NCBI GenBank assembly: GCA_009779925.1
Contig: WRAZ01000005.1
Span: 1-64,000, forward strand
DNA length: 64,000 nucleotides
Source: Chitinivibrionia bacterium
GTDB lineage: Bacteria > Fibrobacterota > Chitinivibrionia > Chitinivibrionales > Chitinivibrionaceae
Direction: 5' to 3'
Part shown: in pieces, positions 1-64,000 of the stretch
Layout: each line of letters starts with the position of its first letter
Position numbering within the stretch: position 1 is the stretch's first letter
Notes under the pieces: model-generated
The model's database searches: none
What the model saw: the letters and a program-made list of their open reading frames with translations, nothing else
What the model was told of the DNA's origin: nothing
Made by a program: the position numbers and the translations under genes

Positions 1-351
1 GGAATTAAGCGAATTATGGACTATTTCAAAGAAGAAAACCTACCGACACCTATATTTGAAACTTCTGTCGACAGTTTTAAGGTTACTGTTTTTTGTAAGA
101 CAACCGGAGAAAATGTCGGAGAAAATGTCGGAGAAAATGTCGGAGAAAATGTCGGAGAAAATCAAGCAATAATATTAAGAGCAATAAAAAACAACCAGAG
201 AATTACAACTGAAGAGTTGTCGGGGATTTTGCAAAAAACGACTCGAACTATTGAACGAAATTTGAAGGCGCTCAAATCTGCCGGCACAATAGAACGCATT
301 GGCGCGGACAAAGGCGGTTACTGGAAAATCTTACAAGGAGAAGAAAAATAA
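1..351 (+). CDS. C-terminal end of a Schlafen-AlbA_2 family ATP-binding regulator (5' truncated by window)
   Basis: The reading frame is open from base 1, and the residues GIKRI-MDYFKEENLPTPIFE match the end of the ATPase-like C-terminal part of AlbA_2/RecG-like regulators, so the first ATG in view (16) is internal. A run of GENV repeats (106-163) follows, then a winged-helix HTH with TTEELSGIL...TIERNLKALKSAGTIERIG and a terminal GGYW. Such proteins are thought to be DNA-binding regulators; the target is unknown. A glycosyltransferase gene follows directly. Family assignment is fairly secure; function is inferred. Confidence 0.75.
   Translation, partial: GIKRIMDYFKEENLPTPIFETSVDSFKVTVFCKTTGENVGENVGENVGENVGENQAIILRAIKNNQRITTEELSGILQKTTRTIERNLKALKSAGTIERIGADKGGYWKILQGEEK
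106..163 (+). repeat. 12-bp in-frame tandem repeat (GGAGAAAATGTC, 4.8 copies)
   Basis: Four perfect copies plus ten bases of a fifth encode GENV-GENV-GENV-GENV-GEN, a linker between the ATPase-like and winged-helix parts. Unit length is a multiple of three, so slippage changes linker length without a frameshift. Confidence 0.95.
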
Positions 352-352
352 T

Positions 353-1192
353 ATGCCTAAACTTTCGATAATAACAATAAATCTAAACAACAAAGACGGA
401 CTTGTAAATACCGCTAAAAGTGTTGTGACGCAAACTTGGACGGATTACGAATGGATAATAATTGATGGCGGCTCAACAGACGGAAGTGTTGACGTTATAA
501 AAGAATACGCAGAGAAAACCGACAAGCTTGTTTATTGGTGTAGTGAGCCGGACGGCGGAATTTATCAAGGAATGAATAAAGGAATTGCCAAAGCAAACGG
601 AGAATACTGTTGGTTTCTTAATTCTGGGGATTGTGCATATAAAAATACTACACTGGAAGAAATTTTCGCCAACGAGTTTGATGAAGATATTATTAAAGGT
701 ATATTGGTAATGGAAAAAAAAGGACAGGATTATAATGAAATATGGGATTCTGCTTTTCATATTTCTCGTTCTCAAAGAAAACTGCCGGTATCCGACAAAG
801 AAACCAGAGGACCGATTTATTGGGTTTCTGAAACACTTCCGCATCAGGCAACGTTTACTAAAACAGCATTTATGAGAAAACTAGGCTGTTTCGACCTTGA
901 AGGAGATGTAGGTTTTTTTATGTTTGCTATGGTAAAGAATAATGCAACTGTAAAATATTTACCATTGAAATTTGCCTTTTTTGAAGATTGCGGAGTATCT
1001 AATAGCGCAGGATTTGCTAAGAAGTCTAAAGAAAGGCGAATTAGATTATATAAAAAATATTTTTTATTACCTTATTGGTTTTACAAAATATTATCGTCCA
1101 TAATAATTGGCAAACTTTCTTTTTGGCGAAAAACGTATGAACGAACTTTTACTCCTATTAAGGAAGGAAAATACGCAAGAAACGCATTTTGA
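353..1192 (+). CDS. Glycosyltransferase family 2 (WcaA/colanic-acid type)
   Basis: A 279-residue GT-A fold sugar transferase for surface polysaccharide assembly, expected at the cytoplasmic face of the membrane. The N-terminus has the typical KLSIITINLNN strand, then WIIIDGGSTDGS (nucleotide-sugar binding) and PDGGIYQGMNKGI, followed by FLNSGD in the DXD position. The start at 353 is preferred over an earlier in-frame ATG at 299 because AAGGAG lies just upstream and residue 2 onward matches the family start. First gene of the glycan cluster; donor sugar cannot be read from sequence. Confidence 0.85.
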   Translation: MPKLSIITINLNNKDGLVNTAKSVVTQTWTDYEWIIIDGGSTDGSVDVIKEYAEKTDKLVYWCSEPDGGIYQGMNKGIAKANGEYCWFLNSGDCAYKNTTLEEIFANEFDEDIIKGILVMEKKGQDYNEIWDSAFHISRSQRKLPVSDKETRGPIYWVSETLPHQATFTKTAFMRKLGCFDLEGDVGFFMFAMVKNNATVKYLPLKFAFFEDCGVSNSAGFAKKSKERRIRLYKKYFLLPYWFYKILSSIIIGKLSFWRKTYERTFTPIKEGKYARNAF

Positions 1193-1209
1193 GTTCTCTA
1201 TTAAAGGTG

Positions 1210-1223
1210 GCATATAATATTTT
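1210..1223 (+). promoter_or_regulatory. Promoter-like motif GCATATAATATTTT
   Basis: Member of the window-wide motif family, oriented toward the GT2 gene whose ATG lies 25 bases downstream of the TATTTT block. Confidence 0.5.
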
Positions 1224-1248
1224 ACAGAGAAAATTGGAAAGGTAAAAA

Positions 1249-2190
1249 ATGTTTTTGTCAATAATTATTCCTGTTTGGAACGGAGAGCTTTTTGTCGGTA
1301 ACATTCTGTCTCAATTGACAGAACAAAACCTTAAAGACGTTGAAGTAATCGTTGTCAACGATGGTTCTACCGATAACACAGAAAGCGTAGTGCTTAAATA
1401 TGCAAAAAGAAACTCTAACATCAAACTAATATCATTGGATAAGAACTCAGGCGTTTCTGTCGCAAGAAATGCCGGAATTGAAAATTCTAACGGAAAACAC
1501 GTTTGGTTTCTTGACGCCGATGATGCGATACCTAATAATGTAATCAATATTTTACGAGATGCTATAAATGATAAAACGGCGGACGTTTTTTTGTTTAGTT
1601 TCAAAGATGATAGTTGTATAGAGTGGGTAAACGATAATCAATGTATGGCAGCGAAAGAATTTTTGATAAAAGTTATAGGGTGTCGTATTCGTTTTCATTT
1701 GTGTAGTGTCATTTTCAACAAGAATTTTTTAGTAAGAGAAAAATTACGATTTGTTGTTGGTAGAAAATTGGGACAAGATATAGAGTTTTGTATGAAAGCG
1801 TTTGCTTCTTCCGACGAGTCCTACTCATCTTCAAGTGTTATATATTTTTATATTTGCAGAGACGATTCGGCTACGCAGGGCGGAAAGCGATATATTGGCG
1901 AGCGCATTGAAATGGAAATGGAAAATTTGCTTGAACAGAAAAAATATATCTCAGAAAGACACCAGACCTTAGAAAAGTATATAAATTATTACGTATTACA
2001 AAAATATTTTGGTTTTATATTACAGTATATAAAGCAAAAACAAAAAGACAAAAACACAACAGATATATTGATAAAACATAAGTATTTGTTTGCAAAGCCG
2101 CTTGCTTTTTATTTTCCTAAAACGATCGTGTTTTGGGTGTTAAGATTTTTGCCTATGAAATTGGTTTTCAATGTTTTTGGAAAAAATTAG
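1249..2190 (+). CDS. Glycosyltransferase family 2
   Basis: A 313-residue GT2 enzyme. It shows FLSIIIPVWNGE at the N-terminus, VIVVNDGSTDNTE, SVARNAGIENSNGKHVWFLDADD (the D-A-D-D metal/nucleotide site), and a C-terminal region rich in aromatic and basic residues that likely contacts membrane. GGAAAGG precedes the ATG at a good distance. The next gene begins inside or just after its 3' end, suggesting co-transcription. Substrate unknown; probably adds a sugar to an exported glycan. Confidence 0.85.
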   Translation: MFLSIIIPVWNGELFVGNILSQLTEQNLKDVEVIVVNDGSTDNTESVVLKYAKRNSNIKLISLDKNSGVSVARNAGIENSNGKHVWFLDADDAIPNNVINILRDAINDKTADVFLFSFKDDSCIEWVNDNQCMAAKEFLIKVIGCRIRFHLCSVIFNKNFLVREKLRFVVGRKLGQDIEFCMKAFASSDESYSSSSVIYFYICRDDSATQGGKRYIGERIEMEMENLLEQKKYISERHQTLEKYINYYVLQKYFGFILQYIKQKQKDKNTTDILIKHKYLFAKPLAFYFPKTIVFWVLRFLPMKLVFNVFGKN

Positions 2191-2206
2191 CGGAAAGGTT
2201 GACTGT

Positions 2207-3256
2207 ATGCGCGGTATTACTAAGATTGTATTTATGGCAAATGATGACAGACCACAAGGAGGTATGACGGATAGGTTTCGAGCAATGACGGCGTTGTATA
2301 AAATATGCAAAGAATGCGGCTTCCAATTCAAAATAAATCATACTGTTCCATTTGACTTGTCTGATTATTTACACCCTAATTATGATTGGAAAATATCAGA
2401 AAATCAAATACAGGAAAACAAAGAAAAGAGCGTGTCACTTTCTTATTTTGAGGGATGGTGGGCTGTTGAATCTAAACAATACTCTGATACTATACAATAT
2501 GCAGGAAGATTAACTTGCAAGGAGGTAATAACCATTCTTAAAGACCTTTCTGCAAGTTACGAATATATTTTATTCTATACAAATATGAGTTTTTTTCAGA
2601 AGGAATATGGGTGCTTGTTTAATGAATTGTTCCATCTTTCAACAGAATTGCAAGATGTTATAGATTTCCATCGCAACAAGATGAACAATGATTATTTTAC
2701 AGCGGTATTTCGTTTTCAAAACTTGTTGGATGATTTTGATGAGTTTTCAGAGTTTCCAACACTACCTGCGGAATTACAGGAAGTTTTTATACAGCAGAAC
2801 ATTAATCATTTAATAAAAATTCACAAACGAAATAAAGATAGAAAAATTTTAGTATGTTCAGACAGTGTGAGATTTAGAAATGCTGCGGCTATGTATGATT
2901 TTGTTTATACTATAGGCGAAAAAAGACAACATACGTGTAATTCAAAAATAGAAAAACAAAGTGTTTTGCTTTCATTTGTCGATTATTTTTTAATTTCGTA
3001 TTCAAGTAAAGTTTTTTTAATAGTTGATAAAGTTAAGAATAAAAACAAGAAATATCAAAGCTATAGAAGTCAATTCCCTTATTGGGCTTCACGACACAGA
3101 AATGTGGATTATGTCGTAATAGATTATCGAATTAAAGAAGCGTTGAAGCAAATTATGAAAAAAATAGTGCCGTTAATATTGCGGGAATACAGCATTAAAT
3201 TTATGGGTTTGACCAAATTTTACAAAAAAACTGTTTTTTCATATTTTGCTTGTTAG
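2207..3256 (+). CDS. Putative NodZ/fucosyltransferase-like polysaccharide biosynthesis protein
   Basis: About 349 residues without a signal peptide. The N-terminus IVFMANDDRPQGGMTDRFRAM reads like the donor-site start of fucosyltransferase-type enzymes (G-G-M-x-D-R). Later segments FRFQNLLDDFDE and ILVCSDSVRFRNAA followed by FVDYFLISYSSKVFLI resemble the SDS and acceptor loops of NodZ-like proteins from polysaccharide loci. The start at 2207 is chosen because GGAAAGG sits about ten bases upstream; an in-frame ATG at 2171 would overlap the preceding gene. Family call is tentative and rests on remembered motifs. Confidence 0.5.
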   Translation: MRGITKIVFMANDDRPQGGMTDRFRAMTALYKICKECGFQFKINHTVPFDLSDYLHPNYDWKISENQIQENKEKSVSLSYFEGWWAVESKQYSDTIQYAGRLTCKEVITILKDLSASYEYILFYTNMSFFQKEYGCLFNELFHLSTELQDVIDFHRNKMNNDYFTAVFRFQNLLDDFDEFSEFPTLPAELQEVFIQQNINHLIKIHKRNKDRKILVCSDSVRFRNAAAMYDFVYTIGEKRQHTCNSKIEKQSVLLSFVDYFLISYSSKVFLIVDKVKNKNKKYQSYRSQFPYWASRHRNVDYVVIDYRIKEALKQIMKKIVPLILREYSIKFMGLTKFYKKTVFSYFAC

Positions 3257-3269
3257 CATATATTATTTT
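3256..3269 (+). promoter_or_regulatory. Promoter-like motif GCATATATTATTTT
   Basis: Same motif family; TATTTT ends 35 bases before the FkbM methyltransferase ATG. Confidence 0.5.
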
Positions 3270-3303
3270 GTGAGAGTTTGTTAGATAATTAGGAGGAAGT
3301 CTA

Positions 3304-4197
3304 ATGCAATTATTGCAGTTTTTTATGGCGAAATTAAAGTGTAGTTTTTTGTGGCGTAGTTTTAGATACTACGTTTTTACCCGTACAGATTTGTCCTTTT
3401 TAGGGTTTAACAAAACTAATTTGCGGCATTTTGAGCGTATGGGGACAAACGAGGATTCTGTCCTCTTTTTTTCGTCAAATGTTGAGCGGGTTGATGCTGT
3501 AATAAATACACTCGCCGATGAAAAAAGTAAAAAAATGTATCTTGGCATGATCAAATATCGCCAAACTCGCCGCAGAAATGATTTTCCTTTACAATCCCCC
3601 CCCAAAAACCAATATTTCATAAAAGAATTTGCCTTAACAAAAAATGAAGTTTTTATAGATGGCGGAGCTTTTATCGGAGACACGATAAGCAAGTTTTTGG
3701 CTTGTGGCAAAGGATACAGGCAAATTATAGCGTTTGAGCCAGGCACTGTTAACTTTAAAAAACTTACAAAAACTTACGGAAAACAACCTAGGATAAGTTT
3801 AATAAATGCTTGTATATGTGACTATGATGGAGAGGTGTCTTTTTGTGATGCAAGCGGAATGAACTCTCGAATAACAGACAGTAAACGCTCTTCTGAGAGG
3901 GATTGGGGTGGTAGTGGAGTTAACAATATAGTTAACTCCAAAACTATAGATGGTCTGGAGATGGAAATGGTTTCATTTATAAAAATGGACATAGAGGGTG
4001 CAGAGTTGAACGCATTAAAAGGTGCAGAGAAAACAATACTCAGAGATAAGCCCAAATTGGCAATTTGTATCTATCATAGCGACGAAGATATGATCAGTAT
4101 TGCTGAATATATTCACAAATTAGTGCCTGAATACAAATTATACGTTAGGCATCACGGAGTAGGCTATCTTGAAACGGTATTGTATGCGACTGTGTAG
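3304..4197 (+). CDS. FkbM family SAM-dependent methyltransferase
   Basis: A 297-residue protein with a class I methyltransferase core: VFIDGGAFIGDTISKF is motif I (SAM binding), IIAFEPG is the acidic ribose-binding strand, and SFIKMDIEGAELNALKGA is the FkbM signature followed by KLAICIYHS. Members O-methylate sugars or polyketides; in this glycan island a sugar O-methyltransferase is the likely role. A clear AGGAGG-like site lies just upstream. The gene converges with the minus-strand GT genes downstream. Confidence 0.85.
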   Translation: MQLLQFFMAKLKCSFLWRSFRYYVFTRTDLSFLGFNKTNLRHFERMGTNEDSVLFFSSNVERVDAVINTLADEKSKKMYLGMIKYRQTRRRNDFPLQSPPKNQYFIKEFALTKNEVFIDGGAFIGDTISKFLACGKGYRQIIAFEPGTVNFKKLTKTYGKQPRISLINACICDYDGEVSFCDASGMNSRITDSKRSSERDWGGSGVNNIVNSKTIDGLEMEMVSFIKMDIEGAELNALKGAEKTILRDKPKLAICIYHSDEDMISIAEYIHKLVPEYKLYVRHHGVGYLETVLYATV

Positions 4198-4266
4198 TAT
4201 AAGATCATTTGTAGAGAGTGTGTGTCAAGCATTGGCACGGAAAAAATAACAGCCGAATTTCTCTGT

Positions 4267-5100
4267 TTACTGTATAGGCACCACTATCGTTTTCAAAAGC
4301 CCTAAAATTCTGGAAACCATAAACAGGAAACTATATTTTGTTGGAGATTTCAGGTATATCACGATTATGGCAAAAGATGATTTAAGGCGATTTTTTATTG
4401 TGTATGCCAAAGAAACTTTTCTTGTTACCAATGAATTATCTCTTGTTCTTCTATAATAAACGGCGGTTTTATCTGTAAATTGCATTTTCATTTTCTTGTC
4501 TGAAATTGCAAACATAAACACTACATCTTCATTGTTTTGTAATTTTTCAGGAAATCTGTGCGCTCCTATCATATCACGGGGAATTAGTTTACAGTAAGGA
4601 GTTGAAAAGTATGAGCGAGTATTAAGTACGTTTAGGTTTTTATTTTTCATTTTTTCATAAACATCGGTTATATAAAAATTTTTCTCATTTGATATATTTT
4701 CAACAAACGCCTTTATATAAGATAACGGAATTAGACCGTTTTTTGCAATATCATACAATCCTTGCAAATAATTTTCGGAAATCAAATCATCGTCGTCAAT
4801 AAAAGTTAAATATTTGCCTTTTGATTGTTCAATTCCAACGTTGCGCGCATTTGAAACTCCGGCAATATTGGTATAAATTAATTCATATTGAAAATTGCAT
4901 TGCGATAAACAATTGCTAATAAATGAGTGGTATGGCTCTTGTTCTCCGTTAAGCACTATTATAATTTCAAATTTATTTTTATCGAAACTCTGGTTGTTCA
5001 GAGACTGCAGGCACTCTAATATATAATCTTGTGGTTTATACGTTGGGATAATTACTGATATAGTAGTATTTTGACTATCGCTGTAATTGGTATTTTTCAC
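4267..5100 (-). CDS. Glycosyltransferase family 2
   Basis: A 277-residue GT2 enzyme starting TTISVIIPTYKPQ, with FEIIIVLNGE, GVSNARNVGIEQSKGKYLTFIDDDD as the metal-binding region and a hydrophobic C-terminal tail. Its start codon overlaps the stop of the upstream GT4 gene by four bases, so the two are translationally coupled. Expected to act on the same exported glycan; specificity unknown. Confidence 0.85.
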   Translation of the reverse strand: MKNTNYSDSQNTTISVIIPTYKPQDYILECLQSLNNQSFDKNKFEIIIVLNGEQEPYHSFISNCLSQCNFQYELIYTNIAGVSNARNVGIEQSKGKYLTFIDDDDLISENYLQGLYDIAKNGLIPLSYIKAFVENISNEKNFYITDVYEKMKNKNLNVLNTRSYFSTPYCKLIPRDMIGAHRFPEKLQNNEDVVFMFAISDKKMKMQFTDKTAVYYRRTRDNSLVTRKVSLAYTIKNRLKSSFAIIVIYLKSPTKYSFLFMVSRILGLLKTIVVPIQ

Positions 5101-6248
5101 AACTCTTCATACCCTTCCAGCTTTTCATTCCAAGAATACTTGGATTGCACCATTTCATATCCGGCTGCACCTATATCGTTGCGCATATTTTCGTTTTGCA
5201 TTAACGATATAACAGCATTTGCAAAATCGGTTTTTTCGTCTGTAATAACACAATTTTGGTTTGACACAAGTTCAGGAATACCTGCCGATATGCAAGATGT
5301 CAGTACTGTTGGAATGCCGCAAGCCATAGAAATTAACACTTTGTTTTGAATACCTGCAGCAATACGCAAAGGTGCAACAGATACTGCCGCGTCTTTTATC
5401 TCGTTTTCGATTGATTGAACAAATCCGCTTACTATAATATTTTTTCCGTCTGCCATATTTTGAATAAACCCAGGAGGCTCAGCGCCGATTATGTGAAACA
5501 CAGCATTTGGAATTGCTTTTTTTATTACAGGGAAAATCTCGTCTATGAAAAATTTTACAGCATCACTATTTTGCAGTGTGCGCATATTACCGACAAATAC
5601 AATCTTGTTTTTATTGTATCCTGCCGGAATTTTCGGCAAGCATTGCACTCCGCAGGCATGCACTGACACTGATTTGTAATCAAGATGTTTTATATCTTCC
5701 TTTGATACAAAAACACATTTTTTATAGGCGTTTAATGTCTGTAATTCATGTTTTTTAATACGTTCGTTTTCAATTTTATAGATAAATTTCTTTAAAGAGA
5801 TGCCTGAAGAATTACTTGTAGAGGCGTACATTTTTGAAATTAAGTCGGTTGCTTCTACAATTGAATTTTCATGTAGGCGGCAAATGTTCAGGTAAGACAC
5901 CATTCTCTGCAAATGTGAAATATATAAATCCGGTTGCTCTATTTTAATTACTTTTTTGAACACCGACAGAAACTCAAATGAGAAATAATAACCGATTTGA
6001 AGCGGCTTGTTAAAAATAAATGCGAGTATTGTATTTATGTACGCTCTGATTTTTCTGTGTTTAATATAATAAATTTTATCATAGAGTTGTTCGGATAAAT
6101 TATTTTTAATATCTTTGTTATCATAATAAGAAACTAAAATAAGTTGGTGTCCTTTACTTTTCAAGTAGCGGCATATATTATTTATACGTAAAACATCACC
6201 GCCATTCTCCGGAAACGGGAAACGAGGAGTCAGAATGCAGATTTTCAT
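5097..6248 (-). CDS. Glycosyltransferase family 4 (GT-B fold)
   Basis: A 383-residue protein with the usual two-domain layout: N-terminal MKICILTPRFPFPENGGD and a C-terminal donor domain with IVFVGNM, FHIIGAEPP, VSGFVQSIENEI, and AAGIQNKVLISMACGIPTV, the E-x7-E-like nucleotide-sugar site with a substitution. Resembles the TIGR03087-type exosortase-associated sugar transferases, but no exosortase is nearby. First gene of a two-gene minus-strand operon with the GT2 gene. Likely transfers a sugar in capsule or O-antigen assembly. Confidence 0.8.
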   Translation of the reverse strand: MKICILTPRFPFPENGGDVLRINNICRYLKSKGHQLILVSYYDNKDIKNNLSEQLYDKIYYIKHRKIRAYINTILAFIFNKPLQIGYYFSFEFLSVFKKVIKIEQPDLYISHLQRMVSYLNICRLHENSIVEATDLISKMYASTSNSSGISLKKFIYKIENERIKKHELQTLNAYKKCVFVSKEDIKHLDYKSVSVHACGVQCLPKIPAGYNKNKIVFVGNMRTLQNSDAVKFFIDEIFPVIKKAIPNAVFHIIGAEPPGFIQNMADGKNIIVSGFVQSIENEIKDAAVSVAPLRIAAGIQNKVLISMACGIPTVLTSCISAGIPELVSNQNCVITDEKTDFANAVISLMQNENMRNDIGAAGYEMVQSKYSWNEKLEGYEEL

Positions 6249-6282
6249 TTAGATATCCTTTAAGTTTTACAAGTTTGGCTGT

Positions 6283-6300
6283 AAATATACGTTTTCCCGC
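6283..6300 (-). promoter_or_regulatory. Promoter-like motif GCGGGAAAACGTATATTT
   Basis: Same motif family on the minus strand, 35 bases before the GT4 start. Confidence 0.45.
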
Positions 6301-6372
6301 TCTTAAATAGCAATGGAATTGACAAATAAAATGAAAATTGATTGAACCGGCTCAATATTCTGCTGACAATTT

Positions 6373-7611
6373 TCACCTTTCCGCCGCGAAAATTGTTAAT
6401 TTCAGTTCTGTTTCATCGATCAATTCATAGACCGGTTTTTTGCCTGAAACGGATAGGCTTTCCGAGTATATAATAGGCACTCCGTCGCCGCGCTTGTCCA
6501 TAAGGTATTTTCTGTAAGTGTTGACCGTGTCAAAATTCATTGGCGTACGAGCAAGCAAAGAACTTATCAACTCGTTTCGCGAATATTGCCTAAGCGGCAA
6601 ACTCTCTAAAGTCATTGTGTTTGGAATTGCTCCGGGAGAATAAATTTCCAACTTGTCCGAAAAAATACGCAGCCTTATTTTTGAGCCGTAAATAGAATAA
6701 TCGCGATGCGCAACAGCGTTTACAAGCGCCTCAAATACTGCACTTAAAGAATATTGCGGAAATTCGGTTCGCTCAGGATTTTTAACTCCTGCTACGCGCA
6801 TATTGCGTTTCACGAATTTACAGGCTTCTTTTATCTGCACGTCAAGCGGTCCCGTTATGTCTTGCATATCTAATTGTTCGGAATTATTACTTTCTCCAAG
6901 ATAACAAACAGCCTGAATAAAAGCGTTCGGAATAAACTTTTCGGGAGAATCGCAGCAAAATAGTATTCCGGTAATTGTTGGGCGAATTTCTCCGCTTTCG
7001 TCAAAATCCGCAAGTTTTAATTTTGTCAAAAACTCCTTGTCGGCTTCGGGGGATAAGTTTGTGCGAAAACGTTCCCACAATTTTTTATCCATATCAGACA
7101 AGCGAGAGTTCATAACAATCTGCTCGTCAAAACAAATTAACCTATTTTGAGACCTTTGCTGAAAAAGACGCGATAAAACCTCCGGCGTCATTTCTCGTTT
7201 GGAACTTCCTATTCGAGTAAAATAGCCATTGCTACTTTTGTGGACAAAAATGCTTTTAGGTATATCTATCGTTATTATGTTTTTATCATTGCCGCCCTCG
7301 TCGATTATGGATATTTTACGGATAGCGCACTCTAACGGTGGATTTATCAAATCATTAGCTATGTCTCGCAACCATCTTTCAACAACGTCTAATTTATCAA
7401 TCGGGATACCTGCTATTTCGCGGGTTTTGTCGTCAACGCCAAGAAAAAATGCGCCACCTATGGTATTAGCCATAGCCGCCAACTCGTCCGCCATTGAATT
7501 ACGATGCGGAGCGGAAACCGAATTGTTTGTAAATTCAATACTTTTTAATTCAAGCCGACTATCCTCGCCGAGCTTTATTTGTTCTAATATTTTTTTCGTA
7601 TCTTCAAACAA
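6373..7611 (-). CDS. Schlafen-AlbA_2 domain ATP-binding protein
   Basis: A 412-residue protein. The N-terminal AlbA_2 domain has GEDSRLELKS, ADELAAMANTIGGAFFLGVDD and the GYFTRIGSSKREM hairpin; the C-terminal half holds the HATPase_c_4-like motif AVFEALVNAVAHRDYSIYGSKIRL and LEIYSPGAIPN. Members are widespread, poorly characterised, and often encoded in accessory or defence-related regions. No HTH repeat tail is visible, unlike the fragment at the window start. Monocistronic with its own promoter-like motif. Function inferred only as a regulator or nucleic-acid-binding protein. Confidence 0.8.
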   Translation of the reverse strand: MFEDTKKILEQIKLGEDSRLELKSIEFTNNSVSAPHRNSMADELAAMANTIGGAFFLGVDDKTREIAGIPIDKLDVVERWLRDIANDLINPPLECAIRKISIIDEGGNDKNIITIDIPKSIFVHKSSNGYFTRIGSSKREMTPEVLSRLFQQRSQNRLICFDEQIVMNSRLSDMDKKLWERFRTNLSPEADKEFLTKLKLADFDESGEIRPTITGILFCCDSPEKFIPNAFIQAVCYLGESNNSEQLDMQDITGPLDVQIKEACKFVKRNMRVAGVKNPERTEFPQYSLSAVFEALVNAVAHRDYSIYGSKIRLRIFSDKLEIYSPGAIPNTMTLESLPLRQYSRNELISSLLARTPMNFDTVNTYRKYLMDKRGDGVPIIYSESLSVSGKKPVYELIDETELKLTIFAAER

Positions 7612-7637
7612 ATGAGTACCCTCCGTTAATGATTCAG

Positions 7638-7655
7638 AAAATACGTTATTTCCGC
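7638..7655 (-). promoter_or_regulatory. Promoter-like motif GCGGAAATAACGTATTTT
   Basis: Same motif family, oriented to the AlbA_2 gene, 27 bases before its ATG. Confidence 0.55.
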
Positions 7656-7814
7656 TTTAAGGAAACCGAAAATTTCACCTGTTTCACAAAAACATCGCCA
7701 TATACAACGGAAAGCAATCGACATTTTCAGTTCCGCCGACATTTTTTGCGGACAGTTTTATTCCGTATTTGACGAAAACGGACTCCATTATAACGATTGC
7801 CCGTCATTATTGCT

Positions 7815-7831
7815 GCGGAAAATAGTATCTT
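7815..7831 (+). promoter_or_regulatory. Promoter-like motif GCGGAAAATAGTATCTT
   Basis: Same family with one change in the TATTTT block (TATCTT); 28 bases before the AAA ATPase start. It is divergent from the AlbA_2 promoter 170 bases away. Confidence 0.45.
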
Positions 7832-7858
7832 ACTGTTAATGTGAAAGGAAAAACAAAA

Positions 7859-9436
7859 ATGTCGGAACTTTTTTTTAATGTAGCGGGACCTTGCGTACCG
7901 GGGAAGCATTATATAGTTGATCCATTGCGCGGTATGAATGACGAATTGATGGATCTGATAAACAAGGAGCAATATTTTGTTATTCACGCTGCTCGTCAAA
8001 GCGGAAAAACAACACTTCTCTGGGAACTTGTCGATAAACTGAGTAATAGCGGTAAATATTATGCTTTATATTGTTCTTTGGAGGCACTGCAATCTTTTCC
8101 TGACCCGGAAAAGGGAATTCCTGAAATAGTAAAAGCAATAAAAACTTGTATAGAAACACAAGAATTGCCAAGCGGATTTGCCGGAAATGCAGATTATAGT
8201 AATACAACAGGCGTTCTAAAATCTTGTCTTACACGCTATTGTCGCTCTTTAGACAAACCGCTGATTATACTTTTTGACGAAGCGGATTGCTTGAATTCCA
8301 ACACTTTAATAACTTTTTTAAGGCAATTGCGAGATGGTTATGTATCAAGACCGAGAGTGCCTTTCGTTCACAGTGTTGCTTTAGTCGGAATGCGCAATAT
8401 TCGCGACTTCAAAGCGAAAGTCAGAGACGACAACGATACGCTCGGAAGCGCGAGCCCGTTTAACATTGTAAAGGAATCGCTTACAATAAGCACGTTTAGC
8501 AAAAACGATGTAATGTCGCTCTATTCACAGCACACCGCGCAAAAAGGTCAGGTTTTTGAAGAAGCAGCAGTCGATTATATCTACGATCAAACAAGCGGAC
8601 AGCCGTGGTTAGTAAACGCCATTGCTTGCGAATGTATAGAAAAAATTTGCAAAAATGATTATTCTGTTCCCATAACCGAAGAAATGGTGAAAACGGCAAT
8701 AAATAATTTAGTCAGAAAACGTCCGACGCATTTTGACAGTTTAATGGAACGTCTAAAAGAGCCGCGAGTTCGCAAAATTATACAGCCGCTGATTTTGGGA
8801 GAGGATTTGCCGGATAGAATATCTGATGACTATATGTATGCGAGAGATTTAGGGCTTATAAAAGAAACCGACGATAGGGCAGTAGAGCCGGGAAATAAAA
8901 TTTATGGAGAAATAATTATTCGCCTCCTAAATTATGGCGTGCAGGAAACTTTAATAACGGCAAGAGAAGACGACAAGCTTCCTAAATACATAAAAAATGG
9001 CAAAATTGATATAAATTTTCTAATTCGCGAATTTCAAGATTTTTGGCGAGAAAACAGCGAAATATGGGTTAAACGCTACGAAGAAGACCTGTATCAGTAT
9101 GTGGAAGCCGCGCCGCATTTGGTTTTTCAGGCATTTGTGCAAAGAGTGATAAACGGCGGCGGCGAAATCCACCGTGAAATGGCTCTCGGCACAAAACGCT
9201 CAGACATCTGTATAGAATGGGAAAAGCAAAAATATCCGATTGAACTCAAAATTTATGAAAGCGAAAAAACAAAAACGAAAGCCATAGAGCAAGTGCAAAT
9301 GTATATGGACAAAGTCGGAAGTAAAGACGGTTGGATAGTGGTTTTCGACAGAAGCGCCGAAAAAACTTGGGAAGAAAAACTGTATTTTGAAGAAACCACA
9401 GTCGGCGACAAAAGAATCCGTATCTTTGGGTGTTGA
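7859..9436 (+). CDS. AAA ATPase with C-terminal PD-(D/E)XK-like nuclease domain
   Basis: About 525 residues. N-terminal P-loop AARQSGKTTLLWEL, a Walker B-like strand PLIILFDEADCL, and a winged-helix-like middle region (SGQPWLVNAIACE is typical of AAA_14/ORC-like STAND ATPases). The C-terminus has RSDICIEW-x5-YPIELKIYES and an EQVQMYMD helix, the D...E-x-K arrangement of PD-(D/E)XK nucleases. The ATG at 7859 follows AAAGGA and is preferred over an upstream in-frame GTG at 7841. A paralogue lies at 50454-52022. Such genes are expanded in anaerobes; role unknown. Confidence 0.75.
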   Translation: MSELFFNVAGPCVPGKHYIVDPLRGMNDELMDLINKEQYFVIHAARQSGKTTLLWELVDKLSNSGKYYALYCSLEALQSFPDPEKGIPEIVKAIKTCIETQELPSGFAGNADYSNTTGVLKSCLTRYCRSLDKPLIILFDEADCLNSNTLITFLRQLRDGYVSRPRVPFVHSVALVGMRNIRDFKAKVRDDNDTLGSASPFNIVKESLTISTFSKNDVMSLYSQHTAQKGQVFEEAAVDYIYDQTSGQPWLVNAIACECIEKICKNDYSVPITEEMVKTAINNLVRKRPTHFDSLMERLKEPRVRKIIQPLILGEDLPDRISDDYMYARDLGLIKETDDRAVEPGNKIYGEIIIRLLNYGVQETLITAREDDKLPKYIKNGKIDINFLIREFQDFWRENSEIWVKRYEEDLYQYVEAAPHLVFQAFVQRVINGGGEIHREMALGTKRSDICIEWEKQKYPIELKIYESEKTKTKAIEQVQMYMDKVGSKDGWIVVFDRSAEKTWEEKLYFEETTVGDKRIRIFGC

Positions 9437-9538
9437 TGCAGTTGCGAAAATCTGTTCAGAGCATTTGGATTTTGCAAGAAGCCCAATATATTATACATTA
9501 GATATAAACCAATAGTCATTAAACAAAAGGAGCAAAAT

Positions 9539-10405
9539 ATGAAAAACATCTTCGTAATCTCCGGCGGCGGAGTCAGAGGAATAATACCTGCAAAAGCATT
9601 GACGCAACTAAAAACAGAAAAGCCGGAAGTGAAACCGGATTTGATAATCGGCACATCGGTCGGAGCGATTTTGGGCGCTTATTTGGCGCTGGGTTTGGAC
9701 GGCGACCTCTGCAAAGTGTTCAGGGATTCTGCCGGAGAAATATTTAAGAAAAAGAAATTATTGCCGCCGAAATATAATTTGGATAACGCGGTGAAATATT
9801 TAGACGACGTTATTTTCAAAGGTAAAACTTGCGGCGATTTTAAGGTGCCGCTTATCGTTTCGTCTTCTGAGTTGGCGGGCGAGACGACTATGTATTTCAA
9901 CTCCGATAAACCGTGGCTTAAAGACAAGTCGGTCGGGTATTTTATATCGCCGTCTTTTGCCGCGCCGCTTTATTTTAAGCATATACCTATAAAAGAGAAA
10001 AAGCACATATTGTCGGACGGCGGCGTGGGCTATAACAACTTTGCAATAATGCCTGCGTTTATCGAGGCGGCGAAGAGAGGATTTCTGGGAAAAGAAGAGT
10101 GCTGTTTTTATGCATTCGGGACGGGCGTCGAAAAATGCAATAAGGAAGAAAAATATGAAAAGTTGGTTAAAAAGAAGTGGCTCGGCGATGTTTTGGAGTA
10201 TCTTAGTGTAAAATCCGGGGGTTTTGCACGCAAGTCATCGTTTAACGAGCAAATAAATGCGGGATATAACATTGCAAAGAATGTGGCGGGGGTATCGTTT
10301 GTTTATTATGACGCTTACGTGGATAAAAATTATAATTTAGACGACGTAAAGGCAATCGTCGAAATGGAAAAGTTGAAGATAGAAATAATGAAAGAAGTGG
10401 GATAA
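9539..10405 (+). CDS. Patatin-like phospholipase
   Basis: A 288-residue acyl hydrolase. ISGGGVRGIIPAKAL is the glycine-rich oxyanion loop, IIGTSVGAILGAYLALG holds the nucleophile Ser in GxSxG, and ILSDGGVGYNN gives the catalytic Asp of the D-G-G motif. No signal peptide, so cytosolic; possibly lipid turnover, or an effector in a defence context like CapV, though no cyclase is nearby. AAAGGAG precedes the ATG. A perfect hairpin terminator follows the stop. Confidence 0.85.
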   Translation: MKNIFVISGGGVRGIIPAKALTQLKTEKPEVKPDLIIGTSVGAILGAYLALGLDGDLCKVFRDSAGEIFKKKKLLPPKYNLDNAVKYLDDVIFKGKTCGDFKVPLIVSSSELAGETTMYFNSDKPWLKDKSVGYFISPSFAAPLYFKHIPIKEKKHILSDGGVGYNNFAIMPAFIEAAKRGFLGKEECCFYAFGTGVEKCNKEEKYEKLVKKKWLGDVLEYLSVKSGGFARKSSFNEQINAGYNIAKNVAGVSFVYYDAYVDKNYNLDDVKAIVEMEKLKIEIMKEVG

Positions 10406-10423
10406 GCAACAAAATAAAAGATT

Positions 10424-10471
10424 AGGTTCAAGATAAGTTAAGCGTTATACTTAACTTATCTTGAACCTTTT
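10424..10471 (+). terminator. Strong intrinsic terminator after the patatin gene
   Basis: A perfect 19-bp stem (10424-10442 with 10450-10468), 7-base loop, then TTTT. Separates the patatin gene from rtcB. Confidence 0.85.
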
Positions 10472-10492
10472 AAAATTACGTCCTTTTGATTT

Positions 10493-10509
10493 GCGGCAAA
10501 ACGTATTTT
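10493..10509 (+). promoter_or_regulatory. Promoter-like motif GCGGCAAAACGTATTTT
   Basis: Close to the consensus; 22 bases separate TATTTT from the rtcB ATG, which sets a short leader if it is the -10 region. Confidence 0.6.
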
Positions 10510-10531
10510 TCCATAGAACAGGAGGTCTATT

Positions 10532-11752
10532 ATGCAAACGATAACCGGAACTCACAATAGCGCAACTGTCTTCACCGACAGAATTGACAAAAATACTGTT
10601 GAACAAATACAAAATATTTGCGATTTTGAAGCATTTGCCGATACCAAAATACGAATAATGCCCGACTGCCATTTGGGAAAAGGCGTTTGCATAGGATTTA
10701 CCCAGACGATAACCGATAAAATAGTGCCGAGTTTTGTCGGTTGCGACATCGGTTGCGGAATGACGGCTTATGTTTATAAAAAGAAACATTTACCCGAAAT
10801 AGATTTTGAGAAAGTTGATAGGGTAGTTCGCAACAAAATCCCGTTCGGCTTTAATATACACGACAGCGCGCACAGATTAAGCAGCGAAGTTAAGCTTCAT
10901 AACATAAAATGTCCGACTATAAATATGTCGCGCGCGCGTAAATCTGTCGGAACTCTCGGCGGCGGCAATCATTTTATTGAAATAAACGAGGACGAAGAGC
11001 ATTTTTATATTGTTATCCATTCGGGTTCGCGACATTTGGGGCTGGAAATAGAGCAGTTTTACACAAATAAAGCGCAAAAAATCTTGAAGCAAATCAATGT
11101 GGAAGAGATTGTAAAGAAAGCAAAAGCGGAGGGCAACGGCGAGAAAATTCAGGAACTCTTGGCGCAAGAAAACGAAATGAAAGAGAAATATTCTTTCGCG
11201 TATCTCGAAGGCGAACTTTTTGGCGATTATATTAACGATATGAAAACCACCCAAGAATTTGCATACTGGAACAGAAAAGCGATTTTGGAGACATTGACAA
11301 CCGGAATACGAACGCCCGAACAGTTTGAAGAAATAAACACAATTCACAATTATGTTGATACGGGAAGAATGATAATACGTAAAGGTGCGGTCAGCGCCAA
11401 CAAGAAAGAAAAACTGATTATCCCTATAAATATGCGCGACGGCTCGCTGATTTGCGTGGGCAAAGGAAACGAAGACTGGAATTGGTCGGCGCCTCACGGG
11501 GCGGGGCGCGTTTTGTCGCGAACTCAAGCGGAAAAACAACTGAAATTAGAAGATTTTGAAATAGCGATGAAAGGCGTTTGGACGACGTCGGTGGGGGAGA
11601 GCACGCTCAGCGAGGCGCCGATGGCATACAAGCCGATGGGCGAAATAATAGCAAATATCGGCGATACGGTCGAGATTTTGTCTGTTGTTAAGCCGCTCTA
11701 TAATTTTAAGGCTCCCGAAGAAGATAAGTTTTGGAAGAAGAAAAGGAACTGA
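10532..11752 (+). CDS. rtcB: RNA ligase RtcB
   Basis: A 406-residue Mn2+/GTP-dependent RNA ligase joining 2',3'-cyclic phosphate or 3'-phosphate ends to 5'-OH ends in RNA repair. Family motifs in order: MPDCHLGKGVCIGF, VGCDIGCGM (metal-binding Cys), GTLGGGNHFIEI, VIHSGSRHLG, and SAPHGAGRVLSR containing the His that becomes guanylylated. Length equals the usual bacterial form. GGAGG sits just before the ATG. No archease or RtcA gene is visible. The TolC-like gene follows after five bases. Confidence 0.95.
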   Translation: MQTITGTHNSATVFTDRIDKNTVEQIQNICDFEAFADTKIRIMPDCHLGKGVCIGFTQTITDKIVPSFVGCDIGCGMTAYVYKKKHLPEIDFEKVDRVVRNKIPFGFNIHDSAHRLSSEVKLHNIKCPTINMSRARKSVGTLGGGNHFIEINEDEEHFYIVIHSGSRHLGLEIEQFYTNKAQKILKQINVEEIVKKAKAEGNGEKIQELLAQENEMKEKYSFAYLEGELFGDYINDMKTTQEFAYWNRKAILETLTTGIRTPEQFEEINTIHNYVDTGRMIIRKGAVSANKKEKLIIPINMRDGSLICVGKGNEDWNWSAPHGAGRVLSRTQAEKQLKLEDFEIAMKGVWTTSVGESTLSEAPMAYKPMGEIIANIGDTVEILSVVKPLYNFKAPEEDKFWKKKRN

Positions 11753-11757
11753 TTATT

Positions 11758-13221
11758 ATGAGAAGAGCCTTTTGTGTAATTCTGATGTTTTATACGCTTG
11801 CCTTTTCAAACGTCGGCTATTCGCTCAGCGAACTCATTGATTCCGTTTACAAGCATTCGCATTTGGTTGCCGTTGCCAATATGATGATTGAGCAAAATAT
11901 CAGCGCTATTGAAGAAGCGCAACGAAATATGCTTCCGCAAATTCATTTCAGGGGAAATTTTGACCACGCAATTACACCGCTTAATCCTATGGGGAGAATT
12001 GGCGATTTTATGACATTCACCGAAGCTTACAGAGCGACTTTACCTAATCCTTTTTCGCCGTCGTTATTCAATTTAGCTGATATGGAAATAACAACAATGC
12101 TCGACCAAATGATGAGCGAACTTACTCACGTGCCGCAAAACACGCTTTCGGGCGGGCTTGATTTTCGTCAGACGTTTTTTGCGCAAAGAAAACTTCGGCT
12201 GGCGTTAAAATATGCAAGGTCTCGCGGGCGCGGGCTTATTTGTCAGTGGCAGGAAGCGCGAATGCTGGTTAAAGCGAACATTACCCGAAAATATTATTCT
12301 GCGCTTATTGCTCAAAGAAGAACGCAAATCGAACAGAGGTCTCGCGACATTGCACAGAGCCGACACAGCGAGACTGTTTTGCGTTTTGAATTGGAACAGT
12401 TGTCCGAACTTGACACGTTGAATAGTTTTATAGATTTTTCGCAGGCGCGGATAAGATTGAGAGAAGCACAGCGTTTGGAGCGCGAAAATTTTCGGGCGAT
12501 TGCCGTTGCCGCGGGTTTAAGGACATCTGCGGATAGTATAGTTTTAACGGACACGCTTTTACATAATATTATAAATATTGACTACGATCTTTTGATGCAT
12601 CATTTTCTTGCGCGAAACAAAGAATTGCGAATGTTGACGACCGCTGTTGATTTGGCGTCATTGCAAGTGCGAATGGCGAGGGGTGATTATTTGCCCGTGG
12701 TTTTCGGCGGGCTTGCGCTTAATCGAGTTGCTAATTTTACGGGAAGAAGCGATTTTTCATTTGAACCGGAAAGAGTGCTTTATTTTGGAATAACTTACGA
12801 TATTACACCTTTCGGACAGCGTGGCTTGCGCGTAAAACAAAGAGAATTTGATTTGAGGATTGCACGTCGAAATCTTGAACGCAGAAAAGAAGAGCTGACC
12901 CTTGTTTTAACCTCTTATTACGAGCAGTTGGCAGAAGAGATTTTGAAAATAGAAGAAAGCAGAAATATGCGCAATGCCGCCGAGAATGCGTTTGCTTTGG
13001 CGCAAACTCGCTATCAAAACGGACTTATCTCGCAGGCTGATATGGAAACGGCGGAGCAAAAATTCCGTAGCAGCGACTTGGCTTATTTGCAGGCGGTTTT
13101 CAGCTATAATTCAGTGCTTATAGACCTGCGGATAATTGGCGCGGATTATTTATTTGATACGCCCCGAAACATCGAAAATGAAAGATTTGACTTCTTTGAC
13201 AAATATTACTTGCGCGATTGA
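11758..13221 (+). CDS. TolC-family outer membrane efflux protein
   Basis: About 487 residues beginning with a signal peptide (MRRAFCVILMFYTLAFSNVGYS). Two OEP repeats follow: SLSELIDSVYKHSHLV... and the second half with EERKEELTLVL/LAEEILKIEESRNM...FALAQTRYQNGLISQADMETAEQKF, the long alpha-hairpins of TolC-like trimers. The start at 11758 is chosen because AAAGGAA lies upstream and a signal peptide begins exactly there; an ATG at 11731 would run into rtcB. No membrane-fusion protein or pump is adjacent. Confidence 0.8.
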   Translation: MRRAFCVILMFYTLAFSNVGYSLSELIDSVYKHSHLVAVANMMIEQNISAIEEAQRNMLPQIHFRGNFDHAITPLNPMGRIGDFMTFTEAYRATLPNPFSPSLFNLADMEITTMLDQMMSELTHVPQNTLSGGLDFRQTFFAQRKLRLALKYARSRGRGLICQWQEARMLVKANITRKYYSALIAQRRTQIEQRSRDIAQSRHSETVLRFELEQLSELDTLNSFIDFSQARIRLREAQRLERENFRAIAVAAGLRTSADSIVLTDTLLHNIINIDYDLLMHHFLARNKELRMLTTAVDLASLQVRMARGDYLPVVFGGLALNRVANFTGRSDFSFEPERVLYFGITYDITPFGQRGLRVKQREFDLRIARRNLERRKEELTLVLTSYYEQLAEEILKIEESRNMRNAAENAFALAQTRYQNGLISQADMETAEQKFRSSDLAYLQAVFSYNSVLIDLRIIGADYLFDTPRNIENERFDFFDKYYLRD

Positions 13222-13278
13222 TAAGCCAATATGTATATTATACCCAGAAAATAGCGTAAAACATAACGGAGGATTTAT

Positions 13279-13632
13279 ATGAAGGTGCTTCTTGTTGATG
13301 ATTCTTCAACTATGAGAAGAATACAGACAAACCAGCTTAACGCGCTGGGAATCAGCGACATTGTCGAAGCGGAGAACGGGCAAGACGGTCTCGAAAAATT
13401 GGCTAAAAATATGCCCGATGTGGTTCTTCTTGACTGGAATATGCCGGTTAAGAACGGTTTTGAGTTTTTGACCGAAGCCAGAGCGAACGCCGCATACAAA
13501 GATGTAAAAATCATTATGTGTACTTCGGAATCGGAGAAAAGCCGAGTTCTTGAAGCGCTTAAGGCGGGCGCCAATAATTATATGGTTAAGCCGTTTACGC
13601 CCGAAGCTCTTAAAGAAAAATTGGGCTTGTAA
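13279..13632 (+). CDS. CheY-like single-domain response regulator
   Basis: A 117-residue receiver domain without an output domain. Acidic pocket D7/D8 (VLLVDDSS), phospho-acceptor D52 in VVLLDWNMP, T82 in IIMCTSE, and K104 in YMVKPFTPEAL. Such proteins signal by protein contact, for example to a flagellar motor or a kinase. No histidine kinase is nearby. ACGGAGG precedes the ATG, and it may be co-transcribed with the channel gene 41 bases downstream. Confidence 0.9.
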   Translation: MKVLLVDDSSTMRRIQTNQLNALGISDIVEAENGQDGLEKLAKNMPDVVLLDWNMPVKNGFEFLTEARANAAYKDVKIIMCTSESEKSRVLEALKAGANNYMVKPFTPEALKEKLGL

Positions 13633-13673
13633 GAACGTTTTTTCGTCTGCGTGCGTATTTTGAAAGGAATTTT

Positions 13674-14963
13674 ATGGATGTCCGTAAAATAGGATTTTGC
13701 GTACTTCTCTTTGTTTCGTCGTTGTTTGCGCAAGAGCAAGATGATGTAATTGATCTTTCAACGATAATAAAAGGTATTCAAACGGAAGGTGTTTCTTTTC
13801 TCGAAGAGATAATTGCAACGGGGTCAGTGATTGCCGTTGTAATATTTTTAATATTTATCTTGAATTTACTTTTTCGCCGTATCAACAGCTTTTTGGCTTC
13901 GTATTCGGAAAACCACTTCAAATCGTTGGTAATTAAAAAATATAAAATATTAGACCAAAAACAGATTTTGCATACGTTGTTCTTTTTGACGCATTCGGTA
14001 AAATGGGTGCTTTTTATCTTGCTTCTGATTTTTACGATACCCGTAATTTTTGGGATTTTTCCTCAAACTCGCGATTTTGCCACGACTATTTGGGGATATT
14101 TTTTGTCTCCCGTAAGAAAGATTGTTTTCGGCATAATCGGATATATCCCTCAGCTCATAACAATTGTCGTAATTTTGTTTTTTGTGAGATATATTCTTAA
14201 AACGCTTAAGTTTTTCAGCAGTGAAATTGAAAAAGAACGACTTGTAATAAAAGGGTTTTATCCCGAGTGGGCAAAGCCGACTTATTTCCTTTTGAAATAC
14301 ACGATTTACGCATTTACGATTGCGCTTGTTTTTCCTTATTTGCCTAATTCCGACACCAGAGTTTTTCAGGGTGTATCGGTTTTTATCGGTCTTATAATTT
14401 CGATTGGCTCGTCGTCGGCGATAGGGAACCTTGTTGCAGGAATTGTGATTACTTATATGCGCCCATTTCATATAAACGACAGAATAAAAATTGGCGAAAG
14501 CGAGGGGTTTGTTGTAGAAAAAAACGCGTTTGTCGTCAGAATTATCACAGACAAAAAAGAATATATTACATTTCCGAACATTACAATTCTGACCTCGAAT
14601 ATTACAAATTTCAGCCACTCTAAAGAATCAGGGAACGGTCTTATTGTTCATACGAATCTGACTGTTAATTATTCTATAGATTGGCGTAAAATACACGAGT
14701 TATTGATAGCGGCGGCAAAAAAAACGCAGTTTATAGAGCAAACTCCCGAACCGTTTGTTCTGCAAAAAGCGCTTGATGATTTTTACTGCGTTTATGAGAT
14801 TAACGCCTATACAAAAGAAATTGCAGAAGTGCCGAAAGTTTATTCCGAATTGCACAAAAATATTCAGGACATCTTTAGGGAAGCGGGTATAGATTTGACT
14901 TCGCCGCATTATGAAATTGATGTTTTAGAAAAAAAGAAAGCAGAAGAGGAGAAAAATGTATGA
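13674..14963 (+). CDS. MscS-type mechanosensitive ion channel
   Basis: A 429-residue membrane protein with a signal peptide (VLLFVSSLFAQEQDD), several transmembrane helices, and the MscS core SIGSSSAIGNLVAGIVITYMRPFHINDRIKIGE, the pore helix plus start of the beta domain. The C-terminal part ends in a charged tail. Larger than E. coli MscS (286 residues) because of additional N-terminal helices. Expected to release osmolytes on hypo-osmotic shock. Its stop overlaps the next gene by four bases. Confidence 0.85.
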   Translation: MDVRKIGFCVLLFVSSLFAQEQDDVIDLSTIIKGIQTEGVSFLEEIIATGSVIAVVIFLIFILNLLFRRINSFLASYSENHFKSLVIKKYKILDQKQILHTLFFLTHSVKWVLFILLLIFTIPVIFGIFPQTRDFATTIWGYFLSPVRKIVFGIIGYIPQLITIVVILFFVRYILKTLKFFSSEIEKERLVIKGFYPEWAKPTYFLLKYTIYAFTIALVFPYLPNSDTRVFQGVSVFIGLIISIGSSSAIGNLVAGIVITYMRPFHINDRIKIGESEGFVVEKNAFVVRIITDKKEYITFPNITILTSNITNFSHSKESGNGLIVHTNLTVNYSIDWRKIHELLIAAAKKTQFIEQTPEPFVLQKALDDFYCVYEINAYTKEIAEVPKVYSELHKNIQDIFREAGIDLTSPHYEIDVLEKKKAEEEKNV

Positions 14964-15583
14964 AAGTTTTATTAGTTAACGGTAGCCCGCATTTGGTCGG
15001 TTGCACAAACAGAGCGCTTCGTGAAATTGAGAAAGAATTACAAATACAAGGGATTTCTTCCCAAGTTTGCCAGTTAGGAACAGAACTTATCGCCGGGTGT
15101 CGTGGTTGTTCATATTGCAAATCGCATCCTTCTTGTGTGGTTAAAGATATTGTAAATGAGTTTTCGGTTTTGGCAAAAAGCGCGGATGGTTTTATTTTCG
15201 GCTCTCCTGTATATTATGCGGGTGCAAGCGGCAGTATTACTTCATTTATGGACAGGCTTTTTTATTCTGCGGGCGGGAATTTGCAATATAAGCCCGCGGC
15301 GGCTATTGTGTCGTGCAGAAGAGGTGGAGCAACTGCCGCATTTGACCAACTAAACAAATATTTTACTATAAATAATATGCCGATTGTTTCGTCGCAATAT
15401 TGGAATATGGTGCACGGAAATACGCCCGAAGAAGTCGAGCAAGATTTGGAAGGTTTGCAGACAATGCGGGTACTTGCTCAAAATATGGCGTGGCTTCTTA
15501 ATTGTATTGAGGCGGGTAAAAAATCGGGGATTGAACCTCCGCAAAAAGAAAACGTTCGCCAAAGAACGAATTTTATTCGTTAA
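14960..15583 (+). CDS. Flavodoxin-fold NAD(P)H-dependent FMN reductase / iron-sulfur flavoprotein family
   Basis: A 207-residue protein with the flavin phosphate loop GSPHLVGCTNRAL, a Cys cluster GCRGCSYCKSHPSC, and FGSPVYYAGASGSITSFMDRL, the second FMN-binding loop. The C-x2-C-x2-C-x4-C spacing is the compact cluster typical of iron-sulfur flavoproteins in anaerobes, which act in electron transfer. Four-base overlap with the MscS gene indicates coupling. Ends convergently with the subtilase gene. Confidence 0.85.
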   Translation: MKVLLVNGSPHLVGCTNRALREIEKELQIQGISSQVCQLGTELIAGCRGCSYCKSHPSCVVKDIVNEFSVLAKSADGFIFGSPVYYAGASGSITSFMDRLFYSAGGNLQYKPAAAIVSCRRGGATAAFDQLNKYFTINNMPIVSSQYWNMVHGNTPEEVEQDLEGLQTMRVLAQNMAWLLNCIEAGKKSGIEPPQKENVRQRTNFIR

Positions 15584-15586
15584 TTA

Positions 15587-16675
15587 TTAACGGAATAATC
15601 GTGTAATAGAGGAGCCGTTGCCCCAGTCTCGCGCGCGTTGTACGGCTCTTTCGGCGTCAATCAATCCGTATGCGTGGGATAGTGAAAATCCGTTTCCGTC
15701 ATACATTACTTCATCACCGCCTGTTTTTTGTGCGGTTTCTGTTATTATTTGTCGGACTTGTGTTGCCGTCAGCGTTGGATTTACCGCGAGCATAAGGGCG
15801 GCAACTCCAGCTACAATCGGCGCCGCAAACGATGTTCCGTTAGATATTCCATAATTTTCGTTTGCAAGCCCGCCGCTGTTATTGCTTCCGTCTGCACCCA
15901 TTAAATCGAGAATAAGTATTGATGTGCCGGGAGCCATAATGTCGAGTTTGCTTCCGAAATCCGAATCTCTTCTGCGCATTCCGTTTCTGTCGCTTGCCGA
16001 AACGCCTATTACCCACGGGAGTTCGGATTCGTCAATTCGTTGCTGATTGTCGAGATTCCAACCTCTGTTTCCTGTGGCAAAGACAACGACAACTCCGCTT
16101 TCGTAAAGCGACCTCATTTGCGATTCAAACGACTCGCTTATAAGCCCGCCGCCCCAACTGCAATTTATAACCTGCGCACCCCATTCTCTTGCTTTGTCAA
16201 GCGCTCTTATTACATCTGCGTCTTCCGAAAAAAAGTTCGGGTCTCCGATAAAAAGCATATCGCTTTCGGGGGCAACTCCTATTGTGCCGACATCGTTCCA
16301 ACGCGCCGAAACAACACCTGCTACCGCGGTTCCGTGCGAATATACGTTTCTTCTTACGGGCTCTATGCTATTACTGCCGTTAACTACATTGTAAACAAAA
16401 ATTGCTTCAAAATCCTCGTGATTTCTCTGTATGTTATCGTCTAAAACGGCAATGCGCACACCTGCTCCCTTAGTGATTTCCCAAGCTCCAAGTATATTTA
16501 TCGAAAAATACTGCTCGCTGTGCAAGTGCCATTGGTGCTGAAAAAACGGGTCAAAATTATCTGTTTGTTTTGGTATATATGGATTGTCTTGGTTTGGTAT
16601 TTCAATGCCGATTTCCTTTTCATCGGAGCAGGAAAGCAAAAATATTACAATCAAAATCGGCAATAAAAATTTCAT
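15587..16675 (-). CDS. Secreted S8 subtilase-family lipoprotein without its own prodomain
   Basis: A 362-residue serine protease. The signal ends in lipobox LLSC (Cys16). The mature part goes almost at once into DPFFQHQWHL and the catalytic core: D79 in IAVLDD, H114 in SHGTAVAG, N203 in FATGN, and S282 in NGTSFAAP. About 25 residues lie between lipid Cys and the DPFF motif, too few for an I9-type prodomain, which normally ends in a segment like the last residues of the adjacent upstream gene product. The start overlaps that gene by four bases. Confidence 0.9.
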   Translation of the reverse strand: MKFLLPILIVIFLLSCSDEKEIGIEIPNQDNPYIPKQTDNFDPFFQHQWHLHSEQYFSINILGAWEITKGAGVRIAVLDDNIQRNHEDFEAIFVYNVVNGSNSIEPVRRNVYSHGTAVAGVVSARWNDVGTIGVAPESDMLFIGDPNFFSEDADVIRALDKAREWGAQVINCSWGGGLISESFESQMRSLYESGVVVVFATGNRGWNLDNQQRIDESELPWVIGVSASDRNGMRRRDSDFGSKLDIMAPGTSILILDLMGADGSNNSGGLANENYGISNGTSFAAPIVAGVAALMLAVNPTLTATQVRQIITETAQKTGGDEVMYDGNGFSLSHAYGLIDAERAVQRARDWGNGSSITRLFR

Positions 16676-17100
16676 CGCGCTCGTCTTTCTCTTATAAGGT
16701 TAGGGTGCGCATATTTTACTGCGGTATCTTGCGAAAGTTCGCGGGAAAGTTCAAACTGCCTGCTTCTGTCGTACGGATTTACCAAGAAAATGTTGTTCGC
16801 CAATCTTTCAAAAGATTTTATGCCGTATTGCCCAAACACCGCTTCGGGGATTGCACTGCCAATCAATTCGACTATAATTCCGTCGGCTATTTTTACGCGA
16901 GCGCCGTGTTGTGTGGTAAACCAACTCTCTTCAACGCTTCCGTCTGCGCCTCGCGTTCCTTTAAGCGCAGTCAAAAAGATAGTATCGCCGCGCTCTATAA
17001 AGAATAGGCGACCGTCGCTTCCGTGGCAAACGTTGCTTCTGTTATTTTCGGCAAAAATTTGCAAAAAAAATACCAAAAGCAAGGCAATCATTGCCTTCAT
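16672..17100 (-). CDS. Secreted subtilase prodomain-like protein
   Basis: A 142-residue protein with a signal peptide (MKAMIALLLVFFLQIFA). The remainder reads like a subtilase propeptide: RLFFIERGDTIFLTAL..., then NIFLVNPYD and a C-terminal AVKYAHPNLIRERRAR, the segment that in single-chain enzymes precedes the DPxFxxQWHL sequence found at the start of the partner protease. It overlaps thrC by four bases upstream and the subtilase by four bases downstream. Interpreted as a prodomain/inhibitor acting in trans; not tested. Confidence 0.6.
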   Translation of the reverse strand: MKAMIALLLVFFLQIFAENNRSNVCHGSDGRLFFIERGDTIFLTALKGTRGADGSVEESWFTTQHGARVKIADGIIVELIGSAIPEAVFGQYGIKSFERLANNIFLVNPYDRSRQFELSRELSQDTAVKYAHPNLIRERRAR

Positions 17101-18530
17101 ATCGCATTTTCCACGATAATTTTCATTAAAACTTGTAAATTGGGCTCTATTTTTACTACTCTTTGAGGCAAATCGGCAAGATTTTCCAAATGCTTTGGGA
17201 CAGGCGGTCTTTTTCCGCTTGTTGCGTATCTGACATTTTCTTCAAATTTTGCCGCCAAAGCCGTTTCCATAATTACGGTTTTTATTGCGCTGTTTCTGAG
17301 TCTTTGCGCCACCGTGAAAGCGTCTGCCGTGTGTGTATCTATAAAAAGCCCATAGCGAAAATAAGCGTCTCGAATAGCCGCCATTCGGTCGTCGTGGGTG
17401 CTTTTTGAAGATATAAATCCGTATTTTTCGTGCATTTGTTTTCTTATTTTGTTGTCAAGTGTAAATTCGCCGCCGTTTTCTATGGTTTCCCACAAATTTT
17501 TCAATTTTTGCTTATCGCGTTCCAATAAATCAAAGACAAATCTTTCGAGGTTTGACGCCTTGCTGATGTCCATTGACGGCGATGATGTTTCGAAAGTTTC
17601 TTTGTCTGAACGCGGCGCGTATTTTCCTGTTTTGAAAAACTCGTTTAAAACGTCGTTTTCGTTTGTTGCGACAATCAATCTGCGTATGGGAAGTCCCATC
17701 TTTCTTGCGATATGTCCTGCGCAAACATTGCCGAAATTTCCGCTGGGAACACAAAAATCTATCTCCTCGCCAATTTTCTCGACAACAGCAAAATATCCCT
17801 TAAAATAATACACGATTTGAGCGGCTATTCTTCCCCAGTTTATTGAATTTACTGCGCCGATTTTGTATTTTTCCTTAAAGTCTTTGTCGTTATTTACCGC
17901 TTTTACCAAATCCTGACAACCGTCAAACATTGCTTCTACTGCGATGTTATGTATGTTTTTATCTTGAAGAGAATACATCTGTCCACGTTGAAACGGCGAC
18001 ATTTTTCCCGCAGGCGAAAGCATAAAAACATTCACGTTTTTCTTGCCTTTCATAGCGTATTCCGCAGCACTCCCCGTATCACCCGAAGTTGCGCCCAGAA
18101 TATTTAGTTTTGCGTTTTCTTTTTGCAGAACATATTCAAACGCGTTGCCCAGAAACTGCATTGCCAAGTCCTTAAATGCAAGAGTAGGTCCGTTTGAGAG
18201 TTCCTGAATAAACAGAGTGTTATCAATTTTGGTAATCGGTGTAATATCAGCCGCGCGTGCGCTTTCTCTTGAATTGCAGAATATTTGCGGAGTATAAGAA
18301 TTATTTATTATTTTGCGAAGGTCGTCTTGCGGAATATCGTCGGCAAATTCGCGTAAAATTTCAAATGCCAAGTCGCAATAATTCAGTTTTGCAAGTTCGG
18401 ACAATTTGTTTTTGTCGAACTGCGGATAATTTTCGGGAATGGTCAAACCACCGTCGGGAGCGAGTCCGCCTAAGAGAATTTGCGAGAAATTTTGCGGCTC
18501 CATACCGCCTCTAGTCGAAATGTATTGCAT
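17097..18530 (-). CDS. thrC: Threonine synthase
   Basis: A 477-residue PLP enzyme converting O-phosphohomoserine to threonine. The N-terminal MQYISTRGG and LLGGLAPDGGLTIPE are diagnostic; the PLP lysine lies in GPTLAFKDLAMQFLG, followed by GATSGDTGSAAEYAM and VPSGNFGNVCAGHIA. AAGGAC before the ATG is the ribosome site. It is the first gene of a three-gene operon whose other members are a secreted prodomain-like protein and a subtilase, an unusual partner set for an amino-acid enzyme. Confidence 0.95.
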   Translation of the reverse strand: MQYISTRGGMEPQNFSQILLGGLAPDGGLTIPENYPQFDKNKLSELAKLNYCDLAFEILREFADDIPQDDLRKIINNSYTPQIFCNSRESARAADITPITKIDNTLFIQELSNGPTLAFKDLAMQFLGNAFEYVLQKENAKLNILGATSGDTGSAAEYAMKGKKNVNVFMLSPAGKMSPFQRGQMYSLQDKNIHNIAVEAMFDGCQDLVKAVNNDKDFKEKYKIGAVNSINWGRIAAQIVYYFKGYFAVVEKIGEEIDFCVPSGNFGNVCAGHIARKMGLPIRRLIVATNENDVLNEFFKTGKYAPRSDKETFETSSPSMDISKASNLERFVFDLLERDKQKLKNLWETIENGGEFTLDNKIRKQMHEKYGFISSKSTHDDRMAAIRDAYFRYGLFIDTHTADAFTVAQRLRNSAIKTVIMETALAAKFEENVRYATSGKRPPVPKHLENLADLPQRVVKIEPNLQVLMKIIVENAI

Positions 18531-18575
18531 AAATTAGTCCTTTTTTGTTTAGTTGTCATTTGTAATAATTGATTA

Positions 18576-18590
18576 AAAATAATAATTTGC
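18576..18590 (-). promoter_or_regulatory. Promoter-like motif GCAAATTATTATTTT
   Basis: Same motif family, 45 bases before thrC. Confidence 0.45.
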
Positions 18591-18655
18591 ACAAGCAAAA
18601 AGCCGCGTTTTCTTAGATTATATCTAATTTCTCCGAACAATAATCAAGATTTTTC

Positions 18656-20071
18656 TTAATTATCTTCTAATTCGCCGTCAATTCCAATAGGTCGCAAACC
18701 CTCGTAGCCAACGTGGCTTGCTTCAAATTCGATTTCGTCTTCGTCGTTTTCGTCATCGTTCTGAAAACACATTGCTTTTATGAATAAGTCTCGTTCGTCC
18801 ATTATATTTTGAGATAACAGCTCTTGTTTTGTCGAAGCGTTTTCGTGGTCGGACGCCATCAATTCTTTTTCTTGTTGTTTAAACAATTCTACAATATCAA
18901 CCTTTGGAATTTCGCCTATCTCAAGAAGTTTTTGAGCGCCGCTTTTGCAACCGTAATCCAAATCTGTCGAAAAATCACCGTTAGATAAATCTGCGAAAAT
19001 ATTGTTTTTCTCAAAAATACTGCCTTCTTCGTTAATGTATTGCTTGTTAATGCCGCAGTTGTAAAAAATATTTTTGTTGGCAAACGCTGCCGATTTACAG
19101 CGTGCAGAAATAATTTCTTCGTCTTCTGTGTTCGAGATAAAAGTGTTTTTGTGAATTAAAATCGGCACCGCATTTTTATTTTCTTCGTCGCCGTCAAAGG
19201 AAATTTTTGAATCGATAAAGCAATTTTCGGAAATAGTGGCGTCGTCGCTTCCGATTATCATCGCGTTGGGGCAGTTTTCAAAACGGTTTTCAAATATTTC
19301 GTTTTCGCCGCCTGCGTCGGTTATGATTGCCGCATTTGTGTTTCTGAAAATATTTCTTCCTATTTGCGTTCCGCTTACCTTAATTTTTATGCCTGTTTTG
19401 CAATTTTCAAAAAGGCAACTGTAAATCTCGTGCCCACCGAAAAGTCCGCATATATTTTCGTCGCTACCTACAACGACGGCGGTTTTGCAGTTCTTAAATC
19501 GGCAGAAACGCACCGATGAATTTTTGGAGTTCGACACAAATTTTTCTTCGTTTTCGTCTGTGCTTTGCGAAATCATAATTGCAATGTGATTTTCGGCATC
19601 TTTGGGCGCGCTGAATTCGCAGTTTTCTACAACGCAGTCTTGACCGCCGCTTCCGCCGAAGAATATTGTGCATTCCGAAACTTCGCCGCACTCAATAAAT
19701 TTGCAGTCTTTTATGCTACATCTTTCTGCTTCGCCAATAATCGAAATTGCGGCGTTTTGTGTTTTGCTGAACACCACGCCTTTAACAATAATGTCCTTTG
19801 TTGAGTAAAAATACCAATCCGAATACGAAATTGCGTCTTTGCCGTTTTCATCGAAAGCGAGTATTGTTATTGGCTCTTCAATGGTGCCGCATAAGTCGCG
19901 CACGACGAGTTTTTCTTCATAATTTCCTGAAGTCAGCGCCACAACCGACCCCGAAACTGCACAGTCAAGCGCGTCTTTAATCCTCGAAAAAGGCTTATCT
20001 GCAGAGCCGTCTCCGCCGACGGGAGCATTCGCGCTTACCCAAATGTAATTTTCTGATAATTTGTCGAACAT
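18656..20071 (-). CDS. Right-handed parallel beta-helix protein
   Basis: A 471-residue protein without a signal peptide. The start YIWVSANAPVGGDGSADKPF-SRIKDAL matches the DUF1565/pectate-lyase-like fold in which GSADKPFxxIxxAL opens the helix; the body is a series of short strands with repeated I/V-F-N-C ladders (VENCEF, IYSCLFENC, IGRNIFRNT, ENRFENCPN). The C-terminus is acidic (DENDEDEIEFE). No catalytic residues recognised. Starts two bases after the GerW-like gene stop, so they share a transcript. Role unknown; perhaps a cytosolic scaffold. Confidence 0.65.
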   Translation of the reverse strand: MFDKLSENYIWVSANAPVGGDGSADKPFSRIKDALDCAVSGSVVALTSGNYEEKLVVRDLCGTIEEPITILAFDENGKDAISYSDWYFYSTKDIIVKGVVFSKTQNAAISIIGEAERCSIKDCKFIECGEVSECTIFFGGSGGQDCVVENCEFSAPKDAENHIAIMISQSTDENEEKFVSNSKNSSVRFCRFKNCKTAVVVGSDENICGLFGGHEIYSCLFENCKTGIKIKVSGTQIGRNIFRNTNAAIITDAGGENEIFENRFENCPNAMIIGSDDATISENCFIDSKISFDGDEENKNAVPILIHKNTFISNTEDEEIISARCKSAAFANKNIFYNCGINKQYINEEGSIFEKNNIFADLSNGDFSTDLDYGCKSGAQKLLEIGEIPKVDIVELFKQQEKELMASDHENASTKQELLSQNIMDERDLFIKAMCFQNDDENDEDEIEFEASHVGYEGLRPIGIDGELEDN

Positions 20072-20073
20072 TT

Positions 20074-20427
20074 TTACGCTTCTTTATTACTCGATTTGTT
20101 AACTGATTTCAAAACTGTTTCGATAACATCGGGAGCAAGTCCCAAAAGTCTGAGCCCTACGCTGTCTTTTGGGTCTATCGGGTGTACTTTTACGTTGCTG
20201 TCGCCGACTATTGTAATGAGCGCTACGGGAATAACCTGTATGCCGCCGCCCGTTGTTGAAAGTCCCTCTTTTTTTCCGCTTCCGCCTGCCGCAAACCCGC
20301 AAGAAATTTTTGAAACCGGGATTACCGTCGTTTTGCCCGAAACAAACGGCTCGCCGAAAACCGTTTCGCTTTTTGCTATGTGTTTAAGTTCGTTCAAAAG
20401 CGTTGCAAGTGTGTCATTGACCGCCAT
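20074..20427 (-). CDS. GerW/YtfJ family protein
   Basis: A 117-residue protein. It has TVFGEPFVSGKTTVIPVSKI and CGFAAGGSGKKE..TGGGIQVIPVALITI, which is the YtfJ/GerW fold named after a Bacillus spore protein. The family also occurs widely in non-spore-formers, and nothing else in the window suggests sporulation. AGGGGAA precedes the ATG. First gene of a likely two-gene operon with the beta-helix gene. Confidence 0.85.
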   Translation of the reverse strand: MAVNDTLATLLNELKHIAKSETVFGEPFVSGKTTVIPVSKISCGFAAGGSGKKEGLSTTGGGIQVIPVALITIVGDSNVKVHPIDPKDSVGLRLLGLAPDVIETVLKSVNKSSNKEA

Positions 20428-20456
20428 AATTCCCCTTTTTTTAATTTTATAAACAC

Positions 20457-20472
20457 AAATATACTATTTTTC
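20457..20472 (-). promoter_or_regulatory. Promoter-like motif GGAAAAATAGTATATTT
   Basis: Same motif family, 30 bases before the GerW-like gene. Confidence 0.45.
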
Positions 20473-20560
20473 CAAAGGTAAATGGCGAAAAATATCCCAA
20501 TTAAGCAATTGTTTTTACCAACTTACGTCAAGTTGTAGGATTTTTATATCCCTTCCCTCC

Positions 20561-22015
20561 TCACTCCCCGACAATCCACCCTACAACTCTGTAATTCGGG
20601 TTAAGGTATCTTGCGACTACGTCTTTTGTGCTTGTTATTTCCGCTATTCTTTCGGGGTACTCAAAAAGTCCGCGCCAATCGCCGAACCTTTGGAAAAACG
20701 CCAATTGGTCGGAAAATCTTTCCATATCTCTGAAGTTTTCGAGATGCGAGCGCAAAATTGTGTTTTTTACGCGCGTTAATTCGCTTGGGCTTGGGTCAAT
20801 GCGCGTCAGTTTTTCTATTTCTTCCAAGATAATTTCTTCTACTCTTTTATGGTCGGCTCCCGCTCTCAAAACTGCCGAAATCGCAAATCTGCCGTTATGA
20901 TGCCGCCAGAAATTTGCCGCGCTTACCCTAACCGCCAATCCTTCTTTTTCGACAAGCCGCCGAAACAAAATTCCGCTGTTGCCAGAAAGCATATTTTCTA
21001 TGATTTCCAATGCAAAAAGTGCTGTGTCGGGGTAGCCGGGTATGTGAAAAAGAATATCGACGCGCGGCTCGGCGTTGTTCTCGCGTACAATAAAGCGTTT
21101 TTCGCCGATTGGCGCGGGCTCTCTTGTGTGAACGGGCTCAAGCGGCTGGCTTGGATTGGGAATATGCGCAAAATATTTGTTTATGAGCGCGCTTGCGGCG
21201 GCGGGCGTGATATTCCCCGCCAAAACTATGAGAGCGTTATCGGGTCTGTAAAATCTTGCAATGTGATTTTCTAACGCCGCAACGCTAAAGTTTTCTATGT
21301 CGCTCGCCCAACCTATTATGGGGTTTTGATAGGGGTGAGCCGAATGAAAAACAGTTTCCAGAATTTCAAAATATCTGCTTAACGGGCGATTGTCCACAAC
21401 CATTTTTCGTTCTTCGGCAACCACGTCGCGCTCGCTTATAAATTCGCGTAAAACCAAATTTTGCATTCTGTCGGCTTCTATGTTTGCGAAAAGTTCGACT
21501 TTGTTTGCGGGTAAATTTACGATGTAGGCGGTCATATCGCGGCTTGTCCAAGCGTTTAGTCGAGTGCCGCCGTTTCGCTCGTAAATAGACCAAATTTCGT
21601 CTTTTATTATGAATTCCCGCTGTTGTTCGAGGAGCGCAAACGCCTCTTCTCTGAGGGCGACAACTCTTTCGTCTGTTCTTGGAACTCCGATTCGGATTAA
21701 CGCGAGCATTTTGTTGTCTATGCTGTCTATCGCGTTCATCAGCGGGACTTCCGCTCTGAAATTTGTCGTTCCGAGCCTGCGCGTTCCCTTAAACATCATG
21801 TGCTCAAACATGTGCGAAAGTCCTGTGTGCGAAAAACTTTCGTGCATAGAGCCGACAAAATAATACAACCTGCACGAAACCGTCGGAAGCGTGGTATCGG
21901 TAAAAACAAGCAAGGTAAGTCCGTTTGGTAAAATTTCCTCAAAAACCGGAAACGACGGTTTTGTTTCGGCAAAAATAATCGTTGCGAAAAATAGCAAAAA
22001 AATAATTCTTTTCAT
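20561..22015 (-). CDS. M16-family zinc metallopeptidase, secreted
   Basis: About 484 residues with a signal peptide (MKRIIFLLFFATIIFAE). The inverted zinc motif H68-M-F-E-H72 (HMFEHMMFKG) and the third ligand region FANIEADRMQNLVL are present, so this is the catalytic type, not the inactive partner. Length matches a single M16 unit (two domains). The ATG at 22015, preceded by AGGGAG, is preferred over one seven codons upstream. Likely degrades peptides in the periplasm. No inactive M16 partner gene lies next to it. Confidence 0.9.
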   Translation of the reverse strand: MKRIIFLLFFATIIFAETKPSFPVFEEILPNGLTLLVFTDTTLPTVSCRLYYFVGSMHESFSHTGLSHMFEHMMFKGTRRLGTTNFRAEVPLMNAIDSIDNKMLALIRIGVPRTDERVVALREEAFALLEQQREFIIKDEIWSIYERNGGTRLNAWTSRDMTAYIVNLPANKVELFANIEADRMQNLVLREFISERDVVAEERKMVVDNRPLSRYFEILETVFHSAHPYQNPIIGWASDIENFSVAALENHIARFYRPDNALIVLAGNITPAAASALINKYFAHIPNPSQPLEPVHTREPAPIGEKRFIVRENNAEPRVDILFHIPGYPDTALFALEIIENMLSGNSGILFRRLVEKEGLAVRVSAANFWRHHNGRFAISAVLRAGADHKRVEEIILEEIEKLTRIDPSPSELTRVKNTILRSHLENFRDMERFSDQLAFFQRFGDWRGLFEYPERIAEITSTKDVVARYLNPNYRVVGWIVGE

Positions 22016-22037
22016 AATAATCTCCCTTTTAGGCACT

Positions 22038-22052
22038 AAAATATATTATTTT
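22038..22052 (-). promoter_or_regulatory. Promoter-like motif GAAAAATAATATATTTT
   Basis: Same motif family, 23 bases before the M16 peptidase start. Confidence 0.45.
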
Positions 22053-22138
22053 TCAAACAAACAGAGGCGCTTTGTCGAAAATTAAGCGCAAAAAATTGAA
22101 AATGACGCTTAACAAAACTGAAATCAGAGGGAAAATAA

Positions 22139-23782
22139 ATGCAAAAAATAATGATTATTGTCGCACTTCTTGTGTTTTCGGTTTTTGCGCAGACAATTCG
22201 ATTTGAGCCGAATGCCGCCATCGATAATAGAATTGACGAGATAATTTATATGATTTCTTCGCGATGCGGAACAGCCTTGCCAAGGGGAATTTCGCAACAA
22301 CCGATGAATTACGAAGAACTCCGCCGATGGATAGCGGACGTCGAAAACTGCCAAAATTTAACCCAAACCGACCGCCAAACGCTCGAAATCCTGAAAAACA
22401 GATTTGAGGGAAACGCGCGAATAGCCGAAATCAGAAGCGAGGACGACGAGTATCGCGTTTTGCTGAATTTGGACTTAACAGGGCAGGGGAGATTTGACGG
22501 AGATGTGGACGCGCGCGGGATTGTAGAACCGAGGATTACGGCGAATTTGGGCGCGTTTTCGTTCTATTCCGACATTTATGTTCTCACCCAATTCAGAAGC
22601 GATACGCCTTTTATCGAGCAAAATTACCAGCCGTTTCGTGGACCTACTTTCAACACAATCGGCGGCGATACTTCGCATTTTCGGGCTATGGACGGTTTTC
22701 GCGCGGGAATATCCAAGCAGACCGACCGCTTTCGCTTTGATGTAGCGGTAGATAATTTGACGTCGGGACCCGCCGCGCACAATCGTCTTATGCTTAACAT
22801 TGTCGATGAACCCGTTTTTTATGCGAGAGCCGCGCTGGATTTTGGGCGTATGCAATACTATAAAATTTTCGGAATGTTGCGGGAACTAAATCATCTCAAT
22901 AAATTTATATATTATCATCGCGCTCAAGTTCCGTTTTTTGACGGCAGACTTACGCTCGGAATAAACGCTTCAATAATCAGCGGCTCAACGGGCGACGCCG
23001 CAACTATGGCGGAACCTCCGCCGCAAGGACAGGTTTTGCCCGACTGGGATCTTAACAGAACAAGAAGAATAGAGCCTGTGTATATGATTCCTTTTGTCCC
23101 GTATTTTTTTGCGGAACATTTTGCAGGCGACTTGGATAACAAACAAATCGGCTTTGACTTAGAACTGCGAATGCCTCAGATTGCACGCTGGTATATGGAA
23201 TTTTTTATTGACGACGGCACCGCGCCGCACACGCTTTTTAACGACCAATGGGCAAATAAATGGGCGCTTACGGTCGGAACGCAGTGGTTTCCCGTAATTG
23301 CAGGACGAAACGCGATTTTCGGTTTTGAATATTGCAGGGTTGAGCCGTGGGTTTACACGCATTTTCGCGGCGCGGCGGCAAATCATGCGCATTTCGGACG
23401 TAATATAGGCGCGGAACTTGGACCGAATTCGGCGCAAATTCGCGGACTTTCGCAGTTTGCTTTTTCGCAAAGGCACGCGCTGAGGCTCGAAGCTGTTCAT
23501 AATCGATACAATCGCAACGTTCGCGGCGGCTCGCTCGGCGACGTTTTTGTATATCCTCATCTTGCAGAACGGTTAACTGAAGAGCAGTTAGCGCAAATAG
23601 GAATAGGGATAGAGGGCGACAGTGAAAGAAAACAATTTTTGAGCGGAGATATTACCAAAGAATACGAAATAAATCTTTCGCATATATTCAGGCAGTTCGG
23701 GCGTTTTGAAATGACGTCAAGCGTTTTTTATAACAGCGAAAAAGGCGCGGGCGTCGGCGTCTGGGGAGGTTTCAGGTTTTGA
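22139..23782 (+). CDS. Outer-membrane beta-barrel protein, capsule-assembly Wzi-like
   Basis: A 547-residue protein with a signal peptide (MIIVALLVFSVFAQ). An N-terminal helical part (RIDEIIYMISSRCG...NYEELRRWI) precedes many amphipathic aromatic strands ending in a terminal aromatic (GGFRF), as expected for an outer-membrane barrel. FRAGISKQTDRFRFDVAVDN and MRELNHLNKFIYYHRAQVPF resemble Wzi-type barrels that anchor capsule. The stop overlaps the ABC ATPase start by two to four bases, yet a functional link is not obvious. Moderate confidence on subfamily. Confidence 0.6.
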   Translation: MQKIMIIVALLVFSVFAQTIRFEPNAAIDNRIDEIIYMISSRCGTALPRGISQQPMNYEELRRWIADVENCQNLTQTDRQTLEILKNRFEGNARIAEIRSEDDEYRVLLNLDLTGQGRFDGDVDARGIVEPRITANLGAFSFYSDIYVLTQFRSDTPFIEQNYQPFRGPTFNTIGGDTSHFRAMDGFRAGISKQTDRFRFDVAVDNLTSGPAAHNRLMLNIVDEPVFYARAALDFGRMQYYKIFGMLRELNHLNKFIYYHRAQVPFFDGRLTLGINASIISGSTGDAATMAEPPPQGQVLPDWDLNRTRRIEPVYMIPFVPYFFAEHFAGDLDNKQIGFDLELRMPQIARWYMEFFIDDGTAPHTLFNDQWANKWALTVGTQWFPVIAGRNAIFGFEYCRVEPWVYTHFRGAAANHAHFGRNIGAELGPNSAQIRGLSQFAFSQRHALRLEAVHNRYNRNVRGGSLGDVFVYPHLAERLTEEQLAQIGIGIEGDSERKQFLSGDITKEYEINLSHIFRQFGRFEMTSSVFYNSEKGAGVGVWGGFRF

Positions 23783-24471
23783 AACAAATTACCGTTGAAA
23801 ATCTTACTGTTAATTACGGTGATTACTGCGCTTTGCAGGATATTTCGTTCGACGTTTCGCGCGGCGATTTTCTTGCGGTTGTCGGGCAAAACGGCAGTGG
23901 AAAAACAACGCTGATAAAAACAATTGCGCAACTTATAAAGCCCCAAAAAGGCAGGGTGATTTTTCATAATCCCGACGATATTATCGGCTATCTTCCGCAA
24001 AAAACATCGACGCTTGATACGCGTTTTCCCGCAAATGTCGAAGAAATAGTCCTTTCGGGATTACGTTGCAGTAAAGACAAAAACACTCCCAAAAAACTAA
24101 ACGACGCGCTGGATTTACTGAAAATTTCGGATATTCGCAAACGAAAAATCGGGCAGTTGTCGGGCGGTCAGCAACAAAGGGCAATTTTGGCTCGGGCGCT
24201 TATTTCCTCTCCGACCATACTGATTTTGGACGAGCCGACGGGTGCGCTTGACCCTTCGAGCCGCGATTGTTTTTACGATACAATCAAAAAAATGAACGAA
24301 GAATTTTCGACAACGGTGATTATGGTGAGCCACGATTTTCACGACATAAAAGACTACGCAAAAACGGTAATGCTCGTTGACAGAGTGCTTTTGTCTTACG
24401 AAAAATCGCAGGATTTTTTATCGGGCGACGAAAAATGTTATTTTAACAACTGCGAAGGCAAACACGGGTAA
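23779..24471 (+). CDS. Metal ABC transporter ATP-binding protein (ZnuC/MntB type)
   Basis: A 230-residue ATPase: Walker A VGQNGSGKTTLIK, signature LSGGQQQRAILARAL, Walker B ILILDEPTGALD, and switch His in MVSHDFHD. Best fits the zinc/manganese transporter subfamily because of the companion ABC-3 permease. It starts at a TTG (23779), supported by GGAGG nine bases upstream and the TTGA overlap with the preceding gene. No substrate-binding protein gene is present nearby. Confidence 0.85.
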   Translation: MKQITVENLTVNYGDYCALQDISFDVSRGDFLAVVGQNGSGKTTLIKTIAQLIKPQKGRVIFHNPDDIIGYLPQKTSTLDTRFPANVEEIVLSGLRCSKDKNTPKKLNDALDLLKISDIRKRKIGQLSGGQQQRAILARALISSPTILILDEPTGALDPSSRDCFYDTIKKMNEEFSTTVIMVSHDFHDIKDYAKTVMLVDRVLLSYEKSQDFLSGDEKCYFNNCEGKHG

Positions 24472-24474
24472 AAT

Positions 24475-25284
24475 ATGGAAGAACTTTTAAGTATTTTCTC
24501 TTATGATTTTATGCGAAACGCGCTTATCGCGGGAAGTTTTGTCGCGATGAGTTGCGCGATAGTCGGCGTTTTTTTGGTTTTGCGCAGATTTTCAATGATT
24601 GGCGATGGCTTGGCGCACACGGCTCTTGCGACAATTGCGCTGGGAATGTTTGTTGGTTTGTCGCCGATAGCAATCTCTATTCCGCTTGTGGTTATTGCCT
24701 CGCTTTTAATACTTTGGCTTACTAAAAAAACAGCCGTTTGGGGCGATTCGGCAATCGGTTTTGTTTCTACAACCGCAGTTGCAATCGCAGTTATGCTTGC
24801 TTCGATGTCAGGAAAAATCGGAAATCTGGAAAACTATCTTTTCGGTAATATTCTGACAATTCAGCCATACGAATTGTGGCTTTCGATTATTCTTTCCGCG
24901 ACCGTTATCGGCGTTGTAATCGCCTTTTACAGAGACCTTTTTATGCTCGCTTTCGACGAAGATTTTGCGCGGGTTTCGGGAGTAAAAGCGGATTTTCTGA
25001 ATTCGCTCATAATAGTTCTAACAGCAATAATAGTAGTCTTGGGAGTGCGCGTTGTCGGCGCTATGTTAATATCCGCGCTTATAATAATTCCCACAATAAC
25101 CGCGCTTCAAGTATCAAAAAGTTTCAAACAAACGATAGCCTTAGCGGCGTTTTTCGCCGTATTTTCGGTAATCGGCGGAATAATTCTTTCGTTCATCCTA
25201 AACGCTCCGACAGGGGCGATAATAGTTCTGATAAACGCCGCCCTGTTTTTAGGGACTTTACTTTTGAAGGTGTTGAAGAAGTAA
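24475..25284 (+). CDS. Metal ABC transporter permease (ABC-3 family)
   Basis: A 269-residue protein with about eight transmembrane helices. FMRNALIAGSFVAMSCAIVGVFLVLRRFSMIGDGLAHTALATIALG is the ABC-3 hallmark (family residues R-F-S-x-I-G-D-G-L-A-H), and DEDFARVSGVKADFLN is the loop that meets the ATPase. Expected to import Zn2+ or Mn2+ across the inner membrane with the ATPase three bases upstream. Confidence 0.9.
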   Translation: MEELLSIFSYDFMRNALIAGSFVAMSCAIVGVFLVLRRFSMIGDGLAHTALATIALGMFVGLSPIAISIPLVVIASLLILWLTKKTAVWGDSAIGFVSTTAVAIAVMLASMSGKIGNLENYLFGNILTIQPYELWLSIILSATVIGVVIAFYRDLFMLAFDEDFARVSGVKADFLNSLIIVLTAIIVVLGVRVVGAMLISALIIIPTITALQVSKSFKQTIALAAFFAVFSVIGGIILSFILNAPTGAIIVLINAALFLGTLLLKVLKK

Positions 25285-25348
25285 AAAAAGCGTTTTCTAA
25301 AACAAGATAATATACAATTTTCAAAAAATTTCGGACACATTGTGGTAA

Positions 25349-25362
25349 GCATAAATTATTTT
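25349..25362 (+). promoter_or_regulatory. Promoter-like motif GCATAAATTATTTT
   Basis: Same motif family, 33 bases before the small antitoxin-like gene. Confidence 0.5.
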
Positions 25363-25395
25363 ACATTAAAAAGTTTAAAATTAAAAGGAATTTTT

Positions 25396-25617
25396 ATGGA
25401 AAGTTTAGTTGTTGATAAGCGAAATCTTTCTAAAACGGTAGTGGCTTATATCCGTTCGGAGAAAATAAAACTAGTTCCTAAGAATGGTACTATTATTTTG
25501 TCGCCTGTTCGTGATAAATATTCTGTTTTGGAAAAATCATTCGGTCTGTTTTCGGATGGTAAATTATCCAGTAAAAAATTTATAGAAGCTAAAAAACGAG
25601 AAAAGGAACTGGAATAA
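25396..25617 (+). CDS. Orphan type II antitoxin-like protein
   Basis: About 73 residues starting at ATG 25396, which follows AAAGGAA; an upstream in-frame GTG/ATG at 25342 lacks a ribosome site. The C-terminus FGLFSDGKLSSKKFIEAKKREKELE matches the toxin-binding tails of VapB-like antitoxins, where the toxin gene normally begins at the antitoxin stop. Here the stop TAATG overlaps a start, but that frame closes after MNFL. The family call is from motif memory only. Confidence 0.5.
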   Translation: MESLVVDKRNLSKTVVAYIRSEKIKLVPKNGTIILSPVRDKYSVLEKSFGLFSDGKLSSKKFIEAKKREKELE

Positions 25618-25631
25618 TGAATTTTTTGTAA
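25617..25631 (+). pseudogene. Possible toxin-gene stub after the antitoxin
   Basis: ATG AAT TTT TTG TAA, overlapping the antitoxin stop as TAATG, the coupling usual for toxin genes. It is only four codons long, so it may be chance. If real, it is the remnant of a lost toxin gene. Confidence 0.3.
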
Positions 25632-25755
25632 TTTTTTCCCACACCACGCACAACATAAATTATTTTCATTACCCCTTAACAACCGCAACAAAAATCCACG
25701 TTAAAACAATATTTTCTGAAACCTTGAATTCGCCAAACACTGTTCGCCAAATCTC

Positions 25756-25814
25756 TAAAATTCCAAATTTTCCATAAACCCACCCCCGCTACAAAAAAAC
25801 CACCGTTTTTTTGC
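25756..25814 (+). repeat. Dispersed repeat copy 1 with hybrid hairpin
   Basis: About 57 bases match the reverse complement of 55823-55881 with a few changes. The hairpin half is chimeric: left arm GCTACAAAAAAAC as in copy 2, right arm GTTTTTTTGCCGC as in the hairpin at 25914-25943. Confidence 0.85.
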
Positions 25815-25913
25815 CGCGCCCATCTTTCGTACTATCGTACTAATAAAATACTAAATGCCAATTAAATAAGCAATACCATTAAGCATTTTTTTATAAAAAT
25901 ATGCTTAAAAAAC

Positions 25914-25943
25914 GCGGCAAAAAAACGGTCGTTTTCTTGCCGC
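25914..25943. repeat. GCGGC palindromic hairpin
   Basis: GCGGCAAAAAAACG and CGTTTTCTTGCCGC pair with one mismatch around a GT centre. Shares the AACGGTCGTT core with the hairpin at 55821-55852. It lies just upstream of the 981-residue lipoprotein and could affect its leader. Confidence 0.8.
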
Positions 25944-25970
25944 ATAAAAATAATTTAAGAGGAGGCTTTA

Positions 25971-28916
25971 ATGAAGGCTAAAATTATGTTGGCGGCTTTA
26001 GTGTTGGCTTTATGCTCGGTGTTTTTGTTTATTACGAGTTGCAGTAGCGACGACGGCGAAGAGGCAAAAGAAGAGGGCGGATTTTCAGTAGTATTCAATT
26101 CTAACGGCGGGTCTGCCGTAAATCCCATAGTCGGTATTGCCGATGGGGCTACAATCAGCAGACCGAGCAATCCCACAAAAGCGGGACACGTATTTGTCGG
26201 TTGGCACAGAGATGCCGAATTAACCGTTGCGTGGAATTTTGCAAGGGACGTTGTCTCGCAAAACTTAGTTCTTTACGCAAAGTGGTCGCAGGGTACCACG
26301 CCTTGGCACTCGGTTATTTTCGATTTTAACGACGGCGCTTCCTCCGATTCTATCACATTTGTTGCCGATGGGTCGCTTATTACAAGACCAAGCAACCCGC
26401 AAAGAAGCGGACACGTGTTTGTCGGCTGGTTTACGGACAGGGAATTTACCACCGCGTGGAATTTTGCGGGGAATGTTGTAAGAGACGACATTACTCTTTA
26501 CGCAAGATGGGCGCAAGGAACGACTTTTCACAGGGTTTTATTTAACTTTAACGACGGCGCTACAGTGGATTCGCTGACTTATGTTGCTTCGGGGGCGCTT
26601 ATTGTAAGACCGAGAAATCCTTTAAGAAGCGGGTATATGTTTGTCGGCTGGCATATAGATGCCGAGCTTACCACGGTGTGGAATTTTGCCGCAAATACGG
26701 TAAACGAAGATATAGCGCTTTTTGCGAGATGGTCGCAGGGGGCTACTCCTTGGCATTCCATAACCTTTAATTTTAATAATGCTCCCGTTGCAGATTCTAT
26801 AGCTTTTGCCGCCGCGGGCTCGACGATAAGCGCACCTGTTGCGCCTGTAAGAGCGGGATTTACTTTTAACGGTTGGTACAGGGATGCGGCGCTTACTATT
26901 CCTTGGAATTTTACGGATGATGTTATCGGCGGAGATATTACGCTTTTTGCAAGATGGACTGAAATACAAATTGAAACTTTTACCGTGAGTTTTAATTCCA
27001 ACGGCGGGTCTGTGGTTAGTTCCGTTGTCAATATTGCAAACGGTGCGACAATAAGCGCGCCTGTTGCGCCGACGAGGAGCGGGTTTACTTTTGCAGGTTG
27101 GTATAAAGAGGTGGAATTGACTACTGCTTGGAATTTTGAGGTCGATGTTGTGAGCGAAAATACTACGCTTTTTGCAAGATGGACTGAAATACAAAATGAA
27201 ACTTTTACCGTGAGTTTCAACTCCAACGGCGGGTCTGCGGTTAGTTCCGTTGTCAATATTGCAAACGGTGCGACGATAAGCGCGCCTGTTGCGCCGACGA
27301 GAGACGGGCACGTTTTCGGCGGATGGTACAAAGACGCAGAGCTGGCTAATGCTTGGGATTTTGAAACGGACGTTGTAGAGGGAAACACTACACTGTTTGC
27401 GAGATGGCTTACCGCTCATACCATAACCTTCAATTCTAACGGTGGGTCTGCAGTTAGTTCTGTAAGCGCTCTTACCGGCACCACAATTGATAAACCGACC
27501 GACCCGACAAGAGTTGGATTTGCGTTTATGGGTTGGTATAGAGAAGCGGCGTTTACTAATGCTTGGAACTTTGAGACTAATGTTGTTGCGGCTAACACTA
27601 CACTGTTTGCAAGATGGCACGAACTTGGAACTTTGGTTTTGCCCTATAGCAATAATTTAGCTTCGGCAAACGATGTAAACGAATGGACGCTCAGCGGTGT
27701 AAACTGGGACAACGGCAACAGCGGACAGTTAATATTTGAAGCGGCGGGTTCTTTTGTTGATTTACCTTTGCTTCCGGCAGGAGTAAACGGACACGGTATA
27801 AGAATTGTAGCGAGACACGGAAACACCATTTCTTTGGAAACATCTGTCAACGGTACAACATTCTCCGCTCCTCAGGCGTTTGCCGGCGGTACCACCGTTA
27901 TGGAATCCGGTATTTTATCAATACCTAACGGAACGCGTTATATAAGATTGAGCACTAATAGCGTAAGGACTAATGAAGTCGCTCTTGTTTCGGTATTGGT
28001 AAGTAGTTTCCACACCGTGGCATTCAATTCAAATGTCGGTTCTTCTGTCGCTTCAATCGTCAATGTTTCTCGCGGTTCTATTATCAGCGAACCGGAAAAT
28101 GAGCCAATAAGAAGCGGATATACGTTTGACGGCTGGTACAGAGAGGCTGAGCTGAGCAATCTATGGAATTTTGCTACAGATCTTGTGCAGGGAAATATCA
28201 CACTGTTTGCTAAGTGGAGACCGATAAGCGGTATTGGCGGCGGCACAAACGGAGAAGCGCGGACAATAACTCGTAATGGCATTGATATAGAACTTATTTT
28301 TGTTGCCCCCGGAGTATTTACGCAGGGAGGAGCACATTTCGGACATTCGGTATCTCGCGAGGTAGTACTTACACGCGGCTTTTGGATAAGTAAATATCCG
28401 ATAACCGTGGCGCAGTATGAGGCGGTAATGAATGATAATCCGTCTAATCTTAACAATCGTCCCGTAGTAAACGTAAGTTGGTTTAACGCAGTAGATTTTG
28501 CTAGTAGAGTCGGCGGTCGCCTGCCGACGGAAGCTGAATGGGAATTTGCTGCGCGCGGCGGAAATAGGGAAGACCCATATATGTACAGCGGTAGCGACAA
28601 TATCAACGAAGTTGGTTGGGTTAGCACAAACCGTCCCTCTTCCGGCGCTCAACCTGTAGGAGGGCTACAGGCAAACGGATTGGGGATTTATGATATGAGC
28701 GGTAATGTTTGGGAATGGGTTGCGGACTGGAGTGCGTCTTTTACTTCGACATCTGTTGTTGACCCAATAGGTCCTAATAGCGGCACTATCCGCGTAGTTC
28801 GTGGTGGCAGTTGGTACTACGAGGCTTCGTTTGCTCGTGTTGCCTTTCGGAGCTTCGGCAGTCCGGACGGCAGCTGGAGCTGCAGCGGGTTCCGCTTGGT
28901 GTTTTCCGCCAATTGA
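25971..28916 (+). CDS. Surface lipoprotein: eight InlB-B/Flg_new repeats plus C-terminal FGE-sulfatase (C-type-lectin-like) domain with DGR-like variable region
   Basis: 981 residues. Lipobox ITSC (Cys24). Repeats 1-7 occupy about 38-550 (unit pattern: NSNGGSxV...AGHVFVGWxxDAELTxAWNFxxxVV...LFARW), then a jelly-roll-like insert (about 555-680), repeat 8 (680-755) and an FGE/SUMF1-type domain (about 760-981) with WISKYPITVAQYEAVM, RLPTEAEWEFAARGG, MSGNVWEWVADW, VVRGGSW and GFRLVF. The domain is of the non-catalytic lectin-like sort. Codons 949-972 are largely NNC/NNT, the fingerprint of diversity-generating mutagenesis. Likely adhesin or receptor on the outer membrane. Confidence 0.85.
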   Translation: MKAKIMLAALVLALCSVFLFITSCSSDDGEEAKEEGGFSVVFNSNGGSAVNPIVGIADGATISRPSNPTKAGHVFVGWHRDAELTVAWNFARDVVSQNLVLYAKWSQGTTPWHSVIFDFNDGASSDSITFVADGSLITRPSNPQRSGHVFVGWFTDREFTTAWNFAGNVVRDDITLYARWAQGTTFHRVLFNFNDGATVDSLTYVASGALIVRPRNPLRSGYMFVGWHIDAELTTVWNFAANTVNEDIALFARWSQGATPWHSITFNFNNAPVADSIAFAAAGSTISAPVAPVRAGFTFNGWYRDAALTIPWNFTDDVIGGDITLFARWTEIQIETFTVSFNSNGGSVVSSVVNIANGATISAPVAPTRSGFTFAGWYKEVELTTAWNFEVDVVSENTTLFARWTEIQNETFTVSFNSNGGSAVSSVVNIANGATISAPVAPTRDGHVFGGWYKDAELANAWDFETDVVEGNTTLFARWLTAHTITFNSNGGSAVSSVSALTGTTIDKPTDPTRVGFAFMGWYREAAFTNAWNFETNVVAANTTLFARWHELGTLVLPYSNNLASANDVNEWTLSGVNWDNGNSGQLIFEAAGSFVDLPLLPAGVNGHGIRIVARHGNTISLETSVNGTTFSAPQAFAGGTTVMESGILSIPNGTRYIRLSTNSVRTNEVALVSVLVSSFHTVAFNSNVGSSVASIVNVSRGSIISEPENEPIRSGYTFDGWYREAELSNLWNFATDLVQGNITLFAKWRPISGIGGGTNGEARTITRNGIDIELIFVAPGVFTQGGAHFGHSVSREVVLTRGFWISKYPITVAQYEAVMNDNPSNLNNRPVVNVSWFNAVDFASRVGGRLPTEAEWEFAARGGNREDPYMYSGSDNINEVGWVSTNRPSSGAQPVGGLQANGLGIYDMSGNVWEWVADWSASFTSTSVVDPIGPNSGTIRVVRGGSWYYEASFARVAFRSFGSPDGSWSCSGFRLVFSAN
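26940..27300 (+). repeat. Recent 225-bp tandem duplication of a B-repeat unit
   Basis: 26940-27075 and 27165-27300 are nearly identical in DNA (a few differences) at an offset of exactly 225 bp, 75 codons or one protein repeat. The other repeats are much more diverged. Confidence 0.85.
28815..28886 (+). other. Candidate DGR variable region
   Basis: Codons 949-972 between constant GGSW and GFR. Variable residues use TAC TAC, TTT, TTT, AGC TTC GGC AGT, GGC AGC, AGC TGC AGC: almost every one is NNC or NNT, as expected if AAC/AAT codons of a template repeat were randomised at their adenines. Constant codons (CGT GTT GCC, CCG GAC, GGG TTC CGC) interleave. No reverse transcriptase or template repeat is in the window. 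Confidence 0.6.
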
Positions 28917-28922
28917 AATATT

Positions 28923-28947
28923 AAGAACGGAGTTCTGTTCTTTTTTT
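28923..28947 (+). terminator. Hairpin terminator after the variable-region lipoprotein
   Basis: AAGAAC (28923-28928) pairs with GTTCTT (28937-28942), then a T run to 28947. In known DGRs a hairpin also lies just beyond the variable region, so it could serve both roles. Confidence 0.7.
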
Positions 28948-29018
28948 GAGTTGAAAAAAAATATCGGTTTCAATTAACTAATAAGAGGTTGTTAAAAACA
29001 ACAAAAAGGAGTGTTTTT

Positions 29019-29585
29019 ATGGGTTTTAAGAGAGTATTGTTTGTCGTTATGGCGGCGGCGTTGGTGTTGATGGTGGTGGGTTGCGGGAAGAGGCAGAGTA
29101 ATTTTGGTAGTCATACCGACGCTGTTGGGGTTTATCCGCGGGAAATTCAGCGGTTGCTTGACGGACCTTACAAGGAATCTATTACGGCGGTGGGTATGGC
29201 GACGGCTACGGATCAGAATGCGGCTCTTCGCAGAGCGCGGTTTGAGGCAACTCAGCTGATTGCGGCGCAGTTTGAGCAGGAAGTTGCTTCTCAGCAGAGG
29301 GCGTTTACTTTGGATATTCAGGGGAACGTGGACAACGACGTTTTTGAGACGGTACAGGAGATTTTTGTATTGACCACGCTTAACGGCGACCGTATTGTTA
29401 AAGAATTGGTGGCGCGCGGACCCGACGGGTTTACGGCTTATGTTTTGAGAGCATTGGACGCAAGCGTTCTTAAGGCGTTGCTCGAAGCGCAGAAAAACGC
29501 GGAAAATCTCAGACAGGCTCGTACTGCTTGGAATAATCTTGAAGAAAGAATAGAACGCGAAAAAGCCGCCCGCGCAGGACAATAA
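29019..29585 (+). CDS. LPP20-like lipoprotein
   Basis: About 188 residues. ATG at 29019 follows AAAAGGAG; an earlier in-frame ATG (28989) lacks a site. Lipobox VVGC (about Cys23). The body YKESITAVGMATATDQNAALRRARFEATQLIAA...FTLDIQGNV...VKELVARGPDGFTAYVLR has the LPP20 fold, in which the aromatic/Gly start, the AxxxARFEA helix and a short beta sheet recur. The C-terminal helix is strongly charged (coiled coil). Probably an outer-membrane accessory protein; partner of the next gene by fold and position. Confidence 0.75.
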   Translation: MGFKRVLFVVMAAALVLMVVGCGKRQSNFGSHTDAVGVYPREIQRLLDGPYKESITAVGMATATDQNAALRRARFEATQLIAAQFEQEVASQQRAFTLDIQGNVDNDVFETVQEIFVLTTLNGDRIVKELVARGPDGFTAYVLRALDASVLKALLEAQKNAENLRQARTAWNNLEERIEREKAARAGQ

Positions 29586-29609
29586 TAGTACGAAAAGGCG
29601 ATTTTAAAT

Positions 29610-29637
29610 GTAGGGGCGGGTTTCAAACCCGCCCTTA
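29610..29637. repeat. GTAGGGGCG-type palindrome
   Basis: GTAGGGGCGGGTTT pairs with AAACCCGCCCTTAC, nearly perfect; member of a family of palindromes sharing the GTAGGGGCG end. Lies after the LPP20-like gene and may end its transcript. Confidence 0.75.
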
Positions 29638-29652
29638 CCCAAGAAAAAACAA

Positions 29653-29695
29653 ACAAATCGGAGAAGAACAAATCGGAGAAGAACAAATCGGAGGA
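29653..29695 (+). repeat. 15-bp tandem repeat carrying ribosome-site-like sequence (2.9 copies)
   Basis: ACAAATCGGAGAAGA repeated at 29653, 29668 and 29683 (last copy ends GGAGGA). The last copy provides the ribosome site for the gene at 29704; the first two provide decoys. Confidence 0.8.
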
Positions 29696-29703
29696 ATGGT
29701 TTT

Positions 29704-31167
29704 ATGAGAAAAAAGGTGGTGTTGTATTTTTTTGTGCTTTGCTTGTTTCCGTTTACGGGATACGGGCAGGTGCAGACATTTATAAGAGAATACACTTATC
29801 GGATGAGTGAAGAGGACAGCCGCAGAACGGCTCGGAATAAGGCGCACGAGCAGTTGCGGGCGATGGTGCTTAGCGAAGTGGGCAGTTTGGTGCAGGCGAA
29901 TTACTCTTCCGCAATGACCGTCTCGGGTTCAAATGTTGAAGATTTGTATCGCGAAGTAATAACGATAAGCACGGTAGGCAGAGTCGGCTTGAAAGTTCTT
30001 GACGAAAGGTTCGACGAATTTACATATTGGGTAAAAGCGGAATTGACGGTCGATGTCGGCGCAATAAACGAACAACTCGACAAACTTGCAAGAGAAAACA
30101 GAGAGGTAAGTCAAAGAAAAGAGGCTCAAACTCAGCAAAATCGTCAAACAGAACAAGTTCAGGCGCAAATAACGGCTTCCGAAAGACAAATTACCGCGCT
30201 TGCAAACAGAGAAACAGCGGCACGAAACCAAAGAAACACCACGACAGCACGGCTAAACCGCTCCAGAGAAGAAAGAGACAGAGCGGACAGAGAGCACAAT
30301 AACGCATTGGCGTTTTTGAGCGCAAATCCCGCCAGCGCCCCCGCGCGAAGAGCGGTAGAAATGGCTTCCGACAGTTTTGAAGAGGCAAAAGCAAACTATG
30401 ACGAAATGTCATTGCAGGCAAAAATCGCCGATGAAGCGTGGACTGCCGCAGACAGCGAATTAAAACAGGAACGAGAGCGTTTGGCAAACCTGCGCGAGCA
30501 GTTGAGACGGCTTAATTCAGGCGAAACGTTTGAACAGATAGCCGCCCGTCCGAGCGTTCCCGCGCCTCAGCAACAACAACAAGCGTCGCCGTCTGTCGCG
30601 GATGCCCCCGCTCAACAAAGAACTGCGCAACAGGGCGGCGCGGCGGCAAACGAGGAGCGCGCGGGAATGTTTTTGCTTTCAATACGTCCCGAATTTGTTG
30701 CGGGAACATCCGTAATGAGCGCGGGCGCAACAATAGAAATCGGCGCAATTCTTAAAAACGGTTTTTATCTTACGGGAGAGATTGCGGGCGGCGCAATTTA
30801 TTACGGGGGTGGGCTTAATTTGGGCGTGTGCATTAACCGCGACGGTTTTGTAAGAAACGTTTTGGGCGTAAATGCAGGTTATCGCAACAGCGTATTAACC
30901 GCCGAATTTACGCAAAACGACAAAGTATATATATCTAAAAACGGGACAAACACGAGTTTTGGCGGCGCATTTTGGAAATTAATGTTCGGCAACGCAGGCA
31001 ATTTCGACATAAGCAACAAAATACTGTTCGGACAGCGAAACAATCCCGTTTCATTCAGAAAAAACTATAACGACGGCAGCGACGGCTTTGTTTACGAAGA
31101 GGGGCTAAACATAACTTATTCATTAAGTATCGGCTACACATTAACGAAAAGGAGACAAGCAAGATGA
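29704..31167 (+). CDS. Secreted protein: LPP20/FlgT-N-like domain, long coiled coil, C-terminal membrane beta domain
   Basis: 487 residues with a signal peptide (MRKKVVLYFFVLCLFPFTGYGQ). Residues about 25-125 (YTYRMSEEDSRRTARNKAHEQLRAMVLSEVGS...YWVKAELTVDV) resemble the LPP20/FlgT N-terminal fold. Residues 130-270 are a Gln/Arg/Glu-rich coiled coil, then a Pro/Gln linker and a C-terminal section with alternating aromatic strands (GFYLTGEIAGGAIYYGGGLNLGV) that looks like a small outer-membrane barrel. The stop overlaps the next gene by four bases. Not assigned to a named family. Confidence 0.55.
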   Translation: MRKKVVLYFFVLCLFPFTGYGQVQTFIREYTYRMSEEDSRRTARNKAHEQLRAMVLSEVGSLVQANYSSAMTVSGSNVEDLYREVITISTVGRVGLKVLDERFDEFTYWVKAELTVDVGAINEQLDKLARENREVSQRKEAQTQQNRQTEQVQAQITASERQITALANRETAARNQRNTTTARLNRSREERDRADREHNNALAFLSANPASAPARRAVEMASDSFEEAKANYDEMSLQAKIADEAWTAADSELKQERERLANLREQLRRLNSGETFEQIAARPSVPAPQQQQQASPSVADAPAQQRTAQQGGAAANEERAGMFLLSIRPEFVAGTSVMSAGATIEIGAILKNGFYLTGEIAGGAIYYGGGLNLGVCINRDGFVRNVLGVNAGYRNSVLTAEFTQNDKVYISKNGTNTSFGGAFWKLMFGNAGNFDISNKILFGQRNNPVSFRKNYNDGSDGFVYEEGLNITYSLSIGYTLTKRRQAR

Positions 31168-32411
31168 AACGGTTTATTATGCAAAAAATGAAATATTTAC
31201 TGCCCGCGTTGCTTTGCTTTTCGGCGCTTGTCGCCTGCGATTTTATCGTGATGACAAAACCTGTGGACGACGGCGGCGACAGCGGCAAAAATCCCGTTGT
31301 AAACCGCTATACGGTAAGCTTTAATTCCAACGGCGGCTCGTTTGTCGCGCCTATTAACAACGTTTTGGAGGGGACAACCGTAAGCAGACCGAGCGACCCT
31401 GCAAGAGACGGTTTTAATTTTAACGGCTGGTATCGCGACGAAGCATTAACAAACGCCTGGAATTTTGCAAGCGACGTTGTTTCGGCAAACATAACGCTTT
31501 ACGCAAGATGGACAGAAATACAAGGGACGGTTTTTTATACCGTGTCGTTTAATTCCAACGGCGGTTCGTCCGTAAATCCTATACAAGTAGCCCAAAACAC
31601 AACCGTAAACAGACCGACCGACGACCCCACAAAAGACGGACATATTTTTGACGGCTGGTATCGCGACGAAGCATTAACAAACGCTTGGATTTTCGCAAGC
31701 GACGTTATCACGGCAAACACAACGCTTTTCGCAAAATGGAGAATTGACGACAGAATAGAAGACAACGAAAGCGGAAGAATAAGAATGTTCGGCGACATAG
31801 AAGCGGTATTTGTAAAAGCGGGAAGTTTCACAACCGTCGGCGGAACAAAAATAACGCTGACACAGGGCTTTTACATAAGCAAATATCCTATAACGCAGGC
31901 GCAATTTCAGGCGAAAATGGGCTTTAACCCGTCCGCGCCTACAATAGGCAACAACTTACCCGTGGTAGGCATTACTTGGAGCCACGCAAACACATTCGCC
32001 GCAAATGTCGGCGGCTTTTTACCCACCGAAGCGCAATGGGAATTTGCGGCGCGCGGCGGCAACAAAAGCAATAACTACACATACAGCGGCGGCAACAACT
32101 TAAATTCGGTAGGCTGGTACATCGATAACAGCAATAGTATCCTGCAAGCCGTAGGACAAAAATCGTCCAACGAAATAGGTATTCACGATATGAGCGGCAA
32201 CGTCTGGGAATGGACGGCGGACTGGTACCAAAGCGGCTACCCGAGCAGTCAAACCGACCCGACAGGCGCTTCCGACGGCAATGAAAGGGTGTTCAAAGGC
32301 GGTAGCTTTATGCAAGGCGCCGAAGACAGCCAAATAAGCTCCCGCGACGGCAACATCCCAGCCAGCGGCTTCCCGATGGTAGGGTTTAGGGTAGCGTTTT
32401 CGGAAAATTAA
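31164..32411 (+). CDS. Surface lipoprotein: two InlB-B repeats plus FGE-sulfatase domain
   Basis: 415 residues. Lipobox LVAC (about Cys24). Two B-repeats (about 50-193) with NSNGGSxV and GWYRDEALTNAW, then an FGE/SUMF1 domain (about 200-415) with ISKYPITQAQFQAKM, LPTEAQWEFAARGG, MSGNVWEWTADW, KGGSF and VGFRVAF. A smaller relative of the 981-residue protein. Coupled to the coiled-coil gene by a four-base overlap, suggesting the products work as one surface complex. No sign of the codon skew seen in the larger relative's variable region. Confidence 0.85.
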   Translation: MKRFIMQKMKYLLPALLCFSALVACDFIVMTKPVDDGGDSGKNPVVNRYTVSFNSNGGSFVAPINNVLEGTTVSRPSDPARDGFNFNGWYRDEALTNAWNFASDVVSANITLYARWTEIQGTVFYTVSFNSNGGSSVNPIQVAQNTTVNRPTDDPTKDGHIFDGWYRDEALTNAWIFASDVITANTTLFAKWRIDDRIEDNESGRIRMFGDIEAVFVKAGSFTTVGGTKITLTQGFYISKYPITQAQFQAKMGFNPSAPTIGNNLPVVGITWSHANTFAANVGGFLPTEAQWEFAARGGNKSNNYTYSGGNNLNSVGWYIDNSNSILQAVGQKSSNEIGIHDMSGNVWEWTADWYQSGYPSSQTDPTGASDGNERVFKGGSFMQGAEDSQISSRDGNIPASGFPMVGFRVAFSEN

Positions 32412-32412
32412 T

Positions 32413-32452
32413 ATTAACTTAGGGGCGAAAAATCTTTCGCCCCTAAGTTAAT
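32413..32452. terminator. Bidirectional terminator, TTAGGGGCGAAA palindrome
   Basis: 18-bp perfect stem (32413-32430 with 32435-32452) and 4-base loop between the convergent lipoprotein and coaBC genes. Also belongs to the GGGGCG-type palindrome family. Confidence 0.85.
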
Positions 32453-32463
32453 TTACAACACCC

Positions 32464-33663
32464 TCAAACAACAGCCTCTAAAATCCGCAGAGCGGAAACA
32501 ATTTTTTCCTGCTCTTCAAACTCTTGAGTTTTGCCGTTTTGGCTTATAATGGTAATTTTTGATTTATCTTTTCCGATAGCGTTTTCGGCGTTATTAAAAA
32601 CACATAAATCGGCGTTTTTGCGCTTCATTTTCTCTGTTGCTCGCACAATGCCGCCGTTTGTTTCAAGCGAAAATACCACTAATTTTTGATTTGCGGTTTT
32701 CTTTTCGCCGATTTCTGCGGCAATGTCGGGGTTTTTTACGAGCTTTATAGAATATTCGGCGTTGTCTTCCCGCGAAATTTTTTCGGTCGCCGTGTTTTCC
32801 ACTCGAAAATCGCTCACCGCCGCCGCCATAATTATTATGTCGCTGTCGGGAAGTTTTTCGATTATTTCTTTACGCATTTCGCAGGCGGTATTTACGGAAA
32901 TTTGCTCAATTCCTTCGGGAAGCCTTGCTTTTGCTCCGCCCGATACCACGCAAACCTGCGCGCCCGCAAAAATTGCCGCTCTTGCTAAAGCCGCCCCCAT
33001 TTTTCCGCTTGACGAATTTGTTATGAAACGAACTGCGTCTATAGGCTCGGCTGTGGAGCCGCTTGATATAAGTACTTTTTTGCCTGATAATTTTCCTTGC
33101 AAATCACTCTTTTGCAAAGCAAGTTCCGCGTATTGGGCAATGTCGTCGGGACTCAACATTCGTCCTGCTCCTACAACTCCGCAGGCTAGTTCGCCTACCG
33201 CTGTGGGAAGCACGAAAATTCCGCGCTCTTTAAGCGTTTTTACGTTTGCCTGCGTTGCCGCGTTATTCCACATATTAGTGTTCATTGCGGGAGCGACAAG
33301 TATCGGACAGGTGAGCGACAAAAAGGTGGTCGAGAGCAAATTGTCTGCAATTCCGCAAGCCATTTTTGCTATTGAATTTGCAGTTGCGGGAGCTAAAATG
33401 AACAAATCCGCCCATTCTTCGAGGCGAATATGTCCCATATCGAAATTTTCGTCGCTTATTTTGTCGCCGTAAACGGGTTCTTGCGAAAGGGTTTTCAGCG
33501 CGTCTGTGCCGACAAGATTTTTTGCGGCTTCCGATACGATTATTTTAACCGAATGCCCCTGTTTTTTTAGAATACGAACAAGGAGCGGAATTTTGTACGC
33601 CGCAATTCCGCCCGATATTCCTATTAGGATGTTTTTATGGCTTTTAGCCGACGACTTCGTCAT
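32464..33663 (-). CDS. coaBC: Bifunctional phosphopantothenoylcysteine decarboxylase / phosphopantothenate-cysteine ligase
   Basis: 399 residues, two coenzyme-A biosynthesis steps. N-terminal CoaC flavoprotein: GISGGIAAYKIPLLVRILKK, catalytic-region APAMNTNMWNN and ACGVVGAGRML. C-terminal CoaB: SSGSTAEPIDAVRFITNSSSGKMGAALARAA with the nucleotide-binding glycines. Its start lies inside the end of rpoZ (20-base overlap), typical of the yicC-gmk-rpoZ-coaBC cluster. Confidence 0.95.
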   Translation of the reverse strand: MTKSSAKSHKNILIGISGGIAAYKIPLLVRILKKQGHSVKIIVSEAAKNLVGTDALKTLSQEPVYGDKISDENFDMGHIRLEEWADLFILAPATANSIAKMACGIADNLLSTTFLSLTCPILVAPAMNTNMWNNAATQANVKTLKERGIFVLPTAVGELACGVVGAGRMLSPDDIAQYAELALQKSDLQGKLSGKKVLISSGSTAEPIDAVRFITNSSSGKMGAALARAAIFAGAQVCVVSGGAKARLPEGIEQISVNTACEMRKEIIEKLPDSDIIIMAAAVSDFRVENTATEKISREDNAEYSIKLVKNPDIAAEIGEKKTANQKLVVFSLETNGGIVRATEKMKRKNADLCVFNNAENAIGKDKSKITIISQNGKTQEFEEQEKIVSALRILEAVV

Positions 33664-33877
33664 CTGTTTCGACTACTTTTCCGTCGAAAACACGGCGAAG
33701 AGCAACAGTCGAGGGCTTTTCGCCTCTCAAATCCATTCCGGCAATTCTTTCTTGGTCGTTGAGCCATCTTGCTTCTTTTGCCGCCATCAAAACCGCCTTG
33801 TAGCGGCTGATACCACGCTCTTTTTCGAGCTTGTCAAGGTTCATTTCAAGGGCTGCGTCACTACTGCTTTTTCTCAC
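33644..33877 (-). CDS. rpoZ: RNA polymerase omega subunit
   Basis: 77 residues matching the omega fold: LDKLEKERGISRYKAVLMAAKEARWLND (family pattern NRFELVLVAAxRARQL), then a Ser/Thr tail EKPSTVALRRVFDGKV, which in relatives ends KPxxxAL-EE. Assignment also rests on its place just ahead of coaBC. Overlaps the upstream unknown gene by four bases. Confidence 0.75.
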   Translation of the reverse strand: MRKSSSDAALEMNLDKLEKERGISRYKAVLMAAKEARWLNDQERIAGMDLRGEKPSTVALRRVFDGKVVETDDEVVG

Positions 33878-34443
33878 AATTCCTCCGTTTTTAGTGTTTC
33901 GAAAATTTGGCGATTATGTTGCTCTATCAAAAAAAGTTCGTTGGATAAGGACAAGATAAAAGTCCTATTTTCTTTAAAAGAGTGAAATAATTCTAATGTC
34001 CAATTTTTCATATATTCATTTTTATCGCCAACATTTGCAGGAAATACAAAATCTTTTTCTTTGATAAAAGTTGCAAATCCTACGTCTTTTAGATTACGAT
34101 TATCGCAAGTAATAAAAAAATGCAGTATCCCCAATCCTGCAAGTGCAGCTATTTTTTCTTTTATTAAGGGGCTTTTGTAATTGGTAATTGTTAAATCCAA
34201 CTCATTGAGAATGGCAATCATAAAACAAGCGGCACATTTATGTCTATCTAAGCGTGGGATTTCTTGGCTGCTATTGCGCATATATGCTCCTTTTACGTAA
34301 AAATTCAAATCTGAATAATTGCGTAATATATTAGGCTTGGATTTTTCGCAATCTAAACGCAACATGGATGCGTTTTCAAACTTTATTTCGTCTACCATAT
34401 TCAAAAAATTATCAAAAAGTGTAATGAAATCTTCTGGCTTCAT
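33874..34443 (-). CDS. Unknown protein, second of a coupled pair in the gmk slot
   Basis: About 189 residues. I do not recognise the family. Cys-containing motif RLDRHKCAACFMIAILNELDL stands out (a C-x2-C near a basic segment), followed by mixed helix/strand and an FHSFKENRTFILSLSNELFLIEQH segment. The ATG at 34443 follows GTGAGG; one at 34461 would overlap more. Its stop overlaps rpoZ by four bases, so it is co-transcribed with core genes. AT-rich compared with neighbours, suggesting acquisition. Confidence 0.55.
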   Translation of the reverse strand: MKPEDFITLFDNFLNMVDEIKFENASMLRLDCEKSKPNILRNYSDLNFYVKGAYMRNSSQEIPRLDRHKCAACFMIAILNELDLTITNYKSPLIKEKIAALAGLGILHFFITCDNRNLKDVGFATFIKEKDFVFPANVGDKNEYMKNWTLELFHSFKENRTFILSLSNELFLIEQHNRQIFETLKTEEL

Positions 34444-34454
34444 AATATTGCGCC

Positions 34455-34643
34455 TCACCATGAATTGTCGTTAAGAATATTCATGTTTGGAAAGAAAATT
34501 TTTGCTCCATCTTTTGTTGCAGCTTTTAAATTTGCACTAAACTCAATATCGCTGTTAACGAACTTGTATCTGTCATCGTTAACGCTTCTTAGGTCTTTTG
34601 CTCTTATACTGCTTATTCCTTGCGGATTTAACACTTCTGCCAT
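34455..34643 (-). CDS. Unknown small protein, first of the coupled pair
   Basis: 62 residues, no match recognised. GTAGGAG lies ten bases before its ATG and a promoter-like motif 50 bases upstream, so the pair has its own promoter. The short size directly before a larger unknown suggests a two-component unit such as antitoxin-toxin; that is inference only. Confidence 0.5.
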   Translation of the reverse strand: MAEVLNPQGISSIRAKDLRSVNDDRYKFVNSDIEFSANLKAATKDGAKIFFPNMNILNDNSW

Positions 34644-34692
34644 TTTCTTATTCTCCTACACCTTTATTTTTATTCTACGTTTCTAATTGGAT

Positions 34693-34706
34693 AAAATACG
34701 TTATGC
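34693..34706 (-). promoter_or_regulatory. Promoter-like motif GCATAACGTATTTT
   Basis: Matches the consensus exactly; 50 bases before the small unknown gene, giving the gene pair plus rpoZ and coaBC a promoter separate from yicC. Confidence 0.55.
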
Positions 34707-34734
34707 GCACGCTGATGCGCAAGAACGATTTATT

Positions 34735-35616
34735 TTACAACAAATTCAACGATTGTTCGCGCATTTGTTCGGCTACGTCTTTCATCGATATTACAATGTT
34801 TGCAATCGCGCTGTCGTTTGCTTTTGAGCCTATTGTGTTTATTTCGCGATTTATTTCCTGAAGCCAAAAGCCGAGCTTTTTTCCGACCGCGCTTTCTTCT
34901 TCGAGCATCTTTTTTGTTGCCGAAATATGCGTTTTAAGGCGGGTTGTTTCTTCGGTTATGTCTAATTTTTCGCACATCAAAACTATTTCTTGCGCAATTC
35001 TTTGCTCGTCCACGCATTCTTTTTTCAAGGTTTGTATGGCGGTTTGTAATTTTTCCTTGTATTTTTCCAGCCTTTTTGGCGCAAGAAGTTCTACTTTTTC
35101 GACGCTTTGCGAAATAAAATCAAGCGATTTCAGTAAAACGTCTCTTAATTCCGCGCCTTCCCGCTCTCTTTCTTCTATTAAATGCTCGACCGCTTTTTCG
35201 ATTGCTATAAACATTTGTCCGACAAACGCTTCCGCCTCTAATTCTTGGGGTTTTGCAACTATTATGTCCCTGAAAAACGGTTGCAGAAGCGAAATGTCTT
35301 TTGGCGTTTCCGCGTTCATTTTTTGTGAAATCTCGCCGAAAATTTCCAAATATCTGTCAACCATTTCTCTGTCGTAGTCAATGCAAACGGTTTGGGCAAG
35401 CGCCGTTTCAAAATTTACGCTTAATTTTACCGTGCCGCGTTCGAGTTTGTCGGCAAGCAGTTTGCGCACTTGTTGTTCCGACGAACTGAAAATTCGCGGT
35501 ATATGACATTGCGTTTCCATAAAACGGTTATTGACACTGCGAACTTCCGCCGAAAATTTCCCGCTTTCAAAAACTTGCTCAAAATGTCCGTAGCCCGTCA
35601 TACTCTGAATAGACAT
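34735..35616 (-). CDS. yicC: YicC family protein (endoribonuclease-like)
   Basis: 293 residues. N-terminal MSIQSMTGYGHFEQ and VRSVNNRFMETQCHIP are the YicC_N hallmark; the C-terminal DUF1732 has the EITRLKTHISATKKML...GKKLGFWLQEINREINTIGSKANDSAI block, where E and G-K-K-L-x-F-L-x-Q-E-x-x-R-E-x-N are family-invariant. Reported in E. coli and relatives as an RNase. Located, as usual, upstream of rpoZ/coaBC. Confidence 0.95.
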   Translation of the reverse strand: MSIQSMTGYGHFEQVFESGKFSAEVRSVNNRFMETQCHIPRIFSSSEQQVRKLLADKLERGTVKLSVNFETALAQTVCIDYDREMVDRYLEIFGEISQKMNAETPKDISLLQPFFRDIIVAKPQELEAEAFVGQMFIAIEKAVEHLIEEREREGAELRDVLLKSLDFISQSVEKVELLAPKRLEKYKEKLQTAIQTLKKECVDEQRIAQEIVLMCEKLDITEETTRLKTHISATKKMLEEESAVGKKLGFWLQEINREINTIGSKANDSAIANIVISMKDVAEQMREQSLNLL

Positions 35617-35647
35617 TACAAAACTCCAAAATAAAAAATGCGGGGGA

Positions 35648-35662
35648 AAAATACATTATGCC
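35648..35662 (-). promoter_or_regulatory. Promoter-like motif GGCATAATGTATTTT
   Basis: Near-consensus, 32 bases before yicC. Confidence 0.55.
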
Positions 35663-35684
35663 GCAAAGCAAAACGGCAATTTTT

Positions 35685-37001
35685 TTATTTCTCCCTGATA
35701 ATATTAGCTCCGATTGCATTGAGGCGAACGTCGATTTTTTCGTATCCGCGGTCGATTTGCTCAATATTATGTATGCGGCTCATTCCTTCGGCGGACATTG
35801 CGGCTATCAAAAGCGCCATTCCCGCGCGAATATCGGGCGAAGAAATTCGCGCCGCGCTCAAACTTGCAGGTCCCATAATTACCGCTCGGTGAGGGTCGCA
35901 AAGAACTATTTGAGCACCCATTGTCTGCAAATTGTCGGTGAAAAACAGGCGGCTTTCAAACATTTTTTCGTGAATAAGCGTAGAGCCTTTTGCCTGCGTT
36001 GCCGCAACGAGCATAACCGAACTCATATCCGCGGGAAATCCGGGCCAAGGGGCGGTTTCTATTCTGGGGATGTAATTTCCCATATCTGTTTTAACCTCGA
36101 AGCGCTGATTGTCGCGGATATGAAGCGTGCTTTCGTTTTTGTTGGCGATGACGTCAATTCCGATGCGCGCGAATTGGTGGAGCGGCATTTTCATAACATC
36201 GGTTTGGACGTTTCGCAGAATTATGTCGGAATTTGTGCAGGCGGCAAGCGAAATAAACGACGCCGCTTCTATGTAGTCGCATCCTATTGTATGGCTCACT
36301 TCGGCAAAGTCGGGGCGACCGTAGATTTTAAGTATATTGCTTCCAATACCTTCGATTTTTACGCCCGCTTTAACCAAAAAGTTGCACACGCCCTGAACGT
36401 GCGGTTCGCAAGCGGCGTTTATTATGGTGGTTTCGCCGTGCGCTCCCGCCGCCGCCATTACTGCGTTTTCGGTTGCGGTGACCGAGGCTTCGTCCAAATA
36501 AATTTCCGTGCCGACAAGTCCGCTTTTTGGGGCGGTTATGTAATAGACCATAATTTCTTCGCCGCAATCCAAGGTTTCGTTTCCGAGCGATACTTTTGCG
36601 CCCAGTTTTTCAAAAGCCATAAAGTGAGTGTCGAGCCGACGTCTTCCTATTTTGTCGCCGCCGGGTTGCGGAAGCGCAACTTTGCCGAAACGCACCAAAA
36701 GCGGCGCCGCAAACAAAATCGAGCCGCGTATTTTTCGCGCCATATCAAGCGGAAGTTTGCCGTTTGCGACGTTTTTGCTGTCGATAGTAAGCGTTTTTCC
36801 CGAAAAATCGACGTCTGCGCCCAATTTCTGAGCAATATTGCACATTTCGCGGACATCGCCGATATCGGGAGCGTTTTCCAAAACGCTTTTATTTCCCGTC
36901 AAAATAGTTGCGGCAACCAAGGGCAACGCCTCGTTTTTATTCCCCGCGATGGTCAATTCTCCCGCAAGCCGTCTTTTTCCTTCAACTACAAATACGCTCA
37001 T
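35685..37001 (-). CDS. murA: UDP-N-acetylglucosamine 1-carboxyvinyltransferase, Asp-type
   Basis: About 438 residues; first committed step of peptidoglycan synthesis (enolpyruvyl transfer to UDP-GlcNAc). Core motifs: GNKNEALPL (substrate Lys/Asn), GDVREM, IRGSILFAAPLL, PQPGGDKIGRRRLDTHF, VPHVQGVCNFLVKAG. The family catalytic loop is PGGC-x-IG; here the Cys is Asp (about residue 116). That substitution is known from fosfomycin-insensitive MurA enzymes. Start at 37001 uses GGAG six bases ahead, inside the upstream small gene. Confidence 0.95.
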   Translation of the reverse strand: MSVFVVEGKRRLAGELTIAGNKNEALPLVAATILTGNKSVLENAPDIGDVREMCNIAQKLGADVDFSGKTLTIDSKNVANGKLPLDMARKIRGSILFAAPLLVRFGKVALPQPGGDKIGRRRLDTHFMAFEKLGAKVSLGNETLDCGEEIMVYYITAPKSGLVGTEIYLDEASVTATENAVMAAAGAHGETTIINAACEPHVQGVCNFLVKAGVKIEGIGSNILKIYGRPDFAEVSHTIGCDYIEAASFISLAACTNSDIILRNVQTDVMKMPLHQFARIGIDVIANKNESTLHIRDNQRFEVKTDMGNYIPRIETAPWPGFPADMSSVMLVAATQAKGSTLIHEKMFESRLFFTDNLQTMGAQIVLCDPHRAVIMGPASLSAARISSPDIRAGMALLIAAMSAEGMSRIHNIEQIDRGYEKIDVRLNAIGANIIREK

Positions 37002-37116
37002 TGTTTTCTCCATTTTTCCTGAAATTTTGTTCCTCTTCGGACACGGCAAAAGCAACAAAACTTATTTTGTTTTCAAGTTCTTTATTTGCGGAATTTACCG
37101 ATACGCTTGCATTCAT
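36982..37116 (-). CDS. Small upstream protein or leader overlapping murA
   Basis: 44 residues. ATG 37116 has AAGGAG eight bases ahead and a promoter-like motif 33 bases upstream. It overlaps murA by 20 bases, so its translation may open the murA start. Charged, no hydrophobic segment, unrecognised. Confidence 0.45.
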   Translation of the reverse strand: MNASVSVNSANKELENKISFVAFAVSEEEQNFRKNGENNERICS

Positions 37117-37148
37117 ATAACTATACTCCTTGTTCTGTTGACGATAAT

Positions 37149-37163
37149 AAAATACTATATGCC
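37149..37163 (-). promoter_or_regulatory. Promoter-like motif GGCATATAGTATTTT
   Basis: 33 bases before the 44-residue gene, hence for murA. Confidence 0.55.
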
Positions 37164-37230
37164 GTCTCAAAACTTACAAAGAAAAGCGGAAAATATTGAA
37201 TTTCTCAAAAATTTCCCCATCCTACAGCAA

Positions 37231-37244
37231 CAATAAATTATTTT
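37231..37244 (+). promoter_or_regulatory. Promoter-like motif CAATAAATTATTTT
   Basis: Nearly identical to the one ahead of 25396, but 255 bases before the next + start. Confidence 0.3.
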
Positions 37245-37498
37245 ACAACTGCCAAAACAATAGCGGTCGTTATCGACTGTTGTTTATCGTAGTGGGAAAC
37301 TGCTACAAAATTATACGCCTTATAAAAAATGGTTTGCACGCTTGGTCTGTGCTTCCCCATTTTTTGTTAGGCATACATTTTTATGTAAACGACAGTAGTT
37401 TGGTCTGTTATTGTTTTGGCGAATTGTAATAGTTCGGCAGCGCAGACCTTTTTCTGTTTCTGTCTGAATTTTAACTTTTATGGGGAAAGGTTGCTCTT

Positions 37499-39610
37499 AT
37501 GGAAAAATCTATTATACGTCCGCCGGTTGGAATCGGCAAGGCTCTTCATTTGTTATGCAAAAACAACAAAGGCGCTTCACTTGTGTATGTGCTTATGACG
37601 TTAGTTTTTGTCGGAGCTATTGCAATGCTCGTCCTTAATTCGGCAAGAAAGGAAACTATTGATTCTTCTTTGCGCGCTTCTTCGGAAATGGCGCGCTTTG
37701 CGGCGACGTCGGGGTTGACTTTAGCGGCAACGCTTTTGTCAAATCCCGCCGCGAATATTCCTGCTCAAGGCATAACTTCGCAAGACTTGTTGAGAATATT
37801 GTATTTCAGGTCAGAAGGAAGAAATGCGCAAGGACAACCGTTGCAGGCGGATGAAACTCGGCTTCCGCTTGAAGCTCAAAGATGGATTGTGGGTGGTGAA
37901 AACGCGTTCCTGCCAGATGAAAACGGAATGAGATTTCGCGTTCGGATTATGAATATTGATTTTTCGCAGATAGGAAACATAACAGAGGAAATCCCTCTAT
38001 CCGGCACTCCTGCAGTTCGGCGATTTAGAAACGGACGGAACTTAAATGATTCGCGTATTACTGTTCAATTTCAAAGCGAGGCTATTGACCCGAGTGGTAG
38101 TCGGGCGCGGAATATAGGGGTTTTTCAGGTTTTTGGGTATGAAGACCCGGGTGGAGTAATAAATATTCCAACCAGCGCGCTGTATTTGAATGGCGGTATA
38201 GATTTTATCAACACACGCTTAACAGTCCGAGGAGACACTTTTCTGAGGGGAGCCGGAGTTATGAATCATAATGACCATCTGTTTGACGGCGAATTTAGAC
38301 GAAGAGGCAGACCTACTGGTGCCGAAGGCGGGCGCTTTATTGTCAGAGGAGCAACGTTTAATGGTCCAGTATTTTTTGGCTTAGATACTACCCCTCCCGT
38401 TATAGCGGACGCTCCGATTCAATTTGAACCGGCTCCTGCAGGTGCAATATACACATTTAACGATGCTGTTGGTTCTGAGTCAAGCATAATAGCAAACACA
38501 TTAAATTTTCATAATGATGTATTTTTAAATGCAGGTGCAGTAGCCATGGACGGTCATGGGAGATGGCGTTTTCACGGAAACAGCAGGTTAATGACGAGAA
38601 ATGGTCGTACTTATGGGGCTGGAGGATTAAATCCTCCGGGAGGTGGCGCCGGTAATAGTCGCCAAGGTGCGCAGTTTTTATTTAGTGCGACAGATGTGAA
38701 TCTTAGACCTCATAATTTCAATCCTCCCGGCAACCTTAACCTTTCCATCGATCTTCAAATCCCATTCCCCCACGTTCCTTGGGCAGTCGCCCAAAATTTC
38801 TTTAATGTCGGTTGGAATCATGCCTCAACCGCTCCGATGGATTTACTTGACTCGCTTAACGAACACTCGATTAACGGAGTTTCTCTAATCGACCCGCCTG
38901 CGATTGACATTGACTTGACCAGACTTACAGAGATGGAATATCAAGGGCGATGGTATAGCGGAAGTATGTTAAATGCTCTTTTTGCAAGCGCCACAACTGC
39001 CGCAAATAGGGCTGCAAATAATGGCTGGATGGTGTTGCGCTGGCGACAAGATCCTGCCGGCGGCGATCCATTTTGTTTTGACCGCGTTGAGTCGGGATGT
39101 GCTAACGACCTTGCCGGATTTACAGGAAGGATGGTTTTAATTCTTGATAATCAAAGCGCCCCTGCCGGTGCATTTACAACACAATTTTTCAGAAGCGCGC
39201 ACATACCCAACAACCCTGCGGCGTCCGGCATTACGGTAATTGTTGTTGAGCCAAATCTAAATGCCACGCAACTTGGTAATAATGGTATGATAAGGGGGTT
39301 AATAATAAATCGAGGCGTAGGGGGACTTGCCTTGCAAACATCCGGAGATAATATGACGATACAAGGGGCGGTTTATAACGTCGGAACAGGAGCTTTAGGC
39401 TTGACAGGCGGTCCCAATATGCCGCCAAACCAACCCGGCAGAATTACCATTAATTACGATGAAGTCGTTCTTCGAGAAATAATGGAAACCTTACCGGCAG
39501 GAACGATTACAATCGAAGGAGCTGAGGTGTTGCCACCGAATTTAGCGCTGATTCCCCCAAACCTCAACCCTCGCGGAGCGTACACCGAAATTTTAAACAG
39601 ATGGTTTTGA
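37499..39610 (+). CDS. PilX-like N-terminal anchor protein with glycine-rich extracellular region
   Basis: 703 residues. After a short basic cytosolic tail, one hydrophobic helix (SLVYVLMTLVFVGAIAMLVLNSA) runs into RKETIDSSLRASSEMARFAATSGL, the PilX-N pattern of pilus-assembly proteins. The long remainder is Gly/Asn rich with short strands (TLRGDTFLRGAG, RFIVRGATFNGPVFFG) that suggest a beta-helix. No canonical GFTLxE prepilin site. GGGGAAAGG precedes the ATG. Likely a surface or pilus-tip protein; partner pilins not in the window. Confidence 0.55.
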   Translation: MEKSIIRPPVGIGKALHLLCKNNKGASLVYVLMTLVFVGAIAMLVLNSARKETIDSSLRASSEMARFAATSGLTLAATLLSNPAANIPAQGITSQDLLRILYFRSEGRNAQGQPLQADETRLPLEAQRWIVGGENAFLPDENGMRFRVRIMNIDFSQIGNITEEIPLSGTPAVRRFRNGRNLNDSRITVQFQSEAIDPSGSRARNIGVFQVFGYEDPGGVINIPTSALYLNGGIDFINTRLTVRGDTFLRGAGVMNHNDHLFDGEFRRRGRPTGAEGGRFIVRGATFNGPVFFGLDTTPPVIADAPIQFEPAPAGAIYTFNDAVGSESSIIANTLNFHNDVFLNAGAVAMDGHGRWRFHGNSRLMTRNGRTYGAGGLNPPGGGAGNSRQGAQFLFSATDVNLRPHNFNPPGNLNLSIDLQIPFPHVPWAVAQNFFNVGWNHASTAPMDLLDSLNEHSINGVSLIDPPAIDIDLTRLTEMEYQGRWYSGSMLNALFASATTAANRAANNGWMVLRWRQDPAGGDPFCFDRVESGCANDLAGFTGRMVLILDNQSAPAGAFTTQFFRSAHIPNNPAASGITVIVVEPNLNATQLGNNGMIRGLIINRGVGGLALQTSGDNMTIQGAVYNVGTGALGLTGGPNMPPNQPGRITINYDEVVLREIMETLPAGTITIEGAEVLPPNLALIPPNLNPRGAYTEILNRWF

Positions 39611-39657
39611 GTTTGTCGGAAAATAATTTTTTCTGAGGCGATTTTTGGAACGAAATT

Positions 39658-39789
39658 TTCACACCCCCAAAATCCCGCGCAAAAGGCAAGCGCAATAATT
39701 AAATACGAAGCGGGAGCTCCGTTTGCCACCAATGCGCCCGCTATGGACAAAACGGTGCCGCTTATGAAAATTGTGTCCCAATTTATGGT
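39658..39789 (-). pseudogene. Decayed partial copy of the SLC13 transporter gene
   Basis: Three blocks match the intact gene: 39658-39678 with 40976-40996, 39674-39727 with 41140-41193, and 39717-39789 with 41357-41429. The joins are at CCCGC and CTCCGTTTGCC, so two stretches (about 143 and 164 bp) were lost between short repeats. No start or intact frame remains. Confidence 0.9.
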
Positions 39790-39844
39790 GGGGTAAAATA
39801 GAAAAACATCAAAAAATGAACGTCTTTGGTTGAGAAGTGTTAGC

Positions 39845-39858
39845 GCATTTAGTATTTT
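39845..39858 (+). promoter_or_regulatory. Promoter-like motif GCATTTAGTATTTT
   Basis: 30 bases before the RhuM-family gene ATG. Confidence 0.5.
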
Positions 39859-39888
39859 AGCGGAGAAATTATAAGCCAAAGGACAAAA

Positions 39889-40911
39889 ATGAGTAAAAAA
39901 CAAGAAGTTGTAATTCGCAACAGCACGGCTGATTTTCTAATTTTCACTCGCCAAAACGGCGAAGACGGCATTGCTGTTCGTGTTGAAGATGAAAACGTAT
40001 GGTTGCGAGCAGAGGCGATAGCAGAACTTTTTCAAAAAAGTCGAACAACTGTTGTAGAACATCTAAAACACATTTTTGAATCTAACGAATTAGATGAAGT
40101 TTCAGTTTGTCGGAAATTCCGACAAACTGCGGAAGATGGGAAAAATTACAATGTGAATTTCTACTCTTTAGAAGCAATAATAGCCGTTGGTTATCGCGCG
40201 GATTCCAAAAGGGCTGTGGAATTTCGCAAATGGGCGACAAGTATATTGAGCAATTTTGCAAAAAAGGGCTACGTGCTTGACAAAAATCGCCTTATCAACG
40301 ACCAAGTTTTCTCAAAGCAGTATTTTGACGAACTTATTGCAGAAATTCAAGAAATACGAGCAAGCGAGCGAAAATTTTATCAGAAAATCACAGATATTTA
40401 TGCCACGTCTGTTGATTATGATTCCACAAGTTCGACAACAAAAGAGTTTTTTGCTAATGTTCAAAACAAATTGCATTTTGCTATACATCAAAATACCGCC
40501 GCAGAATTGATAATGAAGCGCGCAGATGCGATGCAAGAAAATATGGGGCTTGCAAACTGGAAAAATGCACCATACGGAAAAATTATTAAAACCGATGTAA
40601 GTATCGCAAAAAATTATCTTTCAAAATTGGAATTGGCGGATTTAAACGAAATTGTTGCTATGTATTTAGATTACGCAAACCGTCAGGCAAAAAAATATAT
40701 TCCGATGACAATGAAGGATTGGAAAGAAAAACTTGATGTGTTCTTAAAACTTAACGGTGAAATAATTAGCGATGGCATAGGTCGAATTTCTCACGAAATA
40801 GCGAAAGCGTTTGCAGAAAGTGAGTTTGAAAAATATCGTGTTATTCAAGATAAAACATACAAATCGGATTTTGATAAAATTATTAACGAATTACAAGGGA
40901 CAAATAAATGA
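39889..40911 (+). CDS. RhuM family (virulence RhuM-like) protein
   Basis: 340 residues. N-terminal winged-helix-like region AEAIAELFQKSRTTVVEHLKHIFESNEL is followed by the signature FYSLEAIIAVGYRADSKRAVEFRKWATSIL; the middle has MQNKLHFAIHQNTAAELIMKRA and the end YIPMTMKDWKEKLDVFL. RhuM occurs on a Salmonella pathogenicity island and in many mobile or defence-rich loci; function unclear, probably DNA-binding. It sits between the decayed and intact transporter copies, consistent with arrival by insertion. Confidence 0.9.
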   Translation: MSKKQEVVIRNSTADFLIFTRQNGEDGIAVRVEDENVWLRAEAIAELFQKSRTTVVEHLKHIFESNELDEVSVCRKFRQTAEDGKNYNVNFYSLEAIIAVGYRADSKRAVEFRKWATSILSNFAKKGYVLDKNRLINDQVFSKQYFDELIAEIQEIRASERKFYQKITDIYATSVDYDSTSSTTKEFFANVQNKLHFAIHQNTAAELIMKRADAMQENMGLANWKNAPYGKIIKTDVSIAKNYLSKLELADLNEIVAMYLDYANRQAKKYIPMTMKDWKEKLDVFLKLNGEIISDGIGRISHEIAKAFAESEFEKYRVIQDKTYKSDFDKIINELQGTNK

Positions 40912-40976
40912 CTACCGAAAAATCCCCAACGCCGAACTGCGTGGCATATTCGGGAAAATCGACGAGAAGTTCGACT

Positions 40977-42368
40977 TCACACCCCCAAAATCCCGCCCAT
41001 AAAAGGCAACCAAAACGCTAAAATCGCCACTATTGCCACTTGCAGAAATATTGTGGATTTGCACATATCCGTCATTCGATAATATCCTTTGCCGTAAGTC
41101 AATAATTGCACGGTGTCCAACGGGAACAAATAGCAATTTCCCGCGCAAAAGGCAAGCGCAATAATTAAATACGAAGCGGGAACTCCGTTTGCCGCGGCTA
41201 TGGCGACAAATGGCGCCGCCAAAACCGTGATAAGCGCGGGGGCGGAAGTTATTATCAGAAGCATTACGAAAGAAATTATTGCGGCAAGTCCGACCAGCAT
41301 ATTTGCATTCAGCGTAAGATTTGCGGGATAAAGCGTTTCTACCAACCACGCGCTTGCTCCGTTTGCCACCAACGCGCCCGCTATGGACAAAACGGTGCCG
41401 CTTATGAAAATTATGTCCCAATTTATGGTTGGCAGGAATTTTTTCCAAGACAAAACACTAATTCCGGGCATAAAAAACAAAACGCCGCCGAGTAGCGCAA
41501 CCGTGAAAATTTCCAAGCCGCTTATCCACGAAGAGGCTATCCAGAGAACGAACATTGTCGCTATAATTGCGATTACGGAAATTTCTTTTTGCCCGAAATT
41601 CTCTTTTGTTCGGATATTTTGCTTGTATTGCTCTATTTTTTGAGGGGCGATTTGAGCGGGTTTGTAAACTTTCAATATCAAAAACCACGCAAAAGGTATA
41701 AGGATAACGACCATAGGAATTCCTATCGCCATCCATTGAACAAAACTTACGGTTTTGCCCGTGTGTTGCTCCAAAAGCCCAAGCGCAAGCAGGTTAAGCG
41801 ACGACGAAGCGGGGGTCGCTATGCCGCCTATCATTGTTGCGACGGGGATTGCTATCATAAACGCCTTGCCGACGGATTTTTTCTCTTCGCCGTCTTCCAA
41901 AGAATCAATAAATCCAAGCGCCATTGTCATCATTATTGCGCAGGCGGGGACGTTCGACATAAAAAAAGATACCGCCGCCGTGGCTATCATCATAGTCAAA
42001 AGAATGGCTTCCGTGCGATTTTCGGTTTTTTGCAAAAGCGCGGATAAAATTCGCTTTGTTAGAGGAACGTTTGTTATTGCGGCGGCTATTGCGAAAGAGG
42101 CGATAATAAAGAAAATAACGGGGTGCGAAAAGCCCGTAAGCGCCCCCGCAAAATTTGAACTAACGCCAAATATTGGAATTAACCCGATTGTTAAAAGTGA
42201 ACTGACGGACGGCGGCAATGCTTCGCTTATCAGCAAAATAAGGAAAAACAGCGCGAGCGCAATAGTATTTTTGCCCTCAAGCGTTAAACCGTCGGGAATC
42301 GGTATGAGTAAAGTAAAAAGTAAAATCGAAATTGCCGAAGCGAAGCCGATTTTTTGGCGTTTTTTCAT
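40977..42368 (-). CDS. SLC13/DASS family anion symporter
   Basis: 463 residues with about 12 hydrophobic segments. Family features: KNTIALALFFLILLISEALPPSVSSLLTIGLIPIFG, MTMALGFIDSL, GGIATPASSSLNLLALGLLEQHTGKTVSFVQWMAIGIPM and the second half PTINWDIIFISGTVLSIAGALVANG, each holding an SNT-like ion site. Imports dicarboxylates, sulfate or similar anions, normally with sodium. A decayed duplicate lies at 39658-39789. Confidence 0.9.
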   Translation of the reverse strand: MKKRQKIGFASAISILLFTLLIPIPDGLTLEGKNTIALALFFLILLISEALPPSVSSLLTIGLIPIFGVSSNFAGALTGFSHPVIFFIIASFAIAAAITNVPLTKRILSALLQKTENRTEAILLTMMIATAAVSFFMSNVPACAIMMTMALGFIDSLEDGEEKKSVGKAFMIAIPVATMIGGIATPASSSLNLLALGLLEQHTGKTVSFVQWMAIGIPMVVILIPFAWFLILKVYKPAQIAPQKIEQYKQNIRTKENFGQKEISVIAIIATMFVLWIASSWISGLEIFTVALLGGVLFFMPGISVLSWKKFLPTINWDIIFISGTVLSIAGALVANGASAWLVETLYPANLTLNANMLVGLAAIISFVMLLIITSAPALITVLAAPFVAIAAANGVPASYLIIALAFCAGNCYLFPLDTVQLLTYGKGYYRMTDMCKSTIFLQVAIVAILAFWLPFMGGILGV

Positions 42369-42411
42369 GAAAATATCCTATTTTTGTTGTTTGTAGTCGA
42401 AGTATTTCTTT

Positions 42412-43581
42412 TCAAGCAATACTACGCGGTATCGTAACTGTGAACTGATTGCCGGATTCATTATTTTCGAAGCGAATATTCGTTTGCTCTTTAATTGCTC
42501 GTTTTAATCCCGAACCCAAACCGCTATATGGAAGTAAATGTGAAGCAAACATAGCCATTTGAGGGTTGCGAGGTACGGCATTGCCGTATTTTATGTCTTC
42601 TACGGTTAAGCCGTTCGGAAGTTTTCCGGGGCTTATTATTTCTACTCTGTCGTCAAATATAAACAGACGGATTGGCGCGTTTTTAAAGTAATCTCTGTGA
42701 ATAAGAGCATTTTGTAATACCTCTATCAATGCTTCTTCCGAAATCTCGAGAACGCCTATTGAATTAAAGGTTTGTCCTTTTTGGACGTGGTGCAAATTAC
42801 TTCTTAAAAAGTCCATTCCCTGTTTAAATAAAGCGGGAATAGTTCCCTTAAAGTCGCTCGGTTTATTTCTATACATAGTTCCCGCCAAATCATTGCCGAA
42901 AAACGATACCGCTTTTATTGTAAAGGCAGGTCTTATGTTCTGAGGTTCTTTTCCAAAAAAGAGCAGACCGGCTAAAGTAAGTTCCCCTTTATGTAAAATT
43001 CTTTTTGCTTTTAACGCCTGTTCATAACTCAAATCCTTTTCCTGAAAACTTACCTTGAATTCCTTTTTGAAGTAATCGGAAAAAGCCGTTGCGTCAATAT
43101 CGTTTATGTCGGCTCCGTAAACAGGCATTTCGTCCGCAAATAAATTTGCGCTTTGTTGAAAAAGTCGTATAATTTCGGAATTTTCCATCAATAGCCGCTT
43201 GTTAGACCCTTGTTTTACATATATTTGCCCCTGCGAAGTTTTGTAGGGCTTGTTAATTCCTTCCGGCACATGGACTATTAAAATACGTTTTTCGACGTCT
43301 TCATCCGCTATTCTTACGACTTCTGTAGAAACATAAACCGTTGGCTTTATACTGTCCGCAAATTCCGCAATTTTGCGATCGGCATACTCTATTTGCTCCG
43401 GCGATAATCCGACTACGCCGTTGACTTTATCTTTTATGCCCAAAAGTATCATACCGCCTATGGAATTAGACATTGCGACAATCTCTCTGCACATGCTTTC
43501 TTCTGACGGCAATGCCTCTTTAAACTGCACTTTGCTGACTTCGCCGTCTTTAATTATTTCCAATAATTCCGCCGCTTCCAT
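42412..43581 (-). CDS. Schlafen-AlbA_2 domain ATP-binding protein
   Basis: 389 residues. N-terminal AlbA_2 fold with SKVQFKEAL, REIVAMSNSIGGMILLGIKD and GQIYVKQGSNKRLL; C-terminal ATPase-like EVLQNALIHRDYFKNAPIRL and VEIISPGKLPNGLT, YSGLGSGLKRAI. Same family as the gene at 6373-7611 and the fragment at the window start, but with a shorter C-terminus and no winged-helix tail. Ends 43 bases ahead of the transporter gene, possibly co-transcribed. Regulator of unknown target. Confidence 0.85.
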   Translation of the reverse strand: MEAAELLEIIKDGEVSKVQFKEALPSEESMCREIVAMSNSIGGMILLGIKDKVNGVVGLSPEQIEYADRKIAEFADSIKPTVYVSTEVVRIADEDVEKRILIVHVPEGINKPYKTSQGQIYVKQGSNKRLLMENSEIIRLFQQSANLFADEMPVYGADINDIDATAFSDYFKKEFKVSFQEKDLSYEQALKAKRILHKGELTLAGLLFFGKEPQNIRPAFTIKAVSFFGNDLAGTMYRNKPSDFKGTIPALFKQGMDFLRSNLHHVQKGQTFNSIGVLEISEEALIEVLQNALIHRDYFKNAPIRLFIFDDRVEIISPGKLPNGLTVEDIKYGNAVPRNPQMAMFASHLLPYSGLGSGLKRAIKEQTNIRFENNESGNQFTVTIPRSIA

Positions 43582-43692
43582 ATCTCCTTTTCCTCCTCAC
43601 ACCGCCCGAAACTTTACCTGCGCCTCAACCGTTTTTTTTAATATTGTGCAATGTATTTTGTGCAAAAAATTTTTTGCCCCTACATTCCATCT

Positions 43693-44562
43693 TCACTCGG
43701 CTACCACCACCGCTTCGGCAAACGCTTTTTCTTTCAGTTCTTTCTCAATAAAGCCCTTTATTGTCGCCTGCGAAGACGGACAGCCGCTGCATTGTCCCAA
43801 AAGTTTAATCTTGATTTCATTGCCGTCGATGTCTATAAATTCGCAGTCGCCGCCGTCGCTTTGAAGCGCGGGACGAACGATTTCGTTCAGGACTTTGCGT
43901 ATTCTTTCGATTTTCTCGAAAGTTGTGAATTTTTTATTTTCGGGAACTTGCGAAGTTTCGCTTTTTTCGTCGTGATTATGCTCTTCGTCCATTTCCGAAA
44001 GCGTGCGTTTCAGAATGTTTTCTATGTCGCCTTTGCAACCGCCGCAACCGCCGCCCGCTTTGGTATAATTTGTGATTTGCTCAACCGAAACCAAGCCGTT
44101 TTGACGAATTTGATTTACTATGTCGTCTTCGTAAACGTTGAAACAGGCGCAAACCAAACGCGATTTTTCTTCTTTTTTTGTGGTTTTTCCGCCGTTTCTG
44201 TAGAATTCTATTGCCGATTTAAGCGCGTCTTGTCCCATTACCGAGCAGTGCATTTTTGCGTCGGGAAGTCCGCCGAGTGTTTCGGCAATGTCTTCGTTGG
44301 TTATTTTTTCGGCTTCTTCCAAGGTTAGCCCTTTTACCATTTCCGTGAGCATTGACGACGAAGCAATCGCACTGCCGCAACCGAATGTTTTGAATTTCGC
44401 GTCCGCTATTTTCTTTTTCTCATCGTCGAGTTTGAAAGTAAACCGAAGCGCGTCGCCGCATTTTATGTTGCCGATTTCTCCGATACCGTCGGGATTTTCA
44501 ATTTCGCCTACATTGCGCGGATTTAAGTAATGTTCACGAACTTTATCTGTGTATTCCCACAT
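43693..44562 (-). CDS. nifU: Iron-sulfur cluster scaffold NifU
   Basis: 289 residues, full three-domain NifU. N-terminal scaffold Cys at 35, 62 and 106 (NIKCGD, FGCGSA, MHCSVMG), as in Azotobacter NifU; a central [2Fe-2S] domain with CAC...GGGCGGC; and C-terminal NifU-like QCSGCPSSQ. It builds clusters with a cysteine desulfurase, whose gene is not here. Seems monocistronic with its own promoter-like motif. Common in anaerobes as the housekeeping Fe-S system, so nitrogen fixation need not follow. Confidence 0.95.
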   Translation of the reverse strand: MWEYTDKVREHYLNPRNVGEIENPDGIGEIGNIKCGDALRFTFKLDDEKKKIADAKFKTFGCGSAIASSSMLTEMVKGLTLEEAEKITNEDIAETLGGLPDAKMHCSVMGQDALKSAIEFYRNGGKTTKKEEKSRLVCACFNVYEDDIVNQIRQNGLVSVEQITNYTKAGGGCGGCKGDIENILKRTLSEMDEEHNHDEKSETSQVPENKKFTTFEKIERIRKVLNEIVRPALQSDGGDCEFIDIDGNEIKIKLLGQCSGCPSSQATIKGFIEKELKEKAFAEAVVVAE

Positions 44563-44605
44563 ATTTTTATCCTTTTTCAGAATTTTTTACGTTGTTTCAC
44601 ACGGG

Positions 44606-44622
44606 AAAATACTTTTTGCGCC
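44606..44622 (-). promoter_or_regulatory. Promoter-like motif GGCGCAAAAAGTATTTT
   Basis: 44 bases before nifU. Confidence 0.45.
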
Positions 44623-44708
44623 GTGCAGGAGCGCGCTTTTTTGATTTTATTTTTGCTTTTTTAAGGCAATTATCTAAAATTTCGGCAATGAACTTATTAC
44701 GAAATCGC

Positions 44709-44789
44709 GTAGGGGCGTATTGCATACGCCCGATTTCTATCTGTATATGATTTCTGTCGGCTATTTGGGCGTATGCAATACGCCCCTAC
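44709..44789. repeat. Inverted pair of 23-bp GTAGGGGCG palindromes
   Basis: GTAGGGGCGTATTGCATACGCCC (44709-44731) and its inverse at 44767-44789, 35 bases apart. Each arm is also a hairpin by itself. The right arm contributes the TAG stop codon of the cyclase gene. Confidence 0.9.
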
Positions 44790-45535
44790 TTTGCCCTAGC
44801 ACTTATGATGTAAAAATTTCGCCAGCGTTTGCCTGAAATTAGTAGAGTGTTGCTATCTATTTCGGCTATTCCGTTTAGTACGTTGCCGTCTCTTATGGAC
44901 GGATTTTCGCGCCGCCGCAGTTCGGTTAAGTCAATAAAATGCTCTATTATGCCGCTTTCGGGGTTTATGCCGAAAATAGTGTCGCTGTACCAACGGTTTG
45001 CCCAAATTCTTCCGTTCCAGTATTCCAATTCGTTGAGTTTATCGACGGGAGCGCCGTTTAGGGTTGCGGTAATTCTGTGTGTTTCGTTAAAGTTTTGGTC
45101 GCGAAAAATTACCTGCGAACTGCCGTTTGTCATTGCAAAAAGACGTCTTCTCGAAAGAAACGTGAGCCCCCAGCCTTCGCCGACATACGAAAATTCGGCT
45201 ACTCGCTCAAGCCCCAAAGTCCAGACAAACGCTCTCTGCTCTTTCCACGATAACTGCCAGAGCATACTTCCGTCAAACGCTAAGCCCTCGCCGAAAATTT
45301 CGGGAACGGCGACGAAGCGCAATTCTTGCCCCGTTCTTTTGTCTATCTGAATTACCTTACTGCCGCGCCCGACCGAACCTGTACTCTTATAAATATGGTC
45401 GCCGACAATAATGAGACCTTGCGTAAAACTTTGCGGATTGTGCGGGAGAGTGCCTATAACCTCAAACGACAAAGGAGTGGCGGCAAAACTTATTGCCGCC
45501 AAAATAAAAATCGTCGAAAATGCTTTTTTTATCAA
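44786..45535 (-). CDS. Glutaminyl-peptide cyclotransferase (plant/bacterial type)
   Basis: 249 residues with a signal peptide (FSTIFILAAISFAA). The beta-propeller family pattern is present: EVIGTLPHNPQSFTQGLIIVGDHIYKSTG, FGEGLAFDGSMLWQLSWKEQ, and LNELEYWNGRIWANRWYSDTIFGINPESG, and NVLNGIAEIDSN. It forms N-terminal pyroglutamate on exported peptides. Follows dnaJ after 14 bases. Its stop lies inside the inverted-repeat arm, so the repeat defines the 3' end. Confidence 0.9.
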   Translation of the reverse strand: MIKKAFSTIFILAAISFAATPLSFEVIGTLPHNPQSFTQGLIIVGDHIYKSTGSVGRGSKVIQIDKRTGQELRFVAVPEIFGEGLAFDGSMLWQLSWKEQRAFVWTLGLERVAEFSYVGEGWGLTFLSRRRLFAMTNGSSQVIFRDQNFNETHRITATLNGAPVDKLNELEYWNGRIWANRWYSDTIFGINPESGIIEHFIDLTELRRRENPSIRDGNVLNGIAEIDSNTLLISGKRWRNFYIISARAK

Positions 45536-45548
45536 ACTAAAACCTGTT

Positions 45549-46709
45549 TTAATTCCACATACTCGTTATTTTGCGGAAAAAACTTTTGGGTTGCTGTTCT
45601 AATTTTTGCAGTTCTTCAAAAAGCTGGCGCTCTTCTTTCGACAAAGATTCGGGCGTTTTCACATTTATTTTTATGAGAATGTCGCCTTTTGTCTTTTCGT
45701 TGTGAAGCACGGGCATTCCGCGACCTGCAATTTTTATGACCTTGCCCGATTGCGCGCCCGCGGGAACTTTAACTTTGATTTTATCCGAAAACGTTTCGAT
45801 AGTCCGCTCGCAACCCAAAGCCGCCTCGCTGAAAGTAATGTCCATTTCGGTCATTAAATTTATGCCTTGACGTGTGAAAATCTGGTCTTCTTTTTCTAAA
45901 ATTATTACAATTAAATCGCCCTCTGTGCCGTTGTTTGCGCCTTTGTCGCCTTTGCCGTCAACGGTTATGTAGTTGCCTTCGCTTACGCCTGCGGGGATTT
46001 TGATTTCTACCGTATCTTCGCCGAAAACTATGCCCGTTCCCGCGCAAGTATGACAAGGGTCGCCGACAGCTTTTCCAGTTCCCGAGCATTTGGGGCAGAT
46101 GGTTTCCTGCACCATTTGTCCGAAAATCGACTGCATTACTCTGCGCACTCTTCCGCTTCCGTTGCACTGTTTGCAGTTTTCGAGCTGACCGTTTTTGGAG
46201 CCGCTTCCGCCGCAGGTAGAACATCCTACTTTGTGTTTAAGTTTTATGGTTTTGGAAACGCCGTCGTGCATTTCTTTAAGGGAGAGCGGGAGTTTAATCT
46301 GAATGTTTTTGCCTTGATTGACCCGCGTTTGCGTTTTGCGCATTCCTCCTGCGCGCGACCCGAATATATCGCCGAAGAACGAATCGCCGCCGAAGTCGCC
46401 CATAAACGCTTTTAGCGCTTCGTTCAAGTCCATTCCGCCGAAGCCCCCGAAACCGCCTCCGCCAAATCCGCCTCCGCCGTTGTCAAACGCCGAGTGCCCG
46501 AATTGGTCGTATTGCTTGCGCTTGCTCGGGTCTTTTAGTACTTCGTACGCCTCGGTTGCTTCCCTGAATTTTTCCGCCGCTTCTGGGTCGTTAGGATTTT
46601 TATCGGGGTGAAAACGAACCGCGAGTTTTCGGTATGCTTTCTTAATTTCGTCTTCGCTTGCCTCTTTTGAGACGCTCAACACCTCGTAATAATCTCTTTT
46701 AGCTGCCAT
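45549..46709 (-). CDS. dnaJ: Chaperone DnaJ
   Basis: 386 residues with all usual parts: J domain with HPDKNPND, Gly/Phe-rich linker, four CxxCxGxG zinc motifs ([32 protein letters not shown]) and the C-terminal substrate-binding domain. Stimulates DnaK in protein folding. dnaK and grpE are not next to it. A weak promoter-like motif is 43 bases upstream. Confidence 0.97.
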
Positions 46710-47022
46710 TTTTGCTGTAAACTCCTAAACTTTTATTATAATTTTAACGGGAAAATAATTTAATTCTTTGAGGAAATGCAAGTTTTTTTGCAAATTTTTA
46801 AATTTCCCCTTGACTGTGTTTAAAGATAAATATTATTTTTTGCTCCGTGTTATTATGGTGGCGGCAATAACTTATAAAAATCTAAAAGGTGTGCAGGCTA
46901 TAATTATGGGCAAAACAGGTTGTGCGATTAAAAATCGCGTAAATTCAAACTCTGAAATTTTGTTTTCAAGAATTTTTACAAAATTTCAAAATACCCTTGA
47001 CAGAGACGTGCGGCGTAAAGTA

Positions 47023-47048
47023 CTCTCTCTCTCTCTCTCTCTCTCTCT
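47023..47048 (+). repeat. (CT)13 simple sequence repeat
   Basis: Thirteen perfect CT units, 196 bases before the FN3 lipoprotein ATG and 21 bases after a TTGACA box. Such tracts change length by slippage. Confidence 0.97.
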
Positions 47049-47129
47049 ACGTGTATATATGTATTGTTGGTTATGCAGTACTATATTATTCTTGCTTGAC
47101 AAAAACTTTACAAAGATATTTAAAAACAC

Positions 47130-47158
47130 GGACGCATATTTTATGCGCCCTTTTTTTT
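47130..47158 (+). terminator. Intrinsic-terminator-like hairpin in the leader
   Basis: GGACGCATA and TATGCGCCC pair with one mismatch, then eight T. It lies 86 bases before the FN3 lipoprotein start, so it would stop a short transcript or work as an attenuator. Confidence 0.6.
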
Positions 47159-47243
47159 CATACGCTATACTTTGCAAAAAAACGGTTATCAATAAGTGTT
47201 TTTTATTTTCTCTTAACATTTAAATCTAATAAGGAGGTTTTTA

Positions 47244-50200
47244 ATGAGAAAATGGGGTAGTTTAACAATGATTTTAGCCTTTTTGGCGTTCATTGTGTTT
47301 TTGACGGCTTGTTCGAGTGATGATTCGGACGAAGTAGTAGTAAAGAGTAGTGTTGTCGCGCCGACGGGCATAGAGGCGACAGCAACGGGAGAGTTTGTGA
47401 ATGTTTCGTGGGAAGCGGTTGACGGCGCTGTGAAGTACAATGTGTACCGCAAGACGCAGGGTGAGACGGGTTATACCCTTATTGCCACAAGAACCGAAAC
47501 GTTCTTCATTGACAATGTTGCGACTTTAGAAGACGTATCGCAGATTTTCTACAGAATTTCGTCTGTTGATGCCGACGGAGATGAAGGCGCTATGTCCGCT
47601 CCGCTTTCCGCAACCTGCTTTCCGCCTGCGGCGCTCAAAGATTTGAGAGCGTTTTCGCAACAAGCGACGGGGACGAATGACGTTAACTTGTTTATTCGCG
47701 TAGAATGGCCCGCTGCGCTTAATGCAACTCATTACGAATTGCATTTTGCCGACAGACCTTTCCCTGCGGAAGGCGGAGCGGACGAAGTTCAGACAATCAT
47801 AAGAACGACAGCGGCGACTACTCACGATGTTTTTCACGATTTTGCTCCTGAAAAATTCTATTTTTTCAGAGTTAGAGTGATAAGCGGTTGCGGAGTAAGC
47901 GAATTTTCAAATATGGATTCTGCTTCGACCGGTTGTTTAACTCCCCAGATCCCTGTCGGACTAACCACTGTTGTTGAGCAGAATACAATAAGAGTGAGTT
48001 GGAACCGCGTTCCGGGTGCAACCAGATATGTGATTGGTATCACCGGCGTTCCCGGAATGAACAGCAGAACTGTCAGCGATACCACCTCTGTGTTTAACGT
48101 GGGTTTCGGAGTACGCGGAGTATTTACGGTTAGAGCAGAAAACGATTGCGGTTTGGGCAGAGTTTCTGTTCCTGTTGTGGCTACAACGCCCTGCGATCCG
48201 GGGACAGTTCCCGCCGGTGTAGCAGGAACGGCGGCTGTTGCGCAAGGTCAGACGCGCATTTTGATAACTTGGACGGAAAGCACAGACCAGACGGTAAGCG
48301 GATATCAAATATTCCGCAGTGCAACCGAAAACGGAACTTTTGCGCTTGCTGGCAGCGTTAACGGCAGACAGAACGCAAGATTTTCAGACACAACGGGACT
48401 TGTTGCGGGAACAACATATTTCTATAAAGTGGCTGCGGTAAACGCTTGCGGAATAAGCAATGTTTTCACTCAAGCGCCCGTATCCGACAGAACATGGGTT
48501 AATTGCGCAGGCGAAAACGGCGCTCCGACTGTTCCGGCTAATGTAGCGGTTGTTATCAGAACCGAAACTCAAATGCCCGAGATGAGAATTTCGTGGGACA
48601 GAAACGTTAACGCGGATTCTTACAGAGTGTACCGCGTATCGGGAAGCGGCACAGATGTTGTGCGTAATCTTATCGGAACAACAAGAGAAGCATTTTTTAT
48701 TGATGTGAATTTGTTGCCGAACACAAGTTTTTCTTATAGCGTAAGAGCGGTTAATTCCTGCGATACCAGCGCTTTTTCTCCTGCCGTAAGCAGAACAACC
48801 GATATTTTTGTTCCGGAAACGCCTGCAACGTTTGGATATACACCGCTTTCGGCGACCAGAGTGTTGCTTGAATGGGACGCTTCAAGAGGCGCCGACAGTT
48901 ATGAGTTGTATCGTTCGAGCGGCTCTACTTTCACGCTTCACAGAACGCTTACGGAAACATTCTTTGTGGACAGTGATTTGGATTCTACAAGAACATACAA
49001 ATACTTTGTTATCGGAACGCATTCTCGCGGAACGGACGGCTCAAGAAGCCAAGCTTCCGATACGATAAGCGTAGGACCTTTAGGCAGAGATTGCGGTACT
49101 ATGACGGTTTCAGAGGTTATGGCTACGCCTGCTTCCGATACTTCCATAGTAATTTCTTGGACAGGCAGTGCAGAAAGCTTTAATGTTTATCGCGGTATTG
49201 TAAGCGGTATAAATGCGGCAACTCTTATTCAAAGAAACGTAAGAGGGCATTCGTTTACCGACCGTAGCGTGAACAGAGACATTGCATATTACTACTTTGT
49301 AAGCGCTGTAAACGCCTGCGGAATTGAGAGCGCAAAAACAGTTGCTTCAAACAATCCTGTAGTAATTTGTGAAAGAGCTACTGCCGTATCAGGTTTGCAA
49401 GTTCAAAACATAAGCACTGCAGCAAGCACTATTTTCAGAATTTCTTGGAACGACCAAGCTAACGCGGCGCGCTACTTAGTACAACGCGCTTTAGCTGAAG
49501 GCACAGATACGAATTGGTCGTTTATTACTCCGGCGCCCACGGGCGGTTTGGCGGGTATTGCAGGAACAGTTTTTGTCGATGACGCTCAAACATTAGTCGC
49601 GGGAACAACTTATCGATACAGAGTTATTTCCGTAAACATCTGCGGAGTTAACGGCGACACGTCGGCTATCCAAACAGCAATAAACTGCATAAGACCCGTG
49701 GCTGTAAGCGGTCTCGAAGCAGAGGCTCTCAATCAAGGCAACGCAGTTCGTCTTAAATGGGAAAGAGCCGATATACCTATGGAAGGCGGTTATAACATTT
49801 ACAGATCGGAAAATGAAAACGGTCCGTTTGTTTGGGTGGCTAGAGTTCCACAAATAGCGTCTGACTTGGATATTCTTCCGACAAGGGATATCACCACCCA
49901 TTTGGAATTTGAGACAACCTATTGGTTTAGAATTACAACGGAGATTCCTTGCGGTGGCGGCGTTATTGAAAGCGAACACGTAGGCGCTAACACTGTGTCT
50001 GTAAGAACACTCTGCGATCTCAGTATTTCCTCTATAACGTACGATGGAACAAGATTTGTGTGGAGCAGAGTAAACGGCGCGACTGGCTACGACCTTGTAA
50101 TAACAAGATGGGCAAGCGGTACTCCTTTTACTGAGTTTAATGGTATGGTAGAGGGTAATTTGTATGATTTCACAGCATTACCTGGGGCGACTTATAGCGC

Positions 50201-50294
50201 TCGAGTCAGAGCAAGAAGAGGCACTGGCATTAGCACTGTAATTAGTCCAGTTTGGACTGATTTAGGAGCTTCCATTTTAGTTCCAATACCATAA
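47244..50294 (+). CDS. Giant lipoprotein of about ten FN3 domains
   Basis: 1016 residues. Lipobox LTAC (about Cys23), then about ten FN3-like units of ~90-105 residues (each with VSW or ISW near the B strand and Y-x-V-x-A-V-N near F). Several units have CG after the F strand and one Cys at the end, suggesting a disulfide in each. AAGGAGG precedes the ATG. Likely a stalk-like surface protein; no catalytic domain visible. Confidence 0.8.
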   Translation: MRKWGSLTMILAFLAFIVFLTACSSDDSDEVVVKSSVVAPTGIEATATGEFVNVSWEAVDGAVKYNVYRKTQGETGYTLIATRTETFFIDNVATLEDVSQIFYRISSVDADGDEGAMSAPLSATCFPPAALKDLRAFSQQATGTNDVNLFIRVEWPAALNATHYELHFADRPFPAEGGADEVQTIIRTTAATTHDVFHDFAPEKFYFFRVRVISGCGVSEFSNMDSASTGCLTPQIPVGLTTVVEQNTIRVSWNRVPGATRYVIGITGVPGMNSRTVSDTTSVFNVGFGVRGVFTVRAENDCGLGRVSVPVVATTPCDPGTVPAGVAGTAAVAQGQTRILITWTESTDQTVSGYQIFRSATENGTFALAGSVNGRQNARFSDTTGLVAGTTYFYKVAAVNACGISNVFTQAPVSDRTWVNCAGENGAPTVPANVAVVIRTETQMPEMRISWDRNVNADSYRVYRVSGSGTDVVRNLIGTTREAFFIDVNLLPNTSFSYSVRAVNSCDTSAFSPAVSRTTDIFVPETPATFGYTPLSATRVLLEWDASRGADSYELYRSSGSTFTLHRTLTETFFVDSDLDSTRTYKYFVIGTHSRGTDGSRSQASDTISVGPLGRDCGTMTVSEVMATPASDTSIVISWTGSAESFNVYRGIVSGINAATLIQRNVRGHSFTDRSVNRDIAYYYFVSAVNACGIESAKTVASNNPVVICERATAVSGLQVQNISTAASTIFRISWNDQANAARYLVQRALAEGTDTNWSFITPAPTGGLAGIAGTVFVDDAQTLVAGTTYRYRVISVNICGVNGDTSAIQTAINCIRPVAVSGLEAEALNQGNAVRLKWERADIPMEGGYNIYRSENENGPFVWVARVPQIASDLDILPTRDITTHLEFETTYWFRITTEIPCGGGVIESEHVGANTVSVRTLCDLSISSITYDGTRFVWSRVNGATGYDLVITRWASGTPFTEFNGMVEGNLYDFTALPGATYSARVRARRGTGISTVISPVWTDLGASILVPIP

Positions 50295-50319
50295 ACGAGT
50301 GATCGTTTAACTTTTCAAC

Positions 50320-50352
50320 AAGAAGGCAGGCAGTTTTGTCTGCCTTCTTTTG
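50320..50352 (+). terminator. Intrinsic terminator of the FN3 lipoprotein gene
   Basis: AGAAGGCAG (50321-50329) pairs with CTGCCTTCT (50340-50348), then TTTTG. Confidence 0.8.
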
Positions 50353-50403
50353 TCTTTTCAAAGAGCGGCGCCTGAATTCGGCGGGTTTTTGTTTTCAGAC
50401 TGC

Positions 50404-50418
50404 GGCATAACGTATTTT
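50404..50418 (+). promoter_or_regulatory. Promoter-like motif GGCATAACGTATTTT
   Basis: Perfect consensus, 35 bases before the AAA ATPase gene. Confidence 0.6.
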
Positions 50419-50453
50419 ATGCGATAAATAATAAGCAAAAAAGGAGATGGAAT

Positions 50454-52022
50454 ATGCGCAAATTTAATGTAACGGGACTTTGCGTGCCTGATTTACACTA
50501 TATGGCGGACACAAGCGAAAAAATAGCTCAGATAAAACAGTTTGTGGATCAAGGAGAATATTTCGGCATAAACCGCGGCAGACAATACGGAAAAACAACG
50601 ACGCTTTTTTTGTTGGAAGAGCAACTTGCAGAAAAATATACCGTAATCTCGATTAGTTTTGAGGGAGTTGACGACGAAGTATTTGAAACACCCGAAAGTT
50701 TTTGCCAAGGTTTTCTTGGCTTGTGCGCAAACTATTTTACACAAAGAAAACTGCCCGGCTCCGAGGTTTGGGTAGATAAGACCGTTGATACATTTGCCGC
50801 TCTTGACGCTTTTCTTGATAAAGCTTGCGATAAGACAAAATATGTTTTAATGATAGACGAAGTCGATAAAACTTCAAACAATACCATTTTTTTGAAATTT
50901 TTAGGTGTTTTGCGCGACAAATATCTCAAAAGACCCCGAAAAGTCGGCGCAACGTTTCAAAGCGTAATTTTAGCCGGAGTTTACGACATAAAAAATCTTA
51001 AAGTAAAAATGGTGCAAGCGGGCACTCATCAACTCCAAGACGGCGAAAAACGCATAAATTCACCTTGGAATATAGCAATTAACTTTAATGTTGATATGTC
51101 GTTGAGCGTTAAAGAAATCGCTTCTATGCTTACGGAATACGAAAAAGACCACAATTCCGGAATGGATATTCAAGCGGTTGCCCAAGAAATTCGCGATTAT
51201 ACAAGCGGATATCCGTATCTTGTTTCAAGAATTTGCGAGTGTATCGAAAAAGAATTGGGGCGAAACTGGACAAAAGACGGCGTTCTGGAAGCGGTAAAGT
51301 TAATTCTTCAAGAGCAAAGCACTCTAATTGACGATTTGGGTAAAAACATTTTAGCCGACAAAGAATTGTCGGATTTGCTTTACGACATAACGATAAACGG
51401 CGCCGCTTATAAATTTAGCGCGACCGATTACGCTATGGGATTAGGATTTACTTTCGGGTATTTAAGAAATAAAAACGGAAAAGTTGTCATAGATAACACA
51501 ATTTTCGAATTAATTATCTACGAGCATTTTATTACGGAAAAACAGCGAAAAGGCATTCGTATAGACAGAGTGGTTTCGAGCGACGTAGTAAAAGGCGGCA
51601 AGTTTGATATGAAACTCTGCATAGAGAGATTTGCGCGACACTATTACGAACTTTATCGTGAAAGCAGTAAAAAATTTTTGGAAGAAGAGTGCCGAATGCT
51701 GTTTTTAACATATATCAGACCGGTAATAAACGGCGCGGGTTTTTACCATATAGAAAGCGAAACCCGCAACGCCGAAAGAACGGACGTCATTGTAGATTAC
51801 GGCGCGGAACAATTTATAGTAGAGTTAAAGCGCTGGTACGGTGAAGCGGCGCACGAAGAAGCATACGACCAACTTTGCGGATACTTAGAAAGCAAAAACA
51901 AGGATCTCGGCTTTTTACTTACCTTCGACTTTCGCAGCGAAAAAAACATCGGCAAACCGCAATCCAAATGGGTGGAACATAAAGGTAAAAAAATCTTCGA
52001 TTGTATGGTTGGTTTCGGGTAA
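50454..52022 (+). CDS. AAA ATPase with C-terminal PD-(D/E)XK-like nuclease domain
   Basis: 522 residues, paralogue of 7859-9436 with the same N-terminal pattern (FNVTGLCVPDLHY against FNVAGPCVPGKHY). P-loop RGRQYGKTTTLFLLEE, Walker B KYVLMIDEVDKT, SGYPYLVSRICECIEK, and a nuclease-like RTDVIVDYGAEQFIVELKRW-x-AHEEAYDQLCGYLE. Ribosome site AAAGGAG. Has its own promoter-like motif and terminator ahead. Biological role unknown; possibly a STAND-type sensor nuclease. Confidence 0.8.
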   Translation: MRKFNVTGLCVPDLHYMADTSEKIAQIKQFVDQGEYFGINRGRQYGKTTTLFLLEEQLAEKYTVISISFEGVDDEVFETPESFCQGFLGLCANYFTQRKLPGSEVWVDKTVDTFAALDAFLDKACDKTKYVLMIDEVDKTSNNTIFLKFLGVLRDKYLKRPRKVGATFQSVILAGVYDIKNLKVKMVQAGTHQLQDGEKRINSPWNIAINFNVDMSLSVKEIASMLTEYEKDHNSGMDIQAVAQEIRDYTSGYPYLVSRICECIEKELGRNWTKDGVLEAVKLILQEQSTLIDDLGKNILADKELSDLLYDITINGAAYKFSATDYAMGLGFTFGYLRNKNGKVVIDNTIFELIIYEHFITEKQRKGIRIDRVVSSDVVKGGKFDMKLCIERFARHYYELYRESSKKFLEEECRMLFLTYIRPVINGAGFYHIESETRNAERTDVIVDYGAEQFIVELKRWYGEAAHEEAYDQLCGYLESKNKDLGFLLTFDFRSEKNIGKPQSKWVEHKGKKIFDCMVGFG

Positions 52023-52031
52023 GTATATCTC

Positions 52032-52877
52032 TTACTTCGTCGCCCAGAAAATTCCGTATTTCGCCAGATTTTTCTTGACCGCCCAATACTGATACCAAAG
52101 CGCATCATTGGGATAATCGCGAATTTCAAAAAACTTGTCGAGTATGTGCCAATGTATCGAAAAAAGCGACCAAGCGAGCATAATTCTTACCGTTCGCATT
52201 ACGTTTTTGGTTATATCCGTAAAGTCCGCCGTCGAAAATCCGACCAAATCCGCGTTTTTCTTCCATTGTTCCATAGTTTCTAAGTTGTTGAGTTTCCAGC
52301 CGTCCATCCAGCGGTGCATTATTCTTTTGTCGTTGCCTTGCATTATATCTATGTCTTTGGCGGCAAATCCGTCCGCCATTGCGAAACGTCCGCCCTTTTT
52401 AAGAACGCGGAAAACTCCTTTTATGAAATCGAGTTTCGGGTTGGAATAGCATATACTTTCGAGCCCCATAACCACCGTAAACATTTCGTCTGCAAAGGTT
52501 AAATTCATATAATCCATAAGCACAAATTCGCACAAATCCTCGACGCCCGCTTCTTTTGCGCGGCGTTTTGCGGTTTCTATCTGTTCGGGAACAATTGTAA
52601 TTCCGACGACTTTGCAACCGTAAGTCTGCGCGAGCCAAACCACGTTTCCGCCGATGCCGCAACCTGCATCCAAAACATAGTCGTCTTTTGTAATGTTGAT
52701 TTTTTCGACAAGTTTTTCGTTCATTCGTCGCGAAGCCATTTTTTGGGTTTTTACGCCTTTTTCCCAATATCCGTAGTGCATATCGGGTCCCCAAAGCGTT
52801 TCAAACGCCCACGCCGAATCCAAATAATACTTGATAACATCTTTATTATTCCAGTTTACTTTATTTTTCCAGCTCAT
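52032..52877 (-). CDS. Class I SAM-dependent methyltransferase (sterol/tocopherol type)
   Basis: 281 residues. After a WNNKDVIKYYLDSAWAFETLWGPDMHYGYW start, motif I is VLDAGCGIGGNVVWLA, then GITIVPEQIETAKRRA and ALESICYSNPKLDFIKGVFRVLKKGGRFAMAD. This is the layout of the small-molecule methylases acting on lipids, sterols or quinones. No biosynthetic neighbours reveal the substrate. Confidence 0.85.
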   Translation of the reverse strand: MSWKNKVNWNNKDVIKYYLDSAWAFETLWGPDMHYGYWEKGVKTQKMASRRMNEKLVEKINITKDDYVLDAGCGIGGNVVWLAQTYGCKVVGITIVPEQIETAKRRAKEAGVEDLCEFVLMDYMNLTFADEMFTVVMGLESICYSNPKLDFIKGVFRVLKKGGRFAMADGFAAKDIDIMQGNDKRIMHRWMDGWKLNNLETMEQWKKNADLVGFSTADFTDITKNVMRTVRIMLAWSLFSIHWHILDKFFEIRDYPNDALWYQYWAVKKNLAKYGIFWATK

Positions 52878-52909
52878 ATTTACTCCTTTAATATAGTTTT
52901 AAAGGGACG

Positions 52910-52925
52910 AAAATACGTTTTGGGC
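52910..52925 (-). promoter_or_regulatory. Promoter-like motif GCCCAAAACGTATTTT
   Basis: 33 bases before the methyltransferase. Confidence 0.55.
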
Positions 52926-52931
52926 AAACTC

Positions 52932-52965
52932 TTTAACGGACGAAAAATGTTTCGCCCCCACATTT
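52932..52965. repeat. Degenerate GGGGCG-type palindrome
   Basis: GGACGAAA(AATG)TTTCGCCCCCAC matches the inner sequence of 32413-32452; probably a degenerate member of the palindrome family, just after the DUF4416 gene. Confidence 0.6.
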
Positions 52966-52977
52966 CTGCTTTCTATG

Positions 52978-53493
52978 CTACGCTAACTTTCGTCCGAAGA
53001 GCAACAGCTCTTGTACGTGGTCAAGCAAATAATCGCTGTATGTCCACGAAAATCGGCGAATTTTGTCGTTTGCTTCAAAGTGAATTGTAGTTTCGGCAAA
53101 AATTCCTTCGCCGATTGCTATTCTGTGAAAATAATCTTTTGCGCTTGCAAGCACAAATTTGTCTTTTGTGATATATCCGGGGTCTAAATTTATGCGGCGG
53201 TTTCCGTTTTCGGCGTTCTTTTGCTCAAATTCGTTGGTTTTTATTTTTAGTTGCGCCAAAAATTCTCTTTTCATCGGATTTTTGAAAACTATGTAAATTT
53301 TTTTTATCTTGTTGCCGCCCATCTCGGCATCATAATAGTCGGTTTCGGCGGAAAAATCGATTTCGGCGGACATTTTTGCAATATCGCCAAGTACTGTTTT
53401 CAGGAAATTTAACGCTTTTTCGCACAGGTTTTTGTCGTTAAACATAACGGCGCAAAAAGGAATAACAAGCGGATAATTTTTTGCCGTTGCCAT
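52978..53493 (-). CDS. DUF4416 family protein
   Basis: 171 residues. Pattern for the family is clear: TDYYDAEMGGN, FKNPMKREFLAQLKIKTNEFEQKN..NRRINLDPGYITKDKFVLASAKDYFHRIAIGEGIFAET, ending FSWTYSDYLLDH. Function unknown. It follows the TPR lipoprotein gene at a gap of nine bases. Confidence 0.9.
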   Translation of the reverse strand: MATAKNYPLVIPFCAVMFNDKNLCEKALNFLKTVLGDIAKMSAEIDFSAETDYYDAEMGGNKIKKIYIVFKNPMKREFLAQLKIKTNEFEQKNAENGNRRINLDPGYITKDKFVLASAKDYFHRIAIGEGIFAETTIHFEANDKIRRFSWTYSDYLLDHVQELLLFGRKLA

Positions 53494-53502
53494 TAAATAT
53501 AC

Positions 53503-55344
53503 CTATATCCAGCTTTGAAAATCGGGAAGAATTGCTCTGCGCTCCTGCGGTGTTGCAGTGCCGTCTTCTTCGTCTTCGCGCCTTGCTTCGTTGCCTAAAA
53601 GTTCGGCGGCAGTTGCTTCGAGGCGTGCGGCGTGTTCTTGCGCAAATGCCTGCGCCTCATTTATGTTCATCATTTCCTGTGCCGCTTTACACTGCTCGCT
53701 TTCGGGATAAAGGTCGCATAAGCGAAGAAATACCATTGCAACCGTTGTGTCGAGCACGCCGTCTCGTGTGGTTGCTCGTCTGTTTGCAAGCCAACCCGCC
53801 GCAAAAAGCGCGCGCGCCGCCACGTCTTCTATGTCGGGAAATCTAAGCGCCGTAAGCAAATATGCGTGATAAGCGTCCTGCGAAAATTCGCCGTCATTGT
53901 CTATCATAAGTTGTTCGGCAACGGCGAATTGGACATTTGCCGAATCGCGCCTTGTCATCAAAGTAATCTCTAATCCGAGTTGCTCCTGCGCCGCTTTTGC
54001 CGCCTCGAACTGCGGATAATTCAGAATAATCGAATTAAAAATACTGTCCGACGTAATAGTGTCGTTTTTTATGTCTCTGTATATATACGCCATAGCAAAA
54101 AGCGCTATAGCTCTAACGCTGTCGGGGGTCTGCCTCGCTTCCACAAGCGTGCCGAAATACGCCATTGCCGAGTCGGGAAGAAGCGCCGAAAGCCAAAATT
54201 GCGTACCTATCCTAAGTCTGAAATATGCGCTGTCTATCGGCTCAAACGGGTCGGCTTCGTTCATTTGGGCGCGCAGATTTCTGATGTTTCTCAAGCCCTC
54301 CTGGCGTTGCGTTATGCGCTGTCTGAGTTCCTCGTCCTCGCGGGGAGTGAGCGCGAGCGCGCTGTCGAGCTGGATTTCCGCCGTATCGAGCAGTCCTCGG
54401 ATATCTATGTTTACGGTTGCGAACTCAAACCACGTTCTGCCGCGCACTCTCGGGTCGCCGCCGATTGCTATAATTTCGTCGAAAATTCGTATGCCCTCGT
54501 CAAATCGTCCCATATCAATGAGAGTAATCGCTTTTTCGAGCATAATTTCTGTTCTGTTATACAAATACGCAGGTCTTGAAAGCATTAAAGTCGCGAATTC
54601 TATAGCCTCGCGTCGTCTGTAAAGTCGCCGTAAACACTGCAGTTTGCGAAACTCTACTCTGTAAAAATTTTGCGCTAACCTTCTGTCGAAATTTGGGAGA
54701 TTTTCGGTATAAGAAAGCGCCCTCTCGTAGTCGCCCGTATTCATATTCAGGGTCATAAGACGCTCTATTATTATCAGACGCGCGCGAGGGTCGGTTGTTT
54801 GCGCAAGTCGCTCTTCCAAAGCCGAAATTGCCGCCATAGTTCCTTCGAGTTCTATAGCCAAATCCGCGCGAAGCATAACCAAATCCTGATTGCTCGCCAT
54901 TTCGGGAAACCGCTCCAAAATTTCGTTTACATAAGCATAAGAAGCCAAAAAATCGCCGACACGTGCGTTAGCGCGGGCAAGTTTCAGAAGCGAGCGCGGA
55001 ACAAATCTGCTTTCGGGAAAAAATTCCAGAAGTATTTCAAAATCATTGATTGCCGACATATATTCGCCCAGCGCAAAAAGCGAAAGACCTTTGAGGAAAT
55101 ACGCGTTGTCGTGCGCCCTTTCGGAGCGTGGGAATTCCAAAAGCACTTTTTGCGCTTTTTCGATTGCTCGCCTGTAAAGCGGCTCTGTTTGTCTTGCAAT
55201 TACAGCCGAATCCCGCGACATTCGAGCGCCTTGTCTTTCGATGCGTTGGGCTCTTCGGAATGCTTCCGCACCGTTGTAAAGAGTATTTACATACGCACAT
55301 CCGCCCATAAAAAGCAGTAGAAAAACAAGCAAAAGCCCTTTCAT
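53503..55344 (-). CDS. TPR-repeat lipoprotein
   Basis: 613 residues with lipobox MGGC (about Cys16). Several tetratricopeptide-like helix pairs (FLKGLSLFALGEYMSAINDFEILLEFFPES, LAKLARANARVGDFLASYAYVNEILERFP) run to the C-terminus. It resembles periplasmic assembly factors like BamD, but is over twice as long. The N-terminal first 35 residues of the mature protein are basic. Starts one base after the HIT gene, so both are co-transcribed. Confidence 0.8.
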   Translation of the reverse strand: MKGLLLVFLLLFMGGCAYVNTLYNGAEAFRRAQRIERQGARMSRDSAVIARQTEPLYRRAIEKAQKVLLEFPRSERAHDNAYFLKGLSLFALGEYMSAINDFEILLEFFPESRFVPRSLLKLARANARVGDFLASYAYVNEILERFPEMASNQDLVMLRADLAIELEGTMAAISALEERLAQTTDPRARLIIIERLMTLNMNTGDYERALSYTENLPNFDRRLAQNFYRVEFRKLQCLRRLYRRREAIEFATLMLSRPAYLYNRTEIMLEKAITLIDMGRFDEGIRIFDEIIAIGGDPRVRGRTWFEFATVNIDIRGLLDTAEIQLDSALALTPREDEELRQRITQRQEGLRNIRNLRAQMNEADPFEPIDSAYFRLRIGTQFWLSALLPDSAMAYFGTLVEARQTPDSVRAIALFAMAYIYRDIKNDTITSDSIFNSIILNYPQFEAAKAAQEQLGLEITLMTRRDSANVQFAVAEQLMIDNDGEFSQDAYHAYLLTALRFPDIEDVAARALFAAGWLANRRATTRDGVLDTTVAMVFLRLCDLYPESEQCKAAQEMMNINEAQAFAQEHAARLEATAAELLGNEARREDEEDGTATPQERRAILPDFQSWI

Positions 55345-55689
55345 TTACGCGGGGCTCCAACCCATTTTTTTGCCGCCGAGTATATGAATATGCAAATGGA
55401 AAACGGTTTGTCTTCCGTTTTTGCCGCTGTTTACCACCATTCGATAACCGCTTTCGTCCAATTTATACTGTTTCACGATTTTTGCCACCGCCGCAAACAA
55501 GTTTTTAGCAATTTCGCCGTTTTCGTCGCCTATTGAGTGAACGTTTTCAACGTGAGTTTTCGGCACAAGCAAAAAATGAGCAGGCGCTTTAGGTGCAATA
55601 TCCTTAAACGCAAGACAATTTTCGTCTTCATAAACCTTTTCGCAGGGAATTTTTCCCGCAATAATCTTACAAAACAAACAATCTTCCAT
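55345..55689 (-). CDS. HIT family nucleotide hydrolase
   Basis: About 114 residues. CLFCKIIAGKIPCEKVYED at the start and the catalytic histidine triad FHLHIHILGGKKM identify the HINT/HIT branch, which hydrolyses adenosine phosphoramidates. The ATG at 55689 has GGAG six bases ahead and begins with MEDCLFCKII, so it is preferred over 55704. Co-transcribed with the TPR lipoprotein. Confidence 0.9.
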   Translation of the reverse strand: MEDCLFCKIIAGKIPCEKVYEDENCLAFKDIAPKAPAHFLLVPKTHVENVHSIGDENGEIAKNLFAAVAKIVKQYKLDESGYRMVVNSGKNGRQTVFHLHIHILGGKKMGWSPA

Positions 55690-55733
55690 AAATTTCTCCG
55701 ACATTGCTTTAGTTTTTCGTAATTTACGCGAGT

Positions 55734-55750
55734 AAAATACATAATATTCC
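55734..55750 (-). promoter_or_regulatory. Promoter-like motif GGAATATTATGTATTTT
   Basis: About 45 bases before the HIT gene start. Confidence 0.45.
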
Positions 55751-55820
55751 TATGCCTGATGTGAAATTTCGATAAAAAACAGAAAAATCCGCTTGAAAAG
55801 CTGTGTTTGGGTGAGTTTTA

Positions 55821-55852
55821 CGCTACAAAAAAACGGTCGTTTTTTTGTAGCG
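55821..55852. repeat. Perfect 32-base hairpin CGCTACAAAAAAACG/CGTTTTTTTGTAGCG
   Basis: 15-bp perfect stem with centre GT. Same AACGGTCGTT core as at 25914-25943. Confidence 0.95.
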
Positions 55853-55881
55853 GGGGTGGGTTTGTGGAAAATTTGGAATTT
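55823..55881 (-). repeat. Dispersed repeat copy 2
   Basis: Reverse complement matches 25756-25814 with a few differences over about 57 bases, including the hairpin side. Confidence 0.85.
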
Positions 55882-55969
55882 CAAATCCCCTGTTCTCTGT
55901 ACTAAGAAGATATGTTATTTACAGGAAAAAGTCAAAAGTAAAATTGAAAATCTATAAAATTAGGAATGG

Positions 55970-55982
55970 CATATAGTATTTT
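55970..55982 (+). promoter_or_regulatory. Orphan promoter-like motif CATATAGTATTTT
   Basis: Matches the motif but points into the minus-strand coiled-coil gene; no + gene follows. May drive antisense RNA or be a chance or relic copy. Confidence 0.3.
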
Positions 55983-55988
55983 ATTTAG

Positions 55989-56678
55989 TTAATATGTTTT
56001 AATAGAATCGGTATTTACGACATAAGAATCGCCTTTTTGTCTTATTACGCCTATTCCGTATTTATCGGCTTCTTCGATGACGGCATTTGCGAAAGAAAAA
56101 CCTGCTACAGCCAAGTATATCTTGGGCTCTTTTATTTCTTTAAAATACTTTTTGAATTGCGCAAGTTTTGTAGTTGCCAATCTTTTTACAAAACTGGGGT
56201 GTATTCTATTCTTAACTTCAATAATTGCCGCCGACTCTCCGTTTACCAAAACGATGTCAAATTCGCAATTTTCTTTTCCTACAATTTTCCAATTCGGATA
56301 CATTTTATCAAATTTTATGCCGGCAAAATTAAGATTCTGCGCAAAAACAGACTGAAAAAACTCTTCTGCTTCAAATCCGTGGTTATCTGTAATTCCGACA
56401 ACTGTTTCTTTAATTCCAACAACTGTTTCTTTTAATTTATCCAAACTTTCATCTAATTTTGCAAGACGTTTATCGGCTGCGGCTGCGCGCTCCATTGCTT
56501 CAGCCCTTTCTTTATCTGCGCGCTCCATTGCTTCAGCGGCACGCTTCCTTTCTTCGGTAGCACGCTCCCTTGCTTCCTCCTCGTTTCTTTTTTGCAATTC
56601 CCGAATCTCCGCAAAACCTTTCATGTTTTCCGCCATTGCCGCTCTTATTGCAGCCATCTCTTCTTGCCATTTTTCCAT
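55989..56678 (-). CDS. Coiled-coil protein with PD-(D/E)XK-like nuclease domain
   Basis: 229 residues. N-terminal long coiled coil (EEARERATEERKRAAEAMERADKERAEAMERAAAADK) then VVGIKETVVGITDNHG and a nuclease-like core: FDIVLVNGESAAIIEVKNR, where D...E-x-K fits the active site, and IYLAVAGFSF. Resembles DUF3782-like proteins. Likely DNA-associated; substrate unknown. A promoter-like motif is 48 bases upstream. Confidence 0.65.
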   Translation of the reverse strand: MEKWQEEMAAIRAAMAENMKGFAEIRELQKRNEEEARERATEERKRAAEAMERADKERAEAMERAAAADKRLAKLDESLDKLKETVVGIKETVVGITDNHGFEAEEFFQSVFAQNLNFAGIKFDKMYPNWKIVGKENCEFDIVLVNGESAAIIEVKNRIHPSFVKRLATTKLAQFKKYFKEIKEPKIYLAVAGFSFANAVIEEADKYGIGVIRQKGDSYVVNTDSIKTY

Positions 56679-56725
56679 AATGCTTGCCTCGCCTTGTTGT
56701 TTTATTTAAGGTTTTTATGTCTTAT

Positions 56726-56741
56726 AAAATACTATTTGTTT
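56726..56741 (-). promoter_or_regulatory. Promoter-like motif AAACAAATAGTATTTT
   Basis: 48 bases before the coiled-coil nuclease-like gene. Confidence 0.45.
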
Positions 56742-56875
56742 GATAGGACTGCGGTTATTTGGTGTTTTTTTGTGAAAAATTGCAGAAAAATGCGAAAACG
56801 CGCTCTCACATCCCCAACTTCTTCATCTGTCCTTGCATTGCGCCGAATTTTCCGCCTTTCTTTTTTTATTTAAAC

Positions 56876-56901
56876 GGGCGACCGCTCTCGGTCGCCCCTA
56901 C
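56876..56901. repeat. GGGCGACCG palindrome ending GTAGGGGCG
   Basis: GGGCGACCG-CTCT-CGGTCGCCCCTAC; closely follows the potD stop and may end the pot operon transcript. Confidence 0.85.
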
Positions 56902-56911
56902 GAAAAAAAAA

Positions 56912-57949
56912 CTACCTTCCCACTCGGATTTCTTGCCAAATTCGGTTGTACATTGTTAGATATGCGCCTAAATCTTCCATAAATTCGCCGTTTGCCAAAT
57001 CTTCTATTTGGTAGCGAGGGTCTTCGGTCATAAATTCGCGCGCGGGGATATTTATTGACGGTAATTCAAAATAATCCATTATTTGCGCATAAATTTCGGG
57101 CTCGTGGATGAAATTGATGAATTTGTGCGCCAATTCCACGTTTCTTGCGTTTGCGGGGATTACCATATTGTCTATGTACATCGGACCGCCCTCTCTTGGA
57201 ATAAAGAAATGCGTGTGGTTAAGCGCTCTGTCGTCGAGTTGCAAAAATACGTTTTCCGCGTAGCCGTGAACTACCCAAAATTCGCCTGTGGCAAAACCTC
57301 TGCCGAAAGTTTCGGCGTCAAATCTTACTATGTTTTCGCGCCACTGCATTATAAGGTCTCTCGCTTCTTCGAGTTCTGCCTGAGCGGTGCTGTTAATGGG
57401 ATATCCAAGCGTTGCGAGAGCGGCGCCCATAACTTCGCGCATATCGTCCAAAAGGGTCATTCTGCCGCGGAGTTCGGGATTTTCAAAAATTCTCCAACTC
57501 TCTTCAAAGTCTTGCACTTTAGCGGTGTTTACGGTTATTCCCGCCATTCCGATTGCAAAAGGAACGCTGAATTTCTGTTCGGGGTCAAAGATTATTTTTG
57601 CGAGGACTTCGGGGTCGAGATGTCTCAGATTGGGGACTAAAGAACGGTCGATTTCTTGGAGCATATTGTTTCTTATCATCATAGAAACGTGGTCGCCCGA
57701 GGGAACAACTACGTCGTATTGCGCGCCGCTTATCTTAAGTTTTGCAAACATCTCTTCGTTCGACGAAAATACGTCGTAAACTACTTTTACGCCGTAGCGT
57801 TTCTGGAACTGTTTTATTACGTCTTCGGGCATATAGTCCACCCAGTTGTAAACGTAAAGGCGCGGTTTGCCCGTTCCACAGCCCGAAATCACAAGTCCCG
57901 CGGCAAGCGCCGCAATTACAATAATGGCAACTCTGACAGCCATTTTCAT
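56912..57949 (-). CDS. potD: Spermidine/putrescine ABC transporter substrate-binding lipoprotein
   Basis: 345 residues with lipobox ISGC (about Cys24). Family pattern RLYVYNWVDYMPEDVIKQFQKRYGVKVVYDVFSSNEEM..LKISGAQYDVVVPSG, IAMAGITVN, NFIHEPE. Captures polyamine in the periplasm for PotBC. Last gene of potABCD; GGAGG ahead of the ATG. Confidence 0.95.
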   Translation of the reverse strand: MKMAVRVAIIVIAALAAGLVISGCGTGKPRLYVYNWVDYMPEDVIKQFQKRYGVKVVYDVFSSNEEMFAKLKISGAQYDVVVPSGDHVSMMIRNNMLQEIDRSLVPNLRHLDPEVLAKIIFDPEQKFSVPFAIGMAGITVNTAKVQDFEESWRIFENPELRGRMTLLDDMREVMGAALATLGYPINSTAQAELEEARDLIMQWRENIVRFDAETFGRGFATGEFWVVHGYAENVFLQLDDRALNHTHFFIPREGGPMYIDNMVIPANARNVELAHKFINFIHEPEIYAQIMDYFELPSINIPAREFMTEDPRYQIEDLANGEFMEDLGAYLTMYNRIWQEIRVGR

Positions 57950-57966
57950 AAAAACCTCCTTATGGT

Positions 57967-58773
57967 TTATTGTTGTTTATTGTTATCAAACATATATTTT
58001 ACTACGTTTCTCGCCAAAATCGCCAATATCACCGTTGCGATTATCACAACCACCGAAAGCGCGTTAATTACAGGCGAAACGCCAAATCTTATCATAGAAA
58101 ACACGTGTATCGGAAGCGTTGAAGCGCCCGGTCCGGCAACAAAAAATGTTATTACAAAATCCTCCAAAGAAAGAGCCACGGCTATAAGAAAGCCCGAAAT
58201 TATCCCCGTCATTGCGGAGGGCAAAATCACTTTTGAAAGCACCTGAAATTCGCTTGCTCCGAGGTCGTATGCGGCTTCTATTATGGAAAAATCGAACGAC
58301 TCCAAGCGCGCCATAACCACCATAAGCACAAAAGGGATGTTAAAAGTGGTGTGCGCCAAAAATATGGTGAACAAACTCAGCGGCAAATTTATTCCCGCAA
58401 AAAATATAAGCAACGACACGCCTATAATTATTTCGGGAATAAGCATAGGAATAAACGCGGCGGTTTTTATTGTGTTTTTGAAGCGAAAACGGTAGCGATA
58501 AAGTCCTATTGCGCCCAAAGTTGCTATAACGGTGCTGACGGTAGCCGACGAAAAAGCAATTATCGCGCTGTTTGCAAACGACTGCCAAAGCCGCGCCGAA
58601 TTAAAGAAAAGTTCGTTGTACCATCTAATCGAAAATCCCTCCCAGTTCATCATTCTGCTTGAGTTAAACGAAAAAATTATAAGAATTACAAGCGGCAAAT
58701 ACATAAAAGCGACGGCAAAAATAAAGCCGCTCAAAGAAAGTTTGCCTGTTTGGGCGCTTACTGCTTTTTTCAT
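57967..58773 (-). CDS. potC: Spermidine/putrescine ABC transporter permease
   Basis: 268 residues with about six transmembrane helices. EAAYDLGASEFQVLSKVILPSAMTGI is the EAA coupling motif. Start overlaps potB by four bases, and potD follows after 17 bases. Confidence 0.95.
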   Translation of the reverse strand: MKKAVSAQTGKLSLSGFIFAVAFMYLPLVILIIFSFNSSRMMNWEGFSIRWYNELFFNSARLWQSFANSAIIAFSSATVSTVIATLGAIGLYRYRFRFKNTIKTAAFIPMLIPEIIIGVSLLIFFAGINLPLSLFTIFLAHTTFNIPFVLMVVMARLESFDFSIIEAAYDLGASEFQVLSKVILPSAMTGIISGFLIAVALSLEDFVITFFVAGPGASTLPIHVFSMIRFGVSPVINALSVVVIIATVILAILARNVVKYMFDNNKQQ

Positions 58774-59612
58774 TGCGCAATCCTTTCGCTCGAGGGACGG
58801 TTAAGGCGCATAAAAATCAGTACGCCGACGGTGGTTATGGCGGTTAGGGCGACGGACAAAGACGAGGCGAGAGGCCAGTTTCGGGTTATCGTTATTTCGC
58901 GCGCGATTACATTTCCAAGCATAAACGAGTCTGCGCCGCCTATTATTTGCGGGATTGCGTAATTTCCGAAGGCGGGCATAAAAACAAAAATTGCGGCGGT
59001 GGTTATCGCGCCTCTTATGTTAGGCAGTAAAATGCGCGTGGTCGCCGTAAATTTGGTCGCTCCCAAGTCTCTTGCGGCTTCCACGAGCGAAAAATCGAAC
59101 TTTTCTATGGTGGCGTAAAGCGGCAAAATCGCAAACGGCAAATACGTATAAACCGAAACCAAAATTACCGCGTTGGTGTTGTACAAAAACTGTATGTGCG
59201 CGTCAATCAACCCCAAAGACATAAGAAAATTGTTGAGTATCCCGTTGTTGCCCAAAATTGCCAGCCACGCGTACATCCGTATTAAAAAATTCGTTCCCAG
59301 CGGAATTATTACGAGGAGCAAAAAGAAATTTTTGTATTTGCTTCGGGCGATGTAATACGCGCAAGGTCCCGCAATTAACACTGCCGCCAAGGTTGTGGCG
59401 ACGGCTATCCAAAGCGTGTTTAAGGCTATTCTCAATACGGTGGGATTGTAGAGCGTTCGGTATGCTTCCAAAGAAAATTGATGAACGACACCGCCGTTAA
59501 ATCCTTTGGTCAAAAAGCTGTAATAAACAATAATGCTTATCGGGACAATGAAAAACACGGCGAGCCAAACGGTCGTCGGAGCAACGTAAATCGGACCTAA
59601 ATTCTTCTTCAA
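58770..59612 (-). CDS. potB: Spermidine/putrescine ABC transporter permease
   Basis: About 280 residues with six transmembrane helices; EAARDLGATKFTATTRILLPNIRGAI is the EAA motif. A start at TTG 59612 is chosen: it has GAGG seven bases upstream and overlaps the potA stop as TTGA; the ATG 66 bases earlier would give an odd Arg-rich tail. Confidence 0.9.
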   Translation of the reverse strand: MKKNLGPIYVAPTTVWLAVFFIVPISIIVYYSFLTKGFNGGVVHQFSLEAYRTLYNPTVLRIALNTLWIAVATTLAAVLIAGPCAYYIARSKYKNFFLLLVIIPLGTNFLIRMYAWLAILGNNGILNNFLMSLGLIDAHIQFLYNTNAVILVSVYTYLPFAILPLYATIEKFDFSLVEAARDLGATKFTATTRILLPNIRGAITTAAIFVFMPAFGNYAIPQIIGGADSFMLGNVIAREITITRNWPLASSLSVALTAITTVGVLIFMRLNRPSSERIAQ

Positions 59613-60715
59613 TTCTCGACCTCTACGATGTAGCCGTCGTCGCCGTCCCACCAAATATAAACGTCGTCTTTCCAATTTATCGCTTTTTCATCCATAAAGA
59701 AATTTACGTGTTGCCTGAAAACGCGAAACAGGGTGTTTTCCGTCAAAACAAAAAATTTGCTCTGAAAACCCGAGTAAATAACGTCGTCAACTTTGCCGTG
59801 CAAAAGGTTTGTGTGCGTGTTTAAGTTTGTCGGCTTTGAGTGCGAAATTCTGATTTTTTCGGGGCGAATTGAAATTTTTATTTTGTCGCCGACCTTAAGC
59901 GGCTTGTCTTTGTACGCGGTAATTTCGCCTAATTCGTCGAGCTTTATTTTTATGTAGTTATTTTCGAGAATTTCGACGACTTCTCCGCCGAAATAATTGG
60001 TTTCTCCTATAAAACTCGCGACAAATTTGTTCGCGGGACTTTCGTAAATTTCAAAAGGAGTGCCGATTTGCATTACTTCGCCTCTGCTCATTACGGCGAC
60101 TCTGTCGGACACGCTGAGCGCTTCTTGCTGGTCGTGGGTGACATAAATAAAGGTTATGCCGACTTTGTAGTGAATGTTGTCGAGTTCTACGAGCATTCGT
60201 TGGCGAAGTTTTGCGTCAAGCGCCGAAAGCGGCTCGTCCAAAAGCAAAATGCTCGGCTCGTTTATGAGCGCGCGCGCTATTGCCACCCGCTGTTTTTGCC
60301 CGCCCGAAAGCTGAGACGGAAGTTTTTTTCCCTCTTCCGAAAGTTGCACAAGTTCCAAAAACTCTTGCACCTTATCTTTTACTATGGAATTGGACGTCTT
60401 TTTTAACCGAAGCGCAAAAGCGACGTTTTCAAAAACGGTCAAATGCGGAAAAAGCGCATAATTTTGGAACACGGTGTTTATAGGTCGTTTGTTTGCGGGG
60501 AACGGTATCATATTTTTTCCGCCCAAGACTACCAGTCCGTCGGTCGGCTCTTCAAACCCCGCGATTATTCGCAACAATGTGGTTTTACCGCAACCCGACG
60601 GTCCGAGTAATGAATAAAACTCCCCTTTTTTTATCTCAATCGAGACTCCTTTTAACGCCTGAAAATCCCCAAAATTTTTAACGACGTTTTTAATTGATAA
60701 GTGTTTCTCTTCCAA
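59609..60715 (-). CDS. potA: Spermidine/putrescine ABC transporter ATP-binding protein
   Basis: 368 residues: Walker A GPSGCGKTTLLR, signature LSGGQKQRVAIARAL, Walker B ILLLDEPLSALD, switch His THDQQEALS, then a TOBE-type regulatory tail (about 250-368). First gene of potABCD. A weak motif-family copy (complement about 60811-60828) lies 100 bases upstream. Confidence 0.95.
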   Translation of the reverse strand: MEEKHLSIKNVVKNFGDFQALKGVSIEIKKGEFYSLLGPSGCGKTTLLRIIAGFEEPTDGLVVLGGKNMIPFPANKRPINTVFQNYALFPHLTVFENVAFALRLKKTSNSIVKDKVQEFLELVQLSEEGKKLPSQLSGGQKQRVAIARALINEPSILLLDEPLSALDAKLRQRMLVELDNIHYKVGITFIYVTHDQQEALSVSDRVAVMSRGEVMQIGTPFEIYESPANKFVASFIGETNYFGGEVVEILENNYIKIKLDELGEITAYKDKPLKVGDKIKISIRPEKIRISHSKPTNLNTHTNLLHGKVDDVIYSGFQSKFFVLTENTLFRVFRQHVNFFMDEKAINWKDDVYIWWDGDDGYIVEVEN

Positions 60716-60810
60716 TTTTCACAAACCCTACTTTCTCTGTAAACCCCCTGCCTATAACTCAGTTTTTCACGAACAGGGTTTTAATATCATAAAATCCAAT
60801 CTCGTGTCGC

Positions 60811-60828
60811 ATAATATATTATTTGCCG
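60811..60828 (-). promoter_or_regulatory. Weak promoter-like motif ahead of potABCD
   Basis: Minus-strand GGCAAATAATATATTATGC is similar to the family but with TATATT in place of TATTTT; about 100 bases before potA. Confidence 0.35.
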
Positions 60829-60868
60829 AAAGATACAAGGGAAAAATGTGAAAATATTGCAATTTGTT

Positions 60869-60906
60869 GCAAATTATATTTTTTATCTGTTGCAATATTG
60901 TATTTT
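60869..60906 (+). promoter_or_regulatory. Two tandem promoter-like motifs
   Basis: GCAAATTATATTTT and, 24 bases on, GCAATATTGTATTTT; the second is 61 bases before the next + start. Twin copies suggest two start points. Confidence 0.4.
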
Positions 60907-60967
60907 GTTTCCTCTAACTATAGCGAATACTGTGAAAATTTTATGAGAAAAAGGAAAAAATTGCGTT

Positions 60968-61987
60968 ATGAAGAGCAATATCTTTCTGAAATTTTTTGTC
61001 GCGTTGGCAATCTTTGCCTCGGCAAGTTTCTTTGCAGTCGGCTGCGTTGATTTTGAAACGGGTCATATCGGCGATTGGGGGCAGGCGGAGCTGGACAATA
61101 GGCTTATAAACAGCTCAACCAACGCTTGGATTGACAGCGTGGTTAACGACGTCGGCTACGTTTTTAATTCGGACGGAACGTTTTCGCGAATAGAAAATTT
61201 CGGCTCGCAATGGTCGCCGTCTTGGAGATCGGTCGGCGGGGGAACGTGGCATACAAGCAACAACAATCAACTTACGCTGACTTGGCAAAACTTTAACGTA
61301 GATAACTGGATTTATTTTGTGCACAACAACAATCTTACTGTAAACGGTCGAAATTTTGTAAGAAGAAGCGGGCTTAACGTAAGCATTACAATAACTTTCA
61401 ATTCTCAGGGCGGCACTTTCTTTTCGCCGATAACGCTTTTGGCGGGCACGCAAATAAATTTACCAACGCCGACCCGAAATAATCACACGTTTAACGGTTG
61501 GTTTACGTCGGCGGTCGGCGGTACAAGAGTTGGCGGCGGCGGAAGCAATTACACGGTAAACTCCGAAATCACGCTGTTTGCTCAATGGACGTCAATCGGC
61601 GACGGCGGCGGTCAGGTCGGGCGAGACGGCAGATTGGTAAATTCCTTTGGCGAGGCTTGGATAATGGGCGGCGACGGCTTTGTTTTCCACTCTAACGGAA
61701 CATTTTCGGACATAGAAAGAATTGACGGCGCGTGGTATGCTTGGAACGACGGCACGTGGCACACAATCGATAACAGCCGACTGTTTTTAGGGTCGGGCGG
61801 CTTTAATACGGACGTTTATTCTTATTCGATATGGGGCAATACATTGTCGCTCAGCGGCTGGACTTTCCAGAGAACAAGCGGCATTACGGTAAGCCACGCC
61901 GCAAGAAGCGCGCGCAATAACGACGAAGAAGAAGCGGAAAAATCACCGTTCAGAAAATTTCGCGAAGAAAGAATGGCGAGGCAATAA
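60968..61987 (+). CDS. Lipoprotein with one B-repeat between two copies of a lipocalin-like half
   Basis: 339 residues with lipobox AVGC (about Cys26). Residues about 40-135 (RLINSSTNAWIDSVVNDVGYVFNSDGTFSRIE...GTWHT) and about 220-310 (RLVNSFGEAWIMGGDGFVFHSNGTFSDIE...GTWHT) are duplicated; between them is an InlB-B repeat (FNSQGGTFFSPI...NGWFTS...LFAQW). C-terminal tail acidic then basic. Likely surface exposed; ligand unknown. Confidence 0.7.
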   Translation: MKSNIFLKFFVALAIFASASFFAVGCVDFETGHIGDWGQAELDNRLINSSTNAWIDSVVNDVGYVFNSDGTFSRIENFGSQWSPSWRSVGGGTWHTSNNNQLTLTWQNFNVDNWIYFVHNNNLTVNGRNFVRRSGLNVSITITFNSQGGTFFSPITLLAGTQINLPTPTRNNHTFNGWFTSAVGGTRVGGGGSNYTVNSEITLFAQWTSIGDGGGQVGRDGRLVNSFGEAWIMGGDGFVFHSNGTFSDIERIDGAWYAWNDGTWHTIDNSRLFLGSGGFNTDVYSYSIWGNTLSLSGWTFQRTSGITVSHAARSARNNDEEEAEKSPFRKFREERMARQ

Positions 61988-61989
61988 CA

Positions 61990-62631
61990 ATGGATAAAAA
62001 AGAACTGCGCCGCGAAATGGCAAACGCAATAACGCACGGAATGGGCGTTTTGTTCGGAGTGGCGGCAATTCCCTTGCTTTCGGCAATCGGCGCGGGAACG
62101 GGAAACACCGCGGGAGTTGTCGGCGCAACAATTTACGCGTTCAGTTTTCTTATGCTTTTTACGTTCTCAACTCTTTATCACAGCACCCAAAATCCCGACG
62201 CAAAACAAATACTTCGCAAGCTCGACCACATTTCGATTTACGTCCTTATCGCGGGAACATACACGCCGTTTTTGCTTATTTATATGCTTGACCCGTTCGG
62301 AATAACTCTGCTTTCAATTCAGTGGTCTTTGGTTGTTTTGGGGATAATTTTCAAGGTGTTTTTTACGGGACGTTTTAAGTTTGCAAGCACCGCAATATAC
62401 ATAATTATGGGCTGGCTTTTGCTTGTCGGCGGCAAGCGTTTTTTTGTGGAACTGCCCGTTCCCGTGCTTGTAATGCTGATTGTCGGCGGCGGACTTTACA
62501 CATTGGGCTGTTTCTTTTATCTGTTTCGCAAAATCTATCATTATCACGCAATATGGCACATTTTTGTGCTGAGCGGGGCTATTTGTCAATATGTTTCGGT
62601 GCTTTTGGCGGTAATGATAGCGAGCAGATAA
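61990..62631 (+). CDS. Hemolysin III / AdipoR-like membrane protein
   Basis: 213 residues with seven hydrophobic helices. KKELRREMANAITHGMGVLFGVAAI, LFTFSTLYHST, LDHISIYVLIAGTYTPF (metal-site His and Ser) and YHAIWHIFVLSGA identify the family. The role in bacteria is uncertain. Two bases separate it from the preceding stop. Confidence 0.9.
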   Translation: MDKKELRREMANAITHGMGVLFGVAAIPLLSAIGAGTGNTAGVVGATIYAFSFLMLFTFSTLYHSTQNPDAKQILRKLDHISIYVLIAGTYTPFLLIYMLDPFGITLLSIQWSLVVLGIIFKVFFTGRFKFASTAIYIIMGWLLLVGGKRFFVELPVPVLVMLIVGGGLYTLGCFFYLFRKIYHYHAIWHIFVLSGAICQYVSVLLAVMIASR

Positions 62632-62724
62632 GAAAAAAAATGGCGTTTTTTTGAAACAAAATGCTGTTTCGCGGTATCTAAAGTAAAGAAAAAAATTTGA
62701 ACTTTTTTGAATAAGGAGAATTTA

Positions 62725-64000
62725 ATGTTAAATCGCAAATTTATTTCAGTGGCTACACTTCTTGCAGGCGTTCTTTTGGGAGTTGGATTTTCGGCGGTGG
62801 CGAGCGAGCGGGTTTTTCCAAAGCGCGGAAGCGTGCAATTTGGCGCAACCCAGCGCCCCAAGGTGAACGTATCGCCCGAATTCGCCGCGTTTTCGACAGT
62901 ATTTGCCGACATTGCCGAGAGCGTAATTCCGACGGTGGTGTCAATCACTTCCACTCACATCGACACGGTTTTAGTCCGTCAAAACCCCTTTGACTTCTTC
63001 GGTTTTCCATTTTTTGGCGGCGACCCGCGGCAACAGCAACAACAACAGCCTCAGGCGAGAGAAAGACGTCAGAGCGGCGCGGGGTCGGGCGTTATTGTGT
63101 CGAGCAACGGCTACATTTTAACGAACTCGCACGTTGTTCACGGAGCAAGCGAAATAAGAATTACGCTTCACGATGAGCGCGAATTCGACGCGGAAATAGT
63201 CGGCGTGGACACCCTTGCGGACGTCGCCGTCATCAGAATTACAAACGACGTCAACGATTTGCCCGTAGCGTATTTGGGTAATTCCGACGAACTGCGCCCC
63301 GGCGATTGGGTTATGGCTGTGGGAAATCCGTTCGGCTTGTCATCGACCGTGACCGCGGGAATAGTTTCTGCGCTCGGACGTTATACCAGAAGCGACCAAT
63401 TCCAGAATTTCATACAAATCGACGCCGCAATAAACCCCGGTAATTCGGGCGGCGCGCTTGTGAATATCAGAGGAGAGCTTATAGGAATTAACACAATGAT
63501 ACTAACACGTTCGGGCGGCTATATGGGAATAGGCTTTGCAATTCCAATCCTACAAGCGCGAAACATTATGGAGCAGTTGATTTACACGGGCGAAGTGCGC
63601 CGCGGCTGGCTCGGCGTAAGCATAGCGGGTATGGATCAAACAATGCTCGACGCCCTTGGACTTCGCGAACGAGGCGTTTTAATTAACGAGGTATTCGAAA
63701 ACGAGCCCGCATACAGAGCGGGAATACAAGCCGGCGACGTAGTAATGTCGCTTGCAGGCAGAAGAACAACGGGACCAAACGATTTGCGCAACATCGCCGC
63801 GCTTCTTGTAGCAGGCGAAACCTATCCGATAGAAATTATCCGCGGCGGCAGAAGACAAACGCTCAATATTACCCCGACCGTCAGAGGCGAAAGCCCGCAA
63901 GTCGCCGCGCGAAATCAAAGACAACGCCGAAACGCCGACGAGCCGCAAACCGTTGACTTTATGGGAATGACCGTCCGCGAAACCGACGAGGGCGGCGCAA
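62725..64000 (+). CDS. degP: HtrA/DegP-family periplasmic serine protease (3' truncated by window)
   Basis: 425 codons remain, open at the last base. An N-terminal signal anchor is followed by a Gln-rich linker and a trypsin-like domain: H136 (ILTNSHVVHG), D166 (DTLADVAVI), S241 (INPGNSGGAL). A PDZ domain (about 290-390, RGWLGVSIAG, VLINEVFENEPAYRAGIQAGDVV) follows; a second may lie beyond the edge. Degrades misfolded periplasmic proteins. AAGGAG precedes the ATG. Confidence 0.95.
   Translation, partial: MLNRKFISVATLLAGVLLGVGFSAVASERVFPKRGSVQFGATQRPKVNVSPEFAAFSTVFADIAESVIPTVVSITSTHIDTVLVRQNPFDFFGFPFFGGDPRQQQQQQPQARERRQSGAGSGVIVSSNGYILTNSHVVHGASEIRITLHDEREFDAEIVGVDTLADVAVIRITNDVNDLPVAYLGNSDELRPGDWVMAVGNPFGLSSTVTAGIVSALGRYTRSDQFQNFIQIDAAINPGNSGGALVNIRGELIGINTMILTRSGGYMGIGFAIPILQARNIMEQLIYTGEVRRGWLGVSIAGMDQTMLDALGLRERGVLINEVFENEPAYRAGIQAGDVVMSLAGRRTTGPNDLRNIAALLVAGETYPIEIIRGGRRQTLNITPTVRGESPQVAARNQRQRRNADEPQTVDFMGMTVRETDEGGA

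Follow-up and report, generated by a model that had tools for sequence, protein, structure and literature searches.

Does the end of a long lipoprotein gene represent the variable repeat (VR) of a diversity-generating retroelement (DGR) and, if so, which reverse transcriptase (RT) and template repeat (TR) serve it? The window, by which we mean the whole 64,000-nucleotide stretch that was analyzed, is contig 5 (G000:C5) of a 2.5 Mb genome with 88 contigs and a completeness of 97.6%. A same-genus relative, the sister genome G001, belongs to the Fibrobacterota, and the host habitat type is presumably the termite gut, judging from the isolate name of this relative. The features discussed are listed in Table 1.

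Table 1. Positions of the window features and of the DGR components used for comparison (window coordinates unless a locus is named)
Feature	Position	Strand	Evidence
Target gene, 981 aa	25971..28916	+	ORF call and Pfam; lipobox from sequence
FGE-sulfatase/C-type-lectin-like domain, C-terminal	28290..28901	+	Pfam PF03781, E=3.6e-44
DGR-type VR	28800..28904	+	Frame 1 of target ORF; aligned to TR1, TR2 and sister TR
Inverted repeat AAGAAC-8 nt-GTTCTT, 3' of stop codon	28923..28942	+	Sequence and fold
Tag TTTGAGTTGAAAAA, 14-mer just after VR	28945..28958	+	Exact genome search
Neighboring Flg_new + FGE lipoprotein without VR pattern (internal negative control)	31164..32411	+	Pfam, codon test
L023 target, Flg_new + FGE lipoprotein, 784 aa	L023:3216-5570		
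L023 HRDC accessory gene	L023:5729-6328		
L023 RT ORF	L023:6328-7527 (G000:C3:102327-103523)		RVT_1, 59-61 bits
TR1, inside 3' end of L023 RT ORF	L023:7378 onward		
Inverted flank pairs	L023:7480-7530 + 5560-5610; L024:6270-6320 + 4800-4850; L117:5650-5700 + 4545-4615; also L144-L169		

The N terminus of the target protein carries a lipoprotein-like signal (MKAKIMLAALVLALCSVFLFITSC, with the lipobox read from the sequence), which marks a putative surface lipoprotein, and the protein contains eight Flg_new (Listeria-Bacteroides) repeats (Pfam PF09479). The C-terminal domain matched FGE by sequence, and also Treponema denticola TvpA (2Y3C, E=1.3e-23). The AlphaFold model of the target was mediocre (pLDDT 60.5, pTM 0.68) and served as a basis for the fold class only; in the fold search with this model, FGE structures gave the best E-value, and TvpA gave the top TM-score among the matches listed (0.69). 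The VR is placed at the end of this C-type-lectin/FGE domain, which is the target architecture of DGRs. Formylglycine-generating enzymes, which the target resembles in fold and family (PF03781), require an active-site cysteine pair. The translation of 28251-28913, however, contains a single cysteine and lacks the pair, so the domain should not be a formylglycine-generating enzyme, and an enzyme role is unlikely as judged from its sequence. Some of the eight Flg_new repeats (window 26000-28220) hardly differ in their DNA, as around 27000 and 27230, and are a possible recombination site that changes the repeat number. Strain sampling consisted of one genome per species, and no one-to-one orthologue of this gene emerged when orthologous neighborhoods were compared.

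The initial annotation had proposed a target diversified in trans by an RT located outside the window. A DGR RT was indeed present on contig 3 of the same genome, where locus L023 (3216-7527) holds a complete HRDC-type DGR consisting of an FGE lipoprotein target, an HRDC accessory gene, the RT, and the template TR1. The RT contains the YMDD motif and the DGR-type motif GLPIGNLVSQ. Compared with its own VR, TR1 showed mismatches at 14 of 27 adenines and at none of 78 other bases (p=2e-10). At L023:7378-7503, TR1 is contained in the RT ORF in a translatable frame, which could give the RT an FGE-like tail; otherwise, the template may merely be read through. A second cassette, on contig 49 (locus L024), contains a target with VR2, an HRDC gene, and the template TR2, with VR2 mismatches at 18/31 adenines and 1/74 other bases. 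From the RT ORF of this cassette (5594-6169), the catalytic core with its YMDD motif has been lost through an in-frame deletion, and the target, HRDC gene, and template are intact. Short KYKY-like repeats flank the junction of the deletion. Presumably, the cassette was served in trans by the contig 3 RT, or the RT deletion is recent.

Next, we examined the codons of the window VR. The constant blocks CGTGGTGGCAGTTGG, GCT, CGTGTTGCC, CGG, CCGGAC, TGG, and GGGTTCCGC are separated by NNY codons, which bears out the initial description of variable codons ending almost uniformly in C or T. The codons for the test were chosen beforehand as those homologous to the AAY codons of the genome's own TR2 (n=13). 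Among them, 12 were NNC or NNT (binomial p=0.0085), with GAG at 28821-28823 as the sole exception. Because 58% of the codons across the target gene end in C or T, this excess alone is only mildly unusual. The codon positions were more informative: at the 13 AAY codons, the third base was the same as in TR2 in 12 cases and positions 1 and 2 retained A in only 7 of 26 (p=1.3e-4), whereas the remaining codons showed the usual order, with agreement at 38/44 for positions 1 and 2 and 13/22 for position 3. The inverted pattern was absent from the neighboring FGE paralogue and from two FGE paralogues on contig 11. The window VR codons thus show the pattern of adenine mutagenesis, with positions 1 and 2 random and position 3 fixed, beyond chance.

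To find the template of the window VR, we compared it with both templates of the genome. Mismatches occurred at 18/27 adenines and 19/78 other bases of TR1 and at 21/31 adenines and 14/74 other bases of TR2 (adenine bias, p=2.6e-6). These non-adenine mismatches rule out TR1 and TR2 as its template, and the window VR is the product of neither. A six-frame template-peptide search of the assembly returned TR1 and TR2 only, a DNA search of the assembly gave no third template, and a genome search for the predicted inverted flank of the missing template matched only the window itself. In 168 Fibrobacterota genomes, no adenine-only template for the window VR was found, the best being TR2 with its 14 non-adenine mismatches; 80 RT loci of other taxa held no template closer than TR2, and viral contigs contained six distant RTs, which were of no help. 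The anticipated genomic template differing only at adenines was thus not recovered, and in this defining respect the window VR departs from that of a current target. The missing template is about equally likely to be unassembled or strain-variable or to have been lost, leaving the VR frozen. It would be expected to carry the constants CGTGGTGGCAGTTGG...CGTGTTGCC...CCGGAC...GGGTTCCGCTTGGTG, A-rich codons, and the 3' flank CAACTCAAAAAAAGAAC...GTTCTT.

The window gene was not the only one of its kind. Six further FGE genes without a template were found, on contigs 4, 58, 76, 77, 80, and 85, indicating that missing templates are a property of this genome. In a manual codon alignment that was verified against the loci, 79 of their 80 AAY-homologous codons were NNY. 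Their pairwise identities at codon positions 1, 2, and 3 were 0.27, 0.34, and 0.87 at these codons, compared with 0.82, 0.87, and 0.71 elsewhere, respectively. Most of the contigs that bear template-less FGE genes are 3-9 kb long, which makes an unassembled cassette plausible.

In the sister genome G001, one template was assembled (L117:5535). The VRs on contigs 57, 110, 163, and 176 of G001 differed from it at 12-19 adenines and at 0-1 other bases. Since these VRs lie off the contig of the template and match it outside adenines, several targets are written by one template. Diversification in trans, as proposed in the initial annotation, accordingly holds for the G001 targets; the window gene, whose template was not found, would be diversified in the same way. 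In the G001 template, an in-frame TAA (L117:5532-5534) immediately precedes the VR. This codon is retained in the cis target, whose protein would stop before the VR, and two remote VRs carry TTT and TGG, as if adenine mutagenesis toggled a stop codon at this site.

We also examined the sequence downstream of the window VR. The hairpin 3' of the stop codon folded only modestly better than shuffled sequences (z=-2.0, with 7/200 equally good). Its position is typical of DGR targets, but a T run alongside means that it could also be a terminator. Across the 2.5 Mb genome, the tag TTTGAGTTGAAAAA was matched exactly at five sites (contigs 4, 5 [the window], 49, 76, and 80), all within about 60 bases after FGE/VR genes, and the contig 3 VR is followed by the tag with one mismatch. 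In reverse complement, the tag core TTTGAGTTG follows TR2 (AACTCAAA for TR1). The window gene has the tag in common with targets of known template, such as the contig 49 VR, and is thereby linked to them.

Two other explanations were weighed against these results. The gene could be an ordinary FGE-domain paralogue with a variable G/S/N/Y-rich C-terminal loop, its NNY codons reflecting composition and no DGR history. The 58% share of C/T-ending codons, the occurrence of RGGSW...GFR in many FGE proteins, and the absence of a matching template from the DNA agree with this explanation; however, the codon-position conservation is inverted against TR2, a test that the paralogues without the pattern fail, the same codon signature recurs in six other genes, and the tag is common only to such targets, one of which (contig 49) has its template present. 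We consider it improbable. Still less probable is that the gene is a current target of TR1 or TR2 and that the non-adenine differences are due to noise in sequencing or assembly or to point mutations acquired later. The same RT lineage, the common TTTGAGTTG element, and the adenine-biased mismatches against both templates would fit, whereas the 14-19 non-adenine mismatches extend across the whole VR, compared with 0-1 in true pairs, and one retrohoming event would wipe them out. In addition, the inverted score of the window 3' flank against the TR1 and TR2 flanks was 6-8, at background, whereas the true pairs scored 11.5 and 25.

With a probability of about 0.87, the region at 28800-28904 is a VR that belongs to an HRDC-type (Treponema TvpA-like) DGR and lies in a remote target, and the gene that carries it is a currently template-less ("orphan") target like the six other genes. 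This reading brings together the target architecture, the complete DGR in the same genome, the VR-style codons, the target-only tag, and the trans targets of the sister genome. Retrohoming would have written the VR of the window gene, and the diversified protein would be expected to bind a ligand. In the initial annotation, the DGR-type VR, the FGE/C-type-lectin target, TvpA as the closest relative, and an RT elsewhere stood up to the analysis, and the adenine-only template did not.

The reverse-complementary tag core belongs to a wider arrangement. In L023, L024, and L117, the template is followed directly by a stretch (CAACTCAAAAG...) that is reverse-complementary to the post-VR sequence of the target (...CTTTTGAGTTG), pair-specific hairpin arms included. 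When 57 TR/VR pairs were scanned systematically, inverted flanks were found in most FGE/HRDC-clade cassettes (n=22), from Fibrobacterota to Bacteroidales, mostly with exact runs of 10-21 nt, and were not seen in more distant RT clades. The own VR flank ranked 1-3 among the clade flanks in 20 of the 22 cassettes. Hairpins 3' of VRs (PMC3240598, PMC12875486) and strand inversions of whole cassettes (PMC3521204) have been described; inverted template/target flanks were not described in the literature covered, a limited set that leaves novelty unproven. Tentatively, the inverted flank of the HRDC/FGE clade could be an address or primer-binding site, and the window gene could carry its own address (AAGAAC..GTTCTT, then TTTGAGTTG) of an unassembled template. 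In that case, the target top strand 3' of the hairpin would pair with the part of the template RNA that immediately follows the TR, and this pairing would set which template writes which of the many genomic targets. Alternatively, the inversion might flip a terminator and so spare the template RNA from premature termination. Inverted flanks offer a testable hypothesis for target choice by one RT with several templates.

Finally, we compared the system with known DGRs. In T. denticola, DGRs with an HRDC accessory act on remote FGE lipoprotein targets, and VRs that are remnants or mismatched have been reported from strains without a matching core (PMC4891356). The TvpA DGR of this species (PMC4891356, 2Y3C) is similar in its FGE/C-type-lectin lipoprotein targets, HRDC accessory, and several remote targets. 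In contrast, the host here belongs to the Fibrobacterota, the window target has eight Listeria-Bacteroides repeats, one of two cassettes has a deleted RT, and the window VR has no assembled template. Class Chitinivibrionia of the Fibrobacterota is thereby added to the hosts of TvpA/HRDC-type DGRs. Thiohalocapsa PB-PSB1 (PMC10907252) likewise has several DGR loci, degenerate loci without RT or TR, and trans action; the VRs of its DGR 7 are unmatched in the reference, with an intact RT and TR in strain variants. Its RT is of clade 5, its targets are conflict-system proteins, and its diversification was measured, whereas here diversification is predicted from sequence. In Pseudogulbenkiania sp. 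NH8B (PMC3521204), a decayed RT also lies near remote VRs, which the remaining RT was inferred to serve, but these VRs match the template perfectly outside adenines, unlike the window VR. Each genome holds about nine diversifiable FGE-domain genes, at least seven of them without an assembled template, and target families thus outlive or outnumber their templates. RT-centered DGR surveys miss remote targets by their own account (PMC8144416), and the template-less targets here show why such surveys undercount targets.

Downstream of the target, a 487-aa protein (29704-31167) is a member of a family whose partial copies number more than 15 in the genome and several in the sister genome, the common part being the C-terminal ~165 aa.
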